Source of the DNA: Chloroflexota bacterium
Lineage (GTDB): Bacteria; Chloroflexota; Dehalococcoidia; DSTF01; RBG-16-68-14
Length of the DNA: 64,000 nucleotides
Assembly: GCA_003228685.1 (NCBI GenBank)
Contig: QIFC01000079.1
Span: 1-64,000, forward strand
Direction of reading: 5' to 3'
The notes below the pieces were generated by a model. That model was not told where the DNA came from. It saw only the letters and a program-made list of their open reading frames with translations, and did not search any database. Both the position numbers and the translations under genes were made by a program. Numbering within the stretch: position 1 is the stretch's first letter; every line of letters begins with the position of its first letter. Below, in pieces: positions 1 through 64,000 of this stretch.

Positions 1-63
1 CGGCTGCGCGATGCGCCGCTTAAAGCCGAACAGGCCGTAGAGGACATTCTAGCTGCAACCTAG
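1..63 (+). CDS. 3' end of a CDS truncated by the window edge (…RLRDAPLKAEQAVEDILAAT*)
   Basis: Frame 1 is open from base 1 to TAG at 61-63; too short to identify. Confidence 0.3.
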   Translation, partial: RLRDAPLKAEQAVEDILAAT

Positions 64-106
64 ACAGGACATTCTACCTGCAACCCAACAGTTCGCGGGA
101 CGGTGG

Positions 107-1027
107 CTACTCGATGACGCCGCGCTCGCGTAAGAATGAGATTGCGCCGGCGACGTCCTCATCAGGCTGGCGCTGGTTGATCTCGAGCACCCAAAGCGCA
201 CTCCTGGGCAGGCCCTCCGCGATGTAGTCCCACTCGACGTCGCCGTTGCCTGGCGCCCGATGATCGCCAAGGCCGTCCACGTCGTGCAGGTGGCTACCCA
301 GCGTGCGCTCCTTAAGCGTGTCGAGCCAAGCGCGCTTGTCGACGTAGCCCAGGCGCGCCTGCACCTCCGCGTGGCCGACGTCGTGCCAGTAGCCGACCAG
401 GTCCGCCGGATAGTCTGCGCACAGCTCTAGCGCCTCTTCTGGAAGCGGGAACTCGTGATAGTGGAGGCGGTTCTCCAGCCCGATCGCGACACCGCGCTCC
501 TTGGCGTGGGCGGCGAGCACGGCGAGCGACTCGCGCGCCTTCTCCAGCCACGGGGGCGCCAGCTCCGGCCGCCGCTCGAGCGTCTCGCGACGCAGCGCGT
601 CGACCTCCGGCCCCTCGCGCGTCCCCGAGTCGAACAGCCTGCGCTGCTTCAACTCCGAACCCAGCATCTCGCCGCCGATCCCACCGAGGTGGACGACGAC
701 GTAGCCCGCGCCCACCTTCGCGGCGTGGTCGATGCTGCCCTTCGTGAACTCGATCGCCGTGTTGCGCTCGTCATCGAGCGCCGCCAGGTTCAGCGAACTG
801 TTTCGTTTGCCGTCGACCTTCACGAGTGGCGCCGGCGCATGGATGCTGGAGAGCTTCGCCCCAGAGCCGTCCAGCAGACGTTCGAACTGCTCCGTCGGCG
901 TCGCGTGGCTCACCTCGATCGAGTCGTACCCCAGCGCCTTCGCGGCTTCCGCGAACGCGTGCATGTCCTCGAAGCGGTCCTGCTGCGCCCACATCGTGGA
1001 GAGCGAGTATCTAATGCCGTCAGCCAT
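107..1027 (-). CDS. Sugar phosphate isomerase/epimerase family (TIM barrel, xylose-isomerase-like)
   Basis: 306 aa; typical AP-endonuclease-2-like patterns (SIEVSH, GLENRLHYHEFP, YWHDVGHAE, HLHDVDGLGDHRAPGNGDVEW). Confidence 0.8.
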   Translation of the reverse strand: MADGIRYSLSTMWAQQDRFEDMHAFAEAAKALGYDSIEVSHATPTEQFERLLDGSGAKLSSIHAPAPLVKVDGKRNSSLNLAALDDERNTAIEFTKGSIDHAAKVGAGYVVVHLGGIGGEMLGSELKQRRLFDSGTREGPEVDALRRETLERRPELAPPWLEKARESLAVLAAHAKERGVAIGLENRLHYHEFPLPEEALELCADYPADLVGYWHDVGHAEVQARLGYVDKRAWLDTLKERTLGSHLHDVDGLGDHRAPGNGDVEWDYIAEGLPRSALWVLEINQRQPDEDVAGAISFLRERGVIE

Positions 1028-1065
1028 GGGCCGTCACCTTCAGAGTCATACACACCTCCCGGCCG

Positions 1066-2394
1066 TCAGGCCCGCTTCTTGTCAACCAGCTCATTGAGCC
1101 TCTCGCGAATTTTTCTTGCGCCTGAGCCGAGGTTCTCCAACCACACTTCTGCCTCCGAGACACTTGGCTCTTCAAGAAGCGCATCAAGGAATCCTTCACA
1201 GTCCGCGATAGCAGGTTTCCGTTCCAAAAGCTCCATCGTTTGGCGCAAGACCATAACGGAAACGCTCCTAAGGAACAGGTAGTCCTGCTCGGTGCACAGA
1301 TCGATGTCGGAGCCATGACTGAGATCCGACCGAGACTCGTACAGTCGGAACAAGCGTATCGCGTCCACGGATGGCTCTCCAACAGAGACGCTCAGCAGGA
1401 CTACCCGAACAGCCAGCAGATCTCCCTTCAATCCAGAGTCTTCTGGCAAAAGAGCTGCTTCCAGCCCGGAGCAGAGAGCCAATATCTTATCATCGTAGTT
1501 GGTGTGCGCAGTGCTGGAACCGATCCATCGAAGGGTACGGCGCAGTCGGCCAGCGAGATCCGACCCAATCCGCTCACGAATGAGGCCTACCCTCCCCAGC
1601 AGATCATTAACGTACTCTGCTTCCTTCGGGGACACATTTCGATCAATCGGGCGGACTCCAAGGCTCCGGCCATACGTGATCTGCGTGGGGTCGCTCAGGG
1701 GCCGCAACAAGTGAAAGCTGGCTCGTTCAAAGCGAAAGTCGTTGTCGATAGCGTTCGGTCGAACTGCTGTGAACGCATAGCGGAAGACGTCTAATGACGC
1801 ATCAATTGCTCGTTCGACCTTGTCGCTAGCGCTGCGATTGTCGCCTGCCTCGACCGTTGTCAGAGCTACCACCTTCCCCTCCAGTTTCTCTACAGAGTCA
1901 TCCAGGTAGGGAAAGTTCCACCTGCCCACCATCTCCAATGTGAATGTCTCTAGCGTAACAGTGCCGTCCGACAACGAGTCATCCCCGAGGTTCAGGCGTT
2001 TCATCTCCCAGACAGCTTCATAGGGTTCCAATGGTCGTAGCACGGTGTCGAGGAAAGTTTCGGCGGAATCCTTCAGAGCATCGCCCTGGGTTAGTGCCTC
2101 CCTCTCTCGCTCCAGCTTCAGAACATAGTCATTGAGAGCTTTTCGGAGTTCGCCATCCGTCTGGTGTTCCGAACTGGGCAAGCGTCGCAAAGCTGAAAGC
2201 ACCCGCAAGAAGTGTGCATACTCTTCACCGAGCACCAACGCCGTATAGAACTCGCCAGCCTTTCTACCCTCCAGCGCCCTGCTTTCAGAATCTGCCATCA
2301 GCTTCGTGAAGTCACTCGCTCTGTATTGGCGGGCGATCGTGCGCGCCAACTTCCGCAGTTCGGTCTTAGCGTCCTGCTGCTGCATCTTCACCAA
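1066..2394 (-). CDS. Hypothetical protein with ApeA/HEPN-like C-terminal region
   Basis: 442 aa; C-terminal LCSGLEAALLP…RLFRLYESRSDLSHGSDID carries an R-x4-H motif typical of HEPN. Confidence 0.55.
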   Translation of the reverse strand: MVKMQQQDAKTELRKLARTIARQYRASDFTKLMADSESRALEGRKAGEFYTALVLGEEYAHFLRVLSALRRLPSSEHQTDGELRKALNDYVLKLEREREALTQGDALKDSAETFLDTVLRPLEPYEAVWEMKRLNLGDDSLSDGTVTLETFTLEMVGRWNFPYLDDSVEKLEGKVVALTTVEAGDNRSASDKVERAIDASLDVFRYAFTAVRPNAIDNDFRFERASFHLLRPLSDPTQITYGRSLGVRPIDRNVSPKEAEYVNDLLGRVGLIRERIGSDLAGRLRRTLRWIGSSTAHTNYDDKILALCSGLEAALLPEDSGLKGDLLAVRVVLLSVSVGEPSVDAIRLFRLYESRSDLSHGSDIDLCTEQDYLFLRSVSVMVLRQTMELLERKPAIADCEGFLDALLEEPSVSEAEVWLENLGSGARKIRERLNELVDKKRA

Positions 2395-2424
2395 GCATTC
2401 AGTTCCGCGGTTGCTGCTTCCTCA

Positions 2425-2703
2425 TCACGCCTCGCTCCGTACCCACCACCCTAAGATCGCGATTGCGATCGCGCTCAGCGCCGTCGCCGTGAAGAGGCTG
2501 ACCAAGAATGCCAGCCAGCCATCGGCGAACACGGCCACCAGCAACCCGCCTAGGATGCCAGCCACCATAGCGACCGGCAGCGCGGTAAACGCACCACGGC
2601 CACGCCCGGCGATCAGCATCACCGACCACGGCAGCAGCCCGCACGCCGCCCACAGCGAGAGCAGTCCGACATGTCCAAGCAGGTCCCAGGGCATTAGAGG
2701 CAC
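2425..2703 (-). CDS. Small integral membrane protein
   Basis: 92 aa, about three hydrophobic segments; overlaps the end of the upstream DinB-like gene. Confidence 0.55.
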   Translation of the reverse strand: MPLMPWDLLGHVGLLSLWAACGLLPWSVMLIAGRGRGAFTALPVAMVAGILGGLLVAVFADGWLAFLVSLFTATALSAIAIAILGWWVRSEA

Positions 2704-3239
2704 GCCTTCATCAGGCCGGGGTAATCGCCCACATCGTGGCCCAGCACCACGCGGGCGCTCGCGATCTCGCCGATGTGGAAGTAGTGGTGGGCCGCGATTC
2801 GCATCAAGGCGTAGCGCGGCGAGATGCCCGTCGATCGCAGCGCCTCGATTGAACCCGTGTAGTCGATCTTCGTATCGAGGTCATCTTCCGTTAACGCATT
2901 GAGGTAGTGCCTGGCGATCGTCCTGACCTCCTCGACCGCGACCTGTACCTCGTTCCAGTCCAGCGCGTCGCCCGCCGCGCCTTTGCGAAGGGTCTGGGGC
3001 GAAGCATCCAGGCTCCTGTGTGATCCTCTGGTGTCTCCATTGAGCGACGGATGCGGCGACGTGCCCTGGAAGTTCACGTTCAACCACGAGTCGACCATGT
3101 GGGTACAGTGCGCGACAGTCCAGCTAAAGGCGCTCGCGTTCGGGAGCTTGCGCTCCGCGTCCTCTCGCGAGAGGCCCTCGACCACGCGATCGAGGTCTGC
3201 CCACGCCTCGCGCACCATGCCGGCCAGCGCAACGCTCAC
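2694..3239 (-). CDS. DinB-like family protein
   Basis: 181 aa; WTVAHCTHMVDSWLN…RIAAHHYFHIGEI His pattern of DinB/YfiT metal-binding fold. Confidence 0.75.
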   Translation of the reverse strand: MSVALAGMVREAWADLDRVVEGLSREDAERKLPNASAFSWTVAHCTHMVDSWLNVNFQGTSPHPSLNGDTRGSHRSLDASPQTLRKGAAGDALDWNEVQVAVEEVRTIARHYLNALTEDDLDTKIDYTGSIEALRSTGISPRYALMRIAAHHYFHIGEIASARVVLGHDVGDYPGLMKACL

Positions 3240-3243
3240 GCCG

Positions 3244-4434
3244 CTAGCGCTCCGATGTGCTCGACGGGACCTCCTGGATCGGGATCACAGGATCGGGTGC
3301 GTCGCCCGGCGGGAAGTCGGCGTCCGCGATATCGCTATTGCCGTTCTCCATCTCGGCAATCACCTTGTCGCCCTCTTCGATGATCGCGGAGAGGAACTCG
3401 TCCTCGTTGACCGTCTTGACGATCTCGCCCTTGCGGAAGATCACGCCGCGGCCCTTGCCGCCCGCGATGCCCAGGTCGGCCATCTTCGCCTCGCCGGGGC
3501 CGTTCACCACGCAGCCCATAACAGCCACCGTGATCGGCTTGCCCAGCTTCTGGAAGTGCGCCTCGACCTTGTTCGCGAGCGGAATCAGCTCGATCTCGAT
3601 GCGCCCGCATGTCGGGCAAGCGACGATCGTCGGTCCGCGCTGGCGCAGGTTGAGCGATGCGAGGATGTCCCAGCAGACAGGCGGCTCTTCCTTGGGGTCG
3701 GCCGCGAGCGACACGCGGATCGTATCGCCGATGCCCTCCGACAGCAGTATGCCGATGCCGATCGCGCTGCGCACTGAGCCCGCGCGGGGCAGCCCCGCTT
3801 CCGTAATGCCGAGATGGAACGGGTAGGGCGTGCCGGCCTCATCCAGGCGGGCGCTCAGGTCCCGATAGGCCTGAACCATAGTGGGCACGTCGAACGCCTT
3901 CAGCGAGATCTTGAGCGAGTCGAAGCCCATCTCTTCGAGGATGTTCAGCTCCCAGAGCGCCGCGTCCACCATGCGCTCGTGCATGGGTGGCGGCATCTCG
4001 TCGTCCGCGAGCGCCTTGAGCGGAGGCAGGCTGCCGGCGTTCACGCCGATGCGGATCGGCGTCTCGCGCGCCTTTGCCTCCTTCACAATCATGCGCACCT
4101 TGTCGGGGTCGCGGATGTTGCCGGGGTTGAGCCGCAGCCCGTGGACGTTCGCCTTCAGCGCGGCCATCGCCCAGCGATAATCGAAGTGGATGTCGGCCAT
4201 CAGCGGCACCGCCGTGCGCTTCACGATCTCCGGCATCGCGGCGGCCGCCTCCTTGTCGGGCACAGCGACGCGCACGATCTCGCAGCCCAGGTCCGCCAGC
4301 TCCGCGATCTGGTTCAGCGTCGACTCGACATCGGCCGTGTCCGTCGCCGTCATCGACTGCACCACGATCGGCGCATCGCCGCCGACCTGCACATCGCCCA
4401 CGAATACGGGCTTCGTCTTGCGTCGCTCACTCAT
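3244..4434 (-). CDS. ispG: 4-hydroxy-3-methylbut-2-en-1-yl diphosphate synthase
   Basis: 396 aa; VGGDAPIVVQSMTATDTADV, VACPTCGRIEIEL, VMGCVVNGPGEA Fe-S cysteine motifs. Confidence 0.97.
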   Translation of the reverse strand: MSERRKTKPVFVGDVQVGGDAPIVVQSMTATDTADVESTLNQIAELADLGCEIVRVAVPDKEAAAAMPEIVKRTAVPLMADIHFDYRWAMAALKANVHGLRLNPGNIRDPDKVRMIVKEAKARETPIRIGVNAGSLPPLKALADDEMPPPMHERMVDAALWELNILEEMGFDSLKISLKAFDVPTMVQAYRDLSARLDEAGTPYPFHLGITEAGLPRAGSVRSAIGIGILLSEGIGDTIRVSLAADPKEEPPVCWDILASLNLRQRGPTIVACPTCGRIEIELIPLANKVEAHFQKLGKPITVAVMGCVVNGPGEAKMADLGIAGGKGRGVIFRKGEIVKTVNEDEFLSAIIEEGDKVIAEMENGNSDIADADFPPGDAPDPVIPIQEVPSSTSER

Positions 4435-4478
4435 CGCGACTCCAGCTTAACGTGAGGCGCGTCAGATATGAAAGCGTC

Positions 4479-4507
4479 GTAGGGGCAGGACTGAGACCTG
4501 CCCCTAC
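4479..4507. repeat. Perfect palindrome GTAGGGGCAGG-ACTGAGA-CCTGCCCCTAC
   Basis: 11+7+11 nt inverted repeat. Confidence 0.85.
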
Positions 4508-4556
4508 CGCGTTGCGCAGCCAAGACAACGCCCCTAACCAGGATCCCAACATGTAG

Positions 4557-4577
4557 GGGAGGCCTTCGAGGCCTCCC
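4557..4577. repeat. Perfect palindrome GGGAGGCCT-TCG-AGGCCTCCC
   Basis: 9+3+9 nt inverted repeat preceded by GTAGG. Confidence 0.85.
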
Positions 4578-4636
4578 GCCTGGCTTCGTCATCGCCCGCC
4601 GGCCGGAACATGCCGACGTGTCACTACGAGGGGCCA

Positions 4637-4663
4637 GATTCTTCGCTTGCGCTCAGAGTGACA
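4637..4663 (+). repeat. Dispersed repeat copy 1: GATTCTTCGCTTGCGCTCAGAGTGACA
   Basis: Near-identical copy at 32288-32313. Confidence 0.7.
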
Positions 4664-4711
4664 AATCCTGGGACGAACCGCGGACGCCTTGCTCACCCAG
4701 GCCGCGGCCCT

Positions 4712-4754
4712 GAAGTTCGTTTTGCAGAATCGCCTATTTCGGCGTTCTTATGTC
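4712..4754 (+). repeat. Dispersed repeat copy 1: GAAGTTCGTTTTGCAGAATCGCC…TTATGTC
   Basis: 22/23 core match to the minus strand at 23174-23196, same-length flank ending TTATGTC. Confidence 0.65.
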
Positions 4755-4890
4755 TTCTTTAGCTTCGGTCGACGCACGTTATGTTCTGCTAGATTTGCTG
4801 ATCTCAAGCCTTGTACTGAGAGTAACACCGCCCGCCGAGAGCGGGGAGGCCCACTTGGCAGGGAGGCGTGATCCTAGTGCAATTTGCCAA

Positions 4891-4914
4891 TGTGGGCGCT
4901 ATACTGCGCCCACA
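4891..4914 (+). promoter_or_regulatory. Palindrome TGTGGGCGC-TATACT-GCGCCCACA with a -10-like hexamer in the loop
   Basis: Perfect 9+6+9 inverted repeat; TATACT at 4900-4905, about 80 bp upstream of the 4984 start. Confidence 0.5.
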
Positions 4915-4983
4915 AGCCCGCCGGAGGCGGGCCTCCCCGCGAGATCACAGTTGGCCGGATGCCTGCCATAGAGGAGGTCCGAC

Positions 4984-6334
4984 ATGGACATCACGATCCG
5001 CATCCCCACCCCGCGCGAGGCGCTCAGCTACTGGAAGGCAGCGCTGCTGCTGGCCGTACTGGCGCTCATGCTGGTGTGGGCAGGGGCGGACACGGCAAGG
5101 GCGGCCGGCGGTGGGAACACCATCACGTCGCCCGACACGACCGGCAAGGTCGGCAGCCACACCTCACTCCAGCTGGACGCCTCGGGGAATCCGGTCGTCA
5201 GCCACTTCGACGGCACAAATAACGCCCTGAAGGTGCTCCACTGCGACGACCCCAACTGCGCGGGCGGCGGCGAGAGCATCACCTCGCCTGACACGGCTGG
5301 CGCTGTCGGTACCAGTAGCTCGCTCCAGTTGGACGCCTCTGGCAACCCAGTCGTCAGTTACCAAGACCTCGGCGCCAGCGACCTGAAGGTACTTCACTGC
5401 GACGACCCCAACTGCGCGGGCGGCGGCGAGAGCATCACCTCACCTGACACGACCGGTTCTGTCGGCGCAGACACCTCGCTCCAACGCCTCAGGTAACCCG
5501 GTCATCAGCTACTGGGACTTCACGAATATGGACCTGAAGGTGCTCCACTGCGACGACCCCAACTGCGCGGGTGGCGGCGAGAGCATCACACCTGACACTG
5601 TTAGCGGGGGCTACACCTCACTCGAACTCGACATTTCCGGCTTCCCAGTCGTCAGCTACTATGGCGTCGGCGACCTGAAGTTGCTTCACTGCAACGACGC
5701 CAACTGCGCGAGTGGCGGTGAGAGCATCACGTCGCCTGACACGACGGGCTCTGTCGGGGCATGGACCTCGCTGGCGCTGGATGCCTCCGGCTCCCCAGTC
5801 GTCAGCTACCGTGACGACAACGACGCGGACCTCAAACTCCTGCACTGCGTTGACCAGAACTGTGCAGGCGTCAAGGGCCCATCCGAAATCAACATCACCA
5901 ACGTCACCCAGCTCTCCCAGCCGAAGACCTGCTTCGACGTGATGGACAGCGGCCAGACATTCCTGTTCACCGCCTGCGACAACGACTTCCAAGGGGCACC
6001 CGTCAGCCACGCCGCCTGCGACGACGGCATCGATACCATCTGCGACGACGAGGACCCAACCGAGGGCAGCGTCACGATCACGGTCGACCCAGCCATCTAC
6101 AACGTCGAGGCCGGCAAGACGCCGCTCAATATCACGGCGGACGCCACCACGGGCACCTGCAGCGGCGGGGGCTTCTGCTTGCTGACGTTCACGAACACGA
6201 CCGGCGTCAGACCCTGGTTCCCGTGGGACGTCTCGGGTGGCGGAGGGCAGTGCGACACGCCGCCGGACGGCGTCGTGGACCTGGCCAACGACATCCTGTG
6301 CGTGATCAAGCACTTCCAGGACACGAAACCGTAG
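4984..6334 (+). pseudogene. Secreted 52-aa-repeat protein with dockerin-like C-terminus; reading frame broken near 5486
   Basis: ORFs 4984-5496 and 5528-6334; CACTGC anchors at 5239, 5395, 5546, 5687, 5843 give spacings 156, 151, 141, 156. The 151 implies a 5-nt loss; adding 5 nt gives an intact 452-codon frame. Confidence 0.75.
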
Positions 6335-6341
6335 GGGCTGG

Positions 6342-6434
6342 CTCGCCCTCTCCCCAGGGTTGCGCTAAACCGGGCAATTGGTAGTAGATCGCCCCTCTCC
6401 CGCGAGCGGGAGAGGGGATGGGGGAGAGGGCGAG
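6342..6434. repeat. Nested palindromic element (CTCGCCCTCTCCCC…GGGGAGAGGGCGAG enclosing CCCCTCTCCCGC-GA-GCGGGAGAGGGG)
   Basis: Outer 14-bp arms 6342-6355/6421-6434; inner 12+2+12 at 6392-6417. Confidence 0.85.
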
Positions 6435-6483
6435 CGCCACACCACCGACCAGTGACCAGCCACCAACTAGCAGCGCTTAACTA

Positions 6484-7731
6484 CTACCTAATGATGCCGT
6501 CGCCGGCGATGATGCGCAGGACGTCGAAGTAGGTGATGATCACCGCGAACGTGAGCATGGCGACGAGACCCACCAGGTGAACGATTGCTTCCTTCTGCGG
6601 AGCGATGCGCTTGCCCCTGCGGGCATACTCGATCAGGACGAAGACGATGCGGCCGCCGTCCAGCATCGGGAGCGGCAGGATGTTCAGCACAGCCAGGTTC
6701 ATGCTGATCAGCGCGGCGAACTCAATCAGCGACTTCCAGCCCGCCTCGTCGACCACCTCGCCCGTGAGCTGCGCGATGCCGACGGGGCCCGTCACTTGGA
6801 AGCCACCACCGCCGCCTGAGATGCCGCCGCGGATGCGCGACTCAATCTCGTTGCGGGCCAGGATAATCGATTCGTAGGAACGCGTGATCCCGGTGGGAAT
6901 CGCCTCCCATGGCGGCTCCCACTGCGTGCCGCTGAACGGCACCATCACCGTCGCCGGCACGGTCTCCCCAGGAGGCAGTTCGTCGGCAGCGGAGAGGCCC
7001 AGACTCTCCAAGAGAGCCAACCTGAACTCTTCCTGCTCCTCCAACGTCAGCGCCTGGACCGAACCATATGCGGGACTGATCGTGATGCCCGTGGGACCTT
7101 GGGGACGTTCGACGCCATCCGCGTCGATATAGGTTTCGGTCGCCCAGCGCGAGAACACAGGCACAGTGACGAACTCGGCGCCATCGCCGCCATCGCGGCG
7201 CACGCGCATGTCCACCGTGTTACCCAAATTCAGCCTAATCCGATAGCTCAGCTCGCCGATGTTTTGGACATCGCGGCCGTCTACTTCGAAGATCACGTCG
7301 CCCACTTGCAGGCCCGCCTCTTCGGCCGGGCTGCCCGGCACGACTTCGGCGATGCGCGCACGGCTCTCATCGACGGTGCGCGGGATGCTGACCGCGAGCG
7401 CGAACAACAAGACAGCCAGCAGGACGTTCATCGCCGCTCCGGACGCGAGCACCACCAGCCTGATCCAGCGCGGCTTGGCGGCCAGGCTGCCCGGGTCGGT
7501 GGGGTCCTCCTCGCCCAGCATGCGGACGAAGCCACCCAGCGGGATCGCGTTGATGGTGTAGTCCGTATCGCCGCGCTTGAAGCCCCAGATGCGCGGCGGA
7601 TAGCCGATCCCGGCCTCCAGCACCTTCACGCCGAACAGCTTGGCGGTGAAGTAGTGACCCATCTCGTGAATCACGATCAAGATCACGATGATGGCCAGGA
7701 ACGGAAGGATTGATTGGAACAGTACGGTCAT
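6484..7731 (-). CDS. rseP: Site-2 metalloprotease with PDZ domain
   Basis: HEMGHYFTAKLFGV (HExxH), PDZ GSPAEEAGLQVGDVI, LNILPLPMLDGGR. Confidence 0.93.
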   Translation of the reverse strand: MTVLFQSILPFLAIIVILIVIHEMGHYFTAKLFGVKVLEAGIGYPPRIWGFKRGDTDYTINAIPLGGFVRMLGEEDPTDPGSLAAKPRWIRLVVLASGAAMNVLLAVLLFALAVSIPRTVDESRARIAEVVPGSPAEEAGLQVGDVIFEVDGRDVQNIGELSYRIRLNLGNTVDMRVRRDGGDGAEFVTVPVFSRWATETYIDADGVERPQGPTGITISPAYGSVQALTLEEQEEFRLALLESLGLSAADELPPGETVPATVMVPFSGTQWEPPWEAIPTGITRSYESIILARNEIESRIRGGISGGGGGFQVTGPVGIAQLTGEVVDEAGWKSLIEFAALISMNLAVLNILPLPMLDGGRIVFVLIEYARRGKRIAPQKEAIVHLVGLVAMLTFAVIITYFDVLRIIAGDGIIR

Positions 7732-7798
7732 AGTTAGCTCTAGTTATGGTAACGCATCGCGCTCGTTGGACAATACGGCGCTCACTCGCGAGCGACGC

Positions 7799-8950
7799 TT
7801 AGACCCTCGCGCGCACCCACTCGTCCGCGAAGGCGCGCGCCCAGGCGTCGGCTTCAAGAATAGCCCCTAACTCGGTATCGGCCGCGCTGCGATGCGCCGT
7901 GAGGGTCTCCTCGAGCAGCACCGGGATGTCCGTGAACCTCAAGTGCCCTGCCAGGAAGTGCCCGACGGCCGCCTCGTCAGCGGCCGCGAGCGCCGCGGGA
8001 TATGTCCCACCCTGCAACCCGGCCTTGAGCGCAAGCCCCAGCGAGGGGAAGCGCCGCATCTGTGGCGGCTCGAAATGCAGCTCTCCCAGCCGGACCAGAT
8101 CGAGCGGCTTTACGTTGGACCCTGCCACGCGCCCGGGATACGTAAGCGCGATCTGGATCGGCAGCCGCATGTCCGGCTCGCCCAGCTGCGCCTTCACCGA
8201 GCCGTCCACGAACTCCACGAGCGAATGGACGATGCTCTCCCGGTGCATCACGATATCCACGCGCTCGAGCGGCACGTCGAACAGCCAGCGCGTCTCAATC
8301 GCCTCGAAACCTTTGTTCATCAGCGTCGCGCAATCGACCGTGATCTTGCGCCCCATCTGCCACGTCGGGTGGTCCAGCGCCTCCTCGGGCGTCACGTTCT
8401 GTAGCTGCTCCGGCGTATAGTCGCGAAACGCGCCGCCGGACGCCGTGAGGATGATCCGCCTGATCGACGAATGCTCCTCGCCCCAGAGACACTGCCAGAT
8501 GGCGCTGTGCTCGCTGTCGACGGGCAGCAGTTCTCCCCCGCCCCGCTTGGCGGCCTGCGTCACCAGCGCACCCGCCATCACCAACACCTCTTTGTTCGCG
8601 AGCACGACTGATTTGCCCGCCCGCAGCGCCGCCAGTGTCGGCGTCAGGCCGGCGTGGCCCACCGTGCCAACGACGACCAAGTCCGTGTTGGCGTGCGAGG
8701 CTTGCTCGTCGAGCGGCGTCCAGCGCGCGCCGGCGCCCGCCGCAGACTCCAGCGCGGCGCGGGAGTCCTCGCGTTCGGCCCAGACCATGCGCGGCTTGAA
8801 TTCGCGCGCCTGCTCCTCCAGCAACGTCGCGTTGCGGCCCGCGGCCAGGCCGAACACCTCGAAGCGGTCGCGGTGTTCGCGCACCACGTCCAGCGTCTGC
8901 CGGCCGATCGAGCCGGTGGAGCCGAGGATGACGATTCGTTTGGTGTTCAT
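7799..8950 (-). CDS. dxr: 1-deoxy-D-xylulose 5-phosphate reductoisomerase
   Basis: ILGSTGSIGRQTLDVV, LANKEVLVMAG, PVDSEHSAIWQCL, MHRESIVHSLVEF. Confidence 0.97.
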   Translation of the reverse strand: MNTKRIVILGSTGSIGRQTLDVVREHRDRFEVFGLAAGRNATLLEEQAREFKPRMVWAEREDSRAALESAAGAGARWTPLDEQASHANTDLVVVGTVGHAGLTPTLAALRAGKSVVLANKEVLVMAGALVTQAAKRGGGELLPVDSEHSAIWQCLWGEEHSSIRRIILTASGGAFRDYTPEQLQNVTPEEALDHPTWQMGRKITVDCATLMNKGFEAIETRWLFDVPLERVDIVMHRESIVHSLVEFVDGSVKAQLGEPDMRLPIQIALTYPGRVAGSNVKPLDLVRLGELHFEPPQMRRFPSLGLALKAGLQGGTYPAALAAADEAAVGHFLAGHLRFTDIPVLLEETLTAHRSAADTELGAILEADAWARAFADEWVRARV

Positions 8951-8975
8951 GCTTCTTCGTCCGAGTCCGCGCCGC

Positions 8976-9764
8976 CTACGCCACGACCCAGATCAGGAAG
9001 TAGTATACAACGGGCACCGTGAAGAGGATGCTGTCCATCCGGTCAAGGAGGCCACCGTGGCCGGGGAGGATCTTCCCCGCGTCCTTAATGTCCATGCCGC
9101 GCTTCACCATCGATTCGGTTAGATCGCCCACGACCGCGGCCAGCGGCAACAGCAGCGCCAGCGGCACGATCAACGCCGCCTCAAGCCTCATCCCCAGGAA
9201 GTAGTTGAGGAGCATCACCATCGCGAACCCACCGGCCATCCCTCCAATGGTGCCCTCGATGGTCTTTCCCGGGCTGATCGCCGGCGCCAGCTTGTGCCGG
9301 CCGATCGCTCTCCCTGTCGCGTAGGCGAAGGTATCGACGGCGAACGTGCTGAAGACCGCCAGGTAGACCCAATCGCGGCCGTCATCTAGCTCGCGGAGCA
9401 GTGCCAGATGCGCGCCGAGCAGGCCGACGTAGACGATGCCGCCCACGGAGTGCGTGTAGTCGGGCAGTGCGCTCGTTGGATCGCCCCGCAGCGTCACCCA
9501 CACCAGCGGCAGCATCGCGCCCGCAATCGTGAACCAGAGTACCCAGTCCGTCCCGACGAACGCGCCCGCCGCGATCGCGGCGGCCAGGCCGGCGGTGAAG
9601 ACCGCGAGCGGTGACCACCGGCCCAGGTGCGGCGCCTGGAACTCATAGGCGGCGATCAGGATGATCAGGCAGGCAGCGCCCGTGTACCAGGGGCCGCCGG
9701 CCCAGATCAATAGGACGACGAGCGGCAGGCCAACGATGGCGCTCGCGACTCTCTGAGCGAGCAT
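8976..9764 (-). CDS. cdsA: Phosphatidate cytidylyltransferase
   Basis: Multi-TM; FAYATGRAIGRHKLAPAISPGKTIEGTIGG…VGDLTESMVKRGMDIKDAGKILPGHGGLLDRMDS. Confidence 0.95.
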   Translation of the reverse strand: MLAQRVASAIVGLPLVVLLIWAGGPWYTGAACLIILIAAYEFQAPHLGRWSPLAVFTAGLAAAIAAGAFVGTDWVLWFTIAGAMLPLVWVTLRGDPTSALPDYTHSVGGIVYVGLLGAHLALLRELDDGRDWVYLAVFSTFAVDTFAYATGRAIGRHKLAPAISPGKTIEGTIGGMAGGFAMVMLLNYFLGMRLEAALIVPLALLLPLAAVVGDLTESMVKRGMDIKDAGKILPGHGGLLDRMDSILFTVPVVYYFLIWVVA

Positions 9765-9775
9765 GGATGGGAAGA

Positions 9776-10555
9776 CTAGCCGGTGTGTTTGGGCCCGCTA
9801 GGCCGTTCCGCCTGGGCCTCCTCGCCCACGCCGCCGAAGCGTCGCTGGCGGTGGCTGAACTCGATCAACGCCCGCTCGATTTCATCGACGTTGAAGTCCG
9901 GCCAGTAGACCGGCGTGCTGTAGTACTCGGCGTACGCCGTCTGCCAGAGCAGGAAGTTCGACAGCCTCTGCTCGCCCGCCGTCCGGATGACCAGATCGGT
10001 GTCGGGCAGGCCATCGGTATCCAGATAGGTAGCGAACAGCGTTTCGTCGATGCGCTCCACGGGCACGCCGTCCTCGATGATATGGCGAACGGCCTCCAGG
10101 ATCTCCATGCGGCCGCCGTAGTTGAACGCCACGTTGACCGTGATGCGGTCGTTGTCCTTCGTCAGCTCCATCGCCTCTTCGACGCGATGCCGCAGATTGG
10201 ACGACAACGGGTCCAGGCTGCCCATGTGGTGGAGGCGCACGCCGTTCTCGTGGAGCTGCTGCAGCTCGCGGTCGATGAAATGCCCGATCAGCCTGATCAG
10301 CGCGTTCACCTCTCGCCGGGGCCGGACCCAGTTCTCCGTCGAGAACGCGAAGAGCGTGAGCACCGGCACTTCGTACAGCGCGAACGTCTCGATCACGCGC
10401 CGGATATTCTCGGCGCCGGCGCGGTGCCCGGCCTGGCGCGAAACGCTATTCTGCCGAGCCCACCGCCCGTTGCCATCCATAATAATGGCGACGTGCTGAG
10501 GTAGCTTCGCCAGCTCGACCAGCGGTCTATCTTGAGGGACGGGTGCCACGACCAT
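9776..10555 (-). CDS. uppS: Isoprenyl (undecaprenyl) diphosphate synthase
   Basis: HVAIIMDGNGRWARQ…GHRAGAENIRRV…DLVIRTAGEQRLSNFLLWQTAYAE. Confidence 0.96.
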   Translation of the reverse strand: MVVAPVPQDRPLVELAKLPQHVAIIMDGNGRWARQNSVSRQAGHRAGAENIRRVIETFALYEVPVLTLFAFSTENWVRPRREVNALIRLIGHFIDRELQQLHENGVRLHHMGSLDPLSSNLRHRVEEAMELTKDNDRITVNVAFNYGGRMEILEAVRHIIEDGVPVERIDETLFATYLDTDGLPDTDLVIRTAGEQRLSNFLLWQTAYAEYYSTPVYWPDFNVDEIERALIEFSHRQRRFGGVGEEAQAERPSGPKHTG

Positions 10556-10563
10556 CGCCGGTC

Positions 10564-11136
10564 TTAGACCTCCATCAGCTCTCGCTCCTTCTCCTCACCA
10601 ACCGCGCCCGCCTTCTCTACGAAGCGGTCGGTGATCTTCTGGAGCTGTTCTTGCGCGCCTCGCTCCTCGTCCTCCGAAATTTCCTTCTCGCGATGCAGTT
10701 CTCGGAGCATCTCATGGCCGTCGCGGCGCACATTTCGGACCGATACCCGGGCCTCTTCAACCTTCTTATGCACGAGCTTCACCATATCCTTGCGCCGATC
10801 TTCCGTCAGTTGCGGGATGGCGAGACGAATAATGTTGCCATCGTTGCTGGGGTTGAGCCCAAGATCGGACTTCTGGATCGCCTTTTCGATCGCTTCGAGC
10901 GAACCTTTATCATACGGCTGAATCGTCAGCAAGCGCGCGTCCGGCACGCCCACGCTCGCGAGCTGTTGGAGGGGAGTCGGTGTGCCGTAGTAATCGACGC
11001 GCAACTGCTCGACGAGACCTGGACTGGCGCGGCCGGTCCGAATCGTCGCGAGGTCTCTGCTCAGCGCGTCGATAGCCTTGCCCATGCGGTCGTCCGTGTC
11101 CTTGAGCGTCTCATCGATCATAGAGTCGCCGGCCAT
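10564..11136 (-). CDS. frr: Ribosome recycling factor
   Basis: RTGRASPGLVEQLRVDYYGTPTPLQQLASV; 190 aa. Confidence 0.97.
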   Translation of the reverse strand: MAGDSMIDETLKDTDDRMGKAIDALSRDLATIRTGRASPGLVEQLRVDYYGTPTPLQQLASVGVPDARLLTIQPYDKGSLEAIEKAIQKSDLGLNPSNDGNIIRLAIPQLTEDRRKDMVKLVHKKVEEARVSVRNVRRDGHEMLRELHREKEISEDEERGAQEQLQKITDRFVEKAGAVGEEKERELMEV

Positions 11137-11138
11137 CG

Positions 11139-11882
11139 TCAGACTCCTGCCATGACAGTCTCGGCGCTGCAGACGTACGTACCGGTCTGTTCGCCGCGCA
11201 CGGCTTTCACGATGCCATCCGCGGCATCGATGTCGAACACAATGATCGGCAGCTCATTTTCCATGCAGAGCGAGAGAGCCGTGCTGTCCATGACTTCCAA
11301 TCGCCGGCTGATCGCCTCCATATAGCTTAGCGTCTGGAAGCGGTGCGCGTCAGGTTGTTCGTTCGGGTCAGCATCGTAGATGCCATCGACGCCGTGTTTC
11401 GCCATCAACAGCACGTCCGCCCCGATTTCGATCGCCCGCAGCGCGGCGGCGGTATCGGTCGTCATGTACGGGTTCCCCGTGCCGGCAGCGAAGATGACCA
11501 CACGCCCCTTTTCCAGGTGGCGGATCGCCCGCCGGCGGACGTACGGCTCCGCCACCTGCTGCACGTTGATGGCCGATTGCGTGCGCACCACGACATCGTT
11601 CTTTTCGAGAGCGTCTTGGAGAGCGAGAGCGTTGATCACCGTCGCGAGCATCCCGCCGTAGTCGGCAGTCGCCCGGTCCATGCCGGCTGCCGCGGCCTGA
11701 ATACCCCGGAAGATGTTGCCGGCGCCAACAACGATGGCGATCTCGACCCCCTGCGCCTGAGCGGCCTTGATCTGGAGTGCTACTCGAGTGACCGTGTCGG
11801 TGTCGATGCCATACGAAGCGCTGCCCATGAGCGCTTCGCCGCTCACCTTCAGGAGCGTGCGCCGGTAGGCGCGGTCGGCCAT
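11139..11882 (-). CDS. pyrH: UMP kinase
   Basis: [56 protein letters not shown]. Confidence 0.97.
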
Positions 11883-11894
11883 GGAGTGCGCCTC

Positions 11895-12391
11895 CTACTG
11901 ACCGAGTTCGAACCGGGAGAACCTGGTCACGCGCTCGCCGGTCGTTGCGATGACCTCTTTCACAAGCTCGTCAACAGTACGACTGGCATCCTTGATATAT
12001 GGCTGGAGCATCAGGCAGACCTCAGCCGGTTCGCCCTCAGCATCTTTAGGCAGGTCCTCCTGCACGATCGCTAGAGGGCCGGTAGCGGCCACCTGCATCG
12101 CGAGGTCGTGAGCTAGGTCTTTGAACTCATCGGTTCGCGCGACGAAGTCCGTCTCGCAGTTCACTTCCACCATCGAACCGATCCGGCCGCCCGCGTGCGT
12201 GTAGCATTCAACCAGACCCTGCGAGGTCTCGCGCTCGCTGCGCTTCTCCGCCCGTGCCAGGCCACGTTCCTTGAGGATCTCCGTGGCCTTCGCCATGTCG
12301 CCGCCGGCCTCCTCCAGAGCGTTCTTGCACTCCATCACGCCGGCGTTCGTGAGTTCGCGCAGCTCCTTGACTTGCGCCGCGGAGATCGCCA

Positions 12392-12392
<1 letters not shown>
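11895..12392 (-). CDS. tsf: Elongation factor Ts (short form)
   Basis: MAISAAQVKELRELTNAGVMECKNALEEAGGDMAKA; ATG at 12392 overlaps the rpsB stop (TAATG), so the longer 12593 start is rejected. Confidence 0.93.
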
Positions 12393-13153
<761 letters not shown>

Positions 13154-13264
13154 ATTCTTCTCTCGCTCTCTACTCGTACTATGCAGCGATGGGAGCCATT
13201 GACTCCCTCGGAGGAGCCTTCGCTCCCAGTCGCAATGCTAGCTGGTCGAAGCTAGGGCCCGCTT

Positions 13265-13273
13265 AATATAGCA
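13265..13273 (-). promoter_or_regulatory. Candidate extended -10 (TGCTATATT) for the rpsB cluster
   Basis: TGC-TATATT on the minus strand about 110 bp upstream of rpsB; no clear -35. Confidence 0.4.
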
Positions 13274-13277
13274 TGCG

Positions 13278-13386
13278 GCTAGCCTTTGGGCTAGCTTGCA
13301 GAGGCTTCGCTTCTGCGCCATTATGGCGACCTGACGGTCGCCTTGAAAAACGCGGCTGTCGCTAACGCGACCGCTTCGCGTTCTTC
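13278..13386. repeat. Hairpin array 1 (four consecutive hairpins, TT-linked)
   Basis: GCTAGCC-TTTG-GGCTAGC (13278-13295), TT, GCAGAGG-CTTCG-CTTCTGC (13298-13316), GGCGACC-TGAC-GGTCGCC (13325-13342), TT, GAAAAACGCG…CGCGTTCTTC (13345-13386). Confidence 0.85.
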
Positions 13387-13435
13387 CGCTCGCTCGGGCG
13401 AGCAATCGGCCGGCCTGCGGTTGCGTACCGCCATC

Positions 13436-13492
13436 GCCCCTCTCCCACGAGTGGGAGAGGCCTGCCTGTAGGGGGATGGGAGTGAGGGCGAG
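13436..13492. repeat. Second copy of the CCCTCTCCC-type palindromic element
   Basis: CCTCTCCCAC-GA-GTGGGAGAGG (13439-13460) then GGGGGATGGGAGTGAGGGCGAG; compare 6392-6434. Confidence 0.75.
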
Positions 13493-13537
13493 CAAGCGAA
13501 CCGTTTTGTTCCTGACGGTCCTGGGGGTCATGTAACG

Positions 13538-14338
13538 TTAGGAGACGAGCGGGAGCACTATGCCGCTCTCAGGCCGGAACGTGATAGCGAAATCTGCCGG
13601 GCAATCCGTTCCGAGGAACACCTCAAGGCCAATTTCAGGACTAGTGTCTCTGCGATACTCCACCCAGGTGCATCCGTCGCCTCGGTCAGCGATGAAGTAC
13701 TTGCCGTCCTCGCCGAGCTGGATCTGATCCGCTCGTGGTAGACCCATCGGTACGCGTGTGTCCGCCGTAGGTGCTGGTGGCTGTGTGGGTGCGGGAGGCT
13801 GCGTAGGCACGGGTGTGGCGGAGGGCGCAGGCGTGGGCGGCGCGGTTGTGGGCTCGGTGGTTGGCGTTAGCGTTGCCAGCGGAGCCGTCGGGCTTGTGGA
13901 TACGGTGGCGCCAGCCGGGACGTCTGCTCCGGCGTTTGAATCTGTCCTCACGAGCCCCCACACCAGCAGCCCGGCGCCCACCACGACGAGAACGGCTGCG
14001 ATGCCTGCCACTCCGGTCGCGAGCCAGGAGACGTTCGCTCGCCGCCAGGACCACGCCAGCGGAACAGCCGCGGTCGCCCACCATGGGCGCTCCGAAGGCT
14101 CCCAGCGGGCCGCCTCCTCGCGGCTCGATACGCCCAACTTGCTCAGGATCTCAGAGACGTGGTACTTGGCGCCGTCCAGCGTGATGCTCAGCCGCTCCGC
14201 GATCTGCGGGTTCGTTAGCCCTTCGCGGAGTAGCGCCAACACTTCCTCTTCGCGAGGCGTCAGGATGTCCGGGTGAGACGGCCGCCCAGGTCTAGTCATA
14301 TCGCCACCCAGCATAACCGCGCGACGAAATAATTGCAC
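13538..14338 (-). CDS. Membrane-anchored LuxR/GerE-type regulator with Pro/Thr-rich extracytoplasmic linker
   Basis: LTPREEEVLALLREGLTNPQIAERLSITLDGAKYHVSEILSKLGVSSREEA HTH, then one TM segment (VAGIAAVLVVVGAGLLVWGLV) and TPTTEPTTAPPTPAPSATPVPTQPPAPTQ. Confidence 0.8.
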   Translation of the reverse strand: MQLFRRAVMLGGDMTRPGRPSHPDILTPREEEVLALLREGLTNPQIAERLSITLDGAKYHVSEILSKLGVSSREEAARWEPSERPWWATAAVPLAWSWRRANVSWLATGVAGIAAVLVVVGAGLLVWGLVRTDSNAGADVPAGATVSTSPTAPLATLTPTTEPTTAPPTPAPSATPVPTQPPAPTQPPAPTADTRVPMGLPRADQIQLGEDGKYFIADRGDGCTWVEYRRDTSPEIGLEVFLGTDCPADFAITFRPESGIVLPLVS

Positions 14339-14350
14339 TACCCGATGGCG

Positions 14351-14433
14351 GGCGACCTGACGGTCGCCGGCTACTGCTTCGGCAGTAGCTTGAAGAACGC
14401 GGCTGTCGCTGACGCGACCGCGTCGCGTTCTTC
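14351..14433. repeat. Hairpin array 2
   Basis: GGCGACC-TGAC-GGTCGCC (14351-14368), GCTACTGC-TTCG-GCAGTAGC (14370-14389), TT, GAAGAACGCG…CGCGTTCTTC (14392-14433). Confidence 0.85.
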
Positions 14434-14461
14434 CGCACTCAGGCGGCCTGCGGGCTTGCCG

Positions 14462-15199
14462 CTAGCATTCGCTGATCAAAGGCGGGAACTGCTGGTCAGA
14501 CCTCGCCGGCCCCTGGCCATTGGCGGCCACAAGCGCCTCGGCCACGTTGAGCTCCTCCTCCTCTGGTCCGGCAGACACCCTGACAGTCACGTCTCCCATC
14601 CAAAGTCTAAGAGCACCCGAGAGGTACTGCGCATCGGCGCCCCTCACCTGAAATACGGTATCCTCCTTCGCTTCAGGCGCGAAGCCAGTAGGCTGCGCGT
14701 AGCAGTACGGCTCCACCCTTATTTGAAGCGGAACGCGGCACCCTGCCCCAGCCGACGGAGTGCAGGTACCGTACTGGAGAATAACGTGGTCCTCTGGGGG
14801 AGTGAGGTGAGGCCCATAAGAACGGATAATTCCCGTCAGTGGGAGCCCTTGGAACTCTGCTCCAGCCCAATAGAGAGGGAAGTCCTGGAACTCCGTCACA
14901 GACTCTTGGAAAACCGCACTATCGGTGACGGCAACTTTCTTGTCGTCATCAACGATATTCTTCTGCCAGTTCTCCTCTCCGAAGATTGGTCGCCACGCGT
15001 CTCCCACCAGCGAGATGTAGATGGGCGTCCCATCCTCGGGCCTGGCTATGGAGTGCTCCAGTTCCTCACCGGGCGGCGCCGCTAGTCCCGACTGGTCAGC
15101 TGGCTTTGTCTCTCCGCATGAGACGAAGCTAGTGGCCACGAGGATGCCCAGAACGCCGGTTCCTGCAACGACCGCCAGTGCCAGCAATCTCCTCTTCAC
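14462..15199 (-). CDS. Hypothetical secreted/lipoprotein
   Basis: N-terminal MKRRLLALAVVAGTGVLGILVATSFVSCGE signal-like segment with lipobox-like Cys. Confidence 0.6.
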   Translation of the reverse strand: MKRRLLALAVVAGTGVLGILVATSFVSCGETKPADQSGLAAPPGEELEHSIARPEDGTPIYISLVGDAWRPIFGEENWQKNIVDDDKKVAVTDSAVFQESVTEFQDFPLYWAGAEFQGLPLTGIIRSYGPHLTPPEDHVILQYGTCTPSAGAGCRVPLQIRVEPYCYAQPTGFAPEAKEDTVFQVRGADAQYLSGALRLWMGDVTVRVSAGPEEEELNVAEALVAANGQGPARSDQQFPPLISEC

Positions 15200-15382
15200 T
15201 GCTTCGCCATCCTTTCCCGCCTATGCCACCTTGACTCCGATTTAGAAGACCCTGCCAATGCTCGAAACCTTCCACCCATTGTACTGCTCCATGTCGTCGT
15301 CATTGCCCCGCGGGGCTCGCGCCGCGCACCCCAGGCGCCTGCAGCGCGCCATCGCCTTAGCACGTCTCCCGCAGGTCAGCCC

Positions 15383-15424
15383 GCAGAACGCGCAGCGTTC
15401 TGCAAGCTGAAGCTTCGCTTCAGC
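15383..15424. repeat. Hairpin array 3 (two hairpins, AA linker), overlapping the permease stop codon
   Basis: GCAGAACGC-GCA-GCGTTCTGC (15383-15403), AA, GCTGAAGC-TTC-GCTTCAGC (15406-15424). Confidence 0.8.
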
Positions 15425-16334
15425 CCTTGACCGACCCGCCGAACAGGCCTCGCACCAGATAGCGCTGGAAGGCGACGACGAGGAGCAGCATCGGCAGGAA
15501 GGCCATGATCGTGCCCGCGAAGGCCACGTTGATGCGGCTGATGTTCGCCGCCTCCGCCGCGATGCCGATCTGCACGGTGCGCATGTTCGGGTCGTTCGTC
15601 ACCAGGAGCGGCCAGAGATACTGGTTCCAGGCCTGCAGGAAGGCGAAGATCGCCAGCGTCGCGAGCGCGCCCCGCCCCAGCGGCACGACCACGTAGAGCA
15701 GCGTTCGCAGATGCCCATAACCGTCCATCTCGGCGGCGTCCAGCAGCTCGCGCGGGATCGTCATGAAGTACTGCCTGAGCAGGAACGTCCCAAACCCGGT
15801 AGCCAGGAACGGCGCGACCAGGCCCGGATAGCCGTCGATCCAGCGGATCTGCGTCCAGCTCAGCCACGCCTGCTCCGTAAAATGGGCATCCAGCCACTGC
15901 ATCGTCTGGAAGTTGGGGATGATGGACACCTCCAGTGGCACCATCATCGTGGCCAGGAACACGATAAAGAGGACGTTGCGCCCCGGAAACTTCAAGAACG
16001 CGAACGCATAGGCGGAGAGCGTTGCCGTGATGAGCTGGGCCAGCGTGATCACGGCCGATACCACGAAACTGTTGAACAGGTACCGCCCCACGGGCGTATC
16101 GGAGACTCCCTCGCCGCTCGCGAAGTAGTTGTCCCACTGCCAGAACGACGGCCAGAGACTGGGCGCGTCCTCCTTCAAGAACTCGGTGAGCGGGTGGAGG
16201 CTGAACACGACCGTCACATAGAGCGGGAACATCAGTATCGCGGAGCAGACGACCAGCAGCGCGTACGAAGGCATCCTCCGCAGCCAGCGCCGTACCAGGC
16301 TCGGTGAACGCGACGCGCTAGCGACAGCCGTCAT
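15420..16334 (-). CDS. ABC transporter permease (MalG/UgpE-like)
   Basis: EMDGYGHLRTLLYVVVPLGRGALATLAIFAFLQAWNQYLWPLL EAA loop; start set to MTAVAS because the upstream extension to 16412 is translated hairpin repeat. Confidence 0.85.
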   Translation of the reverse strand: MTAVASASRSPSLVRRWLRRMPSYALLVVCSAILMFPLYVTVVFSLHPLTEFLKEDAPSLWPSFWQWDNYFASGEGVSDTPVGRYLFNSFVVSAVITLAQLITATLSAYAFAFLKFPGRNVLFIVFLATMMVPLEVSIIPNFQTMQWLDAHFTEQAWLSWTQIRWIDGYPGLVAPFLATGFGTFLLRQYFMTIPRELLDAAEMDGYGHLRTLLYVVVPLGRGALATLAIFAFLQAWNQYLWPLLVTNDPNMRTVQIGIAAEAANISRINVAFAGTIMAFLPMLLLVVAFQRYLVRGLFGGSVKG

Positions 16335-16447
16335 TGGTAGGACGCCCTCTCTCGCTGCATTCGCCTTGAAGAACGCGGCTGTCGCTGCGGCGACAGCTTC
16401 GCGTTCTTCCAAGTCGTCGCTTTAGCGACGACCGTCATCGGTAGAAG
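16319..16447. repeat. Hairpin array 4 flanked by diverged direct repeats at the permease/permease junction
   Basis: Direct repeats TAGCGACAGCCGTCATTGGTAG (16319-16340) and TAGCGACGACCGTCATCGGTAG (16423-16444), 19/22 identical; hairpins GAAGAACGCG…CGCGTTCTTC (16368-16409) and GTCGTCGC-TTTA-GCGACGAC (16413-16432). Confidence 0.8.
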
Positions 16448-17409
16448 ACCTTCCCGCCCACCAGCCGGAACTGCGCCAGCGTCAGCCCCAGCATGATCAC
16501 GAACAGCGCCAGCGCCTGCACGGATGCCGCCCCCACGCGGAACGGCGGCTCGAAGCCGGTCTGGTAAATCGAGTAGAGCAGGACGTTGCTCGCGTCAGCG
16601 GGCCCGCCCTGCGTGAGGATCTGGATCTGGCCGAACGACTGAAACGCGAAGATCATGCCCACCACCGACGCGAAGAAGAGCGTCGGCGACAGCATGGGGA
16701 GCGTGACGTGCCAAAACTCCGACCAGCGGCCCGCGCCATCGATGCGCGCGCTCTCGTACAGCTCGTCCGGGATCGTCTGCAGGCCCGCGAGCACAATGAT
16801 CGTGAAGAGACCGATGTTCATCCAGACCGTCGCCAGCGACACCGAGATCAGCGCCCAGTTCGGGTCGATGAACCAGGCCGCGAACAGGTCCCAGCCTGTC
16901 GCGCGTTCGCCAACGGCCCAGCCGCCGTCGTCCAGCCAGTTCACCGCCGGGATGCCGACAGCTCCCAGCATGTCATTGAGCACGCCGATACTCGGGTGCA
17001 GCAGCACGAGCCAGAGGACGGCGCTGATCGCGACCGATGCGGCCAGCGTTGAGGAGAAAATCGTGCGGAAAATGACGATCCCCGGCAGTTTCTGGTTCGC
17101 GATTATCGCCAGGAACGTTCCGATCGCCAGCGCCGGGACCACCGTGTAGAGCGTGAACGTCCCCGTCACCACCAGCGTGCTGACGAAGTCGGACGACGCG
17201 AGCACGTCACGGTACTGTTCGAAGCCAACGTAGATCTGGCGCGTGCGGAACGGGTTGCTGATGAAGAAACCGAGATAGACGGACTTGCCGAGCGGATAGA
17301 AGACGAACGCCCCGAAGAGGACCATAGAGGGGAGCAGGAACGGCAGCGCAACGAGGAACTCGCGAACGGGGCGAGGCAGCAAACGCCTCGCCGGTGCGGC
17401 GGCGCTCAC
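16435..17409 (-). CDS. ABC transporter permease (MalF/UgpA-like)
   Basis: ESARIDGAGRWSEFWHVTLPMLSPTLFF EAA loop; multi-TM. Confidence 0.88.
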   Translation of the reverse strand: MSAAAPARRLLPRPVREFLVALPFLLPSMVLFGAFVFYPLGKSVYLGFFISNPFRTRQIYVGFEQYRDVLASSDFVSTLVVTGTFTLYTVVPALAIGTFLAIIANQKLPGIVIFRTIFSSTLAASVAISAVLWLVLLHPSIGVLNDMLGAVGIPAVNWLDDGGWAVGERATGWDLFAAWFIDPNWALISVSLATVWMNIGLFTIIVLAGLQTIPDELYESARIDGAGRWSEFWHVTLPMLSPTLFFASVVGMIFAFQSFGQIQILTQGGPADASNVLLYSIYQTGFEPPFRVGAASVQALALFVIMLGLTLAQFRLVGGKVFYR

Positions 17410-18497
17410 GGGCCGATCCTCTCCTTCGTCGACGCGTTGAACAGTTGCACGTGATGAGGCGCAACCGCGAGCTGGAACGTCGTTCCGTGTTCGATCTTCT
17501 CCGATGCGGCCAGCCGCGCGATCACCGAGGCGCCCTCGATCGCTACGGTCACGTGTTGCTCGCTGCCGAGCGACTCGACGAGGTCCACCTTGCCTTTGAA
17601 CGCCGCGGCCGGCTCCTTCACGCTCAGATCCAGGTGCTCCGGCCGGACGCCCATCACGAGCGCGCTCGCGCCCGAGGCTTCCAGCTGCTTCGCGAGCGCG
17701 TCCGGGAGCGTCACGTCGACGCCGGCAGCACGGACGCCCGCCTTGCCATCGACCTGCACGGGCTCCGCGTCGAGCAAGTTCATCGCGGGGCTGCCGATGA
17801 ACTCCGCGACGAAGAGGTTCTCCGGACGGTCGTAGACCTCCTGTGGCGAGCCGGCCTGCTGGAGACGCCCCTCGTTCAGCACCGCGACGCGGGCGCCCAT
17901 CGTCATCGCTTCCACTTGATCGTGCGTGACGTAGATGAAGGTCGCGCCCAGCTCGCGATGCAGCCGGATCAGCTCCGCTCGCATCTGCACGCGCATCTTG
18001 GAGTCGAGGTTCGAGAGCGGCTCGTCCATCAGGAACACCTGCGGCCGGCGCACGATCGCCCGGCCCAACGCCACGCGCTGCCGCTGGCCGCCCGAGAGCT
18101 GCCCGGGCTTGCGCTTCAACAGCTCATCGATGCCGAGCGTAGCCGCCGCGTCGCGCACCAGCCGGTCGATCTCGCCCTTGCTGTGTTTGCGCATGCGCAG
18201 GCCGAACGCGATGTTGTTGTAGACGCTCATGTGCGGGTAGAGTGCGTAGCTCTGGAAGACCATCGCCAAGTCGCGGTCCTTGGCCGGCACCTCCGTCACC
18301 AGCCGGTCGCCGATGTGGATGTCGCCCTCCGACGGCTCCTCCAGCCCCGCCGCGATGCGGAGCGCCGTCGTCTTGCCGCAGCCGGACGGGCCGAGGAGCA
18401 CGAAGAACTCTTCGTCCTGAACCTCCAGCGTGAGGTCGCGCACGGCGTAGGCGTCGCCGAACCGCTTGTTGATGCCTTCGAAGAAGACCCGGGCCAA
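17406..18497 (-). CDS. ABC transporter ATP-binding protein (MalK/UgpC-like)
   Basis: Walker A GPSGCGKTT, LSGGQRQRVALGRAI, DEPLSNLDSKMR, C-terminal TOBE-like region. Confidence 0.92.
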   Translation of the reverse strand: MARVFFEGINKRFGDAYAVRDLTLEVQDEEFFVLLGPSGCGKTTALRIAAGLEEPSEGDIHIGDRLVTEVPAKDRDLAMVFQSYALYPHMSVYNNIAFGLRMRKHSKGEIDRLVRDAAATLGIDELLKRKPGQLSGGQRQRVALGRAIVRRPQVFLMDEPLSNLDSKMRVQMRAELIRLHRELGATFIYVTHDQVEAMTMGARVAVLNEGRLQQAGSPQEVYDRPENLFVAEFIGSPAMNLLDAEPVQVDGKAGVRAAGVDVTLPDALAKQLEASGASALVMGVRPEHLDLSVKEPAAAFKGKVDLVESLGSEQHVTVAIEGASVIARLAASEKIEHGTTFQLAVAPHHVQLFNASTKERIGP

Positions 18498-18590
18498 CGG
18501 TCACTCCTTCCGAGGGGACGTCCTCCTCCCTTTGGAGGAGACGTTTCCTCTCGGTCGAGTGTAGCGTTGTGGCGAGCTAGAGGGGAGTTG

Positions 18591-19283
18591 CTAGTCGACG
18601 ATCACAACGCGCGTGCCCCAAGAAGCGAAGTTCCAGAAAAACTCTGCGTCGGCCAGCCGCAGGCCGACGCAGCCGTGGCTGGTGCGTTCGTTCCCGAACA
18701 CGGAATCGGGCCGCCAGTAGTTGTAGTGGAGCGCGTGGCCCTCAGTCGTGAAGTATTGCGTGTAGAGCACGTTCTCAAGCACGTAGTACTCTTCCGCCCC
18801 GATGGACGCGGAGGTCATCGTCTCGTTCTCGACGCGGTAGTTGATCCGGAACTCGCCCGTGGGCGTCTCCCAGCCATCCTTGCCGGTCGAGGCGAGCGCC
18901 GTGTAGTAGGCCTCGTCGCCGATCATGGCAGTCGTCGTCTGATCGCTCAGGTCGACGAGGATCCAGCGCTCGGCGGGACTCGCGGCTGGCTGCGGGATCG
19001 CGGCTAGCGCCGTGGCCGTCGGCTCGGGCGTTTGTGTAGCAGTGGCCGTGGGCGTCGCCGTGTACGTCGCGGTAGGCGTCGCCGTGAACGTCGGGGTGGC
19101 CGTCGCCGTGGGCGAGGGCGTGGGCGTCGGTTCAGCCTCCCAGGCGAAGCCCGACCCGAAGCCGCTCGTCACCGCGATCAGCGCCAGCACGGCGCCGGAG
19201 AAGATCGCGAAGAACGCGCCAACGACGGGCGACCGGCGCGGCTTAACGCCGGTCAACTCTTCTAGCTCAGGTGGTTCGCTCAT
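18591..19283 (-). CDS. L,D-transpeptidase (YkuD-type) with TM anchor and Thr/Pro-rich linker
   Basis: HALHYNYWRPDSVFGNERTSHGCVGLRLADAEF catalytic motif. Confidence 0.9.
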   Translation of the reverse strand: MSEPPELEELTGVKPRRSPVVGAFFAIFSGAVLALIAVTSGFGSGFAWEAEPTPTPSPTATATPTFTATPTATYTATPTATATQTPEPTATALAAIPQPAASPAERWILVDLSDQTTTAMIGDEAYYTALASTGKDGWETPTGEFRINYRVENETMTSASIGAEEYYVLENVLYTQYFTTEGHALHYNYWRPDSVFGNERTSHGCVGLRLADAEFFWNFASWGTRVVIVD

Positions 19284-19509
19284 ACGAGACTAACGCCAAT
19301 CCTTCCCCAGTGCCGCACAATGCCGGCGGCATCTCCGCTAAGTATACGCTTAGCGTGACCATCTGGCTACGGCAAATCGTAAGTAATTAGTATCTTAGTA
19401 TTAGTAACTCCGCCGCTATCGCTACTGAGTACGTGACCTCCTACACACTGGGGCGCCACTGGGCCATGGTTTGTTCCGTATGGCGAGAGACGCGTAGGCC
19501 AGATCCGAC

Positions 19510-20901
19510 TTACACACAGCTGTGGTTGAACTGCAAAATCACTCCCAGTATGTCGTTCGCCAGGTCGATCACGCCGTCCGGCGGCCCCATGTTCCAGGTG
19601 TTGGCCCCGATCTGTGGCCCGCGGTCGAACCGCACGTCGTACTCTGGCTCAGTGCCGAGCGGCGCGAAGCGCACGATCACCCCTAAGATGTCGTTCGCCA
19701 GGTCGATCACGCCGTCCCGCGTGAGCGACTGGCCGGGGCCGTACACGTCGTAGTATTCGTTCGGGTCCTTGTAGTCGCGCCGTCCGCCCTGTGTCTCGTC
19801 AGGGCCGTTCTCGTGCTCGTCTGGGCAGCCGTCGCCGTCGGTGTCGCCTGGCTTGGGGAGCTTGTTCGGCACCAATTTTTCGGCCTCCGTGCAGTAAGTG
19901 TAAAGGGAATCGACAAACTGCACCTCAAGCCCGAACTGTGTCCGGATGTTTACCAGAGCCTCGACGGGTGTGCCCGCCATGGGGAGATAGCACGTCAGCG
20001 CCGGCGACCCTGTTATACCGGCCCCGTCTTTCAGCGAGGGAACGCACACCATCATTCTGATGCCAAAGATAGATATCGTCTCAGATATGAACTGGTTGGT
20101 GATGTCCACGTCTTGGCCAGGGCCCACGGTGGTTACACTTTCGTAGCAGGCATAATAGAGGGACGAACCCGGGGGACTCCCGTCCTTCGTCGCCTGCACG
20201 CACAATTTAGTGAGCGGACCGATGACATGCGCAGCCACGCCATACTGGTCCTCTACGTCAACCGTCACGTCGGGGTCGACCGGGGTGGTGGCGTTGAAGC
20301 AGCGCATCGTAGGCAGAAATGGGATGCCGTCACCGTTCTTTCCGGTGGGCGGACACAGGGAGTATCCTCCATCGACGGTAACGAGCGCGCCATCGGGCAT
20401 GAACTGGTTCTCGACGTTCACGGACACGCCGAGAGAGGGCCCGCCGGCTATGTAGCACGTGTAGTTCGCCGGCGGCGGCACCTTGATGCTACCGGTGAAG
20501 GTCCCACTTCCAGGAGGAGTCGTTGAGAATGTTCCGTTCATCGTGGAGCCGTCCGTGTTTCCGGTAGACGTTACAGACAGGTTCCCAAATATGCCGCCGG
20601 TAAGCAGACCGTCGAGCGAGAAGTCGCCCGTTGCTTTGGTTATGGAACCGGTGTATGGACCGCTGCCGGAAGACACGCACGACGCATCTGCGGTGAGCGA
20701 GCTTCCTGTCTGCACGATGTTTAACGAACAGGTATCACCTCCGGCGGTCCCTGAGAGCGACACATTCCACTTGCCCGTCATGTCGATGGCGGCTTCGGCC
20801 GTCCTGTCCTGATGCAATGGCCCGCCCAGCATCAATATGAGCGCCGCAAACAGCGCGGCCACCAGTGCCCACTTCCCGTAGCGATTTGCGTTAGTAAACA
20901 T
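19510..20901 (-). CDS. Secreted protein with TSP3-like Ca-binding stretch and two dockerin-like motifs
   Basis: Signal-like N-terminus; GDTDGDGCPDEHENGPDET; DGVIDLANDILGVIVRF and DGVIDLANDILGVILQF. Confidence 0.7.
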   Translation of the reverse strand: MFTNANRYGKWALVAALFAALILMLGGPLHQDRTAEAAIDMTGKWNVSLSGTAGGDTCSLNIVQTGSSLTADASCVSSGSGPYTGSITKATGDFSLDGLLTGGIFGNLSVTSTGNTDGSTMNGTFSTTPPGSGTFTGSIKVPPPANYTCYIAGGPSLGVSVNVENQFMPDGALVTVDGGYSLCPPTGKNGDGIPFLPTMRCFNATTPVDPDVTVDVEDQYGVAAHVIGPLTKLCVQATKDGSPPGSSLYYACYESVTTVGPGQDVDITNQFISETISIFGIRMMVCVPSLKDGAGITGSPALTCYLPMAGTPVEALVNIRTQFGLEVQFVDSLYTYCTEAEKLVPNKLPKPGDTDGDGCPDEHENGPDETQGGRRDYKDPNEYYDVYGPGQSLTRDGVIDLANDILGVIVRFAPLGTEPEYDVRFDRGPQIGANTWNMGPPDGVIDLANDILGVILQFNHSCV

Positions 20902-21151
20902 GCGAACCTCCTCTGCAGGGCGTCACGGCGCCCGCCTCCAGCCCCTGGCGGGCTGCCGCCGCCTTTCTGAACTCACACCGCCTATGCGCGATCAGCCCAG
21001 GGCTCAGTAGATTGCCGTACTCTACGTTTCTCGCCATTACCCGAACGTTACCCAGACTTGCTTTTTCGTTGACGACCACGTAAAGTGGGCCATCCGCTGG
21101 TGGCATGGACCTGGCCAGGGCGGAATAGACGACCCGCGGAGGGGGCTACCT

Positions 21152-22759
21152 ATGGGCGATGGTCGGCGTCCTGACACCCGGTTGAGCATCGACCTGCTTG
21201 GGCGCTTCCAAGTGCGTCTGGGAGAACGGGTTGTGCTCGACGATACCTGGCCTCGCGGCAAGGCGAAGGCGATCCTCAAACTCCTTGCCCTTCAGCCAGA
21301 CCACCAGATCCAGCGCGACCAGCTCCTCGATCTCATCTGGCCGGACCTCGGGCCCGACGCGGCGGCCAACAACCTGCGCAAGAACCTCTCGCTTCTGCGC
21401 TCCGAACTCGCCGAGCAAGGCGCACCGAATCCGATAGAGCGGTCCCGAGGAGAGATGCTCGCCTTGTCGCAGGGCGTCGGCGTGGATCTGGCAGGCCTAA
21501 GGGAGCACGTCGAAAGCGGCGCCGCTTGTAAGTGCAGCCCCGAAGAACGGGAGGCTGCTACAAACGGCTATACCGGCCAGCTCCTGCCGCAGGACAGGTA
21601 CGAGGACTGGGCGCAGGAAGCGCGCGACACCGTCCTGGATTTGCAGATCACGCTGCTGCAGGACCTCTGCCAGCGCGCTCGAAAGGCCGGAGCCTTGGCC
21701 ACTGCCGAGCGAGCTGTTCGCCGCATCATCGACCTCGACCCGCTGCGCGAGGACGCCTATCGCTCACTCATGCAGCTATATGCTGACGATGGCAATCTAG
21801 GTGCGGCCGCCTACGTGTACCGCCGCTGCCGGGCTGAACTGCGGGACGAGCTCGAAATTGAGCCGTCGGAAGACACGCAGCGCCTCTATCGGGAGGTGGT
21901 CACGACCCTGGAGCGGCAGCCCGCGCCTCCTTGTCCTGAGGTCAGACACGCGACCACATCAGATGGCGTCGACGTCGCATACTGGACGCTTGGAGAGGGT
22001 ACGCCGCTCCTTTACATGCCGGCCATTCCGTACACGCACATTGGGGCCGAATGGAATGTGCCACCGTGGCGAGACCTTTACCTTCGCATGGCCGCTCCGG
22101 GGAGGATGGTCATCAGATACGATACGCGTGGAGCAGGGCTATCCGACCGGGCGTTCGCCGAGATTTCGCTGGACACGCACCTTGCCGACATAGAGGCCGT
22201 CGTATCGGCGCTCCATATCAATCGATTCGCTATCCTCGCCGACCGCCATGCCAGTGTGCCTTCGCTTGCATACGCGGCGCGCCATCCGGATCAGGTGACG
22301 CACCTAGTGCTCTGGTCCGGCTACGCGAACGGGAAGGTGTTTGGAGCCCTGCCAAGGATCAGGTCCCTCGTGGCGATTATGGAAAATGAGTTCGATATGC
22401 TGCCTGACTTCGTAGCCGGGATCAACATGGGCACGAGCTTGGACGATAACCCAGAAGAGCTGCGCCCGCTGATGGCCGAGTTCGTGAGAGCCGGCCTCAC
22501 GCAGGAGCAGTGCCTCGCCATCTGTTACGACCACATGGAGACAGATGTCACCGGCCTTCTTCCCCAGGTTGAAGCTCCTGTGCTCATGTTCGACCGGGTC
22601 GCGAGTCGCGTCGTAGTGCCGGACGAGCTTCTGATGCCTGTCGTCGATGGCCTTCCTGATTGCACACTCGTTATCAGGGAGGGCGAAGGCACTCACCCGA
22701 TGCAGGGCGACATCGAGGAAGAGCAGGCCCTCATCGACCAGTTCCTGGCAGAGAACTAG
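21152..22759 (+). CDS. SARP/BTAD-type transcriptional activator fused to alpha/beta-hydrolase-like domain
   Basis: LSIDLLGRFQVRLGERVVLDDTWPRGKAKAILKLLAL…RDQLLDLIWPD…AYVYRRCRAELRDELEIEPSEDTQRLYREV then VAYWTLGEGTPLLYMP…AYAARHPDQVTHLVLW. Confidence 0.85.
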   Translation: MGDGRRPDTRLSIDLLGRFQVRLGERVVLDDTWPRGKAKAILKLLALQPDHQIQRDQLLDLIWPDLGPDAAANNLRKNLSLLRSELAEQGAPNPIERSRGEMLALSQGVGVDLAGLREHVESGAACKCSPEEREAATNGYTGQLLPQDRYEDWAQEARDTVLDLQITLLQDLCQRARKAGALATAERAVRRIIDLDPLREDAYRSLMQLYADDGNLGAAAYVYRRCRAELRDELEIEPSEDTQRLYREVVTTLERQPAPPCPEVRHATTSDGVDVAYWTLGEGTPLLYMPAIPYTHIGAEWNVPPWRDLYLRMAAPGRMVIRYDTRGAGLSDRAFAEISLDTHLADIEAVVSALHINRFAILADRHASVPSLAYAARHPDQVTHLVLWSGYANGKVFGALPRIRSLVAIMENEFDMLPDFVAGINMGTSLDDNPEELRPLMAEFVRAGLTQEQCLAICYDHMETDVTGLLPQVEAPVLMFDRVASRVVVPDELLMPVVDGLPDCTLVIREGEGTHPMQGDIEEEQALIDQFLAEN

Positions 22760-22986
22760 GAGGAACGGCCCCGGGCGCGCGTGGTGAGCTGGGGGTATGG
22801 GGCGCTTACAGGACCGTCAGGGGCCACGCGCCCCCTGCGGCCACGGCTAGCTAGGGATCTGCACCAGCCCGGCCCGCGCCACCTCTCCCTCTGAGCTATC
22901 TGGCCAGCCACCTACGATCTCCTGACCATCATGCGCACACTGCTCACACCGCTATCGCCACAGCCAGGAACGACCGTCATGAGCCA

Positions 22987-23036
22987 GGAGTTGCGCGGCA
23001 ACTCCAAGCTGCCCGTCAGGGCAGCCGCTTCCGGCT
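22987..23036. repeat. Hairpin array 5
   Basis: GGAGTTGC-GCG-GCAACTCC (22987-23005), AA, GCTGCCC-GTCA-GGGCAGC (23008-23025), AGCCG-CTTC-CGGCT (23023-23036). Confidence 0.8.
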
Positions 23037-23153
23037 ACGTTTGCTAGAATGTGTTCGTAGGGAGGCGCCCATCGATGCGGACACATGTACGCGACTCACG
23101 TCGCCCGTCAATCTTATGGTAAGCCAGATGCCGGTCTGTTAGCTTCGATAGTC

Positions 23154-23196
23154 GACATAACTACTAGAATTAGGGCGATTCTGCAAAACAAACTTC
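23154..23196 (-). repeat. Dispersed repeat copy 2: GAAGTTTGTTTTGCAGAATCGCC…TTATGTC
   Basis: Matches 4712-4754 in inverse orientation. Confidence 0.65.
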
Positions 23197-23337
23197 CCCA
23201 CTTTCTGGCCCTCGACCCTCGACCCATGACCCTCGATGCAATCCCCAATTGAACCCTGAATTGCTATCGGGCATAATGAACTTACCCTTTCGCTTGCAGT
23301 GGGTGGGCCTGGAGGCTTGCCCGTAAGGGGACCGCCC

Positions 23338-25848
23338 ATGACGATCCGTCACATCGAACGCCGCGGGACGCAAGAACCCCTCTCCGAGACGCTCCTCGCG
23401 CTGGCCGCCTCGCTCCAGGACGCCGCCGGCTCCGACGACGCGCTCAACCGCCTCACGGGCGGCCTCGCGGACCGCGGCATCGCCTGCGCCCTGCTCGTGC
23501 AGGCGGAAGACGCCGGCGGCCTGCTCCTCCAGCGCGCCACACTGCCGCTCGCGCCCGACGTCTGGGGACGCCCCCTGCGGCTCCCGCGCCTGGCCGCGGC
23601 GCTGCGCAGCGACCGCCCGGCGGCCGACACGGATATCGCGAACGCGTTCACGGAGAACGGCGGCAGCGCGCTGCTGACCGAGAGCGTGCCCGGCACGATG
23701 ATCGTCGCGCCGCTTCGGGTCGCGGCGAAACGGGACGCCGTCCTCTGTCTCACCTCGCGCGACCTAACGGACGAAGACACCTTGGCGGCGTGGGGCCTCG
23801 CCCTCCAACTGGGCGCCGCCCTCCGCCAGACCGAGACACAACAGCCCAGCGCCGAAGAGCCTTCGGAGAATCCTCCGGCGCCGGAAGCCGCGGAGGCCGC
23901 GCCGGCAGTCGAGATCCCATCGCTCTTCCACGAGCTGACACGCCGCCTCAGCTACTCGCTCAGCGGCGACGAGGTGATCCGCGCGGGGCTCGAAGTGCTC
24001 GAGCCAACGCTGAGCTTCCAGATCGCGGCGGCTGTGAGCTGCCGTGGCGACGAAGACGCGACGACCGTCTTCGCGCCCAAGGGCGCGGCCGCCGGCAGCA
24101 TCCAGCGCGCGGCTTCCGGCGCCATGGAGGCGTTCGTGCGCCTCACCGGCGGCAAGCACCGCGATTGCAGCCAACCAGACGTACAGACGATCGAACTCGA
24201 GACGAACGGCGCGGGCGCGCCGGCATCGCAAATCGAGAGTTCATTGGAGGCGCCGCTCGTAACCGGCGGAGAAGTACGCGGGCTGCTTCAGATCAGCGCC
24301 GGAGCGCCTGATGCGTTCGACGCGACGCAGGAACGGACCTTCTACACCGTCGCGAACCAGATCTCGCTCGGCCTGGAACGCATCGCGCTGCAGCAACAAG
24401 CCGAACGCGCCCAACTAGCGTCGCTGGCCGAGAGCCTCAAAGACGGAATCGTGCTAGTCGACTCGTCACTGCAGATCACGTCCGCCAACACTGCGGCGAA
24501 CGAACTGCTGGAGTCGGCCGGCCTAAAGGAGGGCGCCTCGCTCTCCGACAGCGTCCTCGCCGAGCTTGCCCGCGAGGCGCTCGCCACCCAGGAGCCGACC
24601 GCGCTACGGGAGCTGTCGGCCAGCCCGACCGATGCCGGCCGGCGCTACCTGGTCGCGATGGCCGCGCCGCTGGCGGGTTCGCCGGAGGGCTCCGAGGCGG
24701 TCGTCATCCTCCGCGATGTGACCGAAGAGCGCCTTATGCAAGAGCGGCTGCTCCAGTCCGAGAAGATGGTCTCGGTCGGCCAGCTCGTCTCAGGCGTTGC
24801 GCATGAACTGAACAACCCGCTGACGGGTATCATGGGCTTCTCACAACTGCTCCTAGAGCGCGACCTCGACGAAAAGATGGCGGGCGACATCGAAACGATC
24901 AATCGGGAGGCGGAGCGCGCCGCGAAGATCGTCCAGAACCTGCTCTCGTTCGCGCGTCGCAGGCACGCCGAGAAAGTGCTGGTGGACCTCAACGTACTGC
25001 TGGAGCGCGTACTGGAGCTGCGCAGCTACGACCTGCAGTTGAAGAGCATCGAGCTGGACCTGCAGCTCGACACCAAGCTGCCGCAGACGATGGTCGACGC
25101 GGACCAGATCCAACAGGTCTTCCTCAACCTAATCATCAACGCTGAACAGGCGATCCTGACCGAGAAGCAGCACGGCACACTCAAGGTACGCACCAGCCAC
25201 GAGAACGATATCGTGCGTGTCAGCTTCCAAGATGACGGTCCGGGCATCGACGACGACACGCTGCGTCGCATTTTCGACCCGTTCTTCACGACAAAGGAAG
25301 TCGGCGAGGGCACGGGCCTGGGGCTGACGATCTGTTACGGCATCATCGACGAACACAACGGCCGTATCTGGGCCGAGAGCCAGCCCCGGCGCGGCGCCAC
25401 GTTCATCATCGAGTTGCCCGTCGTCGCGGGGGCGCCGCGCGCCGCAGGGCCTGAGGCTGAACTGGAGCCGTCCGTGACCGGACGTTCGATCCTCGTCGTC
25501 GACGACGAGGAGAGCATCCAGCGGCTGCTGGGCAGCGTCCTCCAAATGGACAACCACCTCGTCGACACCGCCAGCAACGGGCGGGAGGCCCTGGAGCGCA
25601 TCGCGGAACGGACGTACGACCTCGTGATCACCGACATCAAGATGCCGGACATGGGCGGCCGCGAACTGTACGAGGAGCTGGAGCGGCGGGACCCGAGGCT
25701 GGCATCTCGGACGATCTTCATCACCGGCGACACGGTGAGTCCGGACACGCGCACGTTCCTCCAGCAGGTGAACAACCCCATGTTGGCCAAGCCCTTCCGC
25801 GTCCGCGAAGTGCGCGAGACCATCAGCCGCATTCTGGGCGAGACGTAA
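23338..25848 (+). CDS. Hybrid sensor histidine kinase (GAF/PAS-HisKA-HATPase-REC)
   Basis: VSGVAHELNNPLTGIMGFSQLL H-box, DDGPGIDDDTLRRIFDPFFTTKEVGEGTGLGL, C-terminal receiver ILVVDDEESIQRLL…DLVITDIKMPDMGG; start set at ATG 23338. Confidence 0.93.
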   Translation: MTIRHIERRGTQEPLSETLLALAASLQDAAGSDDALNRLTGGLADRGIACALLVQAEDAGGLLLQRATLPLAPDVWGRPLRLPRLAAALRSDRPAADTDIANAFTENGGSALLTESVPGTMIVAPLRVAAKRDAVLCLTSRDLTDEDTLAAWGLALQLGAALRQTETQQPSAEEPSENPPAPEAAEAAPAVEIPSLFHELTRRLSYSLSGDEVIRAGLEVLEPTLSFQIAAAVSCRGDEDATTVFAPKGAAAGSIQRAASGAMEAFVRLTGGKHRDCSQPDVQTIELETNGAGAPASQIESSLEAPLVTGGEVRGLLQISAGAPDAFDATQERTFYTVANQISLGLERIALQQQAERAQLASLAESLKDGIVLVDSSLQITSANTAANELLESAGLKEGASLSDSVLAELAREALATQEPTALRELSASPTDAGRRYLVAMAAPLAGSPEGSEAVVILRDVTEERLMQERLLQSEKMVSVGQLVSGVAHELNNPLTGIMGFSQLLLERDLDEKMAGDIETINREAERAAKIVQNLLSFARRRHAEKVLVDLNVLLERVLELRSYDLQLKSIELDLQLDTKLPQTMVDADQIQQVFLNLIINAEQAILTEKQHGTLKVRTSHENDIVRVSFQDDGPGIDDDTLRRIFDPFFTTKEVGEGTGLGLTICYGIIDEHNGRIWAESQPRRGATFIIELPVVAGAPRAAGPEAELEPSVTGRSILVVDDEESIQRLLGSVLQMDNHLVDTASNGREALERIAERTYDLVITDIKMPDMGGRELYEELERRDPRLASRTIFITGDTVSPDTRTFLQQVNNPMLAKPFRVREVRETISRILGET

Positions 25849-25918
25849 CGGATCAGCGCTGGCGGCGTCTTACAAAACGGGTTCAGGGTGTAGAATCTAC
25901 CCAGAAGGCGGTGAGACG

Positions 25919-26329
25919 ATGAAGCGTAACCTAGCAGCAACGGTTCTCTTCGGACTGGTACTGGTTCTAACTGCGGCATGTCCCGGAGACTCCAACGGCG
26001 GGAGCCAAGCTCAGGAATCTACGGCGTTCGTTGGCGCGGAGGTCTGGGAAGCGCTCGAAGAACAGACCGAAGTAGAAGTGTACATTTCGCTCACAAAGCT
26101 AGACACCCCGCTCGATGAGCAAACGACAGAAGTGAGGAGAGCGCACGCTGCTGCGGTGCAGGCTCGCGTCCTTCGTTCACTCACAGCGGCAGACATCTCG
26201 TCAGTTCGAAAGCTTCGATTTACGCCCGCGATCTCTGCGACCATCACCGCCAGCGGTCTCGAGAAACTGGCGGCCCACCCAGACGTGGAGGCAGTGCTGA
26301 TTCCCGGATTCGGGGAACGGGGCGGCTAA
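25919..26329 (+). CDS. Small lipoprotein with inhibitor-I9/subtilase-propeptide-like domain
   Basis: Lipobox-like LVLTAACPGDS; VEVYISL…RRAHAAAVQARVLRSL…FTPAISATITASGLEKLAAHPDVEAV. Confidence 0.6.
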   Translation: MKRNLAATVLFGLVLVLTAACPGDSNGGSQAQESTAFVGAEVWEALEEQTEVEVYISLTKLDTPLDEQTTEVRRAHAAAVQARVLRSLTAADISSVRKLRFTPAISATITASGLEKLAAHPDVEAVLIPGFGERGG

Positions 26330-26415
26330 ACAGGACGAGTAGGCAGGTTCAAGGCCGCCGGAACGACTTTCACGGTGGAGTAACGCCCTAGGCGCCGCCG
26401 CGATATCATCCTTTC

Positions 26416-27699
26416 ATGACGACCCGGTTACACTATGCGCTGCCCATAGCCAGCCAGTTGATCGCGAGCACCGCGCGGAGGCTGCGCGGCCTCCGCCCTA
26501 TCGACGTCCCGACAGAGGGCAGGCCGTTCATCATCGTCGCCGGTCTGGGCCGCTCAGGCACGAGCGCAGTGGCCCGCGTCTTGCACGAGTCCGGCATCTC
26601 CATGGGCGAGCACTTCCGCGACCCGGCCAAGGAAAACGCCGCCGGCTTCTACGAGGAGTTGGCGGTCTGCGACCTGAACGACGAGATGATGGCCGAATCC
26701 GGCATGGCCGGGCTGGGCCGCTATCCCTGGCGTTCTACGATGCTTGCCGTTGCGAAGCGTTTCGAGAAGGAGCTGGCCGCGCTGGCGAGCACCAACGCCG
26801 CAGGCTGGAAGGACCCACGCTTCAGCGTGACGCTTGAGGCCTGGCTGCCATACCTGTCCAGCCCGCCCAAGGTGATCGTCTGCCTCCGTAGCTCAGAAGC
26901 GTTCCTCCACTCGGTAGCGCAGATCTTCGGCCTGGTCGACCGTGACGTGATCGAACGCTGGTGGGCCCTCCAGTCGCGACGCCTGCTGGACGTCATCCGC
27001 GACTACGACCTCGATGCGACTTGCGTGGAGTACGACGACTTGATCCAGCGTCCCGAGGAGACGATCGCACAGCTCTCGGCGTTCGTCGGACAGCCACTGG
27101 ACGCCTCTTACATCGAGCCGAACCTGCGGCACCACACCTACCATATCCCGCACCGGATGGCGCCAATCTACAACGAAGTGCGCGCGCTCGGACCCGCAAA
27201 CCCAGCGCAGCCGCTCGTGACCGAAGGAGCACCCGCAACAGCGGAGATGATCGACGCCTACGTGCGGCAGGTCAGCGCGATCGACACCAGGATAGAGGCG
27301 GCGAACAGAGAGTGGGCCCGGCGCATTGGCGCACCGGCGCTGCACTTGGCGCACTATCAGGAGCTGGGCATCGACCCGACGGACGCCTACGCCGAGGGCC
27401 GCGCCGCGTCCGAGGCGTACATCACGGTGCTCAGCGAGGCGCAGATTGAACTGGGACCGATCGCGCCGCCCGCGGGCTTCGAGGACTACCATGAGGCGAC
27501 GCGAACGGCCGTCAACGATGCACGCCTGGTCGCTCAGCTCATGCTGCAGGCGGCCGAGCACCGGCGGGCCGTTGATGACGTGCTCAAGGAGTACGAGCTG
27601 CGCCTCTCTCCGAAGGCGATCGCCAAGACGCAGCAGCGACGCGCGCTGGAGTTCGAGCGCGGCCGCAGGTCGGCGGCGCGCGCGCAGCCGGGGCGCTAG
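26416..27699 (+). CDS. Sulfotransferase family protein
   Basis: FIIVAGLGRSGTSAVARVLHESGISMGEHF PAPS-loop-like motif. Confidence 0.8.
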   Translation: MTTRLHYALPIASQLIASTARRLRGLRPIDVPTEGRPFIIVAGLGRSGTSAVARVLHESGISMGEHFRDPAKENAAGFYEELAVCDLNDEMMAESGMAGLGRYPWRSTMLAVAKRFEKELAALASTNAAGWKDPRFSVTLEAWLPYLSSPPKVIVCLRSSEAFLHSVAQIFGLVDRDVIERWWALQSRRLLDVIRDYDLDATCVEYDDLIQRPEETIAQLSAFVGQPLDASYIEPNLRHHTYHIPHRMAPIYNEVRALGPANPAQPLVTEGAPATAEMIDAYVRQVSAIDTRIEAANREWARRIGAPALHLAHYQELGIDPTDAYAEGRAASEAYITVLSEAQIELGPIAPPAGFEDYHEATRTAVNDARLVAQLMLQAAEHRRAVDDVLKEYELRLSPKAIAKTQQRRALEFERGRRSAARAQPGR

Positions 27700-27700
27700 G

Positions 27701-30322
27701 TCACCCCTCGCTCTCCCAACGCACCAAAGTCTCGGTCGCGCGCGTGTAGCGTCCCGGTACGGCGTCCCGCCAGTCTCCCGGCAGCAGGATTACGAACGGC
27801 GACGCGCGGAAGAATTTGAACCTGTAATAGAGAATGCCCGTGAGGTGGAACTGCACTTGGCTACTGACGGAGCGCAACTCCGCGCGCAACGCGCCGGCTA
27901 CCTCATCGGGGACTTGGCCCGACGAATACGAGTCGCCAAGAAGCATGAGCGCCTCAACTTCATCGAGCTGGCCGGCGCGCAGCCACTCGAGGCGAGCACG
28001 CTCGAGATCCCCGAGGGCGGCGTACCAGCGACCGAGGGCGGTCCGGCCGGCGCCGTAGTCCGGATAGCGAGTGATCACGTAGTCGATCTGCTGGCCCGCC
28101 AGCTCCATTTCACCATCGCGGATCAGCGCCTCCGCCAACACGATCCGGTCTTCCTTTGTATCCCGCTCCAGGACTCGCTCCACGCAGCCTGTGAGCGCGT
28201 CCTGCCGTTCGACAGGGCCTGACGGCACGGGCTGTGCCGACAGCCACAGGAGCGCACAATCGTTGAGGACGACAGCTGAGTTGGCCACAATGTCGGAGAA
28301 ATGAGCAACTCGGAACGAGCTCTGGCTCCAGAATGGTGAATCAGCCAGGCCAAGATCCTGGAAGATAGCGTCTCCGTAGGCCTTTATAGCTTCGTCGCCC
28401 CAGTCGCTCAACTCAAGTGCCGTTCCCGCGACGAGCGAGACCGCAGGATCCCGGTTCGCGAACTTCATGGCGTTCAGCGCGGCAGACCTTGTGCCCTCGC
28501 GGTCAGTGGTCCTCGCCAGGAGCAACGCGAGGTTGGCGTAGCCAATGGCGCTCCTAGGTTCAAGCTCCAGCCCTTTGCGCAACTGACCGATAGCATTGTT
28601 CAGGAACACCGAGTCTCCAATCTCCAGGTAGACCTGACCTTGCACAACACCGAGTCTGAAGCGATAGATCGCGAGTTGTGGGTCAAGGTCAACGGCCCGC
28701 TGGGCCTCGTCGACTGCCTCCTCCCAACGCTGCGCGTTGGCATTCGTTAGGCCCTCGTTATAGTAGAAGTGGCCGATGTCGATGCGCCCCCATGTGATGA
28801 GCAAGCCTGCGATCGCGACGGGGATGGCGGCGCGAGCGGCCAGCCCCAGCCAGCGTCCCGGGATTGCCCATCCTGCCGTGAGGCCGGCCGGCGGTTCCGA
28901 CCCCTGACGCTCACGGTACGCGAGAGCGGCCACCGCACCGATCGCAGCCACGACGACGAGCACGCTCTTGAAGCCGTTCGGCGCTTCCATCAGGCTGAAG
29001 ATCGAGAACGCCGTCAACGAACCCGCGCACGCCACCAAGGTTAATCGCGTCTCACCGTCAGACTCGCGCAGACCACGGACGAGCAGCCAGCCCAGGCTTC
29101 CGATGAGCGCGAACATGGCGAGCACGCCGGGAATGCCCATATCCAACGCCGTCTGAAGGAACCCGTTGTGAGTGTGAACCGCGTGGTTAGGGAAGCGGCC
29201 ACTGTACTCCGGATAGAGGAACCCAAACATGCCAGGACCTGTACCCAACAGGGTGTTGTCGCTGAACATCTCGGCGCCCGCGCCCATCACGTCAAGGCGG
29301 GGGGTGCCTGACTCGCGGAAGAGCCAGATCGGACGCGCCTCGACCTCACTCGCAGCAAAAGCGAATGCTACTATGGCCATCGCCAACCCGAAGGCCACAA
29401 CGCCGAGATAGATTCGCTCGGTCGAGGTCTCGGGCTTGAGACGACGGATGAACCCACGACCGCCCGGCGTCAACGCGAGCAGTAACACAACGGTCACAGC
29501 GCCACCCCCAAAGCCGCCTAGCCAGCTCGCCCTAGCCAGCGTCAGGAACATCGCCAGCAGGACGACGAGGATCGCCAGTCCGATGGCCACGCGCAGGACG
29601 GACGCGTAGCCGCGAACGAGCCCAACAAGGAAAAACGGCAACGTCATGGCGAAGATGCCGCCTAGGATATTCGGGTGATCGCCGACGCCGTGTGCCTTCG
29701 GCACGGTCGGAGGAATGAGATCGCCGAACGAGAGGCTGCCGCGAACGGACTCCGTCAACCGCAGCCAATCGATGTAATCGCCCGCCACGATCCAGACTGT
29801 GCTGACGGCTGCTGCTAGGACGGCAAGCATCAGCGCCCACTCCACCTGCCAGCGCCGGAGTATGTGCCTATCGGAGAGCACATAAAAGATGCTGACCGCC
29901 ATGAGCACAATGAGTGAAACTTCCAGACTGACTCGCCAGTTAAGAGACTCAGCGGTCGCCAGCAGATAGGCGCCCAGCAACGCCACGATCGCCACATCGA
30001 GCGGGCTGCCGCCGGGCAGCCGACGGGCGATGACAAGGGAGGCCAGATATGGGATCAGTACGACGCCAGTCACGGCATGTAATACTATCGTGGCGTTGAA
30101 GACGCCTAGTTGCAAATACGGCAACGGCGTGATGATGTAGAAACCAAGCCAAGAAGCGATCAGCGCGACGACGAGCAGAGCCACGAGCTGATCTAACGTG
30201 AGAGAGACAGGAATTGATCGCGTTGGCTGCCGGCCCTTGGCTTCGGTCTTCGTGAACGGTCCTGGTGTTGTTGCCATCTTCCTCCGCGGCGCCGTAGATC
30301 GTTTAACGGTAGCCATGCGCAA
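27701..30322 (-). CDS. O-antigen ligase/polymerase-like membrane protein with C-terminal TPR region
   Basis: Multi-TM; GDHPNILGGIFAMTLPF, FPNHAVHTHNGFLQTALDMGIPGVLAM; TPR-like repeats in the C-terminal half. Confidence 0.82.
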   Translation of the reverse strand: MRMATVKRSTAPRRKMATTPGPFTKTEAKGRQPTRSIPVSLTLDQLVALLVVALIASWLGFYIITPLPYLQLGVFNATIVLHAVTGVVLIPYLASLVIARRLPGGSPLDVAIVALLGAYLLATAESLNWRVSLEVSLIVLMAVSIFYVLSDRHILRRWQVEWALMLAVLAAAVSTVWIVAGDYIDWLRLTESVRGSLSFGDLIPPTVPKAHGVGDHPNILGGIFAMTLPFFLVGLVRGYASVLRVAIGLAILVVLLAMFLTLARASWLGGFGGGAVTVVLLLALTPGGRGFIRRLKPETSTERIYLGVVAFGLAMAIVAFAFAASEVEARPIWLFRESGTPRLDVMGAGAEMFSDNTLLGTGPGMFGFLYPEYSGRFPNHAVHTHNGFLQTALDMGIPGVLAMFALIGSLGWLLVRGLRESDGETRLTLVACAGSLTAFSIFSLMEAPNGFKSVLVVVAAIGAVAALAYRERQGSEPPAGLTAGWAIPGRWLGLAARAAIPVAIAGLLITWGRIDIGHFYYNEGLTNANAQRWEEAVDEAQRAVDLDPQLAIYRFRLGVVQGQVYLEIGDSVFLNNAIGQLRKGLELEPRSAIGYANLALLLARTTDREGTRSAALNAMKFANRDPAVSLVAGTALELSDWGDEAIKAYGDAIFQDLGLADSPFWSQSSFRVAHFSDIVANSAVVLNDCALLWLSAQPVPSGPVERQDALTGCVERVLERDTKEDRIVLAEALIRDGEMELAGQQIDYVITRYPDYGAGRTALGRWYAALGDLERARLEWLRAGQLDEVEALMLLGDSYSSGQVPDEVAGALRAELRSVSSQVQFHLTGILYYRFKFFRASPFVILLPGDWRDAVPGRYTRATETLVRWESEG

Positions 30323-30385
30323 GTGCGCCGGTCAAACCTCGACCGCGATTGCGAACAAGCGATATGATGATGGCGCACCAACACC

Positions 30386-31090
30386 ATGAGTACCATCGGC
30401 GCGATCCTCTATGATGCAGGGCGCACGCTATTGCGCCCGAGAATGGAAGCACCAGACATCTGGGACTTCCTGGGAGCCCAGTTGGGCCTGAAGCTGACGC
30501 GAGAGCGGGCGCTGCCGGACATCGGCCACCACTTCTATTCTCGCTTTGGCGAGGACGGCATGGGCGCATACGACTCCGACGAGGCAGCGGGGAGCTTCTG
30601 GGCCTCATATTACATGCAGGCCATGCGCGACGCGGGCGTCGACCTCGCGGAAGAGACGCTGCATTCAGCAGCCGACGCGCTCTACGACTGGTACCAGGAG
30701 CCGGAGCAGTGGGAGACGTACCCTGAGACGCTCGAAACGTTGGAGCAGGCCGGCAAGCTCGGGTTGACCCAGGGGGTTATCTCAGACTGGGGTACGGACC
30801 TGGTTCCGATTCTCCACGCCCACGAAGTGACCCGTCACCTCGACTTCGTCGTCGCGTCCGCAGCAGTAGGCAGCGCCAAACCGCACCCCGACATCTTCCG
30901 CTATGCGTTGACCCGCGGGCGGCTCCAGCCGCACGAGGTCGTGTACGTGGGCGACTCGTACGTCTCGGACGTGCTTGGTGCACGGACCGCCGGCATCGAG
31001 GCCGTGTTGATAGACAGAGAAGGGCGCGCGCCAGATGTCGACTGTCCCGTGATCACGTCGCTACTCGAACTGTTCGACCTGATCGACTAG
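30386..31090 (+). CDS. HAD-superfamily hydrolase
   Basis: AILYDAGRTLL…GVISDWGTDL…AKPHPDIFRYAL…VYVGDSYVSDVLGARTAGIEAVLIDR. Confidence 0.87.
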   Translation: MSTIGAILYDAGRTLLRPRMEAPDIWDFLGAQLGLKLTRERALPDIGHHFYSRFGEDGMGAYDSDEAAGSFWASYYMQAMRDAGVDLAEETLHSAADALYDWYQEPEQWETYPETLETLEQAGKLGLTQGVISDWGTDLVPILHAHEVTRHLDFVVASAAVGSAKPHPDIFRYALTRGRLQPHEVVYVGDSYVSDVLGARTAGIEAVLIDREGRAPDVDCPVITSLLELFDLID

Positions 31091-31098
31091 GTATCGTC

Positions 31099-31650
31099 GT
31101 GCTGCTCTACCTTATCCGGCACTCCGCCGTCGCGCCGGACCCCAACCTACCAGGCCCGCAATGGCACCTCTCGCCAGAAGGCCGTGAGGCGGCGGACGCG
31201 TTGGCCCACGAGCCGGTCTGGAAGGAGTTGCGCGGCATACACACGAGCGTCGAGCCAAAGACGGTTGCGACAGCGCAGCGCATCGCTGCGCCCAACGAGC
31301 TGCCTATCAGGATCGAGCGCGACTTGCGGGAGGTGGAAGGCCGCGCTTGGGTGGAGGGGGGCTACGCGAACCTCGTGCGCGACTATCTGGCCGGCGAGGC
31401 GCCGGTTGGCTGGGAACCGCTCGCAGCTGCAAAAGCTCGCGTGCGAGCGTGCATCGAGGGCATCGTGGAACGGCACGCCGACCTGAGCGTCGGCATCGTC
31501 TCGCACGGCATCGTGCTGACGCTCTACTTAGCTGACGTGCTCAGCCTCGACGCCAACGCGGCGATCGACCTGTGGGAGAGCATCCGCTTTCCGGACGTAG
31601 CGATCTTCGATCCAGAGAACAGGCGTTTCGAGAGGGCGTTTGGCAGCTAG
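31099..31650 (+). CDS. Histidine phosphatase family protein
   Basis: LIRHSAVAPDPNLPGPQWHLSPEGREAADAL…VSHGIVLTLYL. Confidence 0.85.
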   Translation: MLLYLIRHSAVAPDPNLPGPQWHLSPEGREAADALAHEPVWKELRGIHTSVEPKTVATAQRIAAPNELPIRIERDLREVEGRAWVEGGYANLVRDYLAGEAPVGWEPLAAAKARVRACIEGIVERHADLSVGIVSHGIVLTLYLADVLSLDANAAIDLWESIRFPDVAIFDPENRRFERAFGS

Positions 31651-32228
31651 GGTGTCAGAATCTCCACACGGAATGCGAACCCCGACGAACCGTCGTCCCA
31701 GGATGCAGACACCTCGATCGCATAGTCGCCCGCAGGCAGTGATGCGAGATCCAGCGGTTGCGATGCGAACGGCCCGAACGCGAGGTCCGCGCGTGTGGAT
31801 CTCCGCAGATCGTCCATTGGCGCCTCTACCTTCCCATCCAACAGCTCTTCCGCAAGGCTGAAGTCGGGCCGCCACGCATACCCAGAAACGGAATCTGGCT
31901 CGGCTGAGAACGTCAGCTCTGGGCTGGCGCCAAGCGGAACCTCTAGCGCAGTACCAGGAAGAGGAACCGTGACGGACGGATGAAAATTGGCGGCGCAATT
32001 ATCCGACCGCCAGTTGACGGAGACCATAGCATCATCCTGCCGCTGGTCGCCGTATGAGAGCGCAGCGCCCGGCACCGGCACATCGTCCGATGTCTGGCAA
32101 CCACTGCGCGACGAGTCCTTGGCTGATGGAGTCGTGGTTGCGATCAGATCGACCGCAGGTGCGTTTGCCGCGCTCGCACAAGCCGCGAACGACGCGACCA
32201 TGACAATCAACAACATCGACCGCCACAT
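31647..32228 (-). CDS. Hypothetical secreted/lipoprotein
   Basis: Signal-like N-terminus MLLIVMVASFAACASAAN; convergent overlap with 31650. Confidence 0.55.
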   Translation of the reverse strand: MWRSMLLIVMVASFAACASAANAPAVDLIATTTPSAKDSSRSGCQTSDDVPVPGAALSYGDQRQDDAMVSVNWRSDNCAANFHPSVTVPLPGTALEVPLGASPELTFSAEPDSVSGYAWRPDFSLAEELLDGKVEAPMDDLRRSTRADLAFGPFASQPLDLASLPAGDYAIEVSASWDDGSSGFAFRVEILTP

Positions 32229-32237
32229 AACGAACGT

Positions 32238-32246
32238 AGTATAGCA
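32238..32246 (-). promoter_or_regulatory. Extended -10 TGCTATACT for the 32228 gene
   Basis: TGC-TATACT on the minus strand; predicted TSS about 3 nt before ATG. Confidence 0.5.
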
Positions 32247-32287
32247 GGCCCCCGCCTACAATAAGACCTGATGGCCGCAAGAGACAA

Positions 32288-32313
32288 GACTCTTCGCTGC
32301 GCTCAGAGTGACA
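32288..32313 (+). repeat. Dispersed repeat copy 2: GACTCTTCGCTGCGCTCAGAGTGACA
   Basis: Near-identical to 4637-4663. Confidence 0.7.
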
Positions 32314-32323
32314 GTCGTTCGCT

Positions 32324-32653
32324 CTAGCCTATCTCCATGGGGTTATGGAAGCAGGTTCGCTCGCCGGTGTGGCATGCGGGACCGATAGGGTGGACGCGAA
32401 CGACGACGGCGTCGACATCACAGTCGGCCGCGAGGCTCTCGACGTGGAGGACGTTGCCTGAGGTGTCGCCTTTGCGCATCAGCTTGTTCTCCGCGCGGCT
32501 GAAGCGCCAGACCTCCTTCGTCTCCTGCGTCTTCTTTACAGCCTCCTGGTCCATATAGAAGAGCGTCAACACTTCGCCGCTATCGGCGTCCTGAATGATC
32601 GCGGGGATCAGGCCGTCTCCTTTCGCGAAGTCCAATTCGTTAGCTTCGGTCAT
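32324..32653 (-). CDS. hisI: Phosphoribosyl-AMP cyclohydrolase
   Basis: GLIPAIIQDADSGEVLTLFYMDQEAVKKT…DCDVDAVVVRVHPIGPACHTGERTCF. Confidence 0.96.
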   Translation of the reverse strand: MTEANELDFAKGDGLIPAIIQDADSGEVLTLFYMDQEAVKKTQETKEVWRFSRAENKLMRKGDTSGNVLHVESLAADCDVDAVVVRVHPIGPACHTGERTCFHNPMEIG

Positions 32654-32665
32654 GTTGCTCCCTGT

Positions 32666-33430
32666 TCATTGCTTCGGCCGCACGGGAATACCGGCGGCTG
32701 TTAACTGTCGTTTAGTCTCTTCGATGCTAAAGGTACCAAAGTGGAAGATGCTGGCGGCTAGCACCGCGTCAGCTTTGCCGGCAAGGATAGCTTCGGCCAT
32801 GTGCGACGGTTCGCCGCAACCGCCGGATGCGATCACCGGTACCTCCACCGCTTCAGAAATCGCCTTCGTCAGAGGTAGGTCGTAGCCGGTCTGGTGGCCG
32901 TCCGCATCCATCGACGTAAGGAGTATCTCCCCCGCGCCCAACTCTACGACGCGCTGCGCCCACTCGACGGCGTCGAGGTCGCGTGGGCGGCGGCCCCCAT
33001 GCGTGTAGACCTCCCACTTACCCTCGGCGACGCCCTTTGCATCGATCGCGACGACGATGTTCTGGTTGCCGAAGCGCTGAGCGCAGCTCGAGATGACTTC
33101 CGGATCGTCGACGGCTGACGTGTTGAGCGACACCTTGTCGGCGCCCAGTTCCAGCAGCATGCGTACGTCTTCGGGCGAACGAACACCGCCTCCGACCGTG
33201 AACGGAATAAAGACCTGATCGGCCACCTTCGCGACCATGTCATAAACCGTCTGGCGATTGTCCGACGAGGCCGTGATATCGAGGAACACCAGCTCGTCGG
33301 CGCCCTGCTCCTCATAGACGCTGGCGAGTTCGACGGGGTCGCCGGCGTCGCGCAGCTCCACGAACGAGATGCCCTTCACCACACGTCCGTTCTCGACGTC
33401 GAAACAGGGGATGACGCGCTTCGTTAGCAT
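32666..33430 (-). CDS. hisF: Imidazole glycerol phosphate synthase cyclase subunit
   Basis: [22 protein letters not shown]…[13 protein letters not shown]…[14 protein letters not shown]. Confidence 0.97.
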
Positions 33431-33496
33431 GACGGTTGGTGATCAGTTGCTGATTTCGAGACTTGAGGATTCTCTTCAGGTTGGACGAAGACGTTC

Positions 33497-33890
33497 TCAG
33501 CCTTGGTCGGCGGTTTGCTCAGCTTTAGAGGATTGGTCTGCAACATCGATGAGTTGATCAAACATGGAGACGACGGACTCTCCGAGATCTATCGTTCTAG
33601 CCGCATCTGACGGGCTGACTCGTATCCCGTGAGCGGCTGGACTGGCCAATCTTAATGACACCGTTGACTGAGTCAACTAGGTTCTTTGTCAAAATGCCGC
33701 GCTCGAGCAACTCTATGAGAAGGTCATAGGTTGAAGAATCCCGTCTCGCCCTCGAAGCAGTCTTGGCAGAAGGAGGTACAGCTTCAGCCAGACGTCCTAC
33801 TCTCTCTTCAAGCTCTCGCCGCATCTCGACCAGAGCCAGCTCGGGTTGGTCTGTCGCACTGAAATGGGAAGCTCTGTGCTCAGTGTTCAT
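33497..33890 (-). pseudogene. Small HEPN-like protein, apparent +1-nt frameshift near 33645
   Basis: ORF 33597-33890 reads ELALVEMRRELEERVGRLA…LLIELLERGILTKNLVDSVNGVIKIG; the +1 frame continues LASPAAHGIRVSPSDAARTIDLGESVVSMFDQLIDVADQ… to TGA at 33497; the 394-nt span minus 1 is 131 codons. Confidence 0.55.
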
Positions 33891-33910
33891 GGTTGAGACT
33901 CATCACCATT

Positions 33911-34318
33911 CTATTCTTGAAGTTCCTCACTCATACTATCGGCTTCGGACTTGGAAGCCAAAATGAGTTCGACCATTTCTTCAAACTCGGATCTAGCAGC
34001 CTCCGTGCTCTCAGTTGTCTCTTGAAACTCATCGGTCATGTCGCCTTTGATCTCGAATGGGCCGAGTTTGAAGCCAAGCCCGGTGATTCGCAGCCTAGAA
34101 GCAACTTCAGGCACGAACAACACGAGGATGGGAACGTAGGGAACGACCGCAGCAAAAACCAGGAGTGCAACAATCTGTTCATCAATCTGGACGCTCACGT
34201 CGACTTCGTCTCCAACAGCGGCCAAGACGGCGATAACAAACGCCGCCGACATTAGAATCAGAGCATGCGCCACGAGAGCGATCAGTGCGCCTGTCCTCCC
34301 TGTCACGAGTGGCTTCAT
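33911..34318 (-). CDS. Two-TM membrane protein of unknown function
   Basis: 135 aa, two hydrophobic segments then acidic coiled tail (TESTEAARSEFEEMVELI). Confidence 0.6.
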   Translation of the reverse strand: MKPLVTGRTGALIALVAHALILMSAAFVIAVLAAVGDEVDVSVQIDEQIVALLVFAAVVPYVPILVLFVPEVASRLRITGLGFKLGPFEIKGDMTDEFQETTESTEAARSEFEEMVELILASKSEADSMSEELQE

Positions 34319-34361
34319 ATCTCGCCTTCCGCCGACTTATCTCACACCGATCCTGTCCGGC

Positions 34362-35084
34362 CTAGGATAGCAGTTTCAGCCGCATCAGCGCTTCCGGGAG
34401 CTGGACGCGCCCGTCGTAGAGCGCGAGGCCGACGATGGCCCCTTCGACGCCGAGTTCGGAGAGGCGCGTAAGGTTCTCGACCTCGGCGACGCCTCCAGCG
34501 GCGATCAGCGGGCACTCCGTCGCGCCGACCATGGTCTCGATCATCTCATAGTTCGGCGACTCGAGCATGGCGTCGCGGTTGATGTCCGTATAGACGAAAC
34601 GCGGCACGCCGAGTCCCGCCAGCGTCCGAAGGAACGATTCCGCCTGGAGTTTCGTCTCTTCACGCCAGCCCTCGACGGCGACGACGCCTCCCCGTGCGTC
34701 GATCGAGACGACGATACGCTCGCCGTGGCGCCGCGATGCTTCGGCTGCCAGTTCAGGATCGCGCACGGCGGCGGTACCGAGGATGACGCGATCGGCGCCG
34801 GTATCGAGCCAGGCCTGTACGGCGTCCAGCGTGCGGACCCCGCCTGCGACCTGTACCGGAAGCTCGACGGCTTCGATGATGCGCCGCACGACGTCATCGT
34901 TGACCGGACGGCCTTCGCGCGCACCGTCCAGGTCGACGACGTGAATGCGAGTCGCGCCTTCGCCAGCCCAGCGGTGAGCCATTTCAACAGGATCATCCGA
35001 AAAGACGGTCTCGCGAGCGTAGTCACCCTGGGTCAGCCGCACACAGCGGCCGCCGCGCAGGTCGATAGCGGGGATAACCTCCAC
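34362..35084 (-). CDS. hisA: 1-(5-phosphoribosyl)-5-[(5-phosphoribosylamino)methylideneamino]imidazole-4-carboxamide isomerase
   Basis: MEVIPAIDLRGGRCVRLTQGDY…VQVAGGVRTLDAVQ…IAAGGVAEVENLTRL. Confidence 0.96.
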   Translation of the reverse strand: MEVIPAIDLRGGRCVRLTQGDYARETVFSDDPVEMAHRWAGEGATRIHVVDLDGAREGRPVNDDVVRRIIEAVELPVQVAGGVRTLDAVQAWLDTGADRVILGTAAVRDPELAAEASRRHGERIVVSIDARGGVVAVEGWREETKLQAESFLRTLAGLGVPRFVYTDINRDAMLESPNYEMIETMVGATECPLIAAGGVAEVENLTRLSELGVEGAIVGLALYDGRVQLPEALMRLKLLS

Positions 35085-35088
35085 GCAG

Positions 35089-35493
35089 TCAGCCGTCCCT
35101 GCGGCGGCGGAGTTCGCGCTGAATCAGCCGCTCCTCCATGTCGCGACCCCACAAGTACGGCGCCACAAAGTTAGAGACGAACTCCCACGCAAGGAACGCG
35201 CCCCAGATTACGGCCACCCAGATCGACCAAGAGATGCCGTTGCCGGGCCCTCCAGTCTGCCAGTCGATCAGCACGAAGAAGCCGTTGAGCGCCAGGTAAA
35301 CGAAGAGATGGCGAACGAAGCGCAGTCTCCGCCGGACGATCTGTCTCACATGTCTGTACTCTGCCGCGTCATCCATATCCATATCGATTACCCCATCATC
35401 GTCATCAGACGCTCCTATGTGCACGCCGCGACTGCCCGCGTAGAAGCGGAAGAACGGGAAGTCGATCTCAACACCATCATCGTGGCGGCTCAT
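35089..35493 (-). CDS. 2TM-domain protein
   Basis: VRRRLRFVRHLFVYLALNGFFVLIDW…WEFVSNFVAPYLWGRDMEERLIQREL; overlaps the hisH stop. Confidence 0.65.
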   Translation of the reverse strand: MSRHDDGVEIDFPFFRFYAGSRGVHIGASDDDDGVIDMDMDDAAEYRHVRQIVRRRLRFVRHLFVYLALNGFFVLIDWQTGGPGNGISWSIWVAVIWGAFLAWEFVSNFVAPYLWGRDMEERLIQRELRRRRDG

Positions 35494-36116
35494 AGAACTG
35501 CGCCCTCCAGGAAGTTCTTGTACACCTGCAGCCCAGCCATGCCGCTCTTTTCTGGGTGGAACTGCGTCGCCACAAGGTTATCGCGCGCGATGACGGACGC
35601 AAACGGCACGCCGTACTCTGTCTGTCCAATCACGACTGCGTCGTCCTCAGGGTCGGGATAATAGCCGTGCACGAAATAGAAGTAGCTGCGATCAGGGATG
35701 CCGGCGAAGACCGGGTGCTCCTGAAGCTGCTCGACGGCATTCCAGCCCATGTGCGGAATCTTCATATCGTCTATCCGCTCAAAGCGACGCACACGGCCTC
35801 CTACGATGTCCAAACAAGGGTGGTCGCCGCCTTCATCGCTGGCAGTGAGCAGCGCCTGCAGGCCCATGCAGACGCCCAAGAACGGCCGATCCGCAGCGAT
35901 GTATTCCCGCAGCGGTTCGCTGAAGTTGTGTTCGTTCAGATTGCGCATCGTATCGGCGGCGGCACCAACACCGGGCATGATTACGGCGTCAGCGTCGTCA
36001 AGTGCGCGCGGGTCGCCGGACACGTCCGGCGTGAAGCCAACGTGCTCTACGGCACGCGCTACAGAGCGCAGGTTCCCAGCGCCGTAATCGAGGATGATAA
36101 CGCGCTTCTTGCTCAT
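35490..36116 (-). CDS. hisH: Imidazole glycerol phosphate synthase glutaminase subunit
   Basis: VIILDYGAGNLRSVARA…PFLGVCMGLQALL…VATQFHPEKSG. Confidence 0.97.
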   Translation of the reverse strand: MSKKRVIILDYGAGNLRSVARAVEHVGFTPDVSGDPRALDDADAVIMPGVGAAADTMRNLNEHNFSEPLREYIAADRPFLGVCMGLQALLTASDEGGDHPCLDIVGGRVRRFERIDDMKIPHMGWNAVEQLQEHPVFAGIPDRSYFYFVHGYYPDPEDDAVVIGQTEYGVPFASVIARDNLVATQFHPEKSGMAGLQVYKNFLEGAVL

Positions 36117-36148
36117 GACAATCGAATTCTAGCACGGGGACTTCACCG

Positions 36149-36154
36149 TATAAT
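36149..36154 (+). promoter_or_regulatory. Consensus -10 TATAAT just upstream of the WYL regulator ATG
   Basis: TATAAT ends 8 nt before ATG 36163, implying a leaderless transcript. Confidence 0.55.
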
Positions 36155-36162
36155 GGACGACC

Positions 36163-37092
36163 ATGAAACAGATGGATCGCCGCCTGCTGATCCTGATGCG
36201 CCTGCGGGAAGAACGCCCCGTTCGCGCAGCGGACCTCGCTGATGTATGCGAGTGTTCAGTACGCACCATCTACCGCGATATCGACGCACTCTGCGAGGCA
36301 GGCGTACCTGTCGCCGCGATGCCGGGCGAGGGCTATCGTCTTGTGGAGGGTTACCACCTGCCGCCGATCGCGTTCACGGCCGAGGAAGCCGTCCAACTCC
36401 TGCTGGGGAGCGACATCGCGCTCGGCCTGGGAACCGTCGGCCAGCGCGAGGCGACACTATCGGCCGCCGCGAAGGTCGAAGCTGCGTTGCGGCCCGAAAC
36501 GCGCGAGGAGGTTGACCGCCTCCGCGAGCGCATCCGCGTGTCGCGCTGGGCACAGCACGAAACGACACAATGGCTGCCTCTCCTCCAGCAGGCTGTCATC
36601 AACGACCGCGTGCTGGAGCTGCGCTACCACTCGTTCGGGTCGGACGAGCTGACGCAACGTCAGGTAGAGCCGCACTATCTGCTCCACTACGGCAACGATT
36701 GGCACCTAGTCGCGTACTGCCGCCTGCGCAAGGAGATGCGCGACTTCCGCGCTGGGCGCATCCGCGAGGCGGAACTCCTAGACGAATGCTTCGAGCGGAT
36801 GGCGGACGCCGACCTGGAATCGACGTATCAGGAGCGAGAGCATCGCGAGGTGCGCGTGTGGCTGGAGGCCTCGGCGGTGCCGTGGGCGCGTGAGGCGCCG
36901 GCCTACGGCCTGCGCGGTGAGGAGCAGAGCGAAGGCGGCTCCGTGTTCGTCTACGACACGCCGGACTTGCGGCGACTGCTGCCCTGGCTGCTGAGTTGGG
37001 GCGCCTCCGCGCGCGTGCTCTCGCCTGAAGATGTCATCGACCGGGTGAGAAAGGAAGCGCAAGCGTTGGCGGAGGCATACGGCGAGGCCTAA
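36163..37092 (+). CDS. YafY-type HTH/WYL-domain transcriptional regulator
   Basis: RRLLILMRLREERPVRAADLADVCECSVRTIYRDIDALCEAGVPVAAMPGEGYRL…VEPHYLLHYGNDWHLVAYCRLRKEMRDFRAGRI. Confidence 0.93.
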   Translation: MKQMDRRLLILMRLREERPVRAADLADVCECSVRTIYRDIDALCEAGVPVAAMPGEGYRLVEGYHLPPIAFTAEEAVQLLLGSDIALGLGTVGQREATLSAAAKVEAALRPETREEVDRLRERIRVSRWAQHETTQWLPLLQQAVINDRVLELRYHSFGSDELTQRQVEPHYLLHYGNDWHLVAYCRLRKEMRDFRAGRIREAELLDECFERMADADLESTYQEREHREVRVWLEASAVPWAREAPAYGLRGEEQSEGGSVFVYDTPDLRRLLPWLLSWGASARVLSPEDVIDRVRKEAQALAEAYGEA

Positions 37093-37224
37093 CTGCGTCC
37101 GCGGACGCTGAGGCGTCCACGACACAAGCCAAGAATCGCCTGCTACTGACATCCCGCTGTCACCAGCTCCTTGTAGAGTAGGTCTCGCAGACAATCTCGC
37201 CACCTTCAGAGAGGAGCACAACAG

Positions 37225-37590
37225 ATGAACGTCACACAGTGCATCGTTAATGTGAACAGCGGAGACCCTGACCGGCTCGGCACATTCTATCGAGACATCA
37301 TCGGCCTGGAGGGGAACGCGGACATCGGTCCGAACGCGTTCAACGCCGGTGGCACCACCTTCCTCATCGACGGCCACAGCGAGGTCTCGGGCCAGAACAA
37401 GGACGCCCCACGCGTGTTGATCAACTTTTTCGTGGATGACCTGAACGCGGAGCAGGCGCGCCTTGAAGGAGTGGGCGTCGAGTTCATCCGCAAGGCCGGC
37501 AAGGAAGAGTGGGGCGGCGTGATCTCCACGTTCGTCGACCCGGATGGCAACTACGGACAGCTCATCGAGTTCAATCCCGCGGCCCAGTAA
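37225..37590 (+). CDS. VOC (glyoxalase-like) family protein
   Basis: VNSGDPDRLGTFYRDIIGL…ISTFVDPDGNYGQLIEFNP. Confidence 0.85.
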   Translation: MNVTQCIVNVNSGDPDRLGTFYRDIIGLEGNADIGPNAFNAGGTTFLIDGHSEVSGQNKDAPRVLINFFVDDLNAEQARLEGVGVEFIRKAGKEEWGGVISTFVDPDGNYGQLIEFNPAAQ

Positions 37591-38039
37591 TGGCCACCTG
37601 GGCTGAATTCGCATCGGCTGCGCCGGATATCGCGGAGCTGGGGCTGAAGCAGTTCGAGAGGTTCCACATCGCCTACTTAGCGACTGTGCGCAAGGACGGC
37701 TCGCCACGCGTACACCCGGTCAGTCCGGTCATCGCGGACGGCCGGCTGTTCGTGGCAACGCCGCCAACGTCGCCGAAACGCCTCGACCAGATACGGGACG
37801 GGCGCTACGTCATCCACGCCCTGCCCGGTAAGAACGACGCTGAATTCCTGATCCGGGGCCGGGCGCAGCGCGTGACCGACAACAACACTCGCGCATCCGT
37901 GTCCGACGGCGCCGGCCACACGATCCACGACCACGACTGGATCTTCGAGTACGACATTCAGGAAGCGATGATGGCCTACTGGGAGAACGCCGGCCAGCCC
38001 GATACGCGCCCGGTGCGCGAGTTTTGGAGGCAGCTCTAG
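37590..38039 (+). CDS. Pyridoxamine 5'-phosphate oxidase family protein (paralog 1)
   Basis: MATWAEFASAAPDIAELGLKQFERFHIAYLATVRKDGSPRVHPVSPVI; ATG overlaps the VOC stop (TAATG). Confidence 0.85.
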   Translation: MATWAEFASAAPDIAELGLKQFERFHIAYLATVRKDGSPRVHPVSPVIADGRLFVATPPTSPKRLDQIRDGRYVIHALPGKNDAEFLIRGRAQRVTDNNTRASVSDGAGHTIHDHDWIFEYDIQEAMMAYWENAGQPDTRPVREFWRQL

Positions 38040-38040
38040 G

Positions 38041-38526
38041 TTGGCAACATGGGCGGAGTTCGCGGAAGCCGCGCCGGAGATGGCGGCACTCGGCTCGGAG
38101 CTACGAGCCGAGTTCGGCTTAGCGTTCCTTGCGACGGTGCGCAGGGACGGTTCGCCGCGCAACCACCCAGTATGTCCGTTTATCGTCCGTGGCCAGCTCT
38201 TCATCGCGACGAACCCGAAATCGCCGAAACGCCACGACCTGAGGCGGGACGGCCGCTACGTCCTGCACATGCTTCCGGGCGAAAACGACGCCGAATTCCA
38301 AGTCCGCGGGCGGGTCCGCCTCGTTGAAGACGCGGAGACGCAGGCGATGGTACTGGCCGAGGGACCGAGAGCCGGCGTCCAACCGGACGGCGCGCTGCTC
38401 AACCTCAGCCCGGAGGAGCTGCTCTTCGAATACGACGTAGAAGAGGCCCTCTCAGGCCACTGGGAGAACGTCGGCCAGCCTGACACGTACCCGGTGCGGA
38501 AGCGCTGTCGAGAGCGCGAACTGTAG
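38041..38526 (+). CDS. Pyridoxamine 5'-phosphate oxidase family protein (paralog 2, TTG start)
   Basis: MATWAEFAEAAPEMAALGSELRAEFGLAFLATVRRDGSPRNHPVCPFI; aligns along its length with the upstream gene. Confidence 0.83.
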   Translation: MATWAEFAEAAPEMAALGSELRAEFGLAFLATVRRDGSPRNHPVCPFIVRGQLFIATNPKSPKRHDLRRDGRYVLHMLPGENDAEFQVRGRVRLVEDAETQAMVLAEGPRAGVQPDGALLNLSPEELLFEYDVEEALSGHWENVGQPDTYPVRKRCREREL

Positions 38527-40598
<2,072 letters not shown>

Positions 40599-40672
40599 AT
40601 CTAGCCAGCGTCGCTTCGATAAGGGTTGTTGTACTTTCCTAAGCCAAAACGATCACTTTCTTGGCTAAGCCC

Positions 40673-40701
40673 TTCACAGCGCACCTCCACTCAGGTATAA
40701 T
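40673..40701 (+). promoter_or_regulatory. Sigma70-type promoter for the mre operon: TTCACA-17 bp-TATAAT
   Basis: -35 TTCACA 40673-40678, 17-bp spacer, -10 TATAAT 40696-40701. Confidence 0.8.
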
Positions 40702-40722
40702 CCCTTCGCAACCACTGGGCTG

Positions 40723-41823
40723 GTGGCCATACTTGACTTAATTCAGCGTAGGGACGCGCCGTTGTACAATCCGCTCAACGCTCTCCTCGGGCTCTTCTCC
40801 CACGATCTCGGCATCGACCTTGGGACCGCTAACACGTTGGTGATGGTCCGGGGGCGCGGCATCGTCATCGACGAGCCTTCCGTCGTCGCGATCGACAAAG
40901 TCTCGAAGAAGATCCTGGCGATCGGGTCGGAGGCGAAACGCATGGTAGGGCGAACGCCGTCGAACATCGTCGCTGTCCGGCCGCTGAAGGACGGGGTCAT
41001 CTCCGACTTTGAAGTGACGGAGCGAATGTTGCGCTACTTCATCCGCTCGGTCCATGACCGCTTTGGCATGGGCATCCCGAGGCCACGTGTCGTTCTCGGC
41101 ATCCCCAGCGGAGTGACCGAAGTCGAGAAGCGCGCCCTCCATGATGCGGCGTTGAACGCGGGTGCGCGCGCCGTCTTCCTGGTGGAGGAGCCGATGGCCG
41201 CAGCGATCGGCTCCGGACTGCCGGTCATGGAGCCTCACGGCTGCATGATCGTGGACATCGGCGGTGGCACGACAGAGGTGGCGGTGATCGCGCTCGGCGG
41301 CGTCGTCGTCAGCACGTCCATCCGCATCGCGGGCGACGACATGGACCAAGAGATCATCGCCTATGCCAGGCAGGTGCACAACATGGTTATCGGCGAGCGC
41401 ATGGCAGAGGAGGTCAAGATCCAGGCCGGCTCCGCGTTCCCTATTGACGAAGAGGAGTCAATAGAGATCCGCGGCCGTGATCTGGCGACGGGGCTTCCCA
41501 AGTCGGTAGAGGTCAGCACCGTCGAGTTGCGAGACGCGCTCTCGGGATCGATCGGCGCGATTGTGGAGGCTGTTCGGTCGACGATCGAGATCACGCCGCC
41601 GGAGTTGGTCGCGGACTTGATGTATCGAGGCATTGCGCTGGCCGGAGGCGGCGCGCTCCTGCGTGGGCTTGACCGCCGGCTGGCCCAGGAGACCAAGTTC
41701 CCCGTCTACGTCGCTGAAGAGCCGCTCTCGAGCGTCGTGCATGGCACAGGCGAGATGCTTGAAGAGACGGAGATGCTCACGAAAGTCCAGGCCAGCCTGG
41801 CAAGCCGCAAGCCGCCTCGGTAA
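40723..41823 (+). CDS. mreB: Rod shape-determining protein MreB
   Basis: DLGIDLGTANTLVMVRGRGIVIDEPSVVAID…MIVDIGGGTTEVAVIALGGVV; GTG start. Confidence 0.97.
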   Translation: MAILDLIQRRDAPLYNPLNALLGLFSHDLGIDLGTANTLVMVRGRGIVIDEPSVVAIDKVSKKILAIGSEAKRMVGRTPSNIVAVRPLKDGVISDFEVTERMLRYFIRSVHDRFGMGIPRPRVVLGIPSGVTEVEKRALHDAALNAGARAVFLVEEPMAAAIGSGLPVMEPHGCMIVDIGGGTTEVAVIALGGVVVSTSIRIAGDDMDQEIIAYARQVHNMVIGERMAEEVKIQAGSAFPIDEEESIEIRGRDLATGLPKSVEVSTVELRDALSGSIGAIVEAVRSTIEITPPELVADLMYRGIALAGGGALLRGLDRRLAQETKFPVYVAEEPLSSVVHGTGEMLEETEMLTKVQASLASRKPPR

Positions 41824-41903
41824 TAGGCGTTCACCCCGCCGCGCGTAGCATCACTCCTGCGTGCGGGCGCTGCGCGAAAGCGCTTCCACGGAGAGGAACC
41901 ACG

Positions 41904-42734
41904 ATGCAGGTCCGTACCCGTACTTGGTTCGGTTTCGTTGTCCTTGCCAGCGTGTTGTTCTTGGCAGCCAGCAGGGTGGCGTTTCTCGACCCTCTCGAGA
42001 ACGCGGCGCTCTCGGTCGCAGCGCCGATCGAATCAGGCCTGCGCAGCACGACGCGGCCGGTAGCGGATTTCATCAACAACATCACCGACATTAACCGGCT
42101 CTCGAACGAGAACGCCTCGCTGCGGGAGGAGAACGAGCTGCTGACCGCCGAAAACGCCCGTCTAACTGAAGCTGAACAGGAGCTACGTGACCTTCAGGGT
42201 TTCCTCGCCCTGCGTGGAATACGAGAGGGGGACGCGTTCGTGCAAGCCGATGTCTTCGCGACCGACCCGAGCAACACGCTACAGGTCATCGCGATCAACC
42301 GCGGCAGCAACGATGGAATAGCAGAGCGCATGCTCGTACTCTCTCCACAGGGCAGCGTGGTTGGAACGGTGTCCCGGGTGCTCGATAGCGCCGCTTGGGT
42401 GACGCTAGTAACGGATCAGACAAGCGCGATTAGCGCTCTCATCCAGGAATCGCGAGTGCAGGGCGTCGTCGCAGGTTCGGCGGACGGCACGTTGAACATG
42501 GAGTTCGTAGAGGAGACGGCCGACGTCAAGGAGGGCGACTTGGTACTCACGTCTGGATTGGGAGGCGACCATCCGTCCGGCGAGCTAATCGGAAGCGTTA
42601 TCGAAGTGGACCGAGCACCTCAGCAGCTCTTCCAGGAAGTGCGCGTCCAGCCGCTGGCCGATTTCACGCGGCTCGAGACCGTGCTGATCCTCAGCAGCTT
42701 CGTGGCGCAGGACCCTGAGCCGACGACGCCATGA
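41904..42734 (+). CDS. mreC: Rod shape-determining protein MreC
   Basis: N-terminal TM, coiled coil, VGTVSRVLDSAAWVTLVTDQTSAISALIQESRVQGVV; follows mreB. Confidence 0.93.
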   Translation: MQVRTRTWFGFVVLASVLFLAASRVAFLDPLENAALSVAAPIESGLRSTTRPVADFINNITDINRLSNENASLREENELLTAENARLTEAEQELRDLQGFLALRGIREGDAFVQADVFATDPSNTLQVIAINRGSNDGIAERMLVLSPQGSVVGTVSRVLDSAAWVTLVTDQTSAISALIQESRVQGVVAGSADGTLNMEFVEETADVKEGDLVLTSGLGGDHPSGELIGSVIEVDRAPQQLFQEVRVQPLADFTRLETVLILSSFVAQDPEPTTP

Positions 42735-43231
42735 ACTATGCAATCGGCGTGTTCGCGGTGCTCGTTGCCGTGATCTCGCAAGTTGCGATCATGCCCGCGT
42801 TCTCGATCTTCGGTGTGCAACCGAATCTCGTCATCGTGTTACTGGTCGCGTGGATGGTCGTACGCGGGCGCCAAGAGGCGTTGGTATTGATCCCCATTGC
42901 CGGATTCACGATGGGACTGCTCGACAGCCAGCCGCTCGGGCTGGCGATGCTAGCGCTGGCGCCACTTATCCTCATGACGGTTTTCAGAGAGTTACGTCTA
43001 GTAGATTCCGACATCTTGCCGGCAATTGCACTAACCATGGCCGCAACTGTGGTCTACGAATACACGATCATGGTAACCTTGGTGCTGAGAGGCGAGTCGG
43101 TTACGTGGCTCGCCAGCGTTACGAGCGTCTTGGTGCCAGCAGCTATCGCAAATGCATTGCTACTCATTCCTGTGTATTGGCTGATCCGGATCTTCAGCCT
43201 CGGTCTCAGGCAGCGCCCGGCGTTCGGCTAA
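42731..43231 (+). CDS. mreD: Rod shape-determining protein MreD
   Basis: Small multi-TM protein between mreC and the PBP2 gene, overlapping start. Confidence 0.85.
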   Translation: MNYAIGVFAVLVAVISQVAIMPAFSIFGVQPNLVIVLLVAWMVVRGRQEALVLIPIAGFTMGLLDSQPLGLAMLALAPLILMTVFRELRLVDSDILPAIALTMAATVVYEYTIMVTLVLRGESVTWLASVTSVLVPAAIANALLLIPVYWLIRIFSLGLRQRPAFG

Positions 43232-43270
43232 CCGGTACCAAAGCAGGGACGCGTTAACACGCGTAAGGAC

Positions 43271-45190
43271 ATGCAGCTACCTACGTCAGGCAGTCGCCGA
43301 TGGCGCTCGCGCACCAGTGAGCCGCGCCCTATCGAGGTTGCGCGCAGGCGCTCCCTACTCCTCCGCGCGCTGATCATCTTCCTCTTCGGCGTCTTGTCTG
43401 TCCAGTTGGTGCGGATGCAGATCGTCCAGCACGAGGAATTCAACGCACGCGCAGAATCGAACCGCCTGCGGACGATCCCGGAACTGCCCGCTCGCGGCCT
43501 CATCTACGACCGCTTTGGCGAACAGCTCGTCGAGAACCTCCCGATCTTCTCGGCAGCCGTCGTCCCAGCCGATGTACCGGACTCCCAGTTCTTGGTTGTC
43601 GTCGCCGGCCTGTCCGAGATTACGGGCGTTTCGACGGACGAGATTGCGCGTGACCTGGAAGACGCGCGGAAGAGCGGTGACCCCTTCACGCCCTTGATCA
43701 TCAAGCAGGACATAGACGAAGAGACCGCGTTCCTCCTCCGTGAGCGTCAGCCGGAGTTGCCCGGTGCACAGGTCTTGGTGGAATCGATTCGCTCGTATCC
43801 GTACGAAGCGCTCGTGTCGCAGTTACTAGGATTCGTTGGGCGCATTGACGAGCAAGAGTACGCAGAACTTCGGAGCCGCGGCTACCTGCTGAACGACCGC
43901 TTGGGCAAGGCAGGGGTAGAGTATGTCCACGAGGCAATGTTGCGCGGATCGCCCGGCTATCGACAGGTGGAGATCGATGCGGCGGGAGAGGAGATCAACA
44001 CGATCCGGACTGTCGCTCCGCGCTCAGCAGGCAACCTCGTCCTCTCGCTGGATCTGGACCTGCAGCGTCAGGTGGAACGATACCTGATCGAGGCCCAAGG
44101 CAACTCGCTGAACGCCGTAGCCGTGGTGATCGATGTGAACTCCGGCGGCATCCTATCTATGGTGTCGCTGCCGTCATACGACAACAACATCTTGACCGAC
44201 CCGGTCGACCAGGAGGCGCTGGCCCCTCTCTACGACGACCCTGCGAAGCCGATGGTAAACCACGCAATCTCTGAGGTGTATCCACCTGGCAGTACATTCA
44301 AACAAGTGACGGGCACGGCCGCGCTGCAAGAAGGAGTCGCATCACCAGATACCACCATAACGAGCCGCGGCCTGATCACGGTTGAGGATGAGTACAACCC
44401 CGAACGCACGTGGATTATGCGCGACTGGGCCGCACTGGGCACTATGGACTTCTACCGTGGCCTGGCGATGTCTTCCGATGTCTACTTTTACTACCTCTCC
44501 GGCGGCTACTATCAGGGCGGGCAGGAGATCTTCGAGGGCCTGGGCGTGGAACGGCTGTCCGCCTACGCTCGCGAATATGGACTTGGCAGCCTGACCGGCA
44601 TCGACCTGCCTGGCGAAGCGACCGGCTCGGTACCGGACGCTACGTGGAAGACAGACACGTTCGGAGAGGACGCTGTCTGGACCCTTGGCGATACCTATAA
44701 CTTCGGCATTGGCCAGGGCTTCCTGACTGTTACTCCAATGCAGCTCCTTCTCGTCACGGCGGCGATCGCCAACGGCGGCGACGTCCTGGTCCCGCACGTA
44801 CTGCAGGATGTGGTCGACGAGCAAGGCAACATCCTCCAACACATTCAGCGCGAGGTATCGAATACGCTGGACATCTCCCCACGCAACCTCGGGATCATGC
44901 AGGAGGCGCTCCGGCAGGCGGCTTCATACGGCCCCGCGAGAACTGGCGCGAGCAACTTCGTGACGATTGCGGGCAAGACGGGTACGGCTGAGTTCGGCCA
45001 GCCACTCGCCGACGGGACTTACCCGAACAGCCACGCTTGGTACACGGCCTACGCACCGTTCGAAGACCCGGAGATCGCCGTCGTGGTCTTCCTCGAACAA
45101 GGCATCGGCGCGACGAACGCTGGCCCGGTAGCCAAGAACATCTTCGACTACTACTTCGACCGCCAGCGTCTCGTAGAGAGCACACCATGA
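43271..45190 (+). CDS. mrdA: Penicillin-binding protein 2
   Basis: ARGLIYDRFGEQL, YPPGSTFKQVTG (SxxK), YYLSGGYY, KTGTAEFG. Confidence 0.93.
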   Translation: MQLPTSGSRRWRSRTSEPRPIEVARRRSLLLRALIIFLFGVLSVQLVRMQIVQHEEFNARAESNRLRTIPELPARGLIYDRFGEQLVENLPIFSAAVVPADVPDSQFLVVVAGLSEITGVSTDEIARDLEDARKSGDPFTPLIIKQDIDEETAFLLRERQPELPGAQVLVESIRSYPYEALVSQLLGFVGRIDEQEYAELRSRGYLLNDRLGKAGVEYVHEAMLRGSPGYRQVEIDAAGEEINTIRTVAPRSAGNLVLSLDLDLQRQVERYLIEAQGNSLNAVAVVIDVNSGGILSMVSLPSYDNNILTDPVDQEALAPLYDDPAKPMVNHAISEVYPPGSTFKQVTGTAALQEGVASPDTTITSRGLITVEDEYNPERTWIMRDWAALGTMDFYRGLAMSSDVYFYYLSGGYYQGGQEIFEGLGVERLSAYAREYGLGSLTGIDLPGEATGSVPDATWKTDTFGEDAVWTLGDTYNFGIGQGFLTVTPMQLLLVTAAIANGGDVLVPHVLQDVVDEQGNILQHIQREVSNTLDISPRNLGIMQEALRQAASYGPARTGASNFVTIAGKTGTAEFGQPLADGTYPNSHAWYTAYAPFEDPEIAVVVFLEQGIGATNAGPVAKNIFDYYFDRQRLVESTP

Positions 45191-46326
45191 ATACCCGCTC
45201 AGCCCGAATCCGAGACTTCGACCCGGTGCTGATGCTAGCGGCGCTCGCGCTCGTCGCCATGGGCGGCCTGCTAATTTACAGTGCTAGCCTCACCCAGTTC
45301 GGTTCTCCGTCGTTGGGCGACCTGGGTCATCCGGTGATACGGCAGGCAGCGTTCGCCACTGTTGGCCTCATCGTCGCGCTGGGAATCGCGCGTGCCAACT
45401 ACCGTGTGCTGGGTGTGCTAAGTGTCGGGATGTACGTCGCCGCGATCGCCGTATTGGCGTTCGTCGTCGTCGCTGGCGAAGCGACCTACGGATCGCGCCG
45501 CTGGATCGAGATTGCCGGCACGCCGGTCCAACCTTCAGAGATCGCGAAGCTCGTCGTCATCATCGCGCTGGCGAAGTATCTCTCCGACCATCAGGACTCA
45601 ATCGGCGAGCTAAAGGTATTCCTCACGTCCCTCGCGATGGCAGCCGTCCCAACTCTTCTCGTGTTCGCTGAACCGGACCTCGGCTCTGCGGTGATCTTCG
45701 CCGTGATCTGGCTAGGCATGGTGCTCGCAGCGGGCGCGAAGTGGCGGCACGTGGCTGGGCTAGCCGGCGTCGCGCTCGTGTCTGTGCCATTCGCGCTCAT
45801 CGGCCTCATCAACGACTACCAGCGTGAGCGCATCGCGCTCTGGCTCGATCCAGAGAGCGATCCTCTAGGCGCTGGCTTTCAGTCGCTGCAAGCGCAGATC
45901 GGCATCGGCTCAGGAGGCTTCTTCGGCAAGGGGCTGACCCAGGGCGGGCAGACGCAGCTCGACTACCTGCGCACGGAAACAACCGACTACGTGTTCAGTG
46001 TGCTGGGGGAGGAGTTGGGCCTCTTCGGGGCGCTCATATTGTTCTCGCTGTTCATTATTCTCTTGTGGCGCGCGCTACGCGTCGCTGAACTGTCTCGCGA
46101 CCTGTTCGGACGGCTGCTCGCGACGGGCATGGTTATCTTCATCCTGCTCCAGACGTTCATCAACATCGCCGTAAACGTCGGGTTGCTGCCTGTCACCGGA
46201 ATTCCTTTGCCATTCGTTAGCCAAGGCGGCAGCTCGCTGATCACGCTGTTCATCAGTTTGGGGATCCTGCAAAGCATCTTGATGCGGCGGCGCACGTTCA
46301 CCGTCAGCAACTACTACGACACGTAG
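45187..46326 (+). CDS. rodA: Rod shape-determining SEDS protein RodA
   Basis: GSRRWIEIAGTPVQPSEIAKL…DYVFSVLGEELGLFGA…PLPFVSQGGSSLI; ATGA overlap with mrdA. Confidence 0.95.
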   Translation: MNTRSARIRDFDPVLMLAALALVAMGGLLIYSASLTQFGSPSLGDLGHPVIRQAAFATVGLIVALGIARANYRVLGVLSVGMYVAAIAVLAFVVVAGEATYGSRRWIEIAGTPVQPSEIAKLVVIIALAKYLSDHQDSIGELKVFLTSLAMAAVPTLLVFAEPDLGSAVIFAVIWLGMVLAAGAKWRHVAGLAGVALVSVPFALIGLINDYQRERIALWLDPESDPLGAGFQSLQAQIGIGSGGFFGKGLTQGGQTQLDYLRTETTDYVFSVLGEELGLFGALILFSLFIILLWRALRVAELSRDLFGRLLATGMVIFILLQTFINIAVNVGLLPVTGIPLPFVSQGGSSLITLFISLGILQSILMRRRTFTVSNYYDT

Positions 46327-47663
46327 CGCTCGCGCAACCGCGTCGCCAGCTGAACGACCACCCACGCCGCCGGCACGACCAGCAGTGGCATGACCGGTAC
46401 ATGGAAGCGCGCGTCTCCGAAGAAGACGAGCGGTATCCCGGCGAGCGCGAGCAGGGCTAGCAAGAAGTACAACCGGCGCGCATCAGGCGGCCGCAGGAGG
46501 CCAGCCAGGCCTAATCCACCAAGGCTGATCGTCACGAAAAAGAAGACATCGGCGATGCGTTCGAGCGCCGTCCGCAACGTGTCGTTCATGAACGGGTCAT
46601 CGCCATAGGCCTCAACAGCGCTCAGGCCGTCATGGTCATGTTCCCAGAGGTGATAGGCCTTTCGAGAGAGCAGCTTCAGTTCGGCCACAGGGTGGCGCAC
46701 CGCATAGTTCACAGCTCTCTCGATGTTGTCGTTGTTGCGCCGGACTTCGAACTCCGCACGGTCGATGTCCGCGTAGGCGTCCGGCGAAAAACAGCTCAAC
46801 GGCAGCGCGAAGTTGCCGGGAGCGTCCTCGTGATGACCAATGCAGAGGTTGTCTCCGAGGTTCGTGGAGATGATTACGAGCGAGTCCATCTGGATGAAGT
46901 TCCGGATCGACCAGGGAGCGATCACGGCCACGACGACGATGAGCACCGCGCCCGTATCGAGCAGCGCCCGTTGCCAGCCAACGCGCGCCACGAGCCACAC
47001 CGCTGGCACCAGCAGCAGAAACAGCAGCGAGATCGGCCGGACGAGCGCGGAAGCCCCGAGCAAGAAGCCAAACACCGCCAGACGCGTCAGCGTGGGTGGC
47101 CGCTCTCTCCAATCGTGGGCTAGCAACACAAGGAGAGCCGCCATCACGATGAACATGAACAGCGTCTCCGTGAGGAACGCCGCGGTGTGGAAGATCAGGT
47201 TTGGGAAGACGGCCAGCCAGGCGGCGGCCAGCAGGCCCACGGCGGGATTGAAGAGACGTCGCCCAAGCTCATAGACGAACGCGACCGTCGCAACACCGAG
47301 GAAAATCTGAAAGAACCCCGCAGTCAGCTCCAGGTTGTCCGGGATGGGCGTGTGCGTGACCAGCGCGAACACCGCCCCGAGAGCGGCGGAGTAGCCGACC
47401 GGATAGTAGGCCGTGGGCCCAGCGCTAATGGCGTCGACTGCGGGAAGTTGGTAGCCAACGCCGGCCGCGATCGCCTGTCCATATCCCCAGTAGAAGGTGG
47501 GATCGTGGACGCCTTGGGGCTCTCGCATGGCGTAGAGCACCCAGATGAGGCGCAGGACGAACGCCAGGGCGAGGATCGCCGCGAGCCAGCGCAACTCCGT
47601 AATCGACCGCCCGCTAGCCCAGGAGGCCCAGAGCGTGCGCGCCCTAGCGGGTGCGGCTGGCAT
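46314..47663 (-). CDS. Glycosyltransferase (GT39/GT-C-like) membrane protein
   Basis: Multi-TM; REPQGVHDPTFYWGYGQAIAAGVGY; start set to MPAAPARARTLW at 47663. Confidence 0.75.
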   Translation of the reverse strand: MPAAPARARTLWASWASGRSITELRWLAAILALAFVLRLIWVLYAMREPQGVHDPTFYWGYGQAIAAGVGYQLPAVDAISAGPTAYYPVGYSAALGAVFALVTHTPIPDNLELTAGFFQIFLGVATVAFVYELGRRLFNPAVGLLAAAWLAVFPNLIFHTAAFLTETLFMFIVMAALLVLLAHDWRERPPTLTRLAVFGFLLGASALVRPISLLFLLLVPAVWLVARVGWQRALLDTGAVLIVVVAVIAPWSIRNFIQMDSLVIISTNLGDNLCIGHHEDAPGNFALPLSCFSPDAYADIDRAEFEVRRNNDNIERAVNYAVRHPVAELKLLSRKAYHLWEHDHDGLSAVEAYGDDPFMNDTLRTALERIADVFFFVTISLGGLGLAGLLRPPDARRLYFLLALLALAGIPLVFFGDARFHVPVMPLLVVPAAWVVVQLATRLRERYVS

Positions 47664-47674
47664 GGCTAGAAGCG

Positions 47675-48934
47675 TCAGGCTCCGGTGGCGAACGCGTCTA
47701 CCGGGTGGCGCCAGGCGCGAAACACCATATTGATGTCGCCCAGGATCGGATTCAGCTGGAAAAACGGGCTGATGTATTCCCAAACGATCTCACCATCCGT
47801 GGTTATCTCAAAGAAGCGGCCGAAATTCCCCTCCGCGATGAACGTGTTGCCGTTCGGCAAGCGTTGTGCGCTTGATACGAATGGGCTGAAGAAGTTGAGG
47901 ATGCTCTTGTCGATGTACTCCCACACGATCTCGGTCGTCGCGATGTCAACTTCGATCACGCGCGAGTAGTTCAGCGAGCTGTTTTCACGGTGGCCGCCAT
48001 TGTCGAAGATGAGGACGTTGCCGTTGGGGAGCATGCTGGGGTGGTGCTGTTGGGCCAGCTCGGGTGCGCGCATCGTCCAGACAAGATCGCCGCTGTCGCG
48101 GTCGATGATGGCGACTGTGTTGATGTTACGAAAGCTGATCAGCACGTTGCCGTCGGGAAGCTGTTCGGCCGAATTGGCGTGCGTCCACTCATCCCGGGCG
48201 TCTGTGGGATTGATCGGATAGTCTTCGGGCGCCATGTGCTCGTGCACGTGCCACTCCCAGACGGTCTCGCCATCGAGTGTGACTTCGGCCACGTAGTCTG
48301 TCCACATACCGAAGCCTTGTGTGGCGGGCTGGCCGCCTGGCACACGCGCCTCAAGGTCGGGTGGCAGCACTTCCGCCCGGAGTGAGAGCAAGTTGCCGTT
48401 CGGCAGGAGACGCACGTCGTGGTGCTGGTCCTCGTCCCGGAACTGCCAGACAATATTGCCATCCCAATCCACCTCCATGATCAGGCCGCCTTTGAACACG
48501 AAGGGAGGCGCGTCGCCAGCCGCCATGTGGAGAGCCGCGAACAGATTCCCGTTCTCCAAGAGTGAGACGCCGAAGATGTTGCGCTCGCGAGGATCGTCCG
48601 TGAGGTCCCACCTATTGACCACCTCGCCCATCATGTTGAGAACGTAGGCGCTCGATCCCTGAAACGGGCTGAAGAGCGTGTAGCCATCGAACGCCTTGGA
48701 CGGGTCGTATCCCGTGAGGCCAGTACCAGCGCGCTTCTGGCGCTGCTGTTCTACGGGACCTACGATCGTCGACGCCTGGCCCTGTACCAACGTCGCCGTG
48801 GCGGTCGCGTCGCCGTTTCCGTCGCTGCAAGCGGCTACGGCCAGCGCCGCGCCACCGACGGCCGCGCCAGCGGCGCCCTTAAGCAGCCCCCTACGCGATA
48901 GCCTGCGTCTTTGCCAATTCGCCGGAGATTTCAT
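47675..48934 (-). CDS. Arylsulfotransferase (ASST)-like propeller protein, Tat-type signal
   Basis: RRRLSRRGLLKGAAGAAVGGAAL; repeated LPNGNxL…EVDWDGNIVWQFRDEDQHHDVRLLPNGN, YSRVIEVDIATTEIVWEY. Confidence 0.8.
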   Translation of the reverse strand: MKSPANWQRRRLSRRGLLKGAAGAAVGGAALAVAACSDGNGDATATATLVQGQASTIVGPVEQQRQKRAGTGLTGYDPSKAFDGYTLFSPFQGSSAYVLNMMGEVVNRWDLTDDPRERNIFGVSLLENGNLFAALHMAAGDAPPFVFKGGLIMEVDWDGNIVWQFRDEDQHHDVRLLPNGNLLSLRAEVLPPDLEARVPGGQPATQGFGMWTDYVAEVTLDGETVWEWHVHEHMAPEDYPINPTDARDEWTHANSAEQLPDGNVLISFRNINTVAIIDRDSGDLVWTMRAPELAQQHHPSMLPNGNVLIFDNGGHRENSSLNYSRVIEVDIATTEIVWEYIDKSILNFFSPFVSSAQRLPNGNTFIAEGNFGRFFEITTDGEIVWEYISPFFQLNPILGDINMVFRAWRHPVDAFATGA

Positions 48935-49024
48935 CGATCAGCTCTCCTTGCTCCTAGACTCGGGTACCCCACGACGAGTCCATACTAGCCCACGCTAGGC
49001 GGTCGGTCGAGACAGGCCGTCGCC

Positions 49025-50608
49025 TTATGGGAAGCCAGGGACATCGTCGCGGCAGATGTTGCCGCTCGCTTCCGGCGGGACATGAGGTAGAAGTGTTACG
49101 TCGTCCTCGACCTCTCTGACCGGGAGCGTAGCCGGAACGAAACCGCCATCGATTGCGTCGGCGAGAAAGACCGGATATCCGGGTCGCGCGCGAAATGTCT
49201 CTTCGGTATCCAATGCGATCGTGAAGAGCTTGCTGTCGCCCCAGAGCACCTCGCCGAGGGCGGGCAGGACCACGCACTGGAGCAGCGGGCCGGTGAGCGG
49301 TCCACCACGCACGTAGACGGTGCTGCCCGCGGGTAGGTCGGGGTATGCGTTCTCAATGCCGCCGGCGAGGGCCTCCCAGTCACTCGTGAGGTCATCGAAG
49401 TCCCGATTCTGGCTCCACGTCTGCCAGACGAACAACCCAAGCACGCCGATGACGGCCACGATGACGACCGTGGAGACGACAGGAGATAGACGCCGTGCCA
49501 ACGAGGCGGCTTCCCCAACCACCAGGGCTGCCAGCATCGAAAACGGGACCGACGCCAGGTAGACGTAGCGCGGCGCCAGCCACAGTTTCAGAGGAAGATA
49601 CGGGAGCAACGCCAGCGCGAGGAAGATGACGATGATGCGCGTAGGGGCTGGGCCGCGAACGAACGCAGCCAGCGCCAGGACTGCGGCCGCCAGTCCCGCG
49701 ACAAGGTGCGCCGTGCCGACGTCTCCCAGCGGTTCCATACCGACCGGGTAGAGCAGCCGGCCCAGATAGATCAGCGCGTTGTCGAACAGGTGGCCTCCCG
49801 CGCCGAAGGTTCCACCTTCGGCGGCCGCCGTGCATTCGCAGACGCCGAAGCCGATCAATGCTACCCCGCCAAGAATCGCGAACGGTGCTGAAAGAACGGC
49901 AGCCCGAACCCACGAACCTCGCGCCGTACCCTCGGCTTTATGGGAGCAACGCCAGAGCGCCACCAGTATCGGCACGGGCGCCAGCAGGGCCACCGACTCG
50001 TTGGCGGCTATCGCGGCCGCAAACGCAAGCGCCGCGCCACCCGCCCACAATGCCATCGGCCTGCGACCGCAGGCCTCGTACACCAACACGATCGACAGCA
50101 TGAGCAAGAAGCCCCCGAAGACATTGTTAATCGCCGTCACCTGGCCGACCGTCGGCACTGATGCTGGGGACAGGCCAAAAAGAGACGCCCCGAGGGCGGC
50201 CAGCCATACCTCCTTGGTCACCTGGCGCAGGAACTGGAAGACCAGGGCCGCCGTCCCAATGTGGACGATGACCGCGACAAGCAAGTAGGGCATGGCCATC
50301 AGGCCGAAGGTTTCGTACGCCCCGAGGTAGAAGAGTCCCGTCAAGAAGCGCCAATTCGGCGTCTCATCCTGCAAGAGGAAGAGGTCCTTCAGATATTCGC
50401 CGGTGCCGCGCGATGCGACATCGGCAAGCGGCACGAAGTCATCGCCGAAGAAATAGTGCCCGAGGACGGGCGCCTGGGCGACCAACGTCAGGATGGCGAC
50501 GAGCGCCAGAACCCACACCGGATGCGCACGGATTACGTCATCAAGCGTTTGAAGCAGGCCTTTGGACGCCGGCGAGGCAGCTTTGGCTTCGGCCGGGCCG
50601 TCAGCCAT
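49025..50608 (-). CDS. Multi-TM membrane protein, GT-C glycosyltransferase-like
   Basis: About 10 hydrophobic segments; GHYFFGDDFVPLADV early acidic loop. Confidence 0.6.
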   Translation of the reverse strand: MADGPAEAKAASPASKGLLQTLDDVIRAHPVWVLALVAILTLVAQAPVLGHYFFGDDFVPLADVASRGTGEYLKDLFLLQDETPNWRFLTGLFYLGAYETFGLMAMPYLLVAVIVHIGTAALVFQFLRQVTKEVWLAALGASLFGLSPASVPTVGQVTAINNVFGGFLLMLSIVLVYEACGRRPMALWAGGAALAFAAAIAANESVALLAPVPILVALWRCSHKAEGTARGSWVRAAVLSAPFAILGGVALIGFGVCECTAAAEGGTFGAGGHLFDNALIYLGRLLYPVGMEPLGDVGTAHLVAGLAAAVLALAAFVRGPAPTRIIVIFLALALLPYLPLKLWLAPRYVYLASVPFSMLAALVVGEAASLARRLSPVVSTVVIVAVIGVLGLFVWQTWSQNRDFDDLTSDWEALAGGIENAYPDLPAGSTVYVRGGPLTGPLLQCVVLPALGEVLWGDSKLFTIALDTEETFRARPGYPVFLADAIDGGFVPATLPVREVEDDVTLLPHVPPEASGNICRDDVPGFP

Positions 50609-50623
50609 GGATCTTGGGCCGTC

Positions 50624-52444
50624 CTACTCTGGTTGTTCGACCACGGTGATGCCGAGCACGCTCAGCTGTTCGTCGCTCACGCGCGATGGTGCGCCCGTCA
50701 TGGGATCGGCGCCGCTCTTCGATTTCGGGAACGCGATGACCTCGCGGATGTCGTTTTCGCCCGCGAGCTGCGCCACGATGCGGTCGATGCCTGGGGCGAA
50801 GCCCGCGTGAGGCGGCGCACCATATTCGAACGCCTCCAGAATATGTCCAAAACGCTCCTGGGCATCTTCATCGCTGATGCCGAGCAACCGGAGGACACGC
50901 TCCTGCAAGTCGCGCTGGTGGATCCGAACGCTGCCGCTCCCCAGCTCCATGCCATTGCAGATCGTGTCGTAGGCACGACTACGGACGCGGCCAGGGTCTG
51001 TCTCGAAGAAGTGTAGGTCCTCTTCCATGGGCGCGGTAAACAAATGATGCAACGCATCCCAGCGTTCTTCTTCGTCGTCCCATTCTACGAGCGGGAACTC
51101 CGTGATGAACGCATAATGGAGCACGTTCGGGTCTGCTAACTCGAGCCGGGAAGCGACTTCGCGCCGCAGGCCATCCAGCGAAGGACGCACTCGGTGCGAC
51201 GAACCAGGCTCCAGCTTCGGCTTACCACCTTCGCCCGCAACCAGCAGCAGCAGGTCGCCCTGTTTTGCGTCCGACCGCCGCGCGGCCGTCTCGACCAAGT
51301 CGATCGCGAGATACTTGGCGACCGGCGATCGGATGCCGTCCTCGTCGAGCGAGCCCGGCTGGCCAAGCAGACCGATCGAGACGAGGCCCTTGGCGCCGAG
51401 GCCCTGCACGAACGTGGTCAGCGAATCGATCTGCTTGCGAGAGAACTCGCCGCCGCCAGGTACGCAGATGCCTTCGACGGAGCCTCCCGACGCGACGGCG
51501 TTACGAAACACGCCAAACTCGGACGAAGCGGCGACATCGTTGATATCGAACAACTCCATGCCGTAGCGCAGGTCGGGTTTGTCAGTACCGAAGCGGCGCA
51601 TCGATTCTTCGTACGTGATGCGTGGAAACGGGGAAACGAACGAAAGATCAGGGCGCACCTCTCGCGCGAGGCTGGAGAACATCGCTTCGAACAGCTCGAG
51701 AATATCATCCTCGGTCGCGAAGCTCATCTCGACGTCGAGCTGGGTGAAGTCGGGCTGGCGGTCGGCTCGCAGGTCTTCGTCGCGCGCGCAGCGGGCGATC
51801 TGGAAGTAGCGTTCTACGCCGGCGACCATCAGGAGCTGCTTGTACTGCTGCGGCGATTGTGGGAGCGCGTAGAACGAGCCAGGCTGCACGCGGGCCGGCA
51901 CCAGATAATCACGGGCGCCCTCAGGGGTGCTATTCGTGAGCATTGGCGTCTCGATCTCGGTGAAATCTCGCTCTCGGAAGAAGCTGCGGATGAAAGCGGT
52001 CGTCTGGTCACGGATGCGGAGGTTGCGCTGCATACCCTCGCGGCGCAGGTCTAGGTAACGATAGCGAAGCCTCAGCAGCTCCTCGACATCAGACTCCTCG
52101 TTGATGGGGAACGGTGGCGTCTTGGACTCGTTCAGTACCTCTAGCTGGCGCACATGCAGCTCGACTTCTCCCGTCGGCATGTCTGCGTTCTCGGTGCCTT
52201 CTTTGCGAGCGGCGACCTTGCCGACGACCGACAGGACGAATTCGGCGCGAACGTCGCCAGCCGTCTTGTGCGCTTCCGGCGCGTCGTCTGGATGAATGAC
52301 CACCTGAACGAGGCCGCGACGGTCGCGCAGGTCCATGAAAATCAGGCCGCCGTGGTCACGGCGACGATGCACCCAACCGGCCAGCGTGACGTCTTGACCG
52401 ATGTGATCTTTGCGCAGATCGCCGCAGTAGTGCGTCTTGAGCAT
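50624..52444 (-). CDS. aspS: Aspartyl-tRNA synthetase (bacterial type)
   Basis: [29 protein letters not shown]…RYLDLRR…[10 protein letters not shown]…[28 protein letters not shown]-like…[10 protein letters not shown]. Confidence 0.96.
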   Translation of the reverse strand: [606 protein letters not shown]

Positions 52445-52540
52445 GTTCTCCCTCGCAATGCCGAGTGTGGCATGTGCGCGCCACGCGAGCAAGGGATAAT
52501 CATGCCCCAAACTCCCGCCTTTCGCTAAGATAGTGGCGCC

Positions 52541-53551
52541 ATGGCCACAACAACTCGTATGTCAACACCACGCCTCTGGTTGCAGGCACTCTATACGATC
52601 CCTCAGGTGGATCTAAGCCTCGTCGATCCTGTCACTCGCTGGCTCGTGCTCGCACGCGTTTCCGTGGTGGTGATGACCGCGACATCCGCCATCATCGGCG
52701 GGCTGCTAGCCGTCCGCGACGACGTATTCGACTGGCCATTGTTCGTGCTCACGCTTGCCGGCCTGGTGCTCGCCCACACCGCGAGCAACCTAGTGAACGA
52801 TTTCTGGGACTACCGGCGCGGCACCGACAGCCCAGATTCGCCGCGCGCGACCTACGGGCCGCACCCACTGACGGAGAAATCGGCGACGCTGCGTTCCTTC
52901 GCACTGATCACAGTAGCGATCCTCGTGGCCGCAACCGCGATCGGCGTCTACCTCACGATCGAGACCGGGCCGGGCGTGCTGATCTTCGCGCTGAGCGGGG
53001 CATTCGGTCTGATGCTCTATTCAGGTGGCCCCGTGCCGCTCAAATACTTCGGCCTCGGCGAGGTCGCCGTGTTCATCATCTGGGGGCCGCTGATGATCGG
53101 TGGCACCTACTACGTCATGGCAGGCGAACTGCCCGCCTGGGTCGTCCTAGCGTCGTTCCCGTACGCGCTTGGCGTGACCACCGTGCTCATGGGCAAGCAT
53201 TTGGACAAGATGGATTTCGATACCACGAAGCGCATCTTCACGCTACCCATGCTGCTCGGCGAAGGTTCCGCGCGCTTCCTGACGCAGGCCCTCTCGATCG
53301 CCATGTACGTGGCCGTTGCCGCTCTCGTTGTCTGGCAGCGCATGCCGGGCCTGCTCTTGGTCGTAGGAGCGCTACCGCTGCTCTGGCTCGTGCTGCGCGG
53401 CTTCAGCGTACCAAAGCCGGACGAGCCGCCGGAGAACTATCCAGCGTGGCCACTCTGGTTCGTCGGGATGGCCTTCATTCACAACCGGCGCTACGGCATC
53501 CTCTTCGTCATTGGGCTCGCCGCACAGGTTGCGGGCGAAGCGATGATCTGA
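52541..53551 (+). CDS. UbiA-family prenyltransferase (MenA-like)
   Basis: ASNLVNDFWDYRRGTDSPDSPRATYG (NDxxD), DKMDFDTTKRIFTLPMLLG; multi-TM. Confidence 0.88.
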   Translation: MATTTRMSTPRLWLQALYTIPQVDLSLVDPVTRWLVLARVSVVVMTATSAIIGGLLAVRDDVFDWPLFVLTLAGLVLAHTASNLVNDFWDYRRGTDSPDSPRATYGPHPLTEKSATLRSFALITVAILVAATAIGVYLTIETGPGVLIFALSGAFGLMLYSGGPVPLKYFGLGEVAVFIIWGPLMIGGTYYVMAGELPAWVVLASFPYALGVTTVLMGKHLDKMDFDTTKRIFTLPMLLGEGSARFLTQALSIAMYVAVAALVVWQRMPGLLLVVGALPLLWLVLRGFSVPKPDEPPENYPAWPLWFVGMAFIHNRRYGILFVIGLAAQVAGEAMI

Positions 53552-53644
53552 CGCTGCTATCTGGCAACTGAACAGCCCCTCACCCCTGCTACAATGTGAT
53601 ATTGAGCCGAATACTACATTAGGCAGCAGTACAAGCGAGGTACC

Positions 53645-54763
53645 TTGGAAACAGCAAAGCGCGATTACTACGAAGTCTTAGGCGTCCCTCGCGACGCCAC
53701 GCCCGAGAGCGTCAAGAAGGCGTTCCGCAAACTGGCGATGAAGTACCATCCAGACCGCAACAACAGCGGGGATGCGGGCGAACAGTTCAAGGCCGTCAAC
53801 GAGGCCTATGAAGTGCTCTCCGATCAGGAGCGGCGAGCGATGTACGATCGCTTCGGGCACACGGGACCGCAGTCCGCGTTCGGCGGCGCGCGTGGTTTCG
53901 AGGGCTTCGGATTCAGCGGTTTTGGTGACATCTTCGACGCGTTCTTCGGCGGCAGCACGGCCAGGCGGGGAGGTCCTCGACGCGGCGCCGACCTGCGCCA
54001 GCGCATGCGCCTGACGTTCGAGGAGGCCGCCTTCGGAACGGAGAAGACGATCGGTGTCGAAGGACTCGAGCCATGCTCGAAGTGCCAAGGGCGGCGCTCG
54101 GAGCCAGGCAGCGAGCCCAAGCGATGCACCAATTGTGAGGGCACCGGCGAGCTGCGGCGTGTTCAGCAGAGCGTCTTCGGCCAGTTCGTCAACGTCTCCA
54201 TGTGCGACCGCTGCCAAGGCGAAGGCGCCGTCATCTCCAAGCCGTGTAAGACCTGCCGCGGCCGCGGATACGAGCAGCGTACGCGCACACTCCAGGTAAA
54301 ATTCCCTGCAGGCATCGACGATGGTGCGCAGATGCGCCTCTCCGGCGAGGGCGAACTGGGCGAGCGTGGAGGGCCTCGAGGCAATCTCTACCTGCAGGTA
54401 AACGTGAAACCTCACAAGCTCTTCCAGCGTGATGGCGACGACCTGATCTACGACCTCGAGATCAACTTCGGCCAGGCGGCGCTCGGCGACGAGACGGAGA
54501 TCCCCACATTGGAGAAGCCACAACCGCTGCGCATTCCGAGCGGTACGCAGAGCGGACAGGTCTTCGTCCTGAAGGGACGAGGTGTGCCGCACCTGCGCTC
54601 CGGCGGCCGGGGGGACCTGCTGGTTCACACGCACGTTGTGACACCCAAGAACCTGAACGACGAGCAGAAGCAGCTACTGGCGCAGCTTTCCGAGTCCATG
54701 GGTACGCGGCTCTCGCCCGATGACAAGAGCCTGCTCAACAAGATCAAGGACGCCCTCGGCTAA
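53645..54763 (+). CDS. dnaJ: Chaperone DnaJ
   Basis: J-domain [33 protein letters not shown]; four CxxCxGxG-type zinc motifs; TTG start. Confidence 0.96.
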
Positions 54764-54766
54764 TCC

Positions 54767-55681
54767 ATGGAGACGTTTGAACTGGCGATCGCCGTCCGCC
54801 CGAACGCGGTGGAGGCGATGGCCGACCTGCTGCGCCGCTATGCGCCGGCGGGCGTGAGTATCGAGCCGCCGTTCGATGCCATCGACGAAGAAGGAGGCGT
54901 CGCGTTCCACGAGAACGACGCCGTCCGCCTGCGTATCTGGCTCCCGTCCGGAGATCGCCAAACCGCGGCATCCATCGAGGAACTTAGAATAAGCCTTGGC
55001 CCGCTGGCCGGCGACATCGTTGAGCCCCTGAGTGTCAGCACGGTCCAGGAGCGCGACTGGTCCGACGCCTGGAGAGAGCACTTCCACGTCACACGCGTTG
55101 GCGAACGGATCGTCCTCAAGCCCTCGTGGCGCGAGTACGAATCAGGACCCGGCGACATCGTGGTCGAGCTGGATCCCGGGCGCGCATTCGGCACGGGCCA
55201 GCATGAGACGACCCGCATGTGCCTGATCGAGCTTGAGCGGCAGATGGAAGCCGGTGCGTCCATACTCGATGTCGGTTGCGGATCCGGCATCCTCTCTGTC
55301 GCGGCCGCGCTACTAAGCGCGGGCAGCGTTGACGCGATCGACATCGACGCAGCCGCCGTGCACGCGACGCGTGAGAACGCCGCGGCCAACCGCGTGTCGA
55401 GCAGTGTTCGCACGATGCACGGTTCGTTGGGAGAAGCGTGGCCCTTCGCGGAGCCACCCGGGGGCCGTTACGATCTGGTGCTCGCGAACCTTAGCGGCCG
55501 CATCGTGCGGGAACTGGCCGGCGACTTGCTGACGGCACTCACCGAGGACGGAGCGGCGCTCGTGAGTGGCATCGTCGCTGAGCAGGAAGAAAGCTGCGTG
55601 AACGCGCTGCTACAGGCGGGAGCGCGCGCGCTGGAGAGCCGCGCCGACGGTGACTGGCGACTGCTGGTCGTTCGTCGCTAG
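54767..55681 (+). CDS. prmA: Ribosomal protein L11 methyltransferase
   Basis: DPGRAFGTGQHETTRMCL…ILDVGCGSGILSVAAALL…DLVLANLSGRIV; directly downstream of dnaJ. Confidence 0.94.
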   Translation: METFELAIAVRPNAVEAMADLLRRYAPAGVSIEPPFDAIDEEGGVAFHENDAVRLRIWLPSGDRQTAASIEELRISLGPLAGDIVEPLSVSTVQERDWSDAWREHFHVTRVGERIVLKPSWREYESGPGDIVVELDPGRAFGTGQHETTRMCLIELERQMEAGASILDVGCGSGILSVAAALLSAGSVDAIDIDAAAVHATRENAAANRVSSSVRTMHGSLGEAWPFAEPPGGRYDLVLANLSGRIVRELAGDLLTALTEDGAALVSGIVAEQEESCVNALLQAGARALESRADGDWRLLVVRR

Positions 55682-55704
55682 GTACCAAGCCCAGAGGCTG
55701 CAGG

Positions 55705-56655
55705 CTAACCCCGCGGCGCGACGACGCCGGCGGTCCAACGCATCGGGTCGACCTCAACACCACCGACGATCAGCTCCCAATGCAGATGCGGACCTGTCGA
55801 GAGCCCCGACGCTCCTACGAGGCCGACCAAGTCGCCAATCGACACGAACTGACCCTCCACCACGGAGGCCGCCGACAGATGGTGGTATGCGGTGAACACG
55901 CCACCGCCGTGATCCAGAATGACGCTCAGCCCGCGGATAGGCAGATCACCGCTGAACGCAACCCGGCCGCTGTTCGCGGCGACGACGGGCGTGCCCTCGT
56001 CCAGCGCGAAGTCGGTCCCATGGTGGAAGCTGGTCACAGGCCCGCCGTTGTAGCTGCGGCCAGTACCATACTGACTGCTGATCGGCCCCTGTAGCGGCTG
56101 CAGAAAAACGCCCTCCCAGAGTCGCTCCGGCGTGTGCTGCGAGTAAATCGCGGCGCGTGTCGCGGCCTCCTGCTCAGACAGCGCCGGCGTAAGGAGCGCA
56201 GACTGATCTGGGGCGAGCGTGATTGCCTCCACGGGGTACGCGGTATCGATCACTTCCACGGATGCATCCAGCCGTGTGAGTACGCCTCCGGCTGCGTCTA
56301 ATAGCATGATCGTTACGGGATACACCCCTAACGGCTTATCGGCGCCAACGCCGATGACGCCCCAGAAGCCACCCTCCCTGGCGAGGAGGGCATAGTCGCG
56401 ACCGTCGAAGGCGGCGACCGCACTCGCCGCGCCACCGTTTAGCTCCAGAACGCCGGCAGTGCCCTGCGGAATCTGAATACTGGCCGCGATGAGCTCCGGA
56501 ACCGGAGTGGGGGTTGGCGTAGAGGTCGGCGTCATTGTGGGCGTCGGTGACGGCGTCGCCGTTGGAGTGGGCGTCGGAGCTGCGCTCGAGAAGACGCCAC
56601 AGCCGGCGAGCGTCAGCCAGAGGAACAGTAGCGGGGCGAACCGGACAAGATGCAT
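55705..56655 (-). CDS. M23-family peptidase lipoprotein with Thr/Pro-rich linker
   Basis: Lipobox-like LAGCG; FHHGTDFALDEGTPVVAANSGRVAF…GLSTGPHLHWELIVGG. Confidence 0.93.
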   Translation of the reverse strand: MHLVRFAPLLFLWLTLAGCGVFSSAAPTPTPTATPSPTPTMTPTSTPTPTPVPELIAASIQIPQGTAGVLELNGGAASAVAAFDGRDYALLAREGGFWGVIGVGADKPLGVYPVTIMLLDAAGGVLTRLDASVEVIDTAYPVEAITLAPDQSALLTPALSEQEAATRAAIYSQHTPERLWEGVFLQPLQGPISSQYGTGRSYNGGPVTSFHHGTDFALDEGTPVVAANSGRVAFSGDLPIRGLSVILDHGGGVFTAYHHLSAASVVEGQFVSIGDLVGLVGASGLSTGPHLHWELIVGGVEVDPMRWTAGVVAPRG

Positions 56656-56716
56656 CTCGTCCGGCCATTGTAGCCAAGAGACGTGGGGGAAGGGAGTCTC
56701 CCGAGAAACTAGCCTG

Positions 56717-56971
56717 CTAGCCGAGAATCGCTTTCAGCTCCGCCTTGCGTGTTTGCTTCTGGCGTTGCGCAAACTCCGATGCAGGGACGATGGCGCGCAC
56801 TGGACAGAACGGCACGCACTCGGCACAGCCGTTGCAGTGCTGACGCCGCACGACAAATTGGTTCGGCGCCTCCCGGATCGCCCCTTGAGCACACATGAAC
56901 TCGCACACACCGCAGTGCGTACAGTCCGAGGTGATCATGAAGAGTTCGCCAGAACGGCTGTCGACGCTCAC
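56717..56971 (-). CDS. 4Fe-4S dicluster ferredoxin
   Basis: CTHCGVCEFMCAQGA and CNGCAECVPFCPVRA. Confidence 0.88.
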   Translation of the reverse strand: MSVDSRSGELFMITSDCTHCGVCEFMCAQGAIREAPNQFVVRRQHCNGCAECVPFCPVRAIVPASEFAQRQKQTRKAELKAILG

Positions 56972-57063
56972 GCTAGTCGAATGGCCCGTTCTTAGGCGCC
57001 GTTCGGCAAGTCAAGCCCTGCCGCAACTCGGGACGCACCCTCACATTCGAAGCCTGAACGACC

Positions 57064-57072
57064 TGCTATAAT
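57064..57072 (+). promoter_or_regulatory. Extended -10 promoter TGCTATAAT upstream of moxR-like gene
   Basis: TGC-TATAAT at 57064-57072, 28 bp before GTG 57100. Confidence 0.65.
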
Positions 57073-57099
57073 CGACAGGCCTGAGATACGAAATACAGC

Positions 57100-58092
57100 G
57101 TGTCTGGTACGGGAGTACAGGTGGAAGACCCCAGAATCATCGCGGAGCGCATCCTCGCGAACATGGAGCGCGTCATCATCGGTAAGGCGGAAGCGGTGAG
57201 GCTCGCGCTGGTGGCGCTGATGTGCCAGGGTCACGTGCTGATCGAGGACGTGCCGGGCGTCGGCAAGACGATACTGGCACGCAGCTTGGCAAAGTCGATC
57301 GGCTGTAGCTTCCGCCGCATCCAGTTCACGCCCGACCTCCTGCCGACAGACGTCACGGGCGTGTCGATCTACAACCAGAAGTCGGGCGACTTCGAGTTCC
57401 GCGAAGGGCCGATCATGGCGCAGGTCGTCCTTGCGGACGAGATCAACCGAGCGACGCCGAAGACGCAATCGGCGCTGCTGGAGTCGATGGACGAAGCGCA
57501 GGTCACCGTAGACGGCATCACGCATGTGTTGTCGCAACCATTCATCGTGCTCGCGACGCAGAACCCGATCGAGTACGAAGGCACGTTCCCCCTCCCCGAG
57601 GCCGAACTGGACAGGTTCCTGCTTCGCATCGAACTAGGCTATCCGACGCAGACAGACGAAGTGCTGATCATGGAAGCACAGCAGCTGACACACCCGATCG
57701 ACGCGCTCGAGCACGTGACAGACCCGAACGAGATCATGGGTGTCCAGCGCGCGATCAAGGACATCTACGTCGACCCACTCATCAAGCAGTACATCGCCGC
57801 CGTCGCTGCCGCGACACGCGAGCACGAGTCGGTATACCTGGGTGCTTCGCCGCGGGGCTCCTTGGCCCTCTTCCGCGCCAGCCAGGCCTGGTCGCTTCTT
57901 GATGGCCGCGATTTCGCCCGGCCTGACGACGTGAAAGAGTTGGCACTGGCCACGCTGGGTCACCGTATCATCATCAGCCCGGCTGCCCGCGTCAAGGACA
58001 TCACCCCGGCCAACATCATCGAAGACTGTCTGGCCCGCGTGCCGGTTCCGGGCGCGCGTCCGGGACGGCCGAGTGAGCAGCCGGCGCGCTAG
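57100..58092 (+). CDS. MoxR-family AAA+ ATPase
   Basis: [44 protein letters not shown]…[25 protein letters not shown]-type motifs; GTG start. Confidence 0.95.
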
Positions 58093-59365
58093 GAAGATCG
58101 CGATGCGCGGGCTGCGCCGTCTCGTCCGAACTCTCTTCATCGAGCGGCGATCGCTCACCATCCTGACGACCCTGTTCTTCGTGGCGTTGCTTGTCGCCCT
58201 CTCGAATGGCTTTTGGCTGATGTCCCGGCTCGCCAACGTCATCCTGATCGCGATACCGCTCGCATACATCTGGACACGCTTCAACCTGAACCACCTCGAG
58301 GTGACGGTCGAGCGGCCCGTCGACCGTCTGCAGGAGGGCGCCGACTTCGCGGAGCGCATCACGGTCGTCAACACGGGCTGGTTCACGAAGCTCTGGCTGG
58401 AGGTCGAGGACCCTTCAGACCTACCGGGCCACAACGCACGGCGCGTGATCAGCCTTGGTCCCAAGCAGCGGCGAACGTGGCGCACCGTCTCGCACTGCGG
58501 ACGGCGCGGACGCTACAGCATGGGGCCGGTCCGAATCACCTCCGGCGATCTCTTCGGCATGTTCCGCAGGACAAAGAAGTTCGGTCAGTCTCAGTACGTG
58601 CTCGTCTATCCGCGCGCCGTCGAGCTGCCGAATTTCTCCGTCCCGCCAGCGCTCCTGCCAGGTGAGGGCCGGTTCAAACGCCCCAGCCACTTGATCACGC
58701 CGAACGCCGCCGGCGTGCGCGACTACCAGCCCGGCGATAGCTTCAATCGCATCCACTGGCGAACGACGGCGCGCACGGGCGACCTGGCGGTCAAGCTGTT
58801 CGAACTCGATCCGGCGAGCGATATCTGGATCGTGCTGGACCTGCAAGCAGACGTGCAGAGCGGCGAAGGCGATGATAGCACCGAGGAGCACGGTGTGCGC
58901 ATCGCGGCGTCGATCGCGCGTTACTTCCTGTTAGCGAACCGCAGCGTCGGCTTCATGGCCTACGGTAGCACTCTCCACCTTCTTGAGCCCCAACGAGGCC
59001 TCTCGCAGTACACACGCATCCTGGAACATCTCGCATTGGCGAGCGCAACCGGCGACGTAACGCTGGCCGGCTTGCTCAACCACGAGAGCCCGCGGTTCGG
59101 CCGCCACACGACGCTCGTCGCGATCACGCCCTCCACGGATGAGTCGTGGGTGGTGAGCATGCAGATGCTGGCAGGCCGGGGCGTGAAGCTCGCTTCGGTG
59201 TTGTTGGAGCCGAGCACGTTCGGCGGTGAAGCGAGCGCTTTGCTCATCTTTGGAGCGCTGACGGCTGCGGACATCGCGACCTACATGGTGAAGCGCACCG
59301 ACAACCTGCCACAGACGCTGAGCTCCGAAGCCGGTGTCACGGCGACGGCTGGAGACGGAGGATGA
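58073..59365 (+). CDS. DUF58-domain protein
   Basis: [32 protein letters not shown]. Confidence 0.92.
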
Positions 59366-61650
59366 GGCAGGCAAGCTGGAACGAGATGTTCGCGCCCAAG
59401 CGCGAACCACTGGTCCTGACGCCTGAGGTCCCGCGTGAGCCGGCAGGCTGGCGACGCATGTTCTGGTGGGAGGACGTCCTCAGCTTCCTGCTGCTAGGCG
59501 CCGTGATGCTCGCCGTCGTCGACTCCGTCTACCGCGCCGGGTGGGTAGATGAGATGCCATCGCTCTACCCGCTTGCGTTCATCGGATTGCTGATGGCCGC
59601 GGTGCTCGCGCACGTCCGGTGGCCGGAAGCCGTGATCCACCTGCTCGCGCTCCCGGTGGGCGCCGCCGTCTCGCTCGCGACGATCCTCAGTATCGTCCCT
59701 GGCGCAACTCCCTGGTCGCGCTACGAGGAGCTGCACGAGCGCATGGGAGCGTGGTTCCACGTCGCGTTCAACGGCGGGATCAGCAACGACGAACTCCCAT
59801 TTGTCGTACTGGTCGTGCCACTCGCCTGGATCGCCGCATACCTCTCGGCCTGGGCGGCCTTCCGCTGGCAGAACGTCTGGCTCGCACTGATCCCAGCAGG
59901 CTTCCTCCTGCTCTCGAACGTGAGCTACTTCTCCGATCAGTTCAGTTTCTCGGTGCTTGTCTTCCTCGTTGCCGGCGCACTGCTCGTGACGCGGCTGCAT
60001 CTCATGTCGCGGTCCAAAGCCTGGCGAGAGCAGGACACGCCCTACCCGCCATTCCTCAGCCTCTCCGTCCTCCATATCACGTTCTGGCTCGCGATCGTGC
60101 TGATGCTCGCGGCGTGGATCATGCCCCAAGCTGGAGAATCGGGCCCGCTGGCGTCCGCGTGGGAAGGCGCCACCTCGCCGGTCGCGGAGCGGGCGGCTGG
60201 GCTGAGCCGGCTCTTCGTCTCGGTACGCGGTCCGCAGAGCGCGAGTGTCCACCGGTTTGACGACATCGTCCCATTCCAGGGCCCAATCGAGTTGCCGGAC
60301 ACGCTCGCGCTGGAGGCGCTGACAGGGCCGCTCGACCAACGAGCCTTCCTTCGTGCTCAGTCGTTCGAGATCTATACGCCGGCTGGATGGCAACAGGCCT
60401 CTCGACGCGACATGGAGCTGAAGGCGGACGAGATCACCAGAGTCGACGACTTGGTGGATGGCCGGGCCACGACCTCCGTATGGATCACGTCGGACGGGAA
60501 GACGGGTGACACGGTCTTCACAATCGGACAGCCACGTCGCGTCGACAGGGAAGCGACCATCCAATGGACGACCGGCTCCGAGGATGTTGCCGGGTTTCAA
60601 GCGACCGACGGGCTGCGCCGGGGTTCGACGTACCAGTCCACTGGAAGCGTCTCAGTAGCGACCGTGGAAGAATTGCGAGCCTCGGCGGCGGTCTACTCCT
60701 CTGGGCTGCTGTCGCGCTACACGCAGTCGCCGGCATCGCTTCCAGATCGCGTACGGCAGCTCGCCGTTGACCTCACGGAAGAAGAGCGTACGGTCTACGA
60801 CAAGGCGATCCGCATCGAAGACTACCTGCGGGCGTTCCCCATCGACCTGGAGATTCCGGTCACACCCCGCGGCCGAGATACGATCGACTACTTCCTGTTC
60901 GATCTACAGCGCGGATACTTCGATTACAATGCCTCGGCGATGGTCGTCATGCTGCGCACGCTCGGAATACCGTCCCGGCTTGCCGTCGGATACGTGCTCC
61001 AGCCCGTGGAGCGCGACCCCGGATCGAATCGCTACCGAGTGACCGAGCAGAGCGCATTCGCCTGGCCAGAGGTCTACTTCCCAGGCTACGGCTGGATCGA
61101 ATTCAACCCAACGCCCAGCCAACCGCGCATCCAGCGCACCGAGCCCGTTGCCGTCACAATTGGCGACGAAGAAGAAGCGAACGACGCTGTTGGGTCGCTG
61201 GGCCTGGAGAACCTCCCGGGCCAATTAGGCGCGGACGGCGACGCTGGCGCGCTGCCTCTCGGCGGCGACTCGTCCAGCAACCGCAACCTCTGGGTTTTCG
61301 CCGGCATTGCGGCGGGAATCGCGGCTATGGCTTCGTTCGGCGCTGGCTGGGGGCGCTACCTGTGGATTCGCGGCCTCGGAGATGCGCCGGTCGCCGCCCG
61401 TCGTTGGGAGCAGACCGTGCGGCTCGCGTCTTGGTCTGGCAACGCGCCTGATCCGGCCCAGACGCCGCGCGAATACGCCAGCTCGTTACGAGAGCGTGTA
61501 CGCGGGCTGCCTGACGTAGAGTTGCTCGCCGACGACTACGTCAGGCAGCGCTTCGGCCAGAAGTCCGGCGGCGCGACCGACACCCGGCGAGACGAGGCCT
61601 GGGAACGCGTGCGCAATGGACTCCTGCGAAAGCTCCTCCGGCTACGATAG
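59362..61650 (+). CDS. Transglutaminase-like membrane protein (TgpA-like)
   Basis: Multi-TM N-terminus; YFLFDLQRGYFDYNASAMVVMLRTLGIPSRLAVGYV…AFAWPEVYFPGYGWIEFNPTPSQP (Cys of the typical catalytic triad not seen in YNASA). Confidence 0.87.
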   Translation: MRQASWNEMFAPKREPLVLTPEVPREPAGWRRMFWWEDVLSFLLLGAVMLAVVDSVYRAGWVDEMPSLYPLAFIGLLMAAVLAHVRWPEAVIHLLALPVGAAVSLATILSIVPGATPWSRYEELHERMGAWFHVAFNGGISNDELPFVVLVVPLAWIAAYLSAWAAFRWQNVWLALIPAGFLLLSNVSYFSDQFSFSVLVFLVAGALLVTRLHLMSRSKAWREQDTPYPPFLSLSVLHITFWLAIVLMLAAWIMPQAGESGPLASAWEGATSPVAERAAGLSRLFVSVRGPQSASVHRFDDIVPFQGPIELPDTLALEALTGPLDQRAFLRAQSFEIYTPAGWQQASRRDMELKADEITRVDDLVDGRATTSVWITSDGKTGDTVFTIGQPRRVDREATIQWTTGSEDVAGFQATDGLRRGSTYQSTGSVSVATVEELRASAAVYSSGLLSRYTQSPASLPDRVRQLAVDLTEEERTVYDKAIRIEDYLRAFPIDLEIPVTPRGRDTIDYFLFDLQRGYFDYNASAMVVMLRTLGIPSRLAVGYVLQPVERDPGSNRYRVTEQSAFAWPEVYFPGYGWIEFNPTPSQPRIQRTEPVAVTIGDEEEANDAVGSLGLENLPGQLGADGDAGALPLGGDSSSNRNLWVFAGIAAGIAAMASFGAGWGRYLWIRGLGDAPVAARRWEQTVRLASWSGNAPDPAQTPREYASSLRERVRGLPDVELLADDYVRQRFGQKSGGATDTRRDEAWERVRNGLLRKLLRLR

Positions 61651-61718
61651 TTTGACGGCCGGCACCGCCGCTCTATGCTACGTTCCTCGAAAGGCGATCG
61701 AATCGGAAGGGACTCTCT

Positions 61719-62207
61719 ATGAAGCACGCACTGATCGAAACGGACCTAGGCTGGGCCGCGATCGGCATCGAGGATGGGAAGGTGTGCGCGGCCGCCCTGC
61801 CCACCACACGAGAGCTTGCCGAGTTCGCGATCGCAGACTGGGGCGCTGATCAGCCGGCGAGCGAGGAGGAGGCCTCGCCGTTCGTGAGCATGGTGCTGCG
61901 CGCCGTTGCGGGCGAAGACATCAGGCTGGACGGCAACGTTCAGATCGGCGTCGGCACCCAGTTCCAACGCGCGGTTTGGGAAGGCGTGAGTCGAATTCCC
62001 AAAGGCGAGACGGTCACCTACGGAAAGCTGGCAGCAGACGTCGGCTATCCCGGTGCGGCGAGGGCCGTCGGGCAAGCGGTGGGCTCAAACCCGATCCCGC
62101 TACTGATCCCGTGCCATCGAGTCGTGGCCTCCAACGGCATCGGCGGATTTGGAGGCGACATCCATCTCAAGAAGCGACTACTCGCGGCCGAAGGAATACA
62201 CTACTAG
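61719..62207 (+). CDS. ogt: Methylated-DNA-[protein]-cysteine S-methyltransferase
   Basis: TQFQRAVWEGVSRIPKGETVTYGKLA…VGSNPIPLLIPCHRVVASNG (PCHRV). Confidence 0.94.
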   Translation: MKHALIETDLGWAAIGIEDGKVCAAALPTTRELAEFAIADWGADQPASEEEASPFVSMVLRAVAGEDIRLDGNVQIGVGTQFQRAVWEGVSRIPKGETVTYGKLAADVGYPGAARAVGQAVGSNPIPLLIPCHRVVASNGIGGFGGDIHLKKRLLAAEGIHY

Positions 62208-62219
62208 GCCGGGCCCAGA

Positions 62220-63920
62220 TCAGTAGTCCGGGCTGTCCGGCGAACCGCGCCGTCCGAGTTGGCCGGCCAGCGGCAGCGTGGAGTTCAGCTCCTGCGCCAA
62301 CTCCAGCGCCTTGAGCGCCTCCGCGATCGTCAACTCATCCTCCGCCCCACCCAACGCGGCCCGTAACTCCTGACGCAGCGCGCTCTGTTGGGCTTCCACG
62401 CCCGCGCTCGTCTCACCGCCGGGCTCTTCGGGATCGCCGTCGGCATCCGTCTGTTCGTCTCCAGGAGACCCCGCCGCCGTCGCCTGCTCGATCATGAGCT
62501 GCCGCACCAGCTCCAAGTTGTACTTCGCGTCCCGATCGTTGGGGTCGAGCAGCAAGGACTGGCGAAACGCGCTGAACGCGTCGTCGAGTTGGCCGAGCAG
62601 CACGTAGTGGCTGCCGAGGTTGTAGTACGCATGCGCAGCATCTCTCGGATCGTCAATCGGGAAGGACCGCACGGTCTGCGAAACGGCCAGTTCGTACTCC
62701 TCCAACTGATGGAGCGCGATGCCCGCGTTGTAGTGCGGCTCCGGCCGGGCGGGGTCGTCCGCGGCCGCGCGGCGAAACGCCTCCAACGCCTCCGCGTAAT
62801 CGCCGCGCTCATACGCATCTGTTCCATCTGCGATGAGGTCCGCGGCCGCCGAGCTACATGCTGCGCCCGCAACCAACACGAGGCTGAAGAGGACCACACT
62901 GCTCACAAGCTGTGGGCCGGGTCTGGGCAAGTGCAGACGCCAGCGCCGGGGCAGGCGCAGAGGCCAGCCGCGCTCCGGCATGAGCAGTTCGACGACGAGC
63001 AGCGCAAGCGCCACAAGCGCGAACCACTGGAAGCGTTCGATTGGCAGCACTTGGCGCTCCTCAGCAAGGGAGGAGCGCTGCAGCGAATTGATCTCGGTAG
63101 CCTGCTCCGCGAGCTGATCACCCGCGACATAGCGTCCCGCGGGCGAAGCGACCGCCATGCGACGAAGCAGGTTTTCGTTGATCCGCGTGACGACCGGTAC
63201 GCCATCGATCGGCTCCTCGTCAGGTACCGCCGTGCCGGCCAGCGTGCCGAAGCCCGATGTGTATAGCAGAATGCCCTGCCCCGCCGCAGCGTTGGCGGCG
63301 GCCATGGCGTCCCCTTCGTGGTCCTCACCGTCGGAAGCCAGCACGATCACGCGGCTTTCCGCGTCGCTGCCTTGTAACACACGCATCGCGGTACGCACGG
63401 CATCGCCGATGTCGGAGCCTGGCTCCACGAGCGCTTGATCCTCCGCGGCGGCCGCGACGACCGCCAGCAGCGGCGTGGTATCAGTCGTTAGTGGCGAGCG
63501 CACGAGCGCCGTGCCCGCGAAGATTACAAGCCCAACCCGATGTCCGCGAAGACGCTCGACGAGCAGCGACGTCTGCTCCACGGCGCGGGCCAGACGGGTC
63601 GGCGTGACGTCTTCGGCCAGCATGCTGCGCGAGACGTCCAGCACGACAACGACGTCCGCGCCCTCCTGCTCGACCACGGCATGCTCCTCGCCGATGCTCG
63701 GCCGGGCGAGCGAGATCGCCAAGAGCAGCACCGCTAGGACGATTAGTGCCGCCTTCAGCATTCGGATAGGGTTCGGTGGCGCGCCTAGGTCCCTTGCGGG
63801 CCGGGCCGGAGCGAATCGGGCCGCCGCGTCGCGACGCCAGCGCATCAGCGCCAGCAGCGCAAGCGCGACAACGGGTGCTAGTACGACAAGCGCAAGGTAG
63901 CCGGGCGACTCGAAGCTCAT
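62220..63920 (-). CDS. VWA-domain plus TPR protein (BatB/BatC-like fusion)
   Basis: DVVVVLDVSRSMLAEDVTPTRL MIDAS; TPR DPARPEPHYNAGIALHQLEEYELA…DPRDAAHAYYNLGSHYVLLGQLDDAFSAFRQSLLLDPNDRDAKYNLELV. Confidence 0.9.
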   Translation of the reverse strand: MSFESPGYLALVVLAPVVALALLALMRWRRDAAARFAPARPARDLGAPPNPIRMLKAALIVLAVLLLAISLARPSIGEEHAVVEQEGADVVVVLDVSRSMLAEDVTPTRLARAVEQTSLLVERLRGHRVGLVIFAGTALVRSPLTTDTTPLLAVVAAAAEDQALVEPGSDIGDAVRTAMRVLQGSDAESRVIVLASDGEDHEGDAMAAANAAAGQGILLYTSGFGTLAGTAVPDEEPIDGVPVVTRINENLLRRMAVASPAGRYVAGDQLAEQATEINSLQRSSLAEERQVLPIERFQWFALVALALLVVELLMPERGWPLRLPRRWRLHLPRPGPQLVSSVVLFSLVLVAGAACSSAAADLIADGTDAYERGDYAEALEAFRRAAADDPARPEPHYNAGIALHQLEEYELAVSQTVRSFPIDDPRDAAHAYYNLGSHYVLLGQLDDAFSAFRQSLLLDPNDRDAKYNLELVRQLMIEQATAAGSPGDEQTDADGDPEEPGGETSAGVEAQQSALRQELRAALGGAEDELTIAEALKALELAQELNSTLPLAGQLGRRGSPDSPDY

Positions 63921-64000
63921 TATGGCATCCGTCGTACCGCAAACGTGGTCAACAGCACTTCGAAAGCCAGCAGTGCGAGCGCCAACCCGAGGACGTAGGG
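63920..64000 (-). CDS. 3' end of upstream gene, probably a second membrane VWA/Bat-like protein
   Basis: Minus-strand frame PYVLGLALALLAFEVLLTTFAVRRMP*, stop overlapping the ATG at 63920; C-terminal TM. Confidence 0.4.
   Translation of the reverse strand, partial: PYVLGLALALLAFEVLLTTFAVRRMP

Follow-up and report, generated by a model that had tools for sequence, protein, structure and literature searches.

A genus-restricted double-hairpin repeat beside the rpsB-tsf cluster of a Chloroflexota bacterium

Hairpin copies in the window

The stretch of DNA analysed here, in the following called the window, comprises 64,000 nt of contig QIFC01000079.1 of a Chloroflexota bacterium, and coordinates refer to it unless another locus is named. 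Beside rpsB, positions 13278-13386 hold an array of hairpins. It adjoins a candidate extended -10 (TGcTATATT, minus strand, 13264-13276) of the rpsB-tsf cluster and, read on the rpsB strand, lies directly upstream of it, as a preliminary description had stated; a similar sequence occurs in G002, one of two congeners (G001 and G002) used for comparison.

That description had seen an array of four consecutive hairpins. All four are present in the sequence, but they resolve into two copies of a double hairpin (DH), which is the actual unit. The serial copy (13278-13316, plus strand) consists of hairpin A (13278-13295, GCTAGCC-TTTG-GGCTAGC), a TT linker (13296-13297) and hairpin B (13298-13316, GCAGAGGC-TTC-GCTTCTGC, 8 bp with one G.T pair), and is matched by our covariance model R1, described below, with 41.3 bits (E 6.5e-9). 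In the composite copy (13325-13386, plus strand), hairpin A (13325-13342, GGCGACC-TGAC-GGTCGCC) and TT are followed by B arms (13345-13354 and 13377-13386, GAAAAACGCG...CGCGTTCTTC), which enclose a second A-type hairpin (13355-13374, GCTGTCGC-TAAC-GCGACCGC, one mismatch) and another TT. The fourth hairpin is thus nested, its ‘loop’ being another hairpin plus TT. A 42-nt part of the composite copy recurs at 14392 and 16368.

None of 2000 dinucleotide shuffles of the array gap reached, within 112 nt, the array's count of perfect hairpins (stem of at least 7 bp, loop of 3-5); relative to shuffles, the folding z of the array is -6.4. When the 109-bp array served as query in a DNA search, it returned only two strong copies besides itself, and Rfam gave no match in the window at gathering thresholds. 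Palindromes of the type CCCCTCTCCCG-CGAG-CGGGAGAGGGG form another dispersed repeat class, found at 6392-6417, at 13439-13460 just beside the array, and at L020:3405.

The same grammar had been noted in four other gaps, at 14351, 15383, 16368 and 22987, and all four places match. The composite copy at 14351-14433 (plus strand, R1 37.6 bits) carries two A hairpins (14351-14368 and 14370-14389), TT and B arms (14392-14401 and 14424-14433) around a hairpin at 14402-14421. Two serial copies, both on the minus strand and both found by the scan, lie at 15383-15424 (GCTGAAGC.gaa.GCTTCAGC-TT-GCAGAACGC.tgc.GCGTTCTGC; R1 61.8 bits, high by construction as this copy is among the seeds of the model) and at 22987-23025 (GCTGCCC.tgac.GGGCAGC-TT-GGAGTTGC.cgc.GCAACTCC; R1 31.6 bits). 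At 16368-16409 (plus strand) the copy is nested, with B arms GAAGAACGCG/CGCGTTCTTC around the A hairpin GCTGTCGC.tgcg.GCGACAGC and then TT. A single hairpin at 16413-16432 (plus strand, GTCGTCGC.ttta.GCGACGAC) differs from the aligned G001 hairpin by two compensated pair changes. For a DH remnant at 16306-16330, the aligned place in G001 and G002 has a better preserved copy, an apparent case of decay in this genome. A repeated C-terminal motif, DGVIDLANDILGVILQFNHSC, is common to a set of paralogous genes at 19510-20901 and at L025, L090, L114 and L138, and a DH often lies just past their stop codon.

Anatomy, copy number and distribution

The DH unit measures about 40 bp and consists of hairpin A (GCT…AGC), TT or TTG, and hairpin B. 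On the strand that reads TT (the TT strand), the common plan is G...A(C)G-[GCTGACC tgc GGTCAGC]-TT(G)-[ GCAGAAGC ttc GCTTCTGC ]-nGG, with stems starting G-C, C-G, loops mostly of 3 nt, a TT(G) linker and a GG tail. The flank profile shows G at -7, A at -3, C at -2 and G at -1. On the TT strand, 57 of 79 triloops of A and 69 of 97 of B (126/176 together) are TNC, corresponding to GNA on the opposite strand, and a C-G pair closes the loop in 95% of hairpins (105/111 for A, 106/111 for B). C-GNA-G loops belong to a class of unusually stable DNA mini-hairpins.

These features modify the initial picture in several respects. The stems are not unrelated, since A is almost always GCT...AGC and C-G closes both loops, and the hairpins do not form free arrays: two types occur in the fixed order A-TT(G)-B. 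The idea of a class defined by structure and not by primary sequence holds insofar as pairing is kept while stem letters vary, but structure alone overstates the case in view of the sequence anchors, namely G-1, G-7, GCT...AGC in A, the TT(G) linker, the C-G closing pair and the strand-specific GNA/TNC loops.

The nested form, in which an A hairpin and TT lie within the loop of B, was found in 5 strict copies in all loci versus 0 in shuffled gaps. We infer that an A module was inserted at the TTC loop of B. A circular permutation of the serial form was rejected, because the order of the B arms is unchanged in nested copies, the purine-rich one leading, and the A-TT module is contained in the B loop. 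Local tandem duplications taking in whole DH elements were seen at L134:12368-12416 and 12475-12523, L146:9105-9206 and L111:657-774. At L047:15888-16108, a short hairpin unit (TAGCGCAACGGGCGCTRYCGRT) is repeated in tandem, about nine times here versus about two in G001.

Copy number was studied in a sample of 1.264 Mb of this genome, consisting of the window and 60 stretches of 20 kb, with genes called by a home-made codon-model caller. The preliminary description had proposed a comparison with shuffled intergenic DNA, and the observed frequency is far above this control: gaps hold 259 perfect hairpins (stem at least 7, loop 3-6) versus 42±6 in dinucleotide shuffles, and 7 adjacent perfect-hairpin pairs linked by exactly TT/AA versus 0. 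A wider scan for adjacent hairpin pairs with any linker found 32 in 159 kb of gaps versus 0-1 per shuffle, and 1.09 Mb of coding DNA gave 10; linkers were mostly AA, CAA or AAA, i.e. TT, TTG or TTT on the opposite strand. Perfect hairpins in coding DNA, counted in the first 464 kb, showed only a small excess (195 vs 156).

The covariance model R1 was built from eight seeds with perfect Watson-Crick stems, and decayed or G.T-rich copies are therefore under-counted. At E<=1 it gave 84 matches in the 1.264 Mb sample. This less biased sample has 57 distinct copies, and extrapolation from it implies about 160 copies for the whole assembly. Stretches picked for containing copies gave 57 matches in a further 318 kb of the same genome and 118 in 529 kb of the two congeners. 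Whole-genome counts at E<=1e-3, which are lower bounds from 150 scored candidates per genome, were at least 97 in this genome and at least 45 and at least 80 in the two congeners. For 15 genomes from the rest of the order, the scored candidates included one single match at E<=1e-3, and 37 genomes outside the genus showed 0-10 weak matches at E<=1. Exact matching, which tells little about variant copies, located the 25-mer archetype among 85,488 species only in JADFPV01 (Chloroflexi bacterium isolate B76T1B5, probably the assembly of G002), and a DH 24-mer in no IMG/VR contig. Altogether, DH is a real, genus-restricted double-hairpin repeat.

Stem changes, occupied sites and placement

Compensatory changes in relatives had been named as a further check, and they were found. 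In the 57 R1 matches outside the seed set, 96.9% of stem cells pair versus 72% after shuffling, 14 of 16 stem pairs are changed on both sides among copies, and the covariation score is 0.49 versus 0.12 in shuffles and at most 0.06 for slid partners; this alignment was fitted to R1 and is thus biased towards the model. Comparison between aligned loci of different species is a more independent test. Here, 26 stem pairs had changed, a count that is approximate as part of the more distant pairs may be independent copies and one change can recur across comparisons, and 15 of them were Watson-Crick double changes, where about 3 double changes are expected if the two sides change independently. Of the others, 3 had changed on both sides and 3 on one side to give G.T, and in 5 the pairing was broken. 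Between this genome and G001, for example, GCTAGCCC/GGGCTAGC became GCTAGTCC/GGACTAGC at L047:16606, while at L018:18803 GGCCACC/GGTGGCC became GCCCACC/GGTGGGC and AGAGATCGC/GCGATCTCT became GGAGATCGC/GCGATCTCC. By manual count in the aligned loci, about half of the unique double changes are transversion pairs, for which no route leads through a G.T step. Change per site was 0.14 in stems, 0.20 in flanks and 0.27 in loops.

Occupied and empty sites were found between the species. In the rpsB gap, this genome has the DH beside the extended -10 (TTAATATAGCATGC, element, GCCATTATGGCGA) where G002 is continuous (TTAATATACCACGC joined to GCCATTATGGCGA), and G002 in turn carries a DH in the rpsB leader, at a place that is empty in this genome; boundaries in this gap were read by eye from printed sequences, and automatic alignment did not resolve them. 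At L048:17859 a DH follows right after the stop codon (GTG TAG G, then GCTGC...) and the site is empty in the 83%-identical G001. A single hairpin at L142:996 corresponds to a double one in G002, the nested copy at L033:15540 is missing from both congeners, and further candidate sites of this kind were found. Owing to the rapid divergence of gaps, few of the empty sites can be placed to the exact base; a few of them, with boundaries that are not base-exact, show no evident target duplication. Overall, such sites between sister species suggest a mobile element recognised mostly by shape; judged from this species comparison, loss could account for part of the pattern.

Among 224 distinct copies in the loci searched, the centre falls inside a called gene in 13, most of those at gene ends. 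Convergent gaps contain 1.48 copies per kb, co-directional ones 0.63-0.82 and divergent ones 0.39, and in co-directional gaps 90 of 125 copies lie closer to the 3' end of the upstream gene. With copies turned to TT orientation, the ends of genes concentrate at positions -3 to +6 relative to hairpin A, and the stop codon is often within GCTGA, GCTAG or GCTAA or immediately precedes G[GCT.

Orientation showed no bias towards the transcription strand (67 vs 58) and no significant relation to the majority gene strand (p 0.12). It follows GC skew, calculated with elements masked, in 153 of 224 copies (p 0.0004 by flipping whole loci, which are not fully independent as some are orthologous) and in 102 of 126 at an absolute skew of at least 0.03. 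The orientation of GTAG REPs in this DNA likewise follows skew, with a sign opposite to DH (p 0.001). G excess marks the leading strand in most bacteria and is assumed here as a marker of fork direction. If this assumption holds, the TT strand is the lagging-strand template, which is the polarity expected for IS200/IS605-like single-strand uptake.

Known elements and possible mechanisms

The preliminary description had not recognised a described family, and indeed no published account of DH was found in the open-access papers searched; related kinds, such as REPs and mitochondrial double-hairpin elements, are described. As far as these papers show, DH is a new family of the REP / double-hairpin kind. 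In mitochondria, double-hairpin elements (DHE) are known from Allomyces, and repetitive hairpin-forming elements from sponges (PMC2800124, citing Paquin et al. 2000). DH resembles them as a tandem pair of short hairpins that is optional between close relatives; target duplication is not reported for DHE. The likeness is one of form, homology not being implied, and DH differs in lying on a bacterial chromosome, in many copies, with hypervariable stems, strand-specific loops and skew orientation.

In a wide sense DH is REP-like, being palindromic (20-40 bp), intergenic, of high copy number and close to gene 3' ends. With GTAG REPs and REPtrons it shares short intergenic palindromes at gene 3' ends (PMC3733652, PMC8266576), and strand-specific recognition of single strands is documented for REPs (same sources). 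Unlike GTAG REPs, DH joins two different hairpins by TT, its flank consensus does not show an unpaired GTAG at the palindrome end, and it does not flank a linked RAYT (Y1, HUH) gene. CGTC REPs, including Rickettsia RPE-4/-6, are likewise palindromes without a dedicated transposase, but they have a CGTC tag, a single hairpin, A-T first and second pairs, 4-5 nt loops and a CCA tail (PMC3733652), from which the two hairpins of DH depart in stem starts, loops and tail. Ends of IS200/IS605 elements (IS608/ISDra2) prefer the lagging-strand template (PMC6006769). These elements and their miniature derivatives have a hairpin at each end and insertion 3' of a short target, features that DH, with its flank preference, may share, whereas only TT(G) separates the DH hairpins, and no cleavage site or cognate TnpA was found for DH. 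REPINs are two inverted REPs of conserved sequence. In DH, hairpins of two types follow each other in direct order; the likeness lies in paired short palindromes that make up one unit, mobile in REPINs (PMC3116915) and probably so in DH.

Y1 transposase genes number four in this genome, with one match each in G001 and G002. GTAG hairpins lie close to most of these matches, and beside the six no convincing DH was detected, the best being one weak match of 13.7 bits. Linkage of DH to RAYT genes was rejected, these genes having GTAG REPs nearby instead. GTAG-tagged REP hairpins constitute a separate family (4475-4580 in the window; L067, L069, L070 and L156), some of them beside Y1/RAYT genes.

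The anatomy, copy number, paired changes, occupied and empty sites and biases of DH are observed, and transposition itself, a single-strand route and recognition by shape are inferred. At a probability of roughly 0.55, we take DH to be a genus-restricted, non-autonomous REP-like mobile repeat that acts as folded single-stranded DNA at replication forks. It is unlikely that DH acts at the RNA level, as a transcript 3'-end stabiliser, processing site or terminator, with compensation reflecting selection on RNA folding. Such a role would agree with the concentration of copies near gene 3' ends, with their higher density in convergent than in divergent gaps and with stems that stay paired; however, orientation is indifferent to transcription (58 vs 67) and tracks GC skew, the loop preference is strand-specific yet unrelated to transcription, and REPs, which are mobile DNA, have a similar 3' location (PMC3733652). 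A terminator in particular was rejected, U-tract and strand bias both being absent from DH.

Less likely again is a purely mutational origin, in which template switching at the fork makes and perfects small palindromes in unconstrained DNA without transposition. Template switching has been reported to create and maintain hairpins (PMC8794818), and double changes, including transversion pairs without intermediates, and the dependence on skew would suit it; the fixed A-TT-B order, the GCT...AGC anchors, G-7/-1, the unit of about 40 bp and the restriction to one genus are left unexplained. Template switching probably does contribute to the evolution of the stems. Behind both, we regard as improbable that DH copies serve as binding sites for some protein specific to the genus, be it nucleoid, gyrase-like or replication-related, and have spread by other means: high copy number, intergenic placement and a skew orientation resembling some replication-linked motifs speak for it, but the sites are not conserved between species and hypervariable stems make double-stranded sequence recognition unlikely. 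Membership of the GTAG or CGTC REP superfamily, with mobilisation by resident RAYT enzymes, appears the least probable; RAYT genes and GTAG REPs are present in these genomes and the DH flank, taken along the AA strand, is similar to C(G)T(C), but the GTAG tag is absent, the CGTC traits listed above (PMC3733652) are not seen, and the RAYT genes have no adjoining DH.

As a mobile repeat, DH would be recognised in its folded single-stranded state while replication forks expose it, probably on the lagging-strand template, and a trans-acting enzyme that reads mainly hairpin geometry and loop would insert it. The letters of a stem would drift by whole base pairs, since both arms are altered by hairpin-templated correction or recopying and copies that no longer pair lose recognition. 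Surviving copies would gather just past stop codons and between convergent genes, because insertion there harms least. A more tentative possibility is a modular element read by hairpin shape, in which an A hairpin goes in next to TT and, where it enters the exposed TTC loop of an existing B hairpin, gives the nested form, and folded single strands are carried by an undescribed enzyme of the genus.

Repeat finders that rely on sequence break up or overlook the family, because its copies have little primary sequence in common. At least in form, DH is a bacterial counterpart of the mitochondrial double-hairpin elements. The pair changes in its stems probably stem from a DNA-level process and not from RNA function, which calls for caution in covariation-based RNA discovery. 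Finally, with DH lying beside the rpsB promoter in one species and in the rpsB leader in another, any effect on an essential operon becomes testable.

Follow-up and report, generated by a model that had tools for sequence, protein, structure and literature searches.

The hairpins at 14351–14433 of the window, by which we mean the whole 64,000-nucleotide stretch of Chloroflexota DNA analyzed here, raise the question of what kind of sequence is reused there and how its stems stay paired. An earlier note on this DNA described them as a second hairpin array that reuses two modules of an array at 13325, swaps in a new one and carries a repaired stem, and attributed this to modular shuffling plus selection or copying that maintains pairing. 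Our analyses indicate that the array is probably a local cluster formed by a mobile palindromic element that is REP-like and non-autonomous; we refer to this element as the double-hairpin element (DHE). In one orientation, the DHE consists of GCC(A), hairpin HP1 (GCAGnnnC, loop, GnnnCTGC), a (C)AA linker, hairpin HP2 (GCTnnCC, loop, GGnnAGC) and CG. The stems are perfect, with 8–10 bp in HP1 and 7–9 bp in HP2, the loops are usually 3–5 nt and the unit is about 40 nt long.

The hairpins of the window are intergenic. The local genes are all on the minus strand and include rpsB (12392–13153), a LuxR-type regulator (GerE; 13538–14338), a gene for an unassigned protein (14462–15199), malG-type and malF-type ABC permease genes and an ABC ATPase gene (17406–18497); names of genes without a Pfam match were read from the translations, and no tRNA was found in the window. 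The genome that contains the window (G000) shares a genus with G001 and G002, while G003 and G005 represent sister genera. The features assigned are as follows, with the evidence in parentheses.

13278–13316, minus strand: DHE upstream of rpsB, with HP2 gctagcc..ggctagc, TT and HP1 gcagaggc..gcttctgc (model match 13274–13321, 50 bits).
13325–13386, minus strand: copy 1, with HP2 at 13325–13342, TT and a nested HP1 at 13345–13386 that has one outer mismatch (14.5 bits, copy alignment).
14351–14368, minus strand: HP2-type hairpin ggcgacc(TGAC)ggtcgcc, the same as 13325–13342 (sequence, folding).
14370–14389, minus strand: additional HP2-type hairpin gctactgc(TTCG)gcagtagc, the 21-nt insertion of copy 2 (sequence, folding, copy alignment).
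14390–14391, minus strand: HP1–HP2 linker TT, AA on the element strand (sequence).
14392–14433, minus strand: HP1 of copy 2, with outer arms 14392–14401 and 14424–14433 and a nested hairpin at 14402–14421 (sequence, folding, copy alignment).
15383–15424, plus strand: DHE at the malG 3′ end, with HP1 gcagaacgc..gcgttctgc, AA and HP2 gctgaagc..gcttcagc, including the malG stop codon (hairpin search, model).
16368–16432, plus strand: copy 3 at the malF/malG junction, with a nested HP1 at 16368–16409, CAA and a hairpin at 16413–16432; outgroup genomes lack it.
22987–23025, plus strand: another DHE (hairpin search, 53.9 bits).

The module GGCGACCTGACGGTCGCC was found exactly at both 14351–14368 and 13325–13342, as the earlier note had stated; shuffled controls averaged 0.28 matches to it and reached two matches in 3 of 100 cases. 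The hairpin with the UUCG loop described as new, GCTACTGC-TTCG-GCAGTAGC, is indeed present and followed by TT. The third hairpin is homologous to the 13345 module, as claimed: its arms, GAAGAACGCG...CGCGTTCTTC, are complementary at 10 of 10 positions, compared to 9 of 10 in copy 1 (13345–13354/13377–13386). Single-strand folds of 14340–14445 (z = −5.6) and 13274–13420 (z = −5.8) were each equaled in 0 of 200 shuffles. Further analyses revealed several features beyond those listed in that note, namely a third copy, a nested inner hairpin with a T.C mismatch, and the hairpins at 13278–13316, 15383–15424 and 16413–16432. The core GCGGCTGTCGCTRACGCGACCG occurs three times with ≤3 mismatches (0.00 expected), and the third copy of the 42-nt module, at 16368–16409, is the best paired of the three, both its outer and inner stems being perfect. 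The three copies span 3.1 kb, and a nucleotide search found no others in the assembly (3.53 Mb, 128 contigs, 87% complete). In this module, the inner hairpin GCTGTCGC/GCGACCGC is nested as a unit in the loop of the outer hairpin.

Aligned on the element strand, copy 2 differs from copy 1 by a 21-nt insertion and a few point differences. The insertion, one more hairpin plus C, separates the AA linker from the ggcgacc hairpin; copy 3 lacks that hairpin and is degenerate beyond the linker. The proposed repair of the stem in copy 2 was not supported. Because the GAAGAACGC/GCGTTCTTC arm is common to copies 2 and 3 and the malG hairpin of G001, the mismatch of copy 1 is more likely a derived, decayed A, judging from the sequences compared. 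Nor is copy 2 fully repaired, given that its inner hairpin keeps one T.C mismatch, which is also found in copy 1. All substitutions among the three copies are one-sided or in loops, with 0 compensatory double changes; therefore, the three copies demonstrate copying, and repair is unsupported. The array at 14351–14433 is a rearranged member of the genome-wide DHE repeat. The hairpin gctcgc(TCGG)gcgagc at 13388–13403 adjoins copy 1 and belongs to no complete element assigned.

The DHE repeat emerged from an unbiased search of sampled stretches for hairpins with a perfect stem of ≥7 and a loop of 3–5. In 864 kb of G000, this search identified 22 pairs of hairpins in tandem, compared to 0 in a Markov control; it found 4 pairs in 209 kb of G002 and none in 228 kb of G005. 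The pairs share the linker (C)AA/TT(G) and the outer words GCAG..CTGC and GCT..AGC, none of which was demanded by the search, so that its result is free of model bias for linker and outer words. The pairs are preceded by GCC(A) and followed by C and then G, the first position after the pair being C in 111 of 114 elements. The loop of HP1 is at least 14 nt long in 16 of the 114 and is mostly filled by an HP2-like hairpin; together with the derivation of copy 2 from copy 1 plus a 21-nt hairpin, this bears out the copying implied by modular shuffling.

Among 135 distinct members, 97.2% of cells were paired, compared to 76.6% after shuffling, and both sides had changed in 301 cells, compared to 70 in the shuffles; pairing fell to 24–41% when the partner was slid by 1–3 columns. 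In a largely separate replicate set, about half of which came from an Acidimicrobiaceae metagenome-assembled genome (MAG), 98.2 vs. 73.4% of cells were paired and 229 vs. 63 double changes were found. These covariation figures lean toward structure because the members were retrieved with a structure model. Within this limit, pairing is maintained across the DHE family while stem sequences vary. The suggestion that selection or copying maintains pairing is thus supported for the family, and compensation between arms is seen there and not among the three copies of the window. The stem families of the DHEs are diverse, and neighboring DHEs resemble each other locally (permutation, 2/1000). G000 and G001 have elements at one and the same site upstream of rplS that differ by compensated pairs (GCAG/CTGC vs. 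GGAG/CTCC; GCTG/CAGC vs. GCCG/CGGC); either the pairs changed in a compensatory manner, or another copy may have taken the place of the element.

Strong covariation would also be expected if the DHEs were a family of structured non-coding RNAs serving a function in the cell. The DHE, however, had no Rfam match at the gathering threshold (the best one, P37, had 26.5 bits vs. a cut-off of 50 and was judged to be a chance match), is present in about 100 copies, has unconserved loops and was seen in no conserved gene neighborhood, and we consider such an RNA family very improbable. Selection for an RNA function is not needed, as the copying of a mobile palindrome accounts for the same data.

The distribution of the DHE was examined with a covariance model (R1) built from nine elements, with a fixed-layout seed and N padding in linker and loop. 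Genome-wide, R1 gave 134, 65 and 97 matches at E ≤ 1 in the three members of the genus, and 0–7 weak matches, which is near chance, in each of 37 further genomes from the family, order and class. At E ≤ 0.001 and with stricter filters, 400 genomes of the phylum yielded G000 and three single matches only. A 20-base pattern compared with 84,980 species genomes revealed copies in the "Chloroflexi bacterium" MAGs B85T3L11 and B76T1B5 (apparently G001 and G002) and in an uncultured Acidimicrobiaceae MAG (G444), in which R1 found 117 copies at E ≤ 0.01. The Acidimicrobiaceae label is used as deposited, and we take it to place this DHE-rich MAG in Actinomycetota. Single matches in Deltaproteobacteria, Heliomarina and three distant Chloroflexota were judged to be isolated or due to chance. 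Viral contigs yielded no DHE copies, and plasmids and phages gave nothing convincing; a nucleotide search of 60 relatives with the array itself returned one weak off-target match only.

Comparison of the same loci in relatives showed that the malF/malG junction carries differing hairpins in G000, G001 and G002 and none in G003 and G005; in G001 and G002 they fall within the N-terminal reading frame of malG. In front of rpsB, the hairpin pair of G002 occupies another position, and G005 lacks one. At L094:5440–5600 of G001, the malG N-terminus appears to be duplicated with its hairpin pair beside an intact malG start.

In the sampled stretches, which were also used for the hairpin survey and are 85% coding according to a home-made gene caller, 109 of the 114 DHEs are intergenic. 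Of these 109, 33 are no more than 15 nt away from a gene 3′ end, where about 7 would be expected (about 4-fold over-representation), compared to 7 DHEs at gene 5′ ends, where about 7 would be expected. DHEs are about two-fold in excess in convergent intergenic DNA and in deficit in divergent intergenic DNA. Such a placement, together with the conserved pairing, would be expected if the hairpins were tandem transcription terminators or stabilizers of mRNA 3′ ends that are under selection and multiply through their usefulness after genes. An intrinsic terminator, i.e., a GC-rich hairpin with a T run, was rejected: no T tract is present, and the 3′ flank, beginning with C as described above, is mostly CG. 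A terminator function is unlikely because, besides lacking a T run, DHEs occur in both orientations relative to the gene, and some copies are located within the N-terminus of malG or in 5′ regions, namely those of rpsB and rplS. Moreover, a housekeeping terminator would not predict absence from sister genera or the target duplications described below. We therefore regard selection as terminators or stabilizers as an unlikely origin of the repeat, although a secondary role of the DHE in mRNA 3′ ends is conceivable.

Direct target duplications flank 7 of the 114 elements vs. 0 of 342 mismatched controls at the same score threshold, and 7 of 50 elements in a second set vs. 0 of 200 controls. The pooled duplications (14 of 164 DHEs; 0 of 542 controls) are mostly 34–84 bp long, and about 91% of the DHEs have no recognizable duplication. 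For example, GTGATCCTGCAGTTCAACCACAGGTGCGTATAGG is found on both sides of a DHE that directly follows the stop codon of the gene concerned. Arrays of the form X-DHE-X-DHE-X were seen in both phyla; in one of them, a gene 3′ end that is single in G002 is threefold in G000, with DHEs between the repeats. The members of one array are non-independent events for which insertion and later amplification are inseparable in these data. The X-DHE-X arrays could stem from tandem duplication after insertion, and some repeat units may have been amplified in tandem after a first insertion. In G444, units of DHE plus target form long arrays in tandem at C18:4595–5153 and C41:2860–3452, the former having a period of 123 bp with 84 bp that are target-like.

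Replication template switching could leave perfect stems of altered sequence, nested hairpins, neighbors that resemble each other locally and flanking duplications that vary in length; in that case, the hairpins would be born de novo by snap-back synthesis, with tandem duplication as a by-product and no transposing unit. Local snap-back synthesis is disfavored because it would not create words common to unrelated loci, and unrelated loci in two phyla share GCAG..CTGC, CAA, GCT..AGC and the C after HP2. We consider this origin quite improbable; snap-back synthesis could act on DHE stems afterwards.

A mobile palindromic element remains our preferred explanation. We infer that the DHE transposes actively via a single-stranded hairpin intermediate and that a putative trans-acting enzyme recognizes its structure. 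The element would insert between genes, preferably just behind a stop codon, and insertion would duplicate a stretch of target DNA of the length given above. After landing, it may gain hairpins, with an HP2-like unit entering the HP1 loop or settling beside HP2, and target-element units may be amplified in tandem. The DHE of the window would have spread locally to the three sites, with one copy taking up the extra hairpin. No enzyme that would mobilize the DHE was found; Y1_Tnp (PF01797) of the RAYT superfamily is present without enrichment in the genus, and no DHE was found at either of the two Y1_Tnp loci checked there. Points against the mobile reading are this missing enzyme, the lack of a recognizable duplication at most DHEs and the diverse stem families, which are unlike those of a recently active single-source element.

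REPs and REPINs are high-copy palindromes of 20–40 bp tagged with GTAG or CGTC, often with stems of 8–9 bp, that are found behind genes and between convergent ones, commonly in the form of dimers or clusters; the CGTC REPs have no known transposase and frequently a CCA end (PMC3733652, PMC3116915). Like them, the DHE is short, extragenic, palindromic, present in high copy number and enriched at the 3′ ends of genes. In contrast to them, it has flanks of GCC(A) and CG(T) instead of GTAG at the palindrome foot, consists of two unlike hairpins that are joined by a CAA linker and always arranged head to tail in the same order, and has long target duplications and nested hairpins. Compared to CGTC REPs (CGTC tag, 8–9 bp stem, 4–5 nt loop, CCA tail), the DHE contains CGTC only in a minority, its loops are commonly 3 nt, and its pair is flanked by CCA in front and CG(T) behind, which is the reversed order.

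Mitochondrial double-hairpin elements of Allomyces, other fungi and sponges are tandem stem-loops with species-specific insertions and inferred mobility, those of Allomyces being reported without flanking duplications (PMC2800124). The DHE has adjacent stem-loops, variable sequence and lineage-specific insertions as well, a likeness of form that is no evidence for a shared descent, but it resides in bacterial chromosomes and has flanking duplications. YPAL/RU-2, like other bacterial MITEs, is a palindromic, mostly intergenic repeat, with a length of about 168 bp and target-site duplications varying from 3 to 26 bp for YPAL, and Rickettsia palindromic elements (RPEs; 105–146 bp) are known from protein-coding genes, where they are in-frame (PMC2229807). 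The DHE, which is also palindromic and mostly intergenic with target duplications of variable length, differs from YPAL in its length of about 40 bp, its longer duplications and its lack of whole-unit terminal inverted repeats. It is RPE-like in being in-frame in the malG N-terminus of G001 and G002, whereas DHEs are mostly intergenic. Unlike a MITE, the DHE is spanned by no inverted repeat, and no transposase was found for it.

A search of the literature outside subscription journals found no such element described for Chloroflexota or Acidimicrobiia. The best reading is that the DHE is a REP-like mobile palindrome of new architecture. That it also constitutes a novel class of mobile elements in bacteria, i.e., a 40-nt double hairpin of two phyla that is moved by a putative enzyme (or via an RNA or single-stranded DNA intermediate), makes long, variable target duplications and gains hairpins singly, so that stems diverge while the fold is kept, is a tentative proposal that we consider possible but rather doubtful. 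If the mobile reading is correct, the DHE would join the small mobile palindromes as the bacterial equivalent of mitochondrial double-hairpin elements. Long target duplications and nested hairpins would give it an unusual signature, and its high copy numbers in members of two phyla look like the result of horizontal movement or of shared machinery; comparison of genomes with and without the DHE would make the movement of tag-less REP-like elements testable.

Other repeats were also noticed. One is a multi-copy domain at the C-terminus of secreted proteins; it contains two DGVIDLxNDILGVIxxF..C* repeats with calcium-loop-like motifs that resemble dockerin or thrombospondin type-3 repeats, and the protein of the window had no Pfam match. 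It is found at 19510–20901 (minus strand) of the window, at L204:1650–1985 and L204:8180–8514, and at dozens of sites in G000 and G002, and DHEs often follow genes with this domain. A second intergenic repeated hairpin, distinct from the DHE, consists of CCCCTCTCCC..GGGAGAGGGG with GTGAGGG nearby and occurs at 6392–6417 and 13437–13460 of the window, at L086:3405–3430 and in L203.
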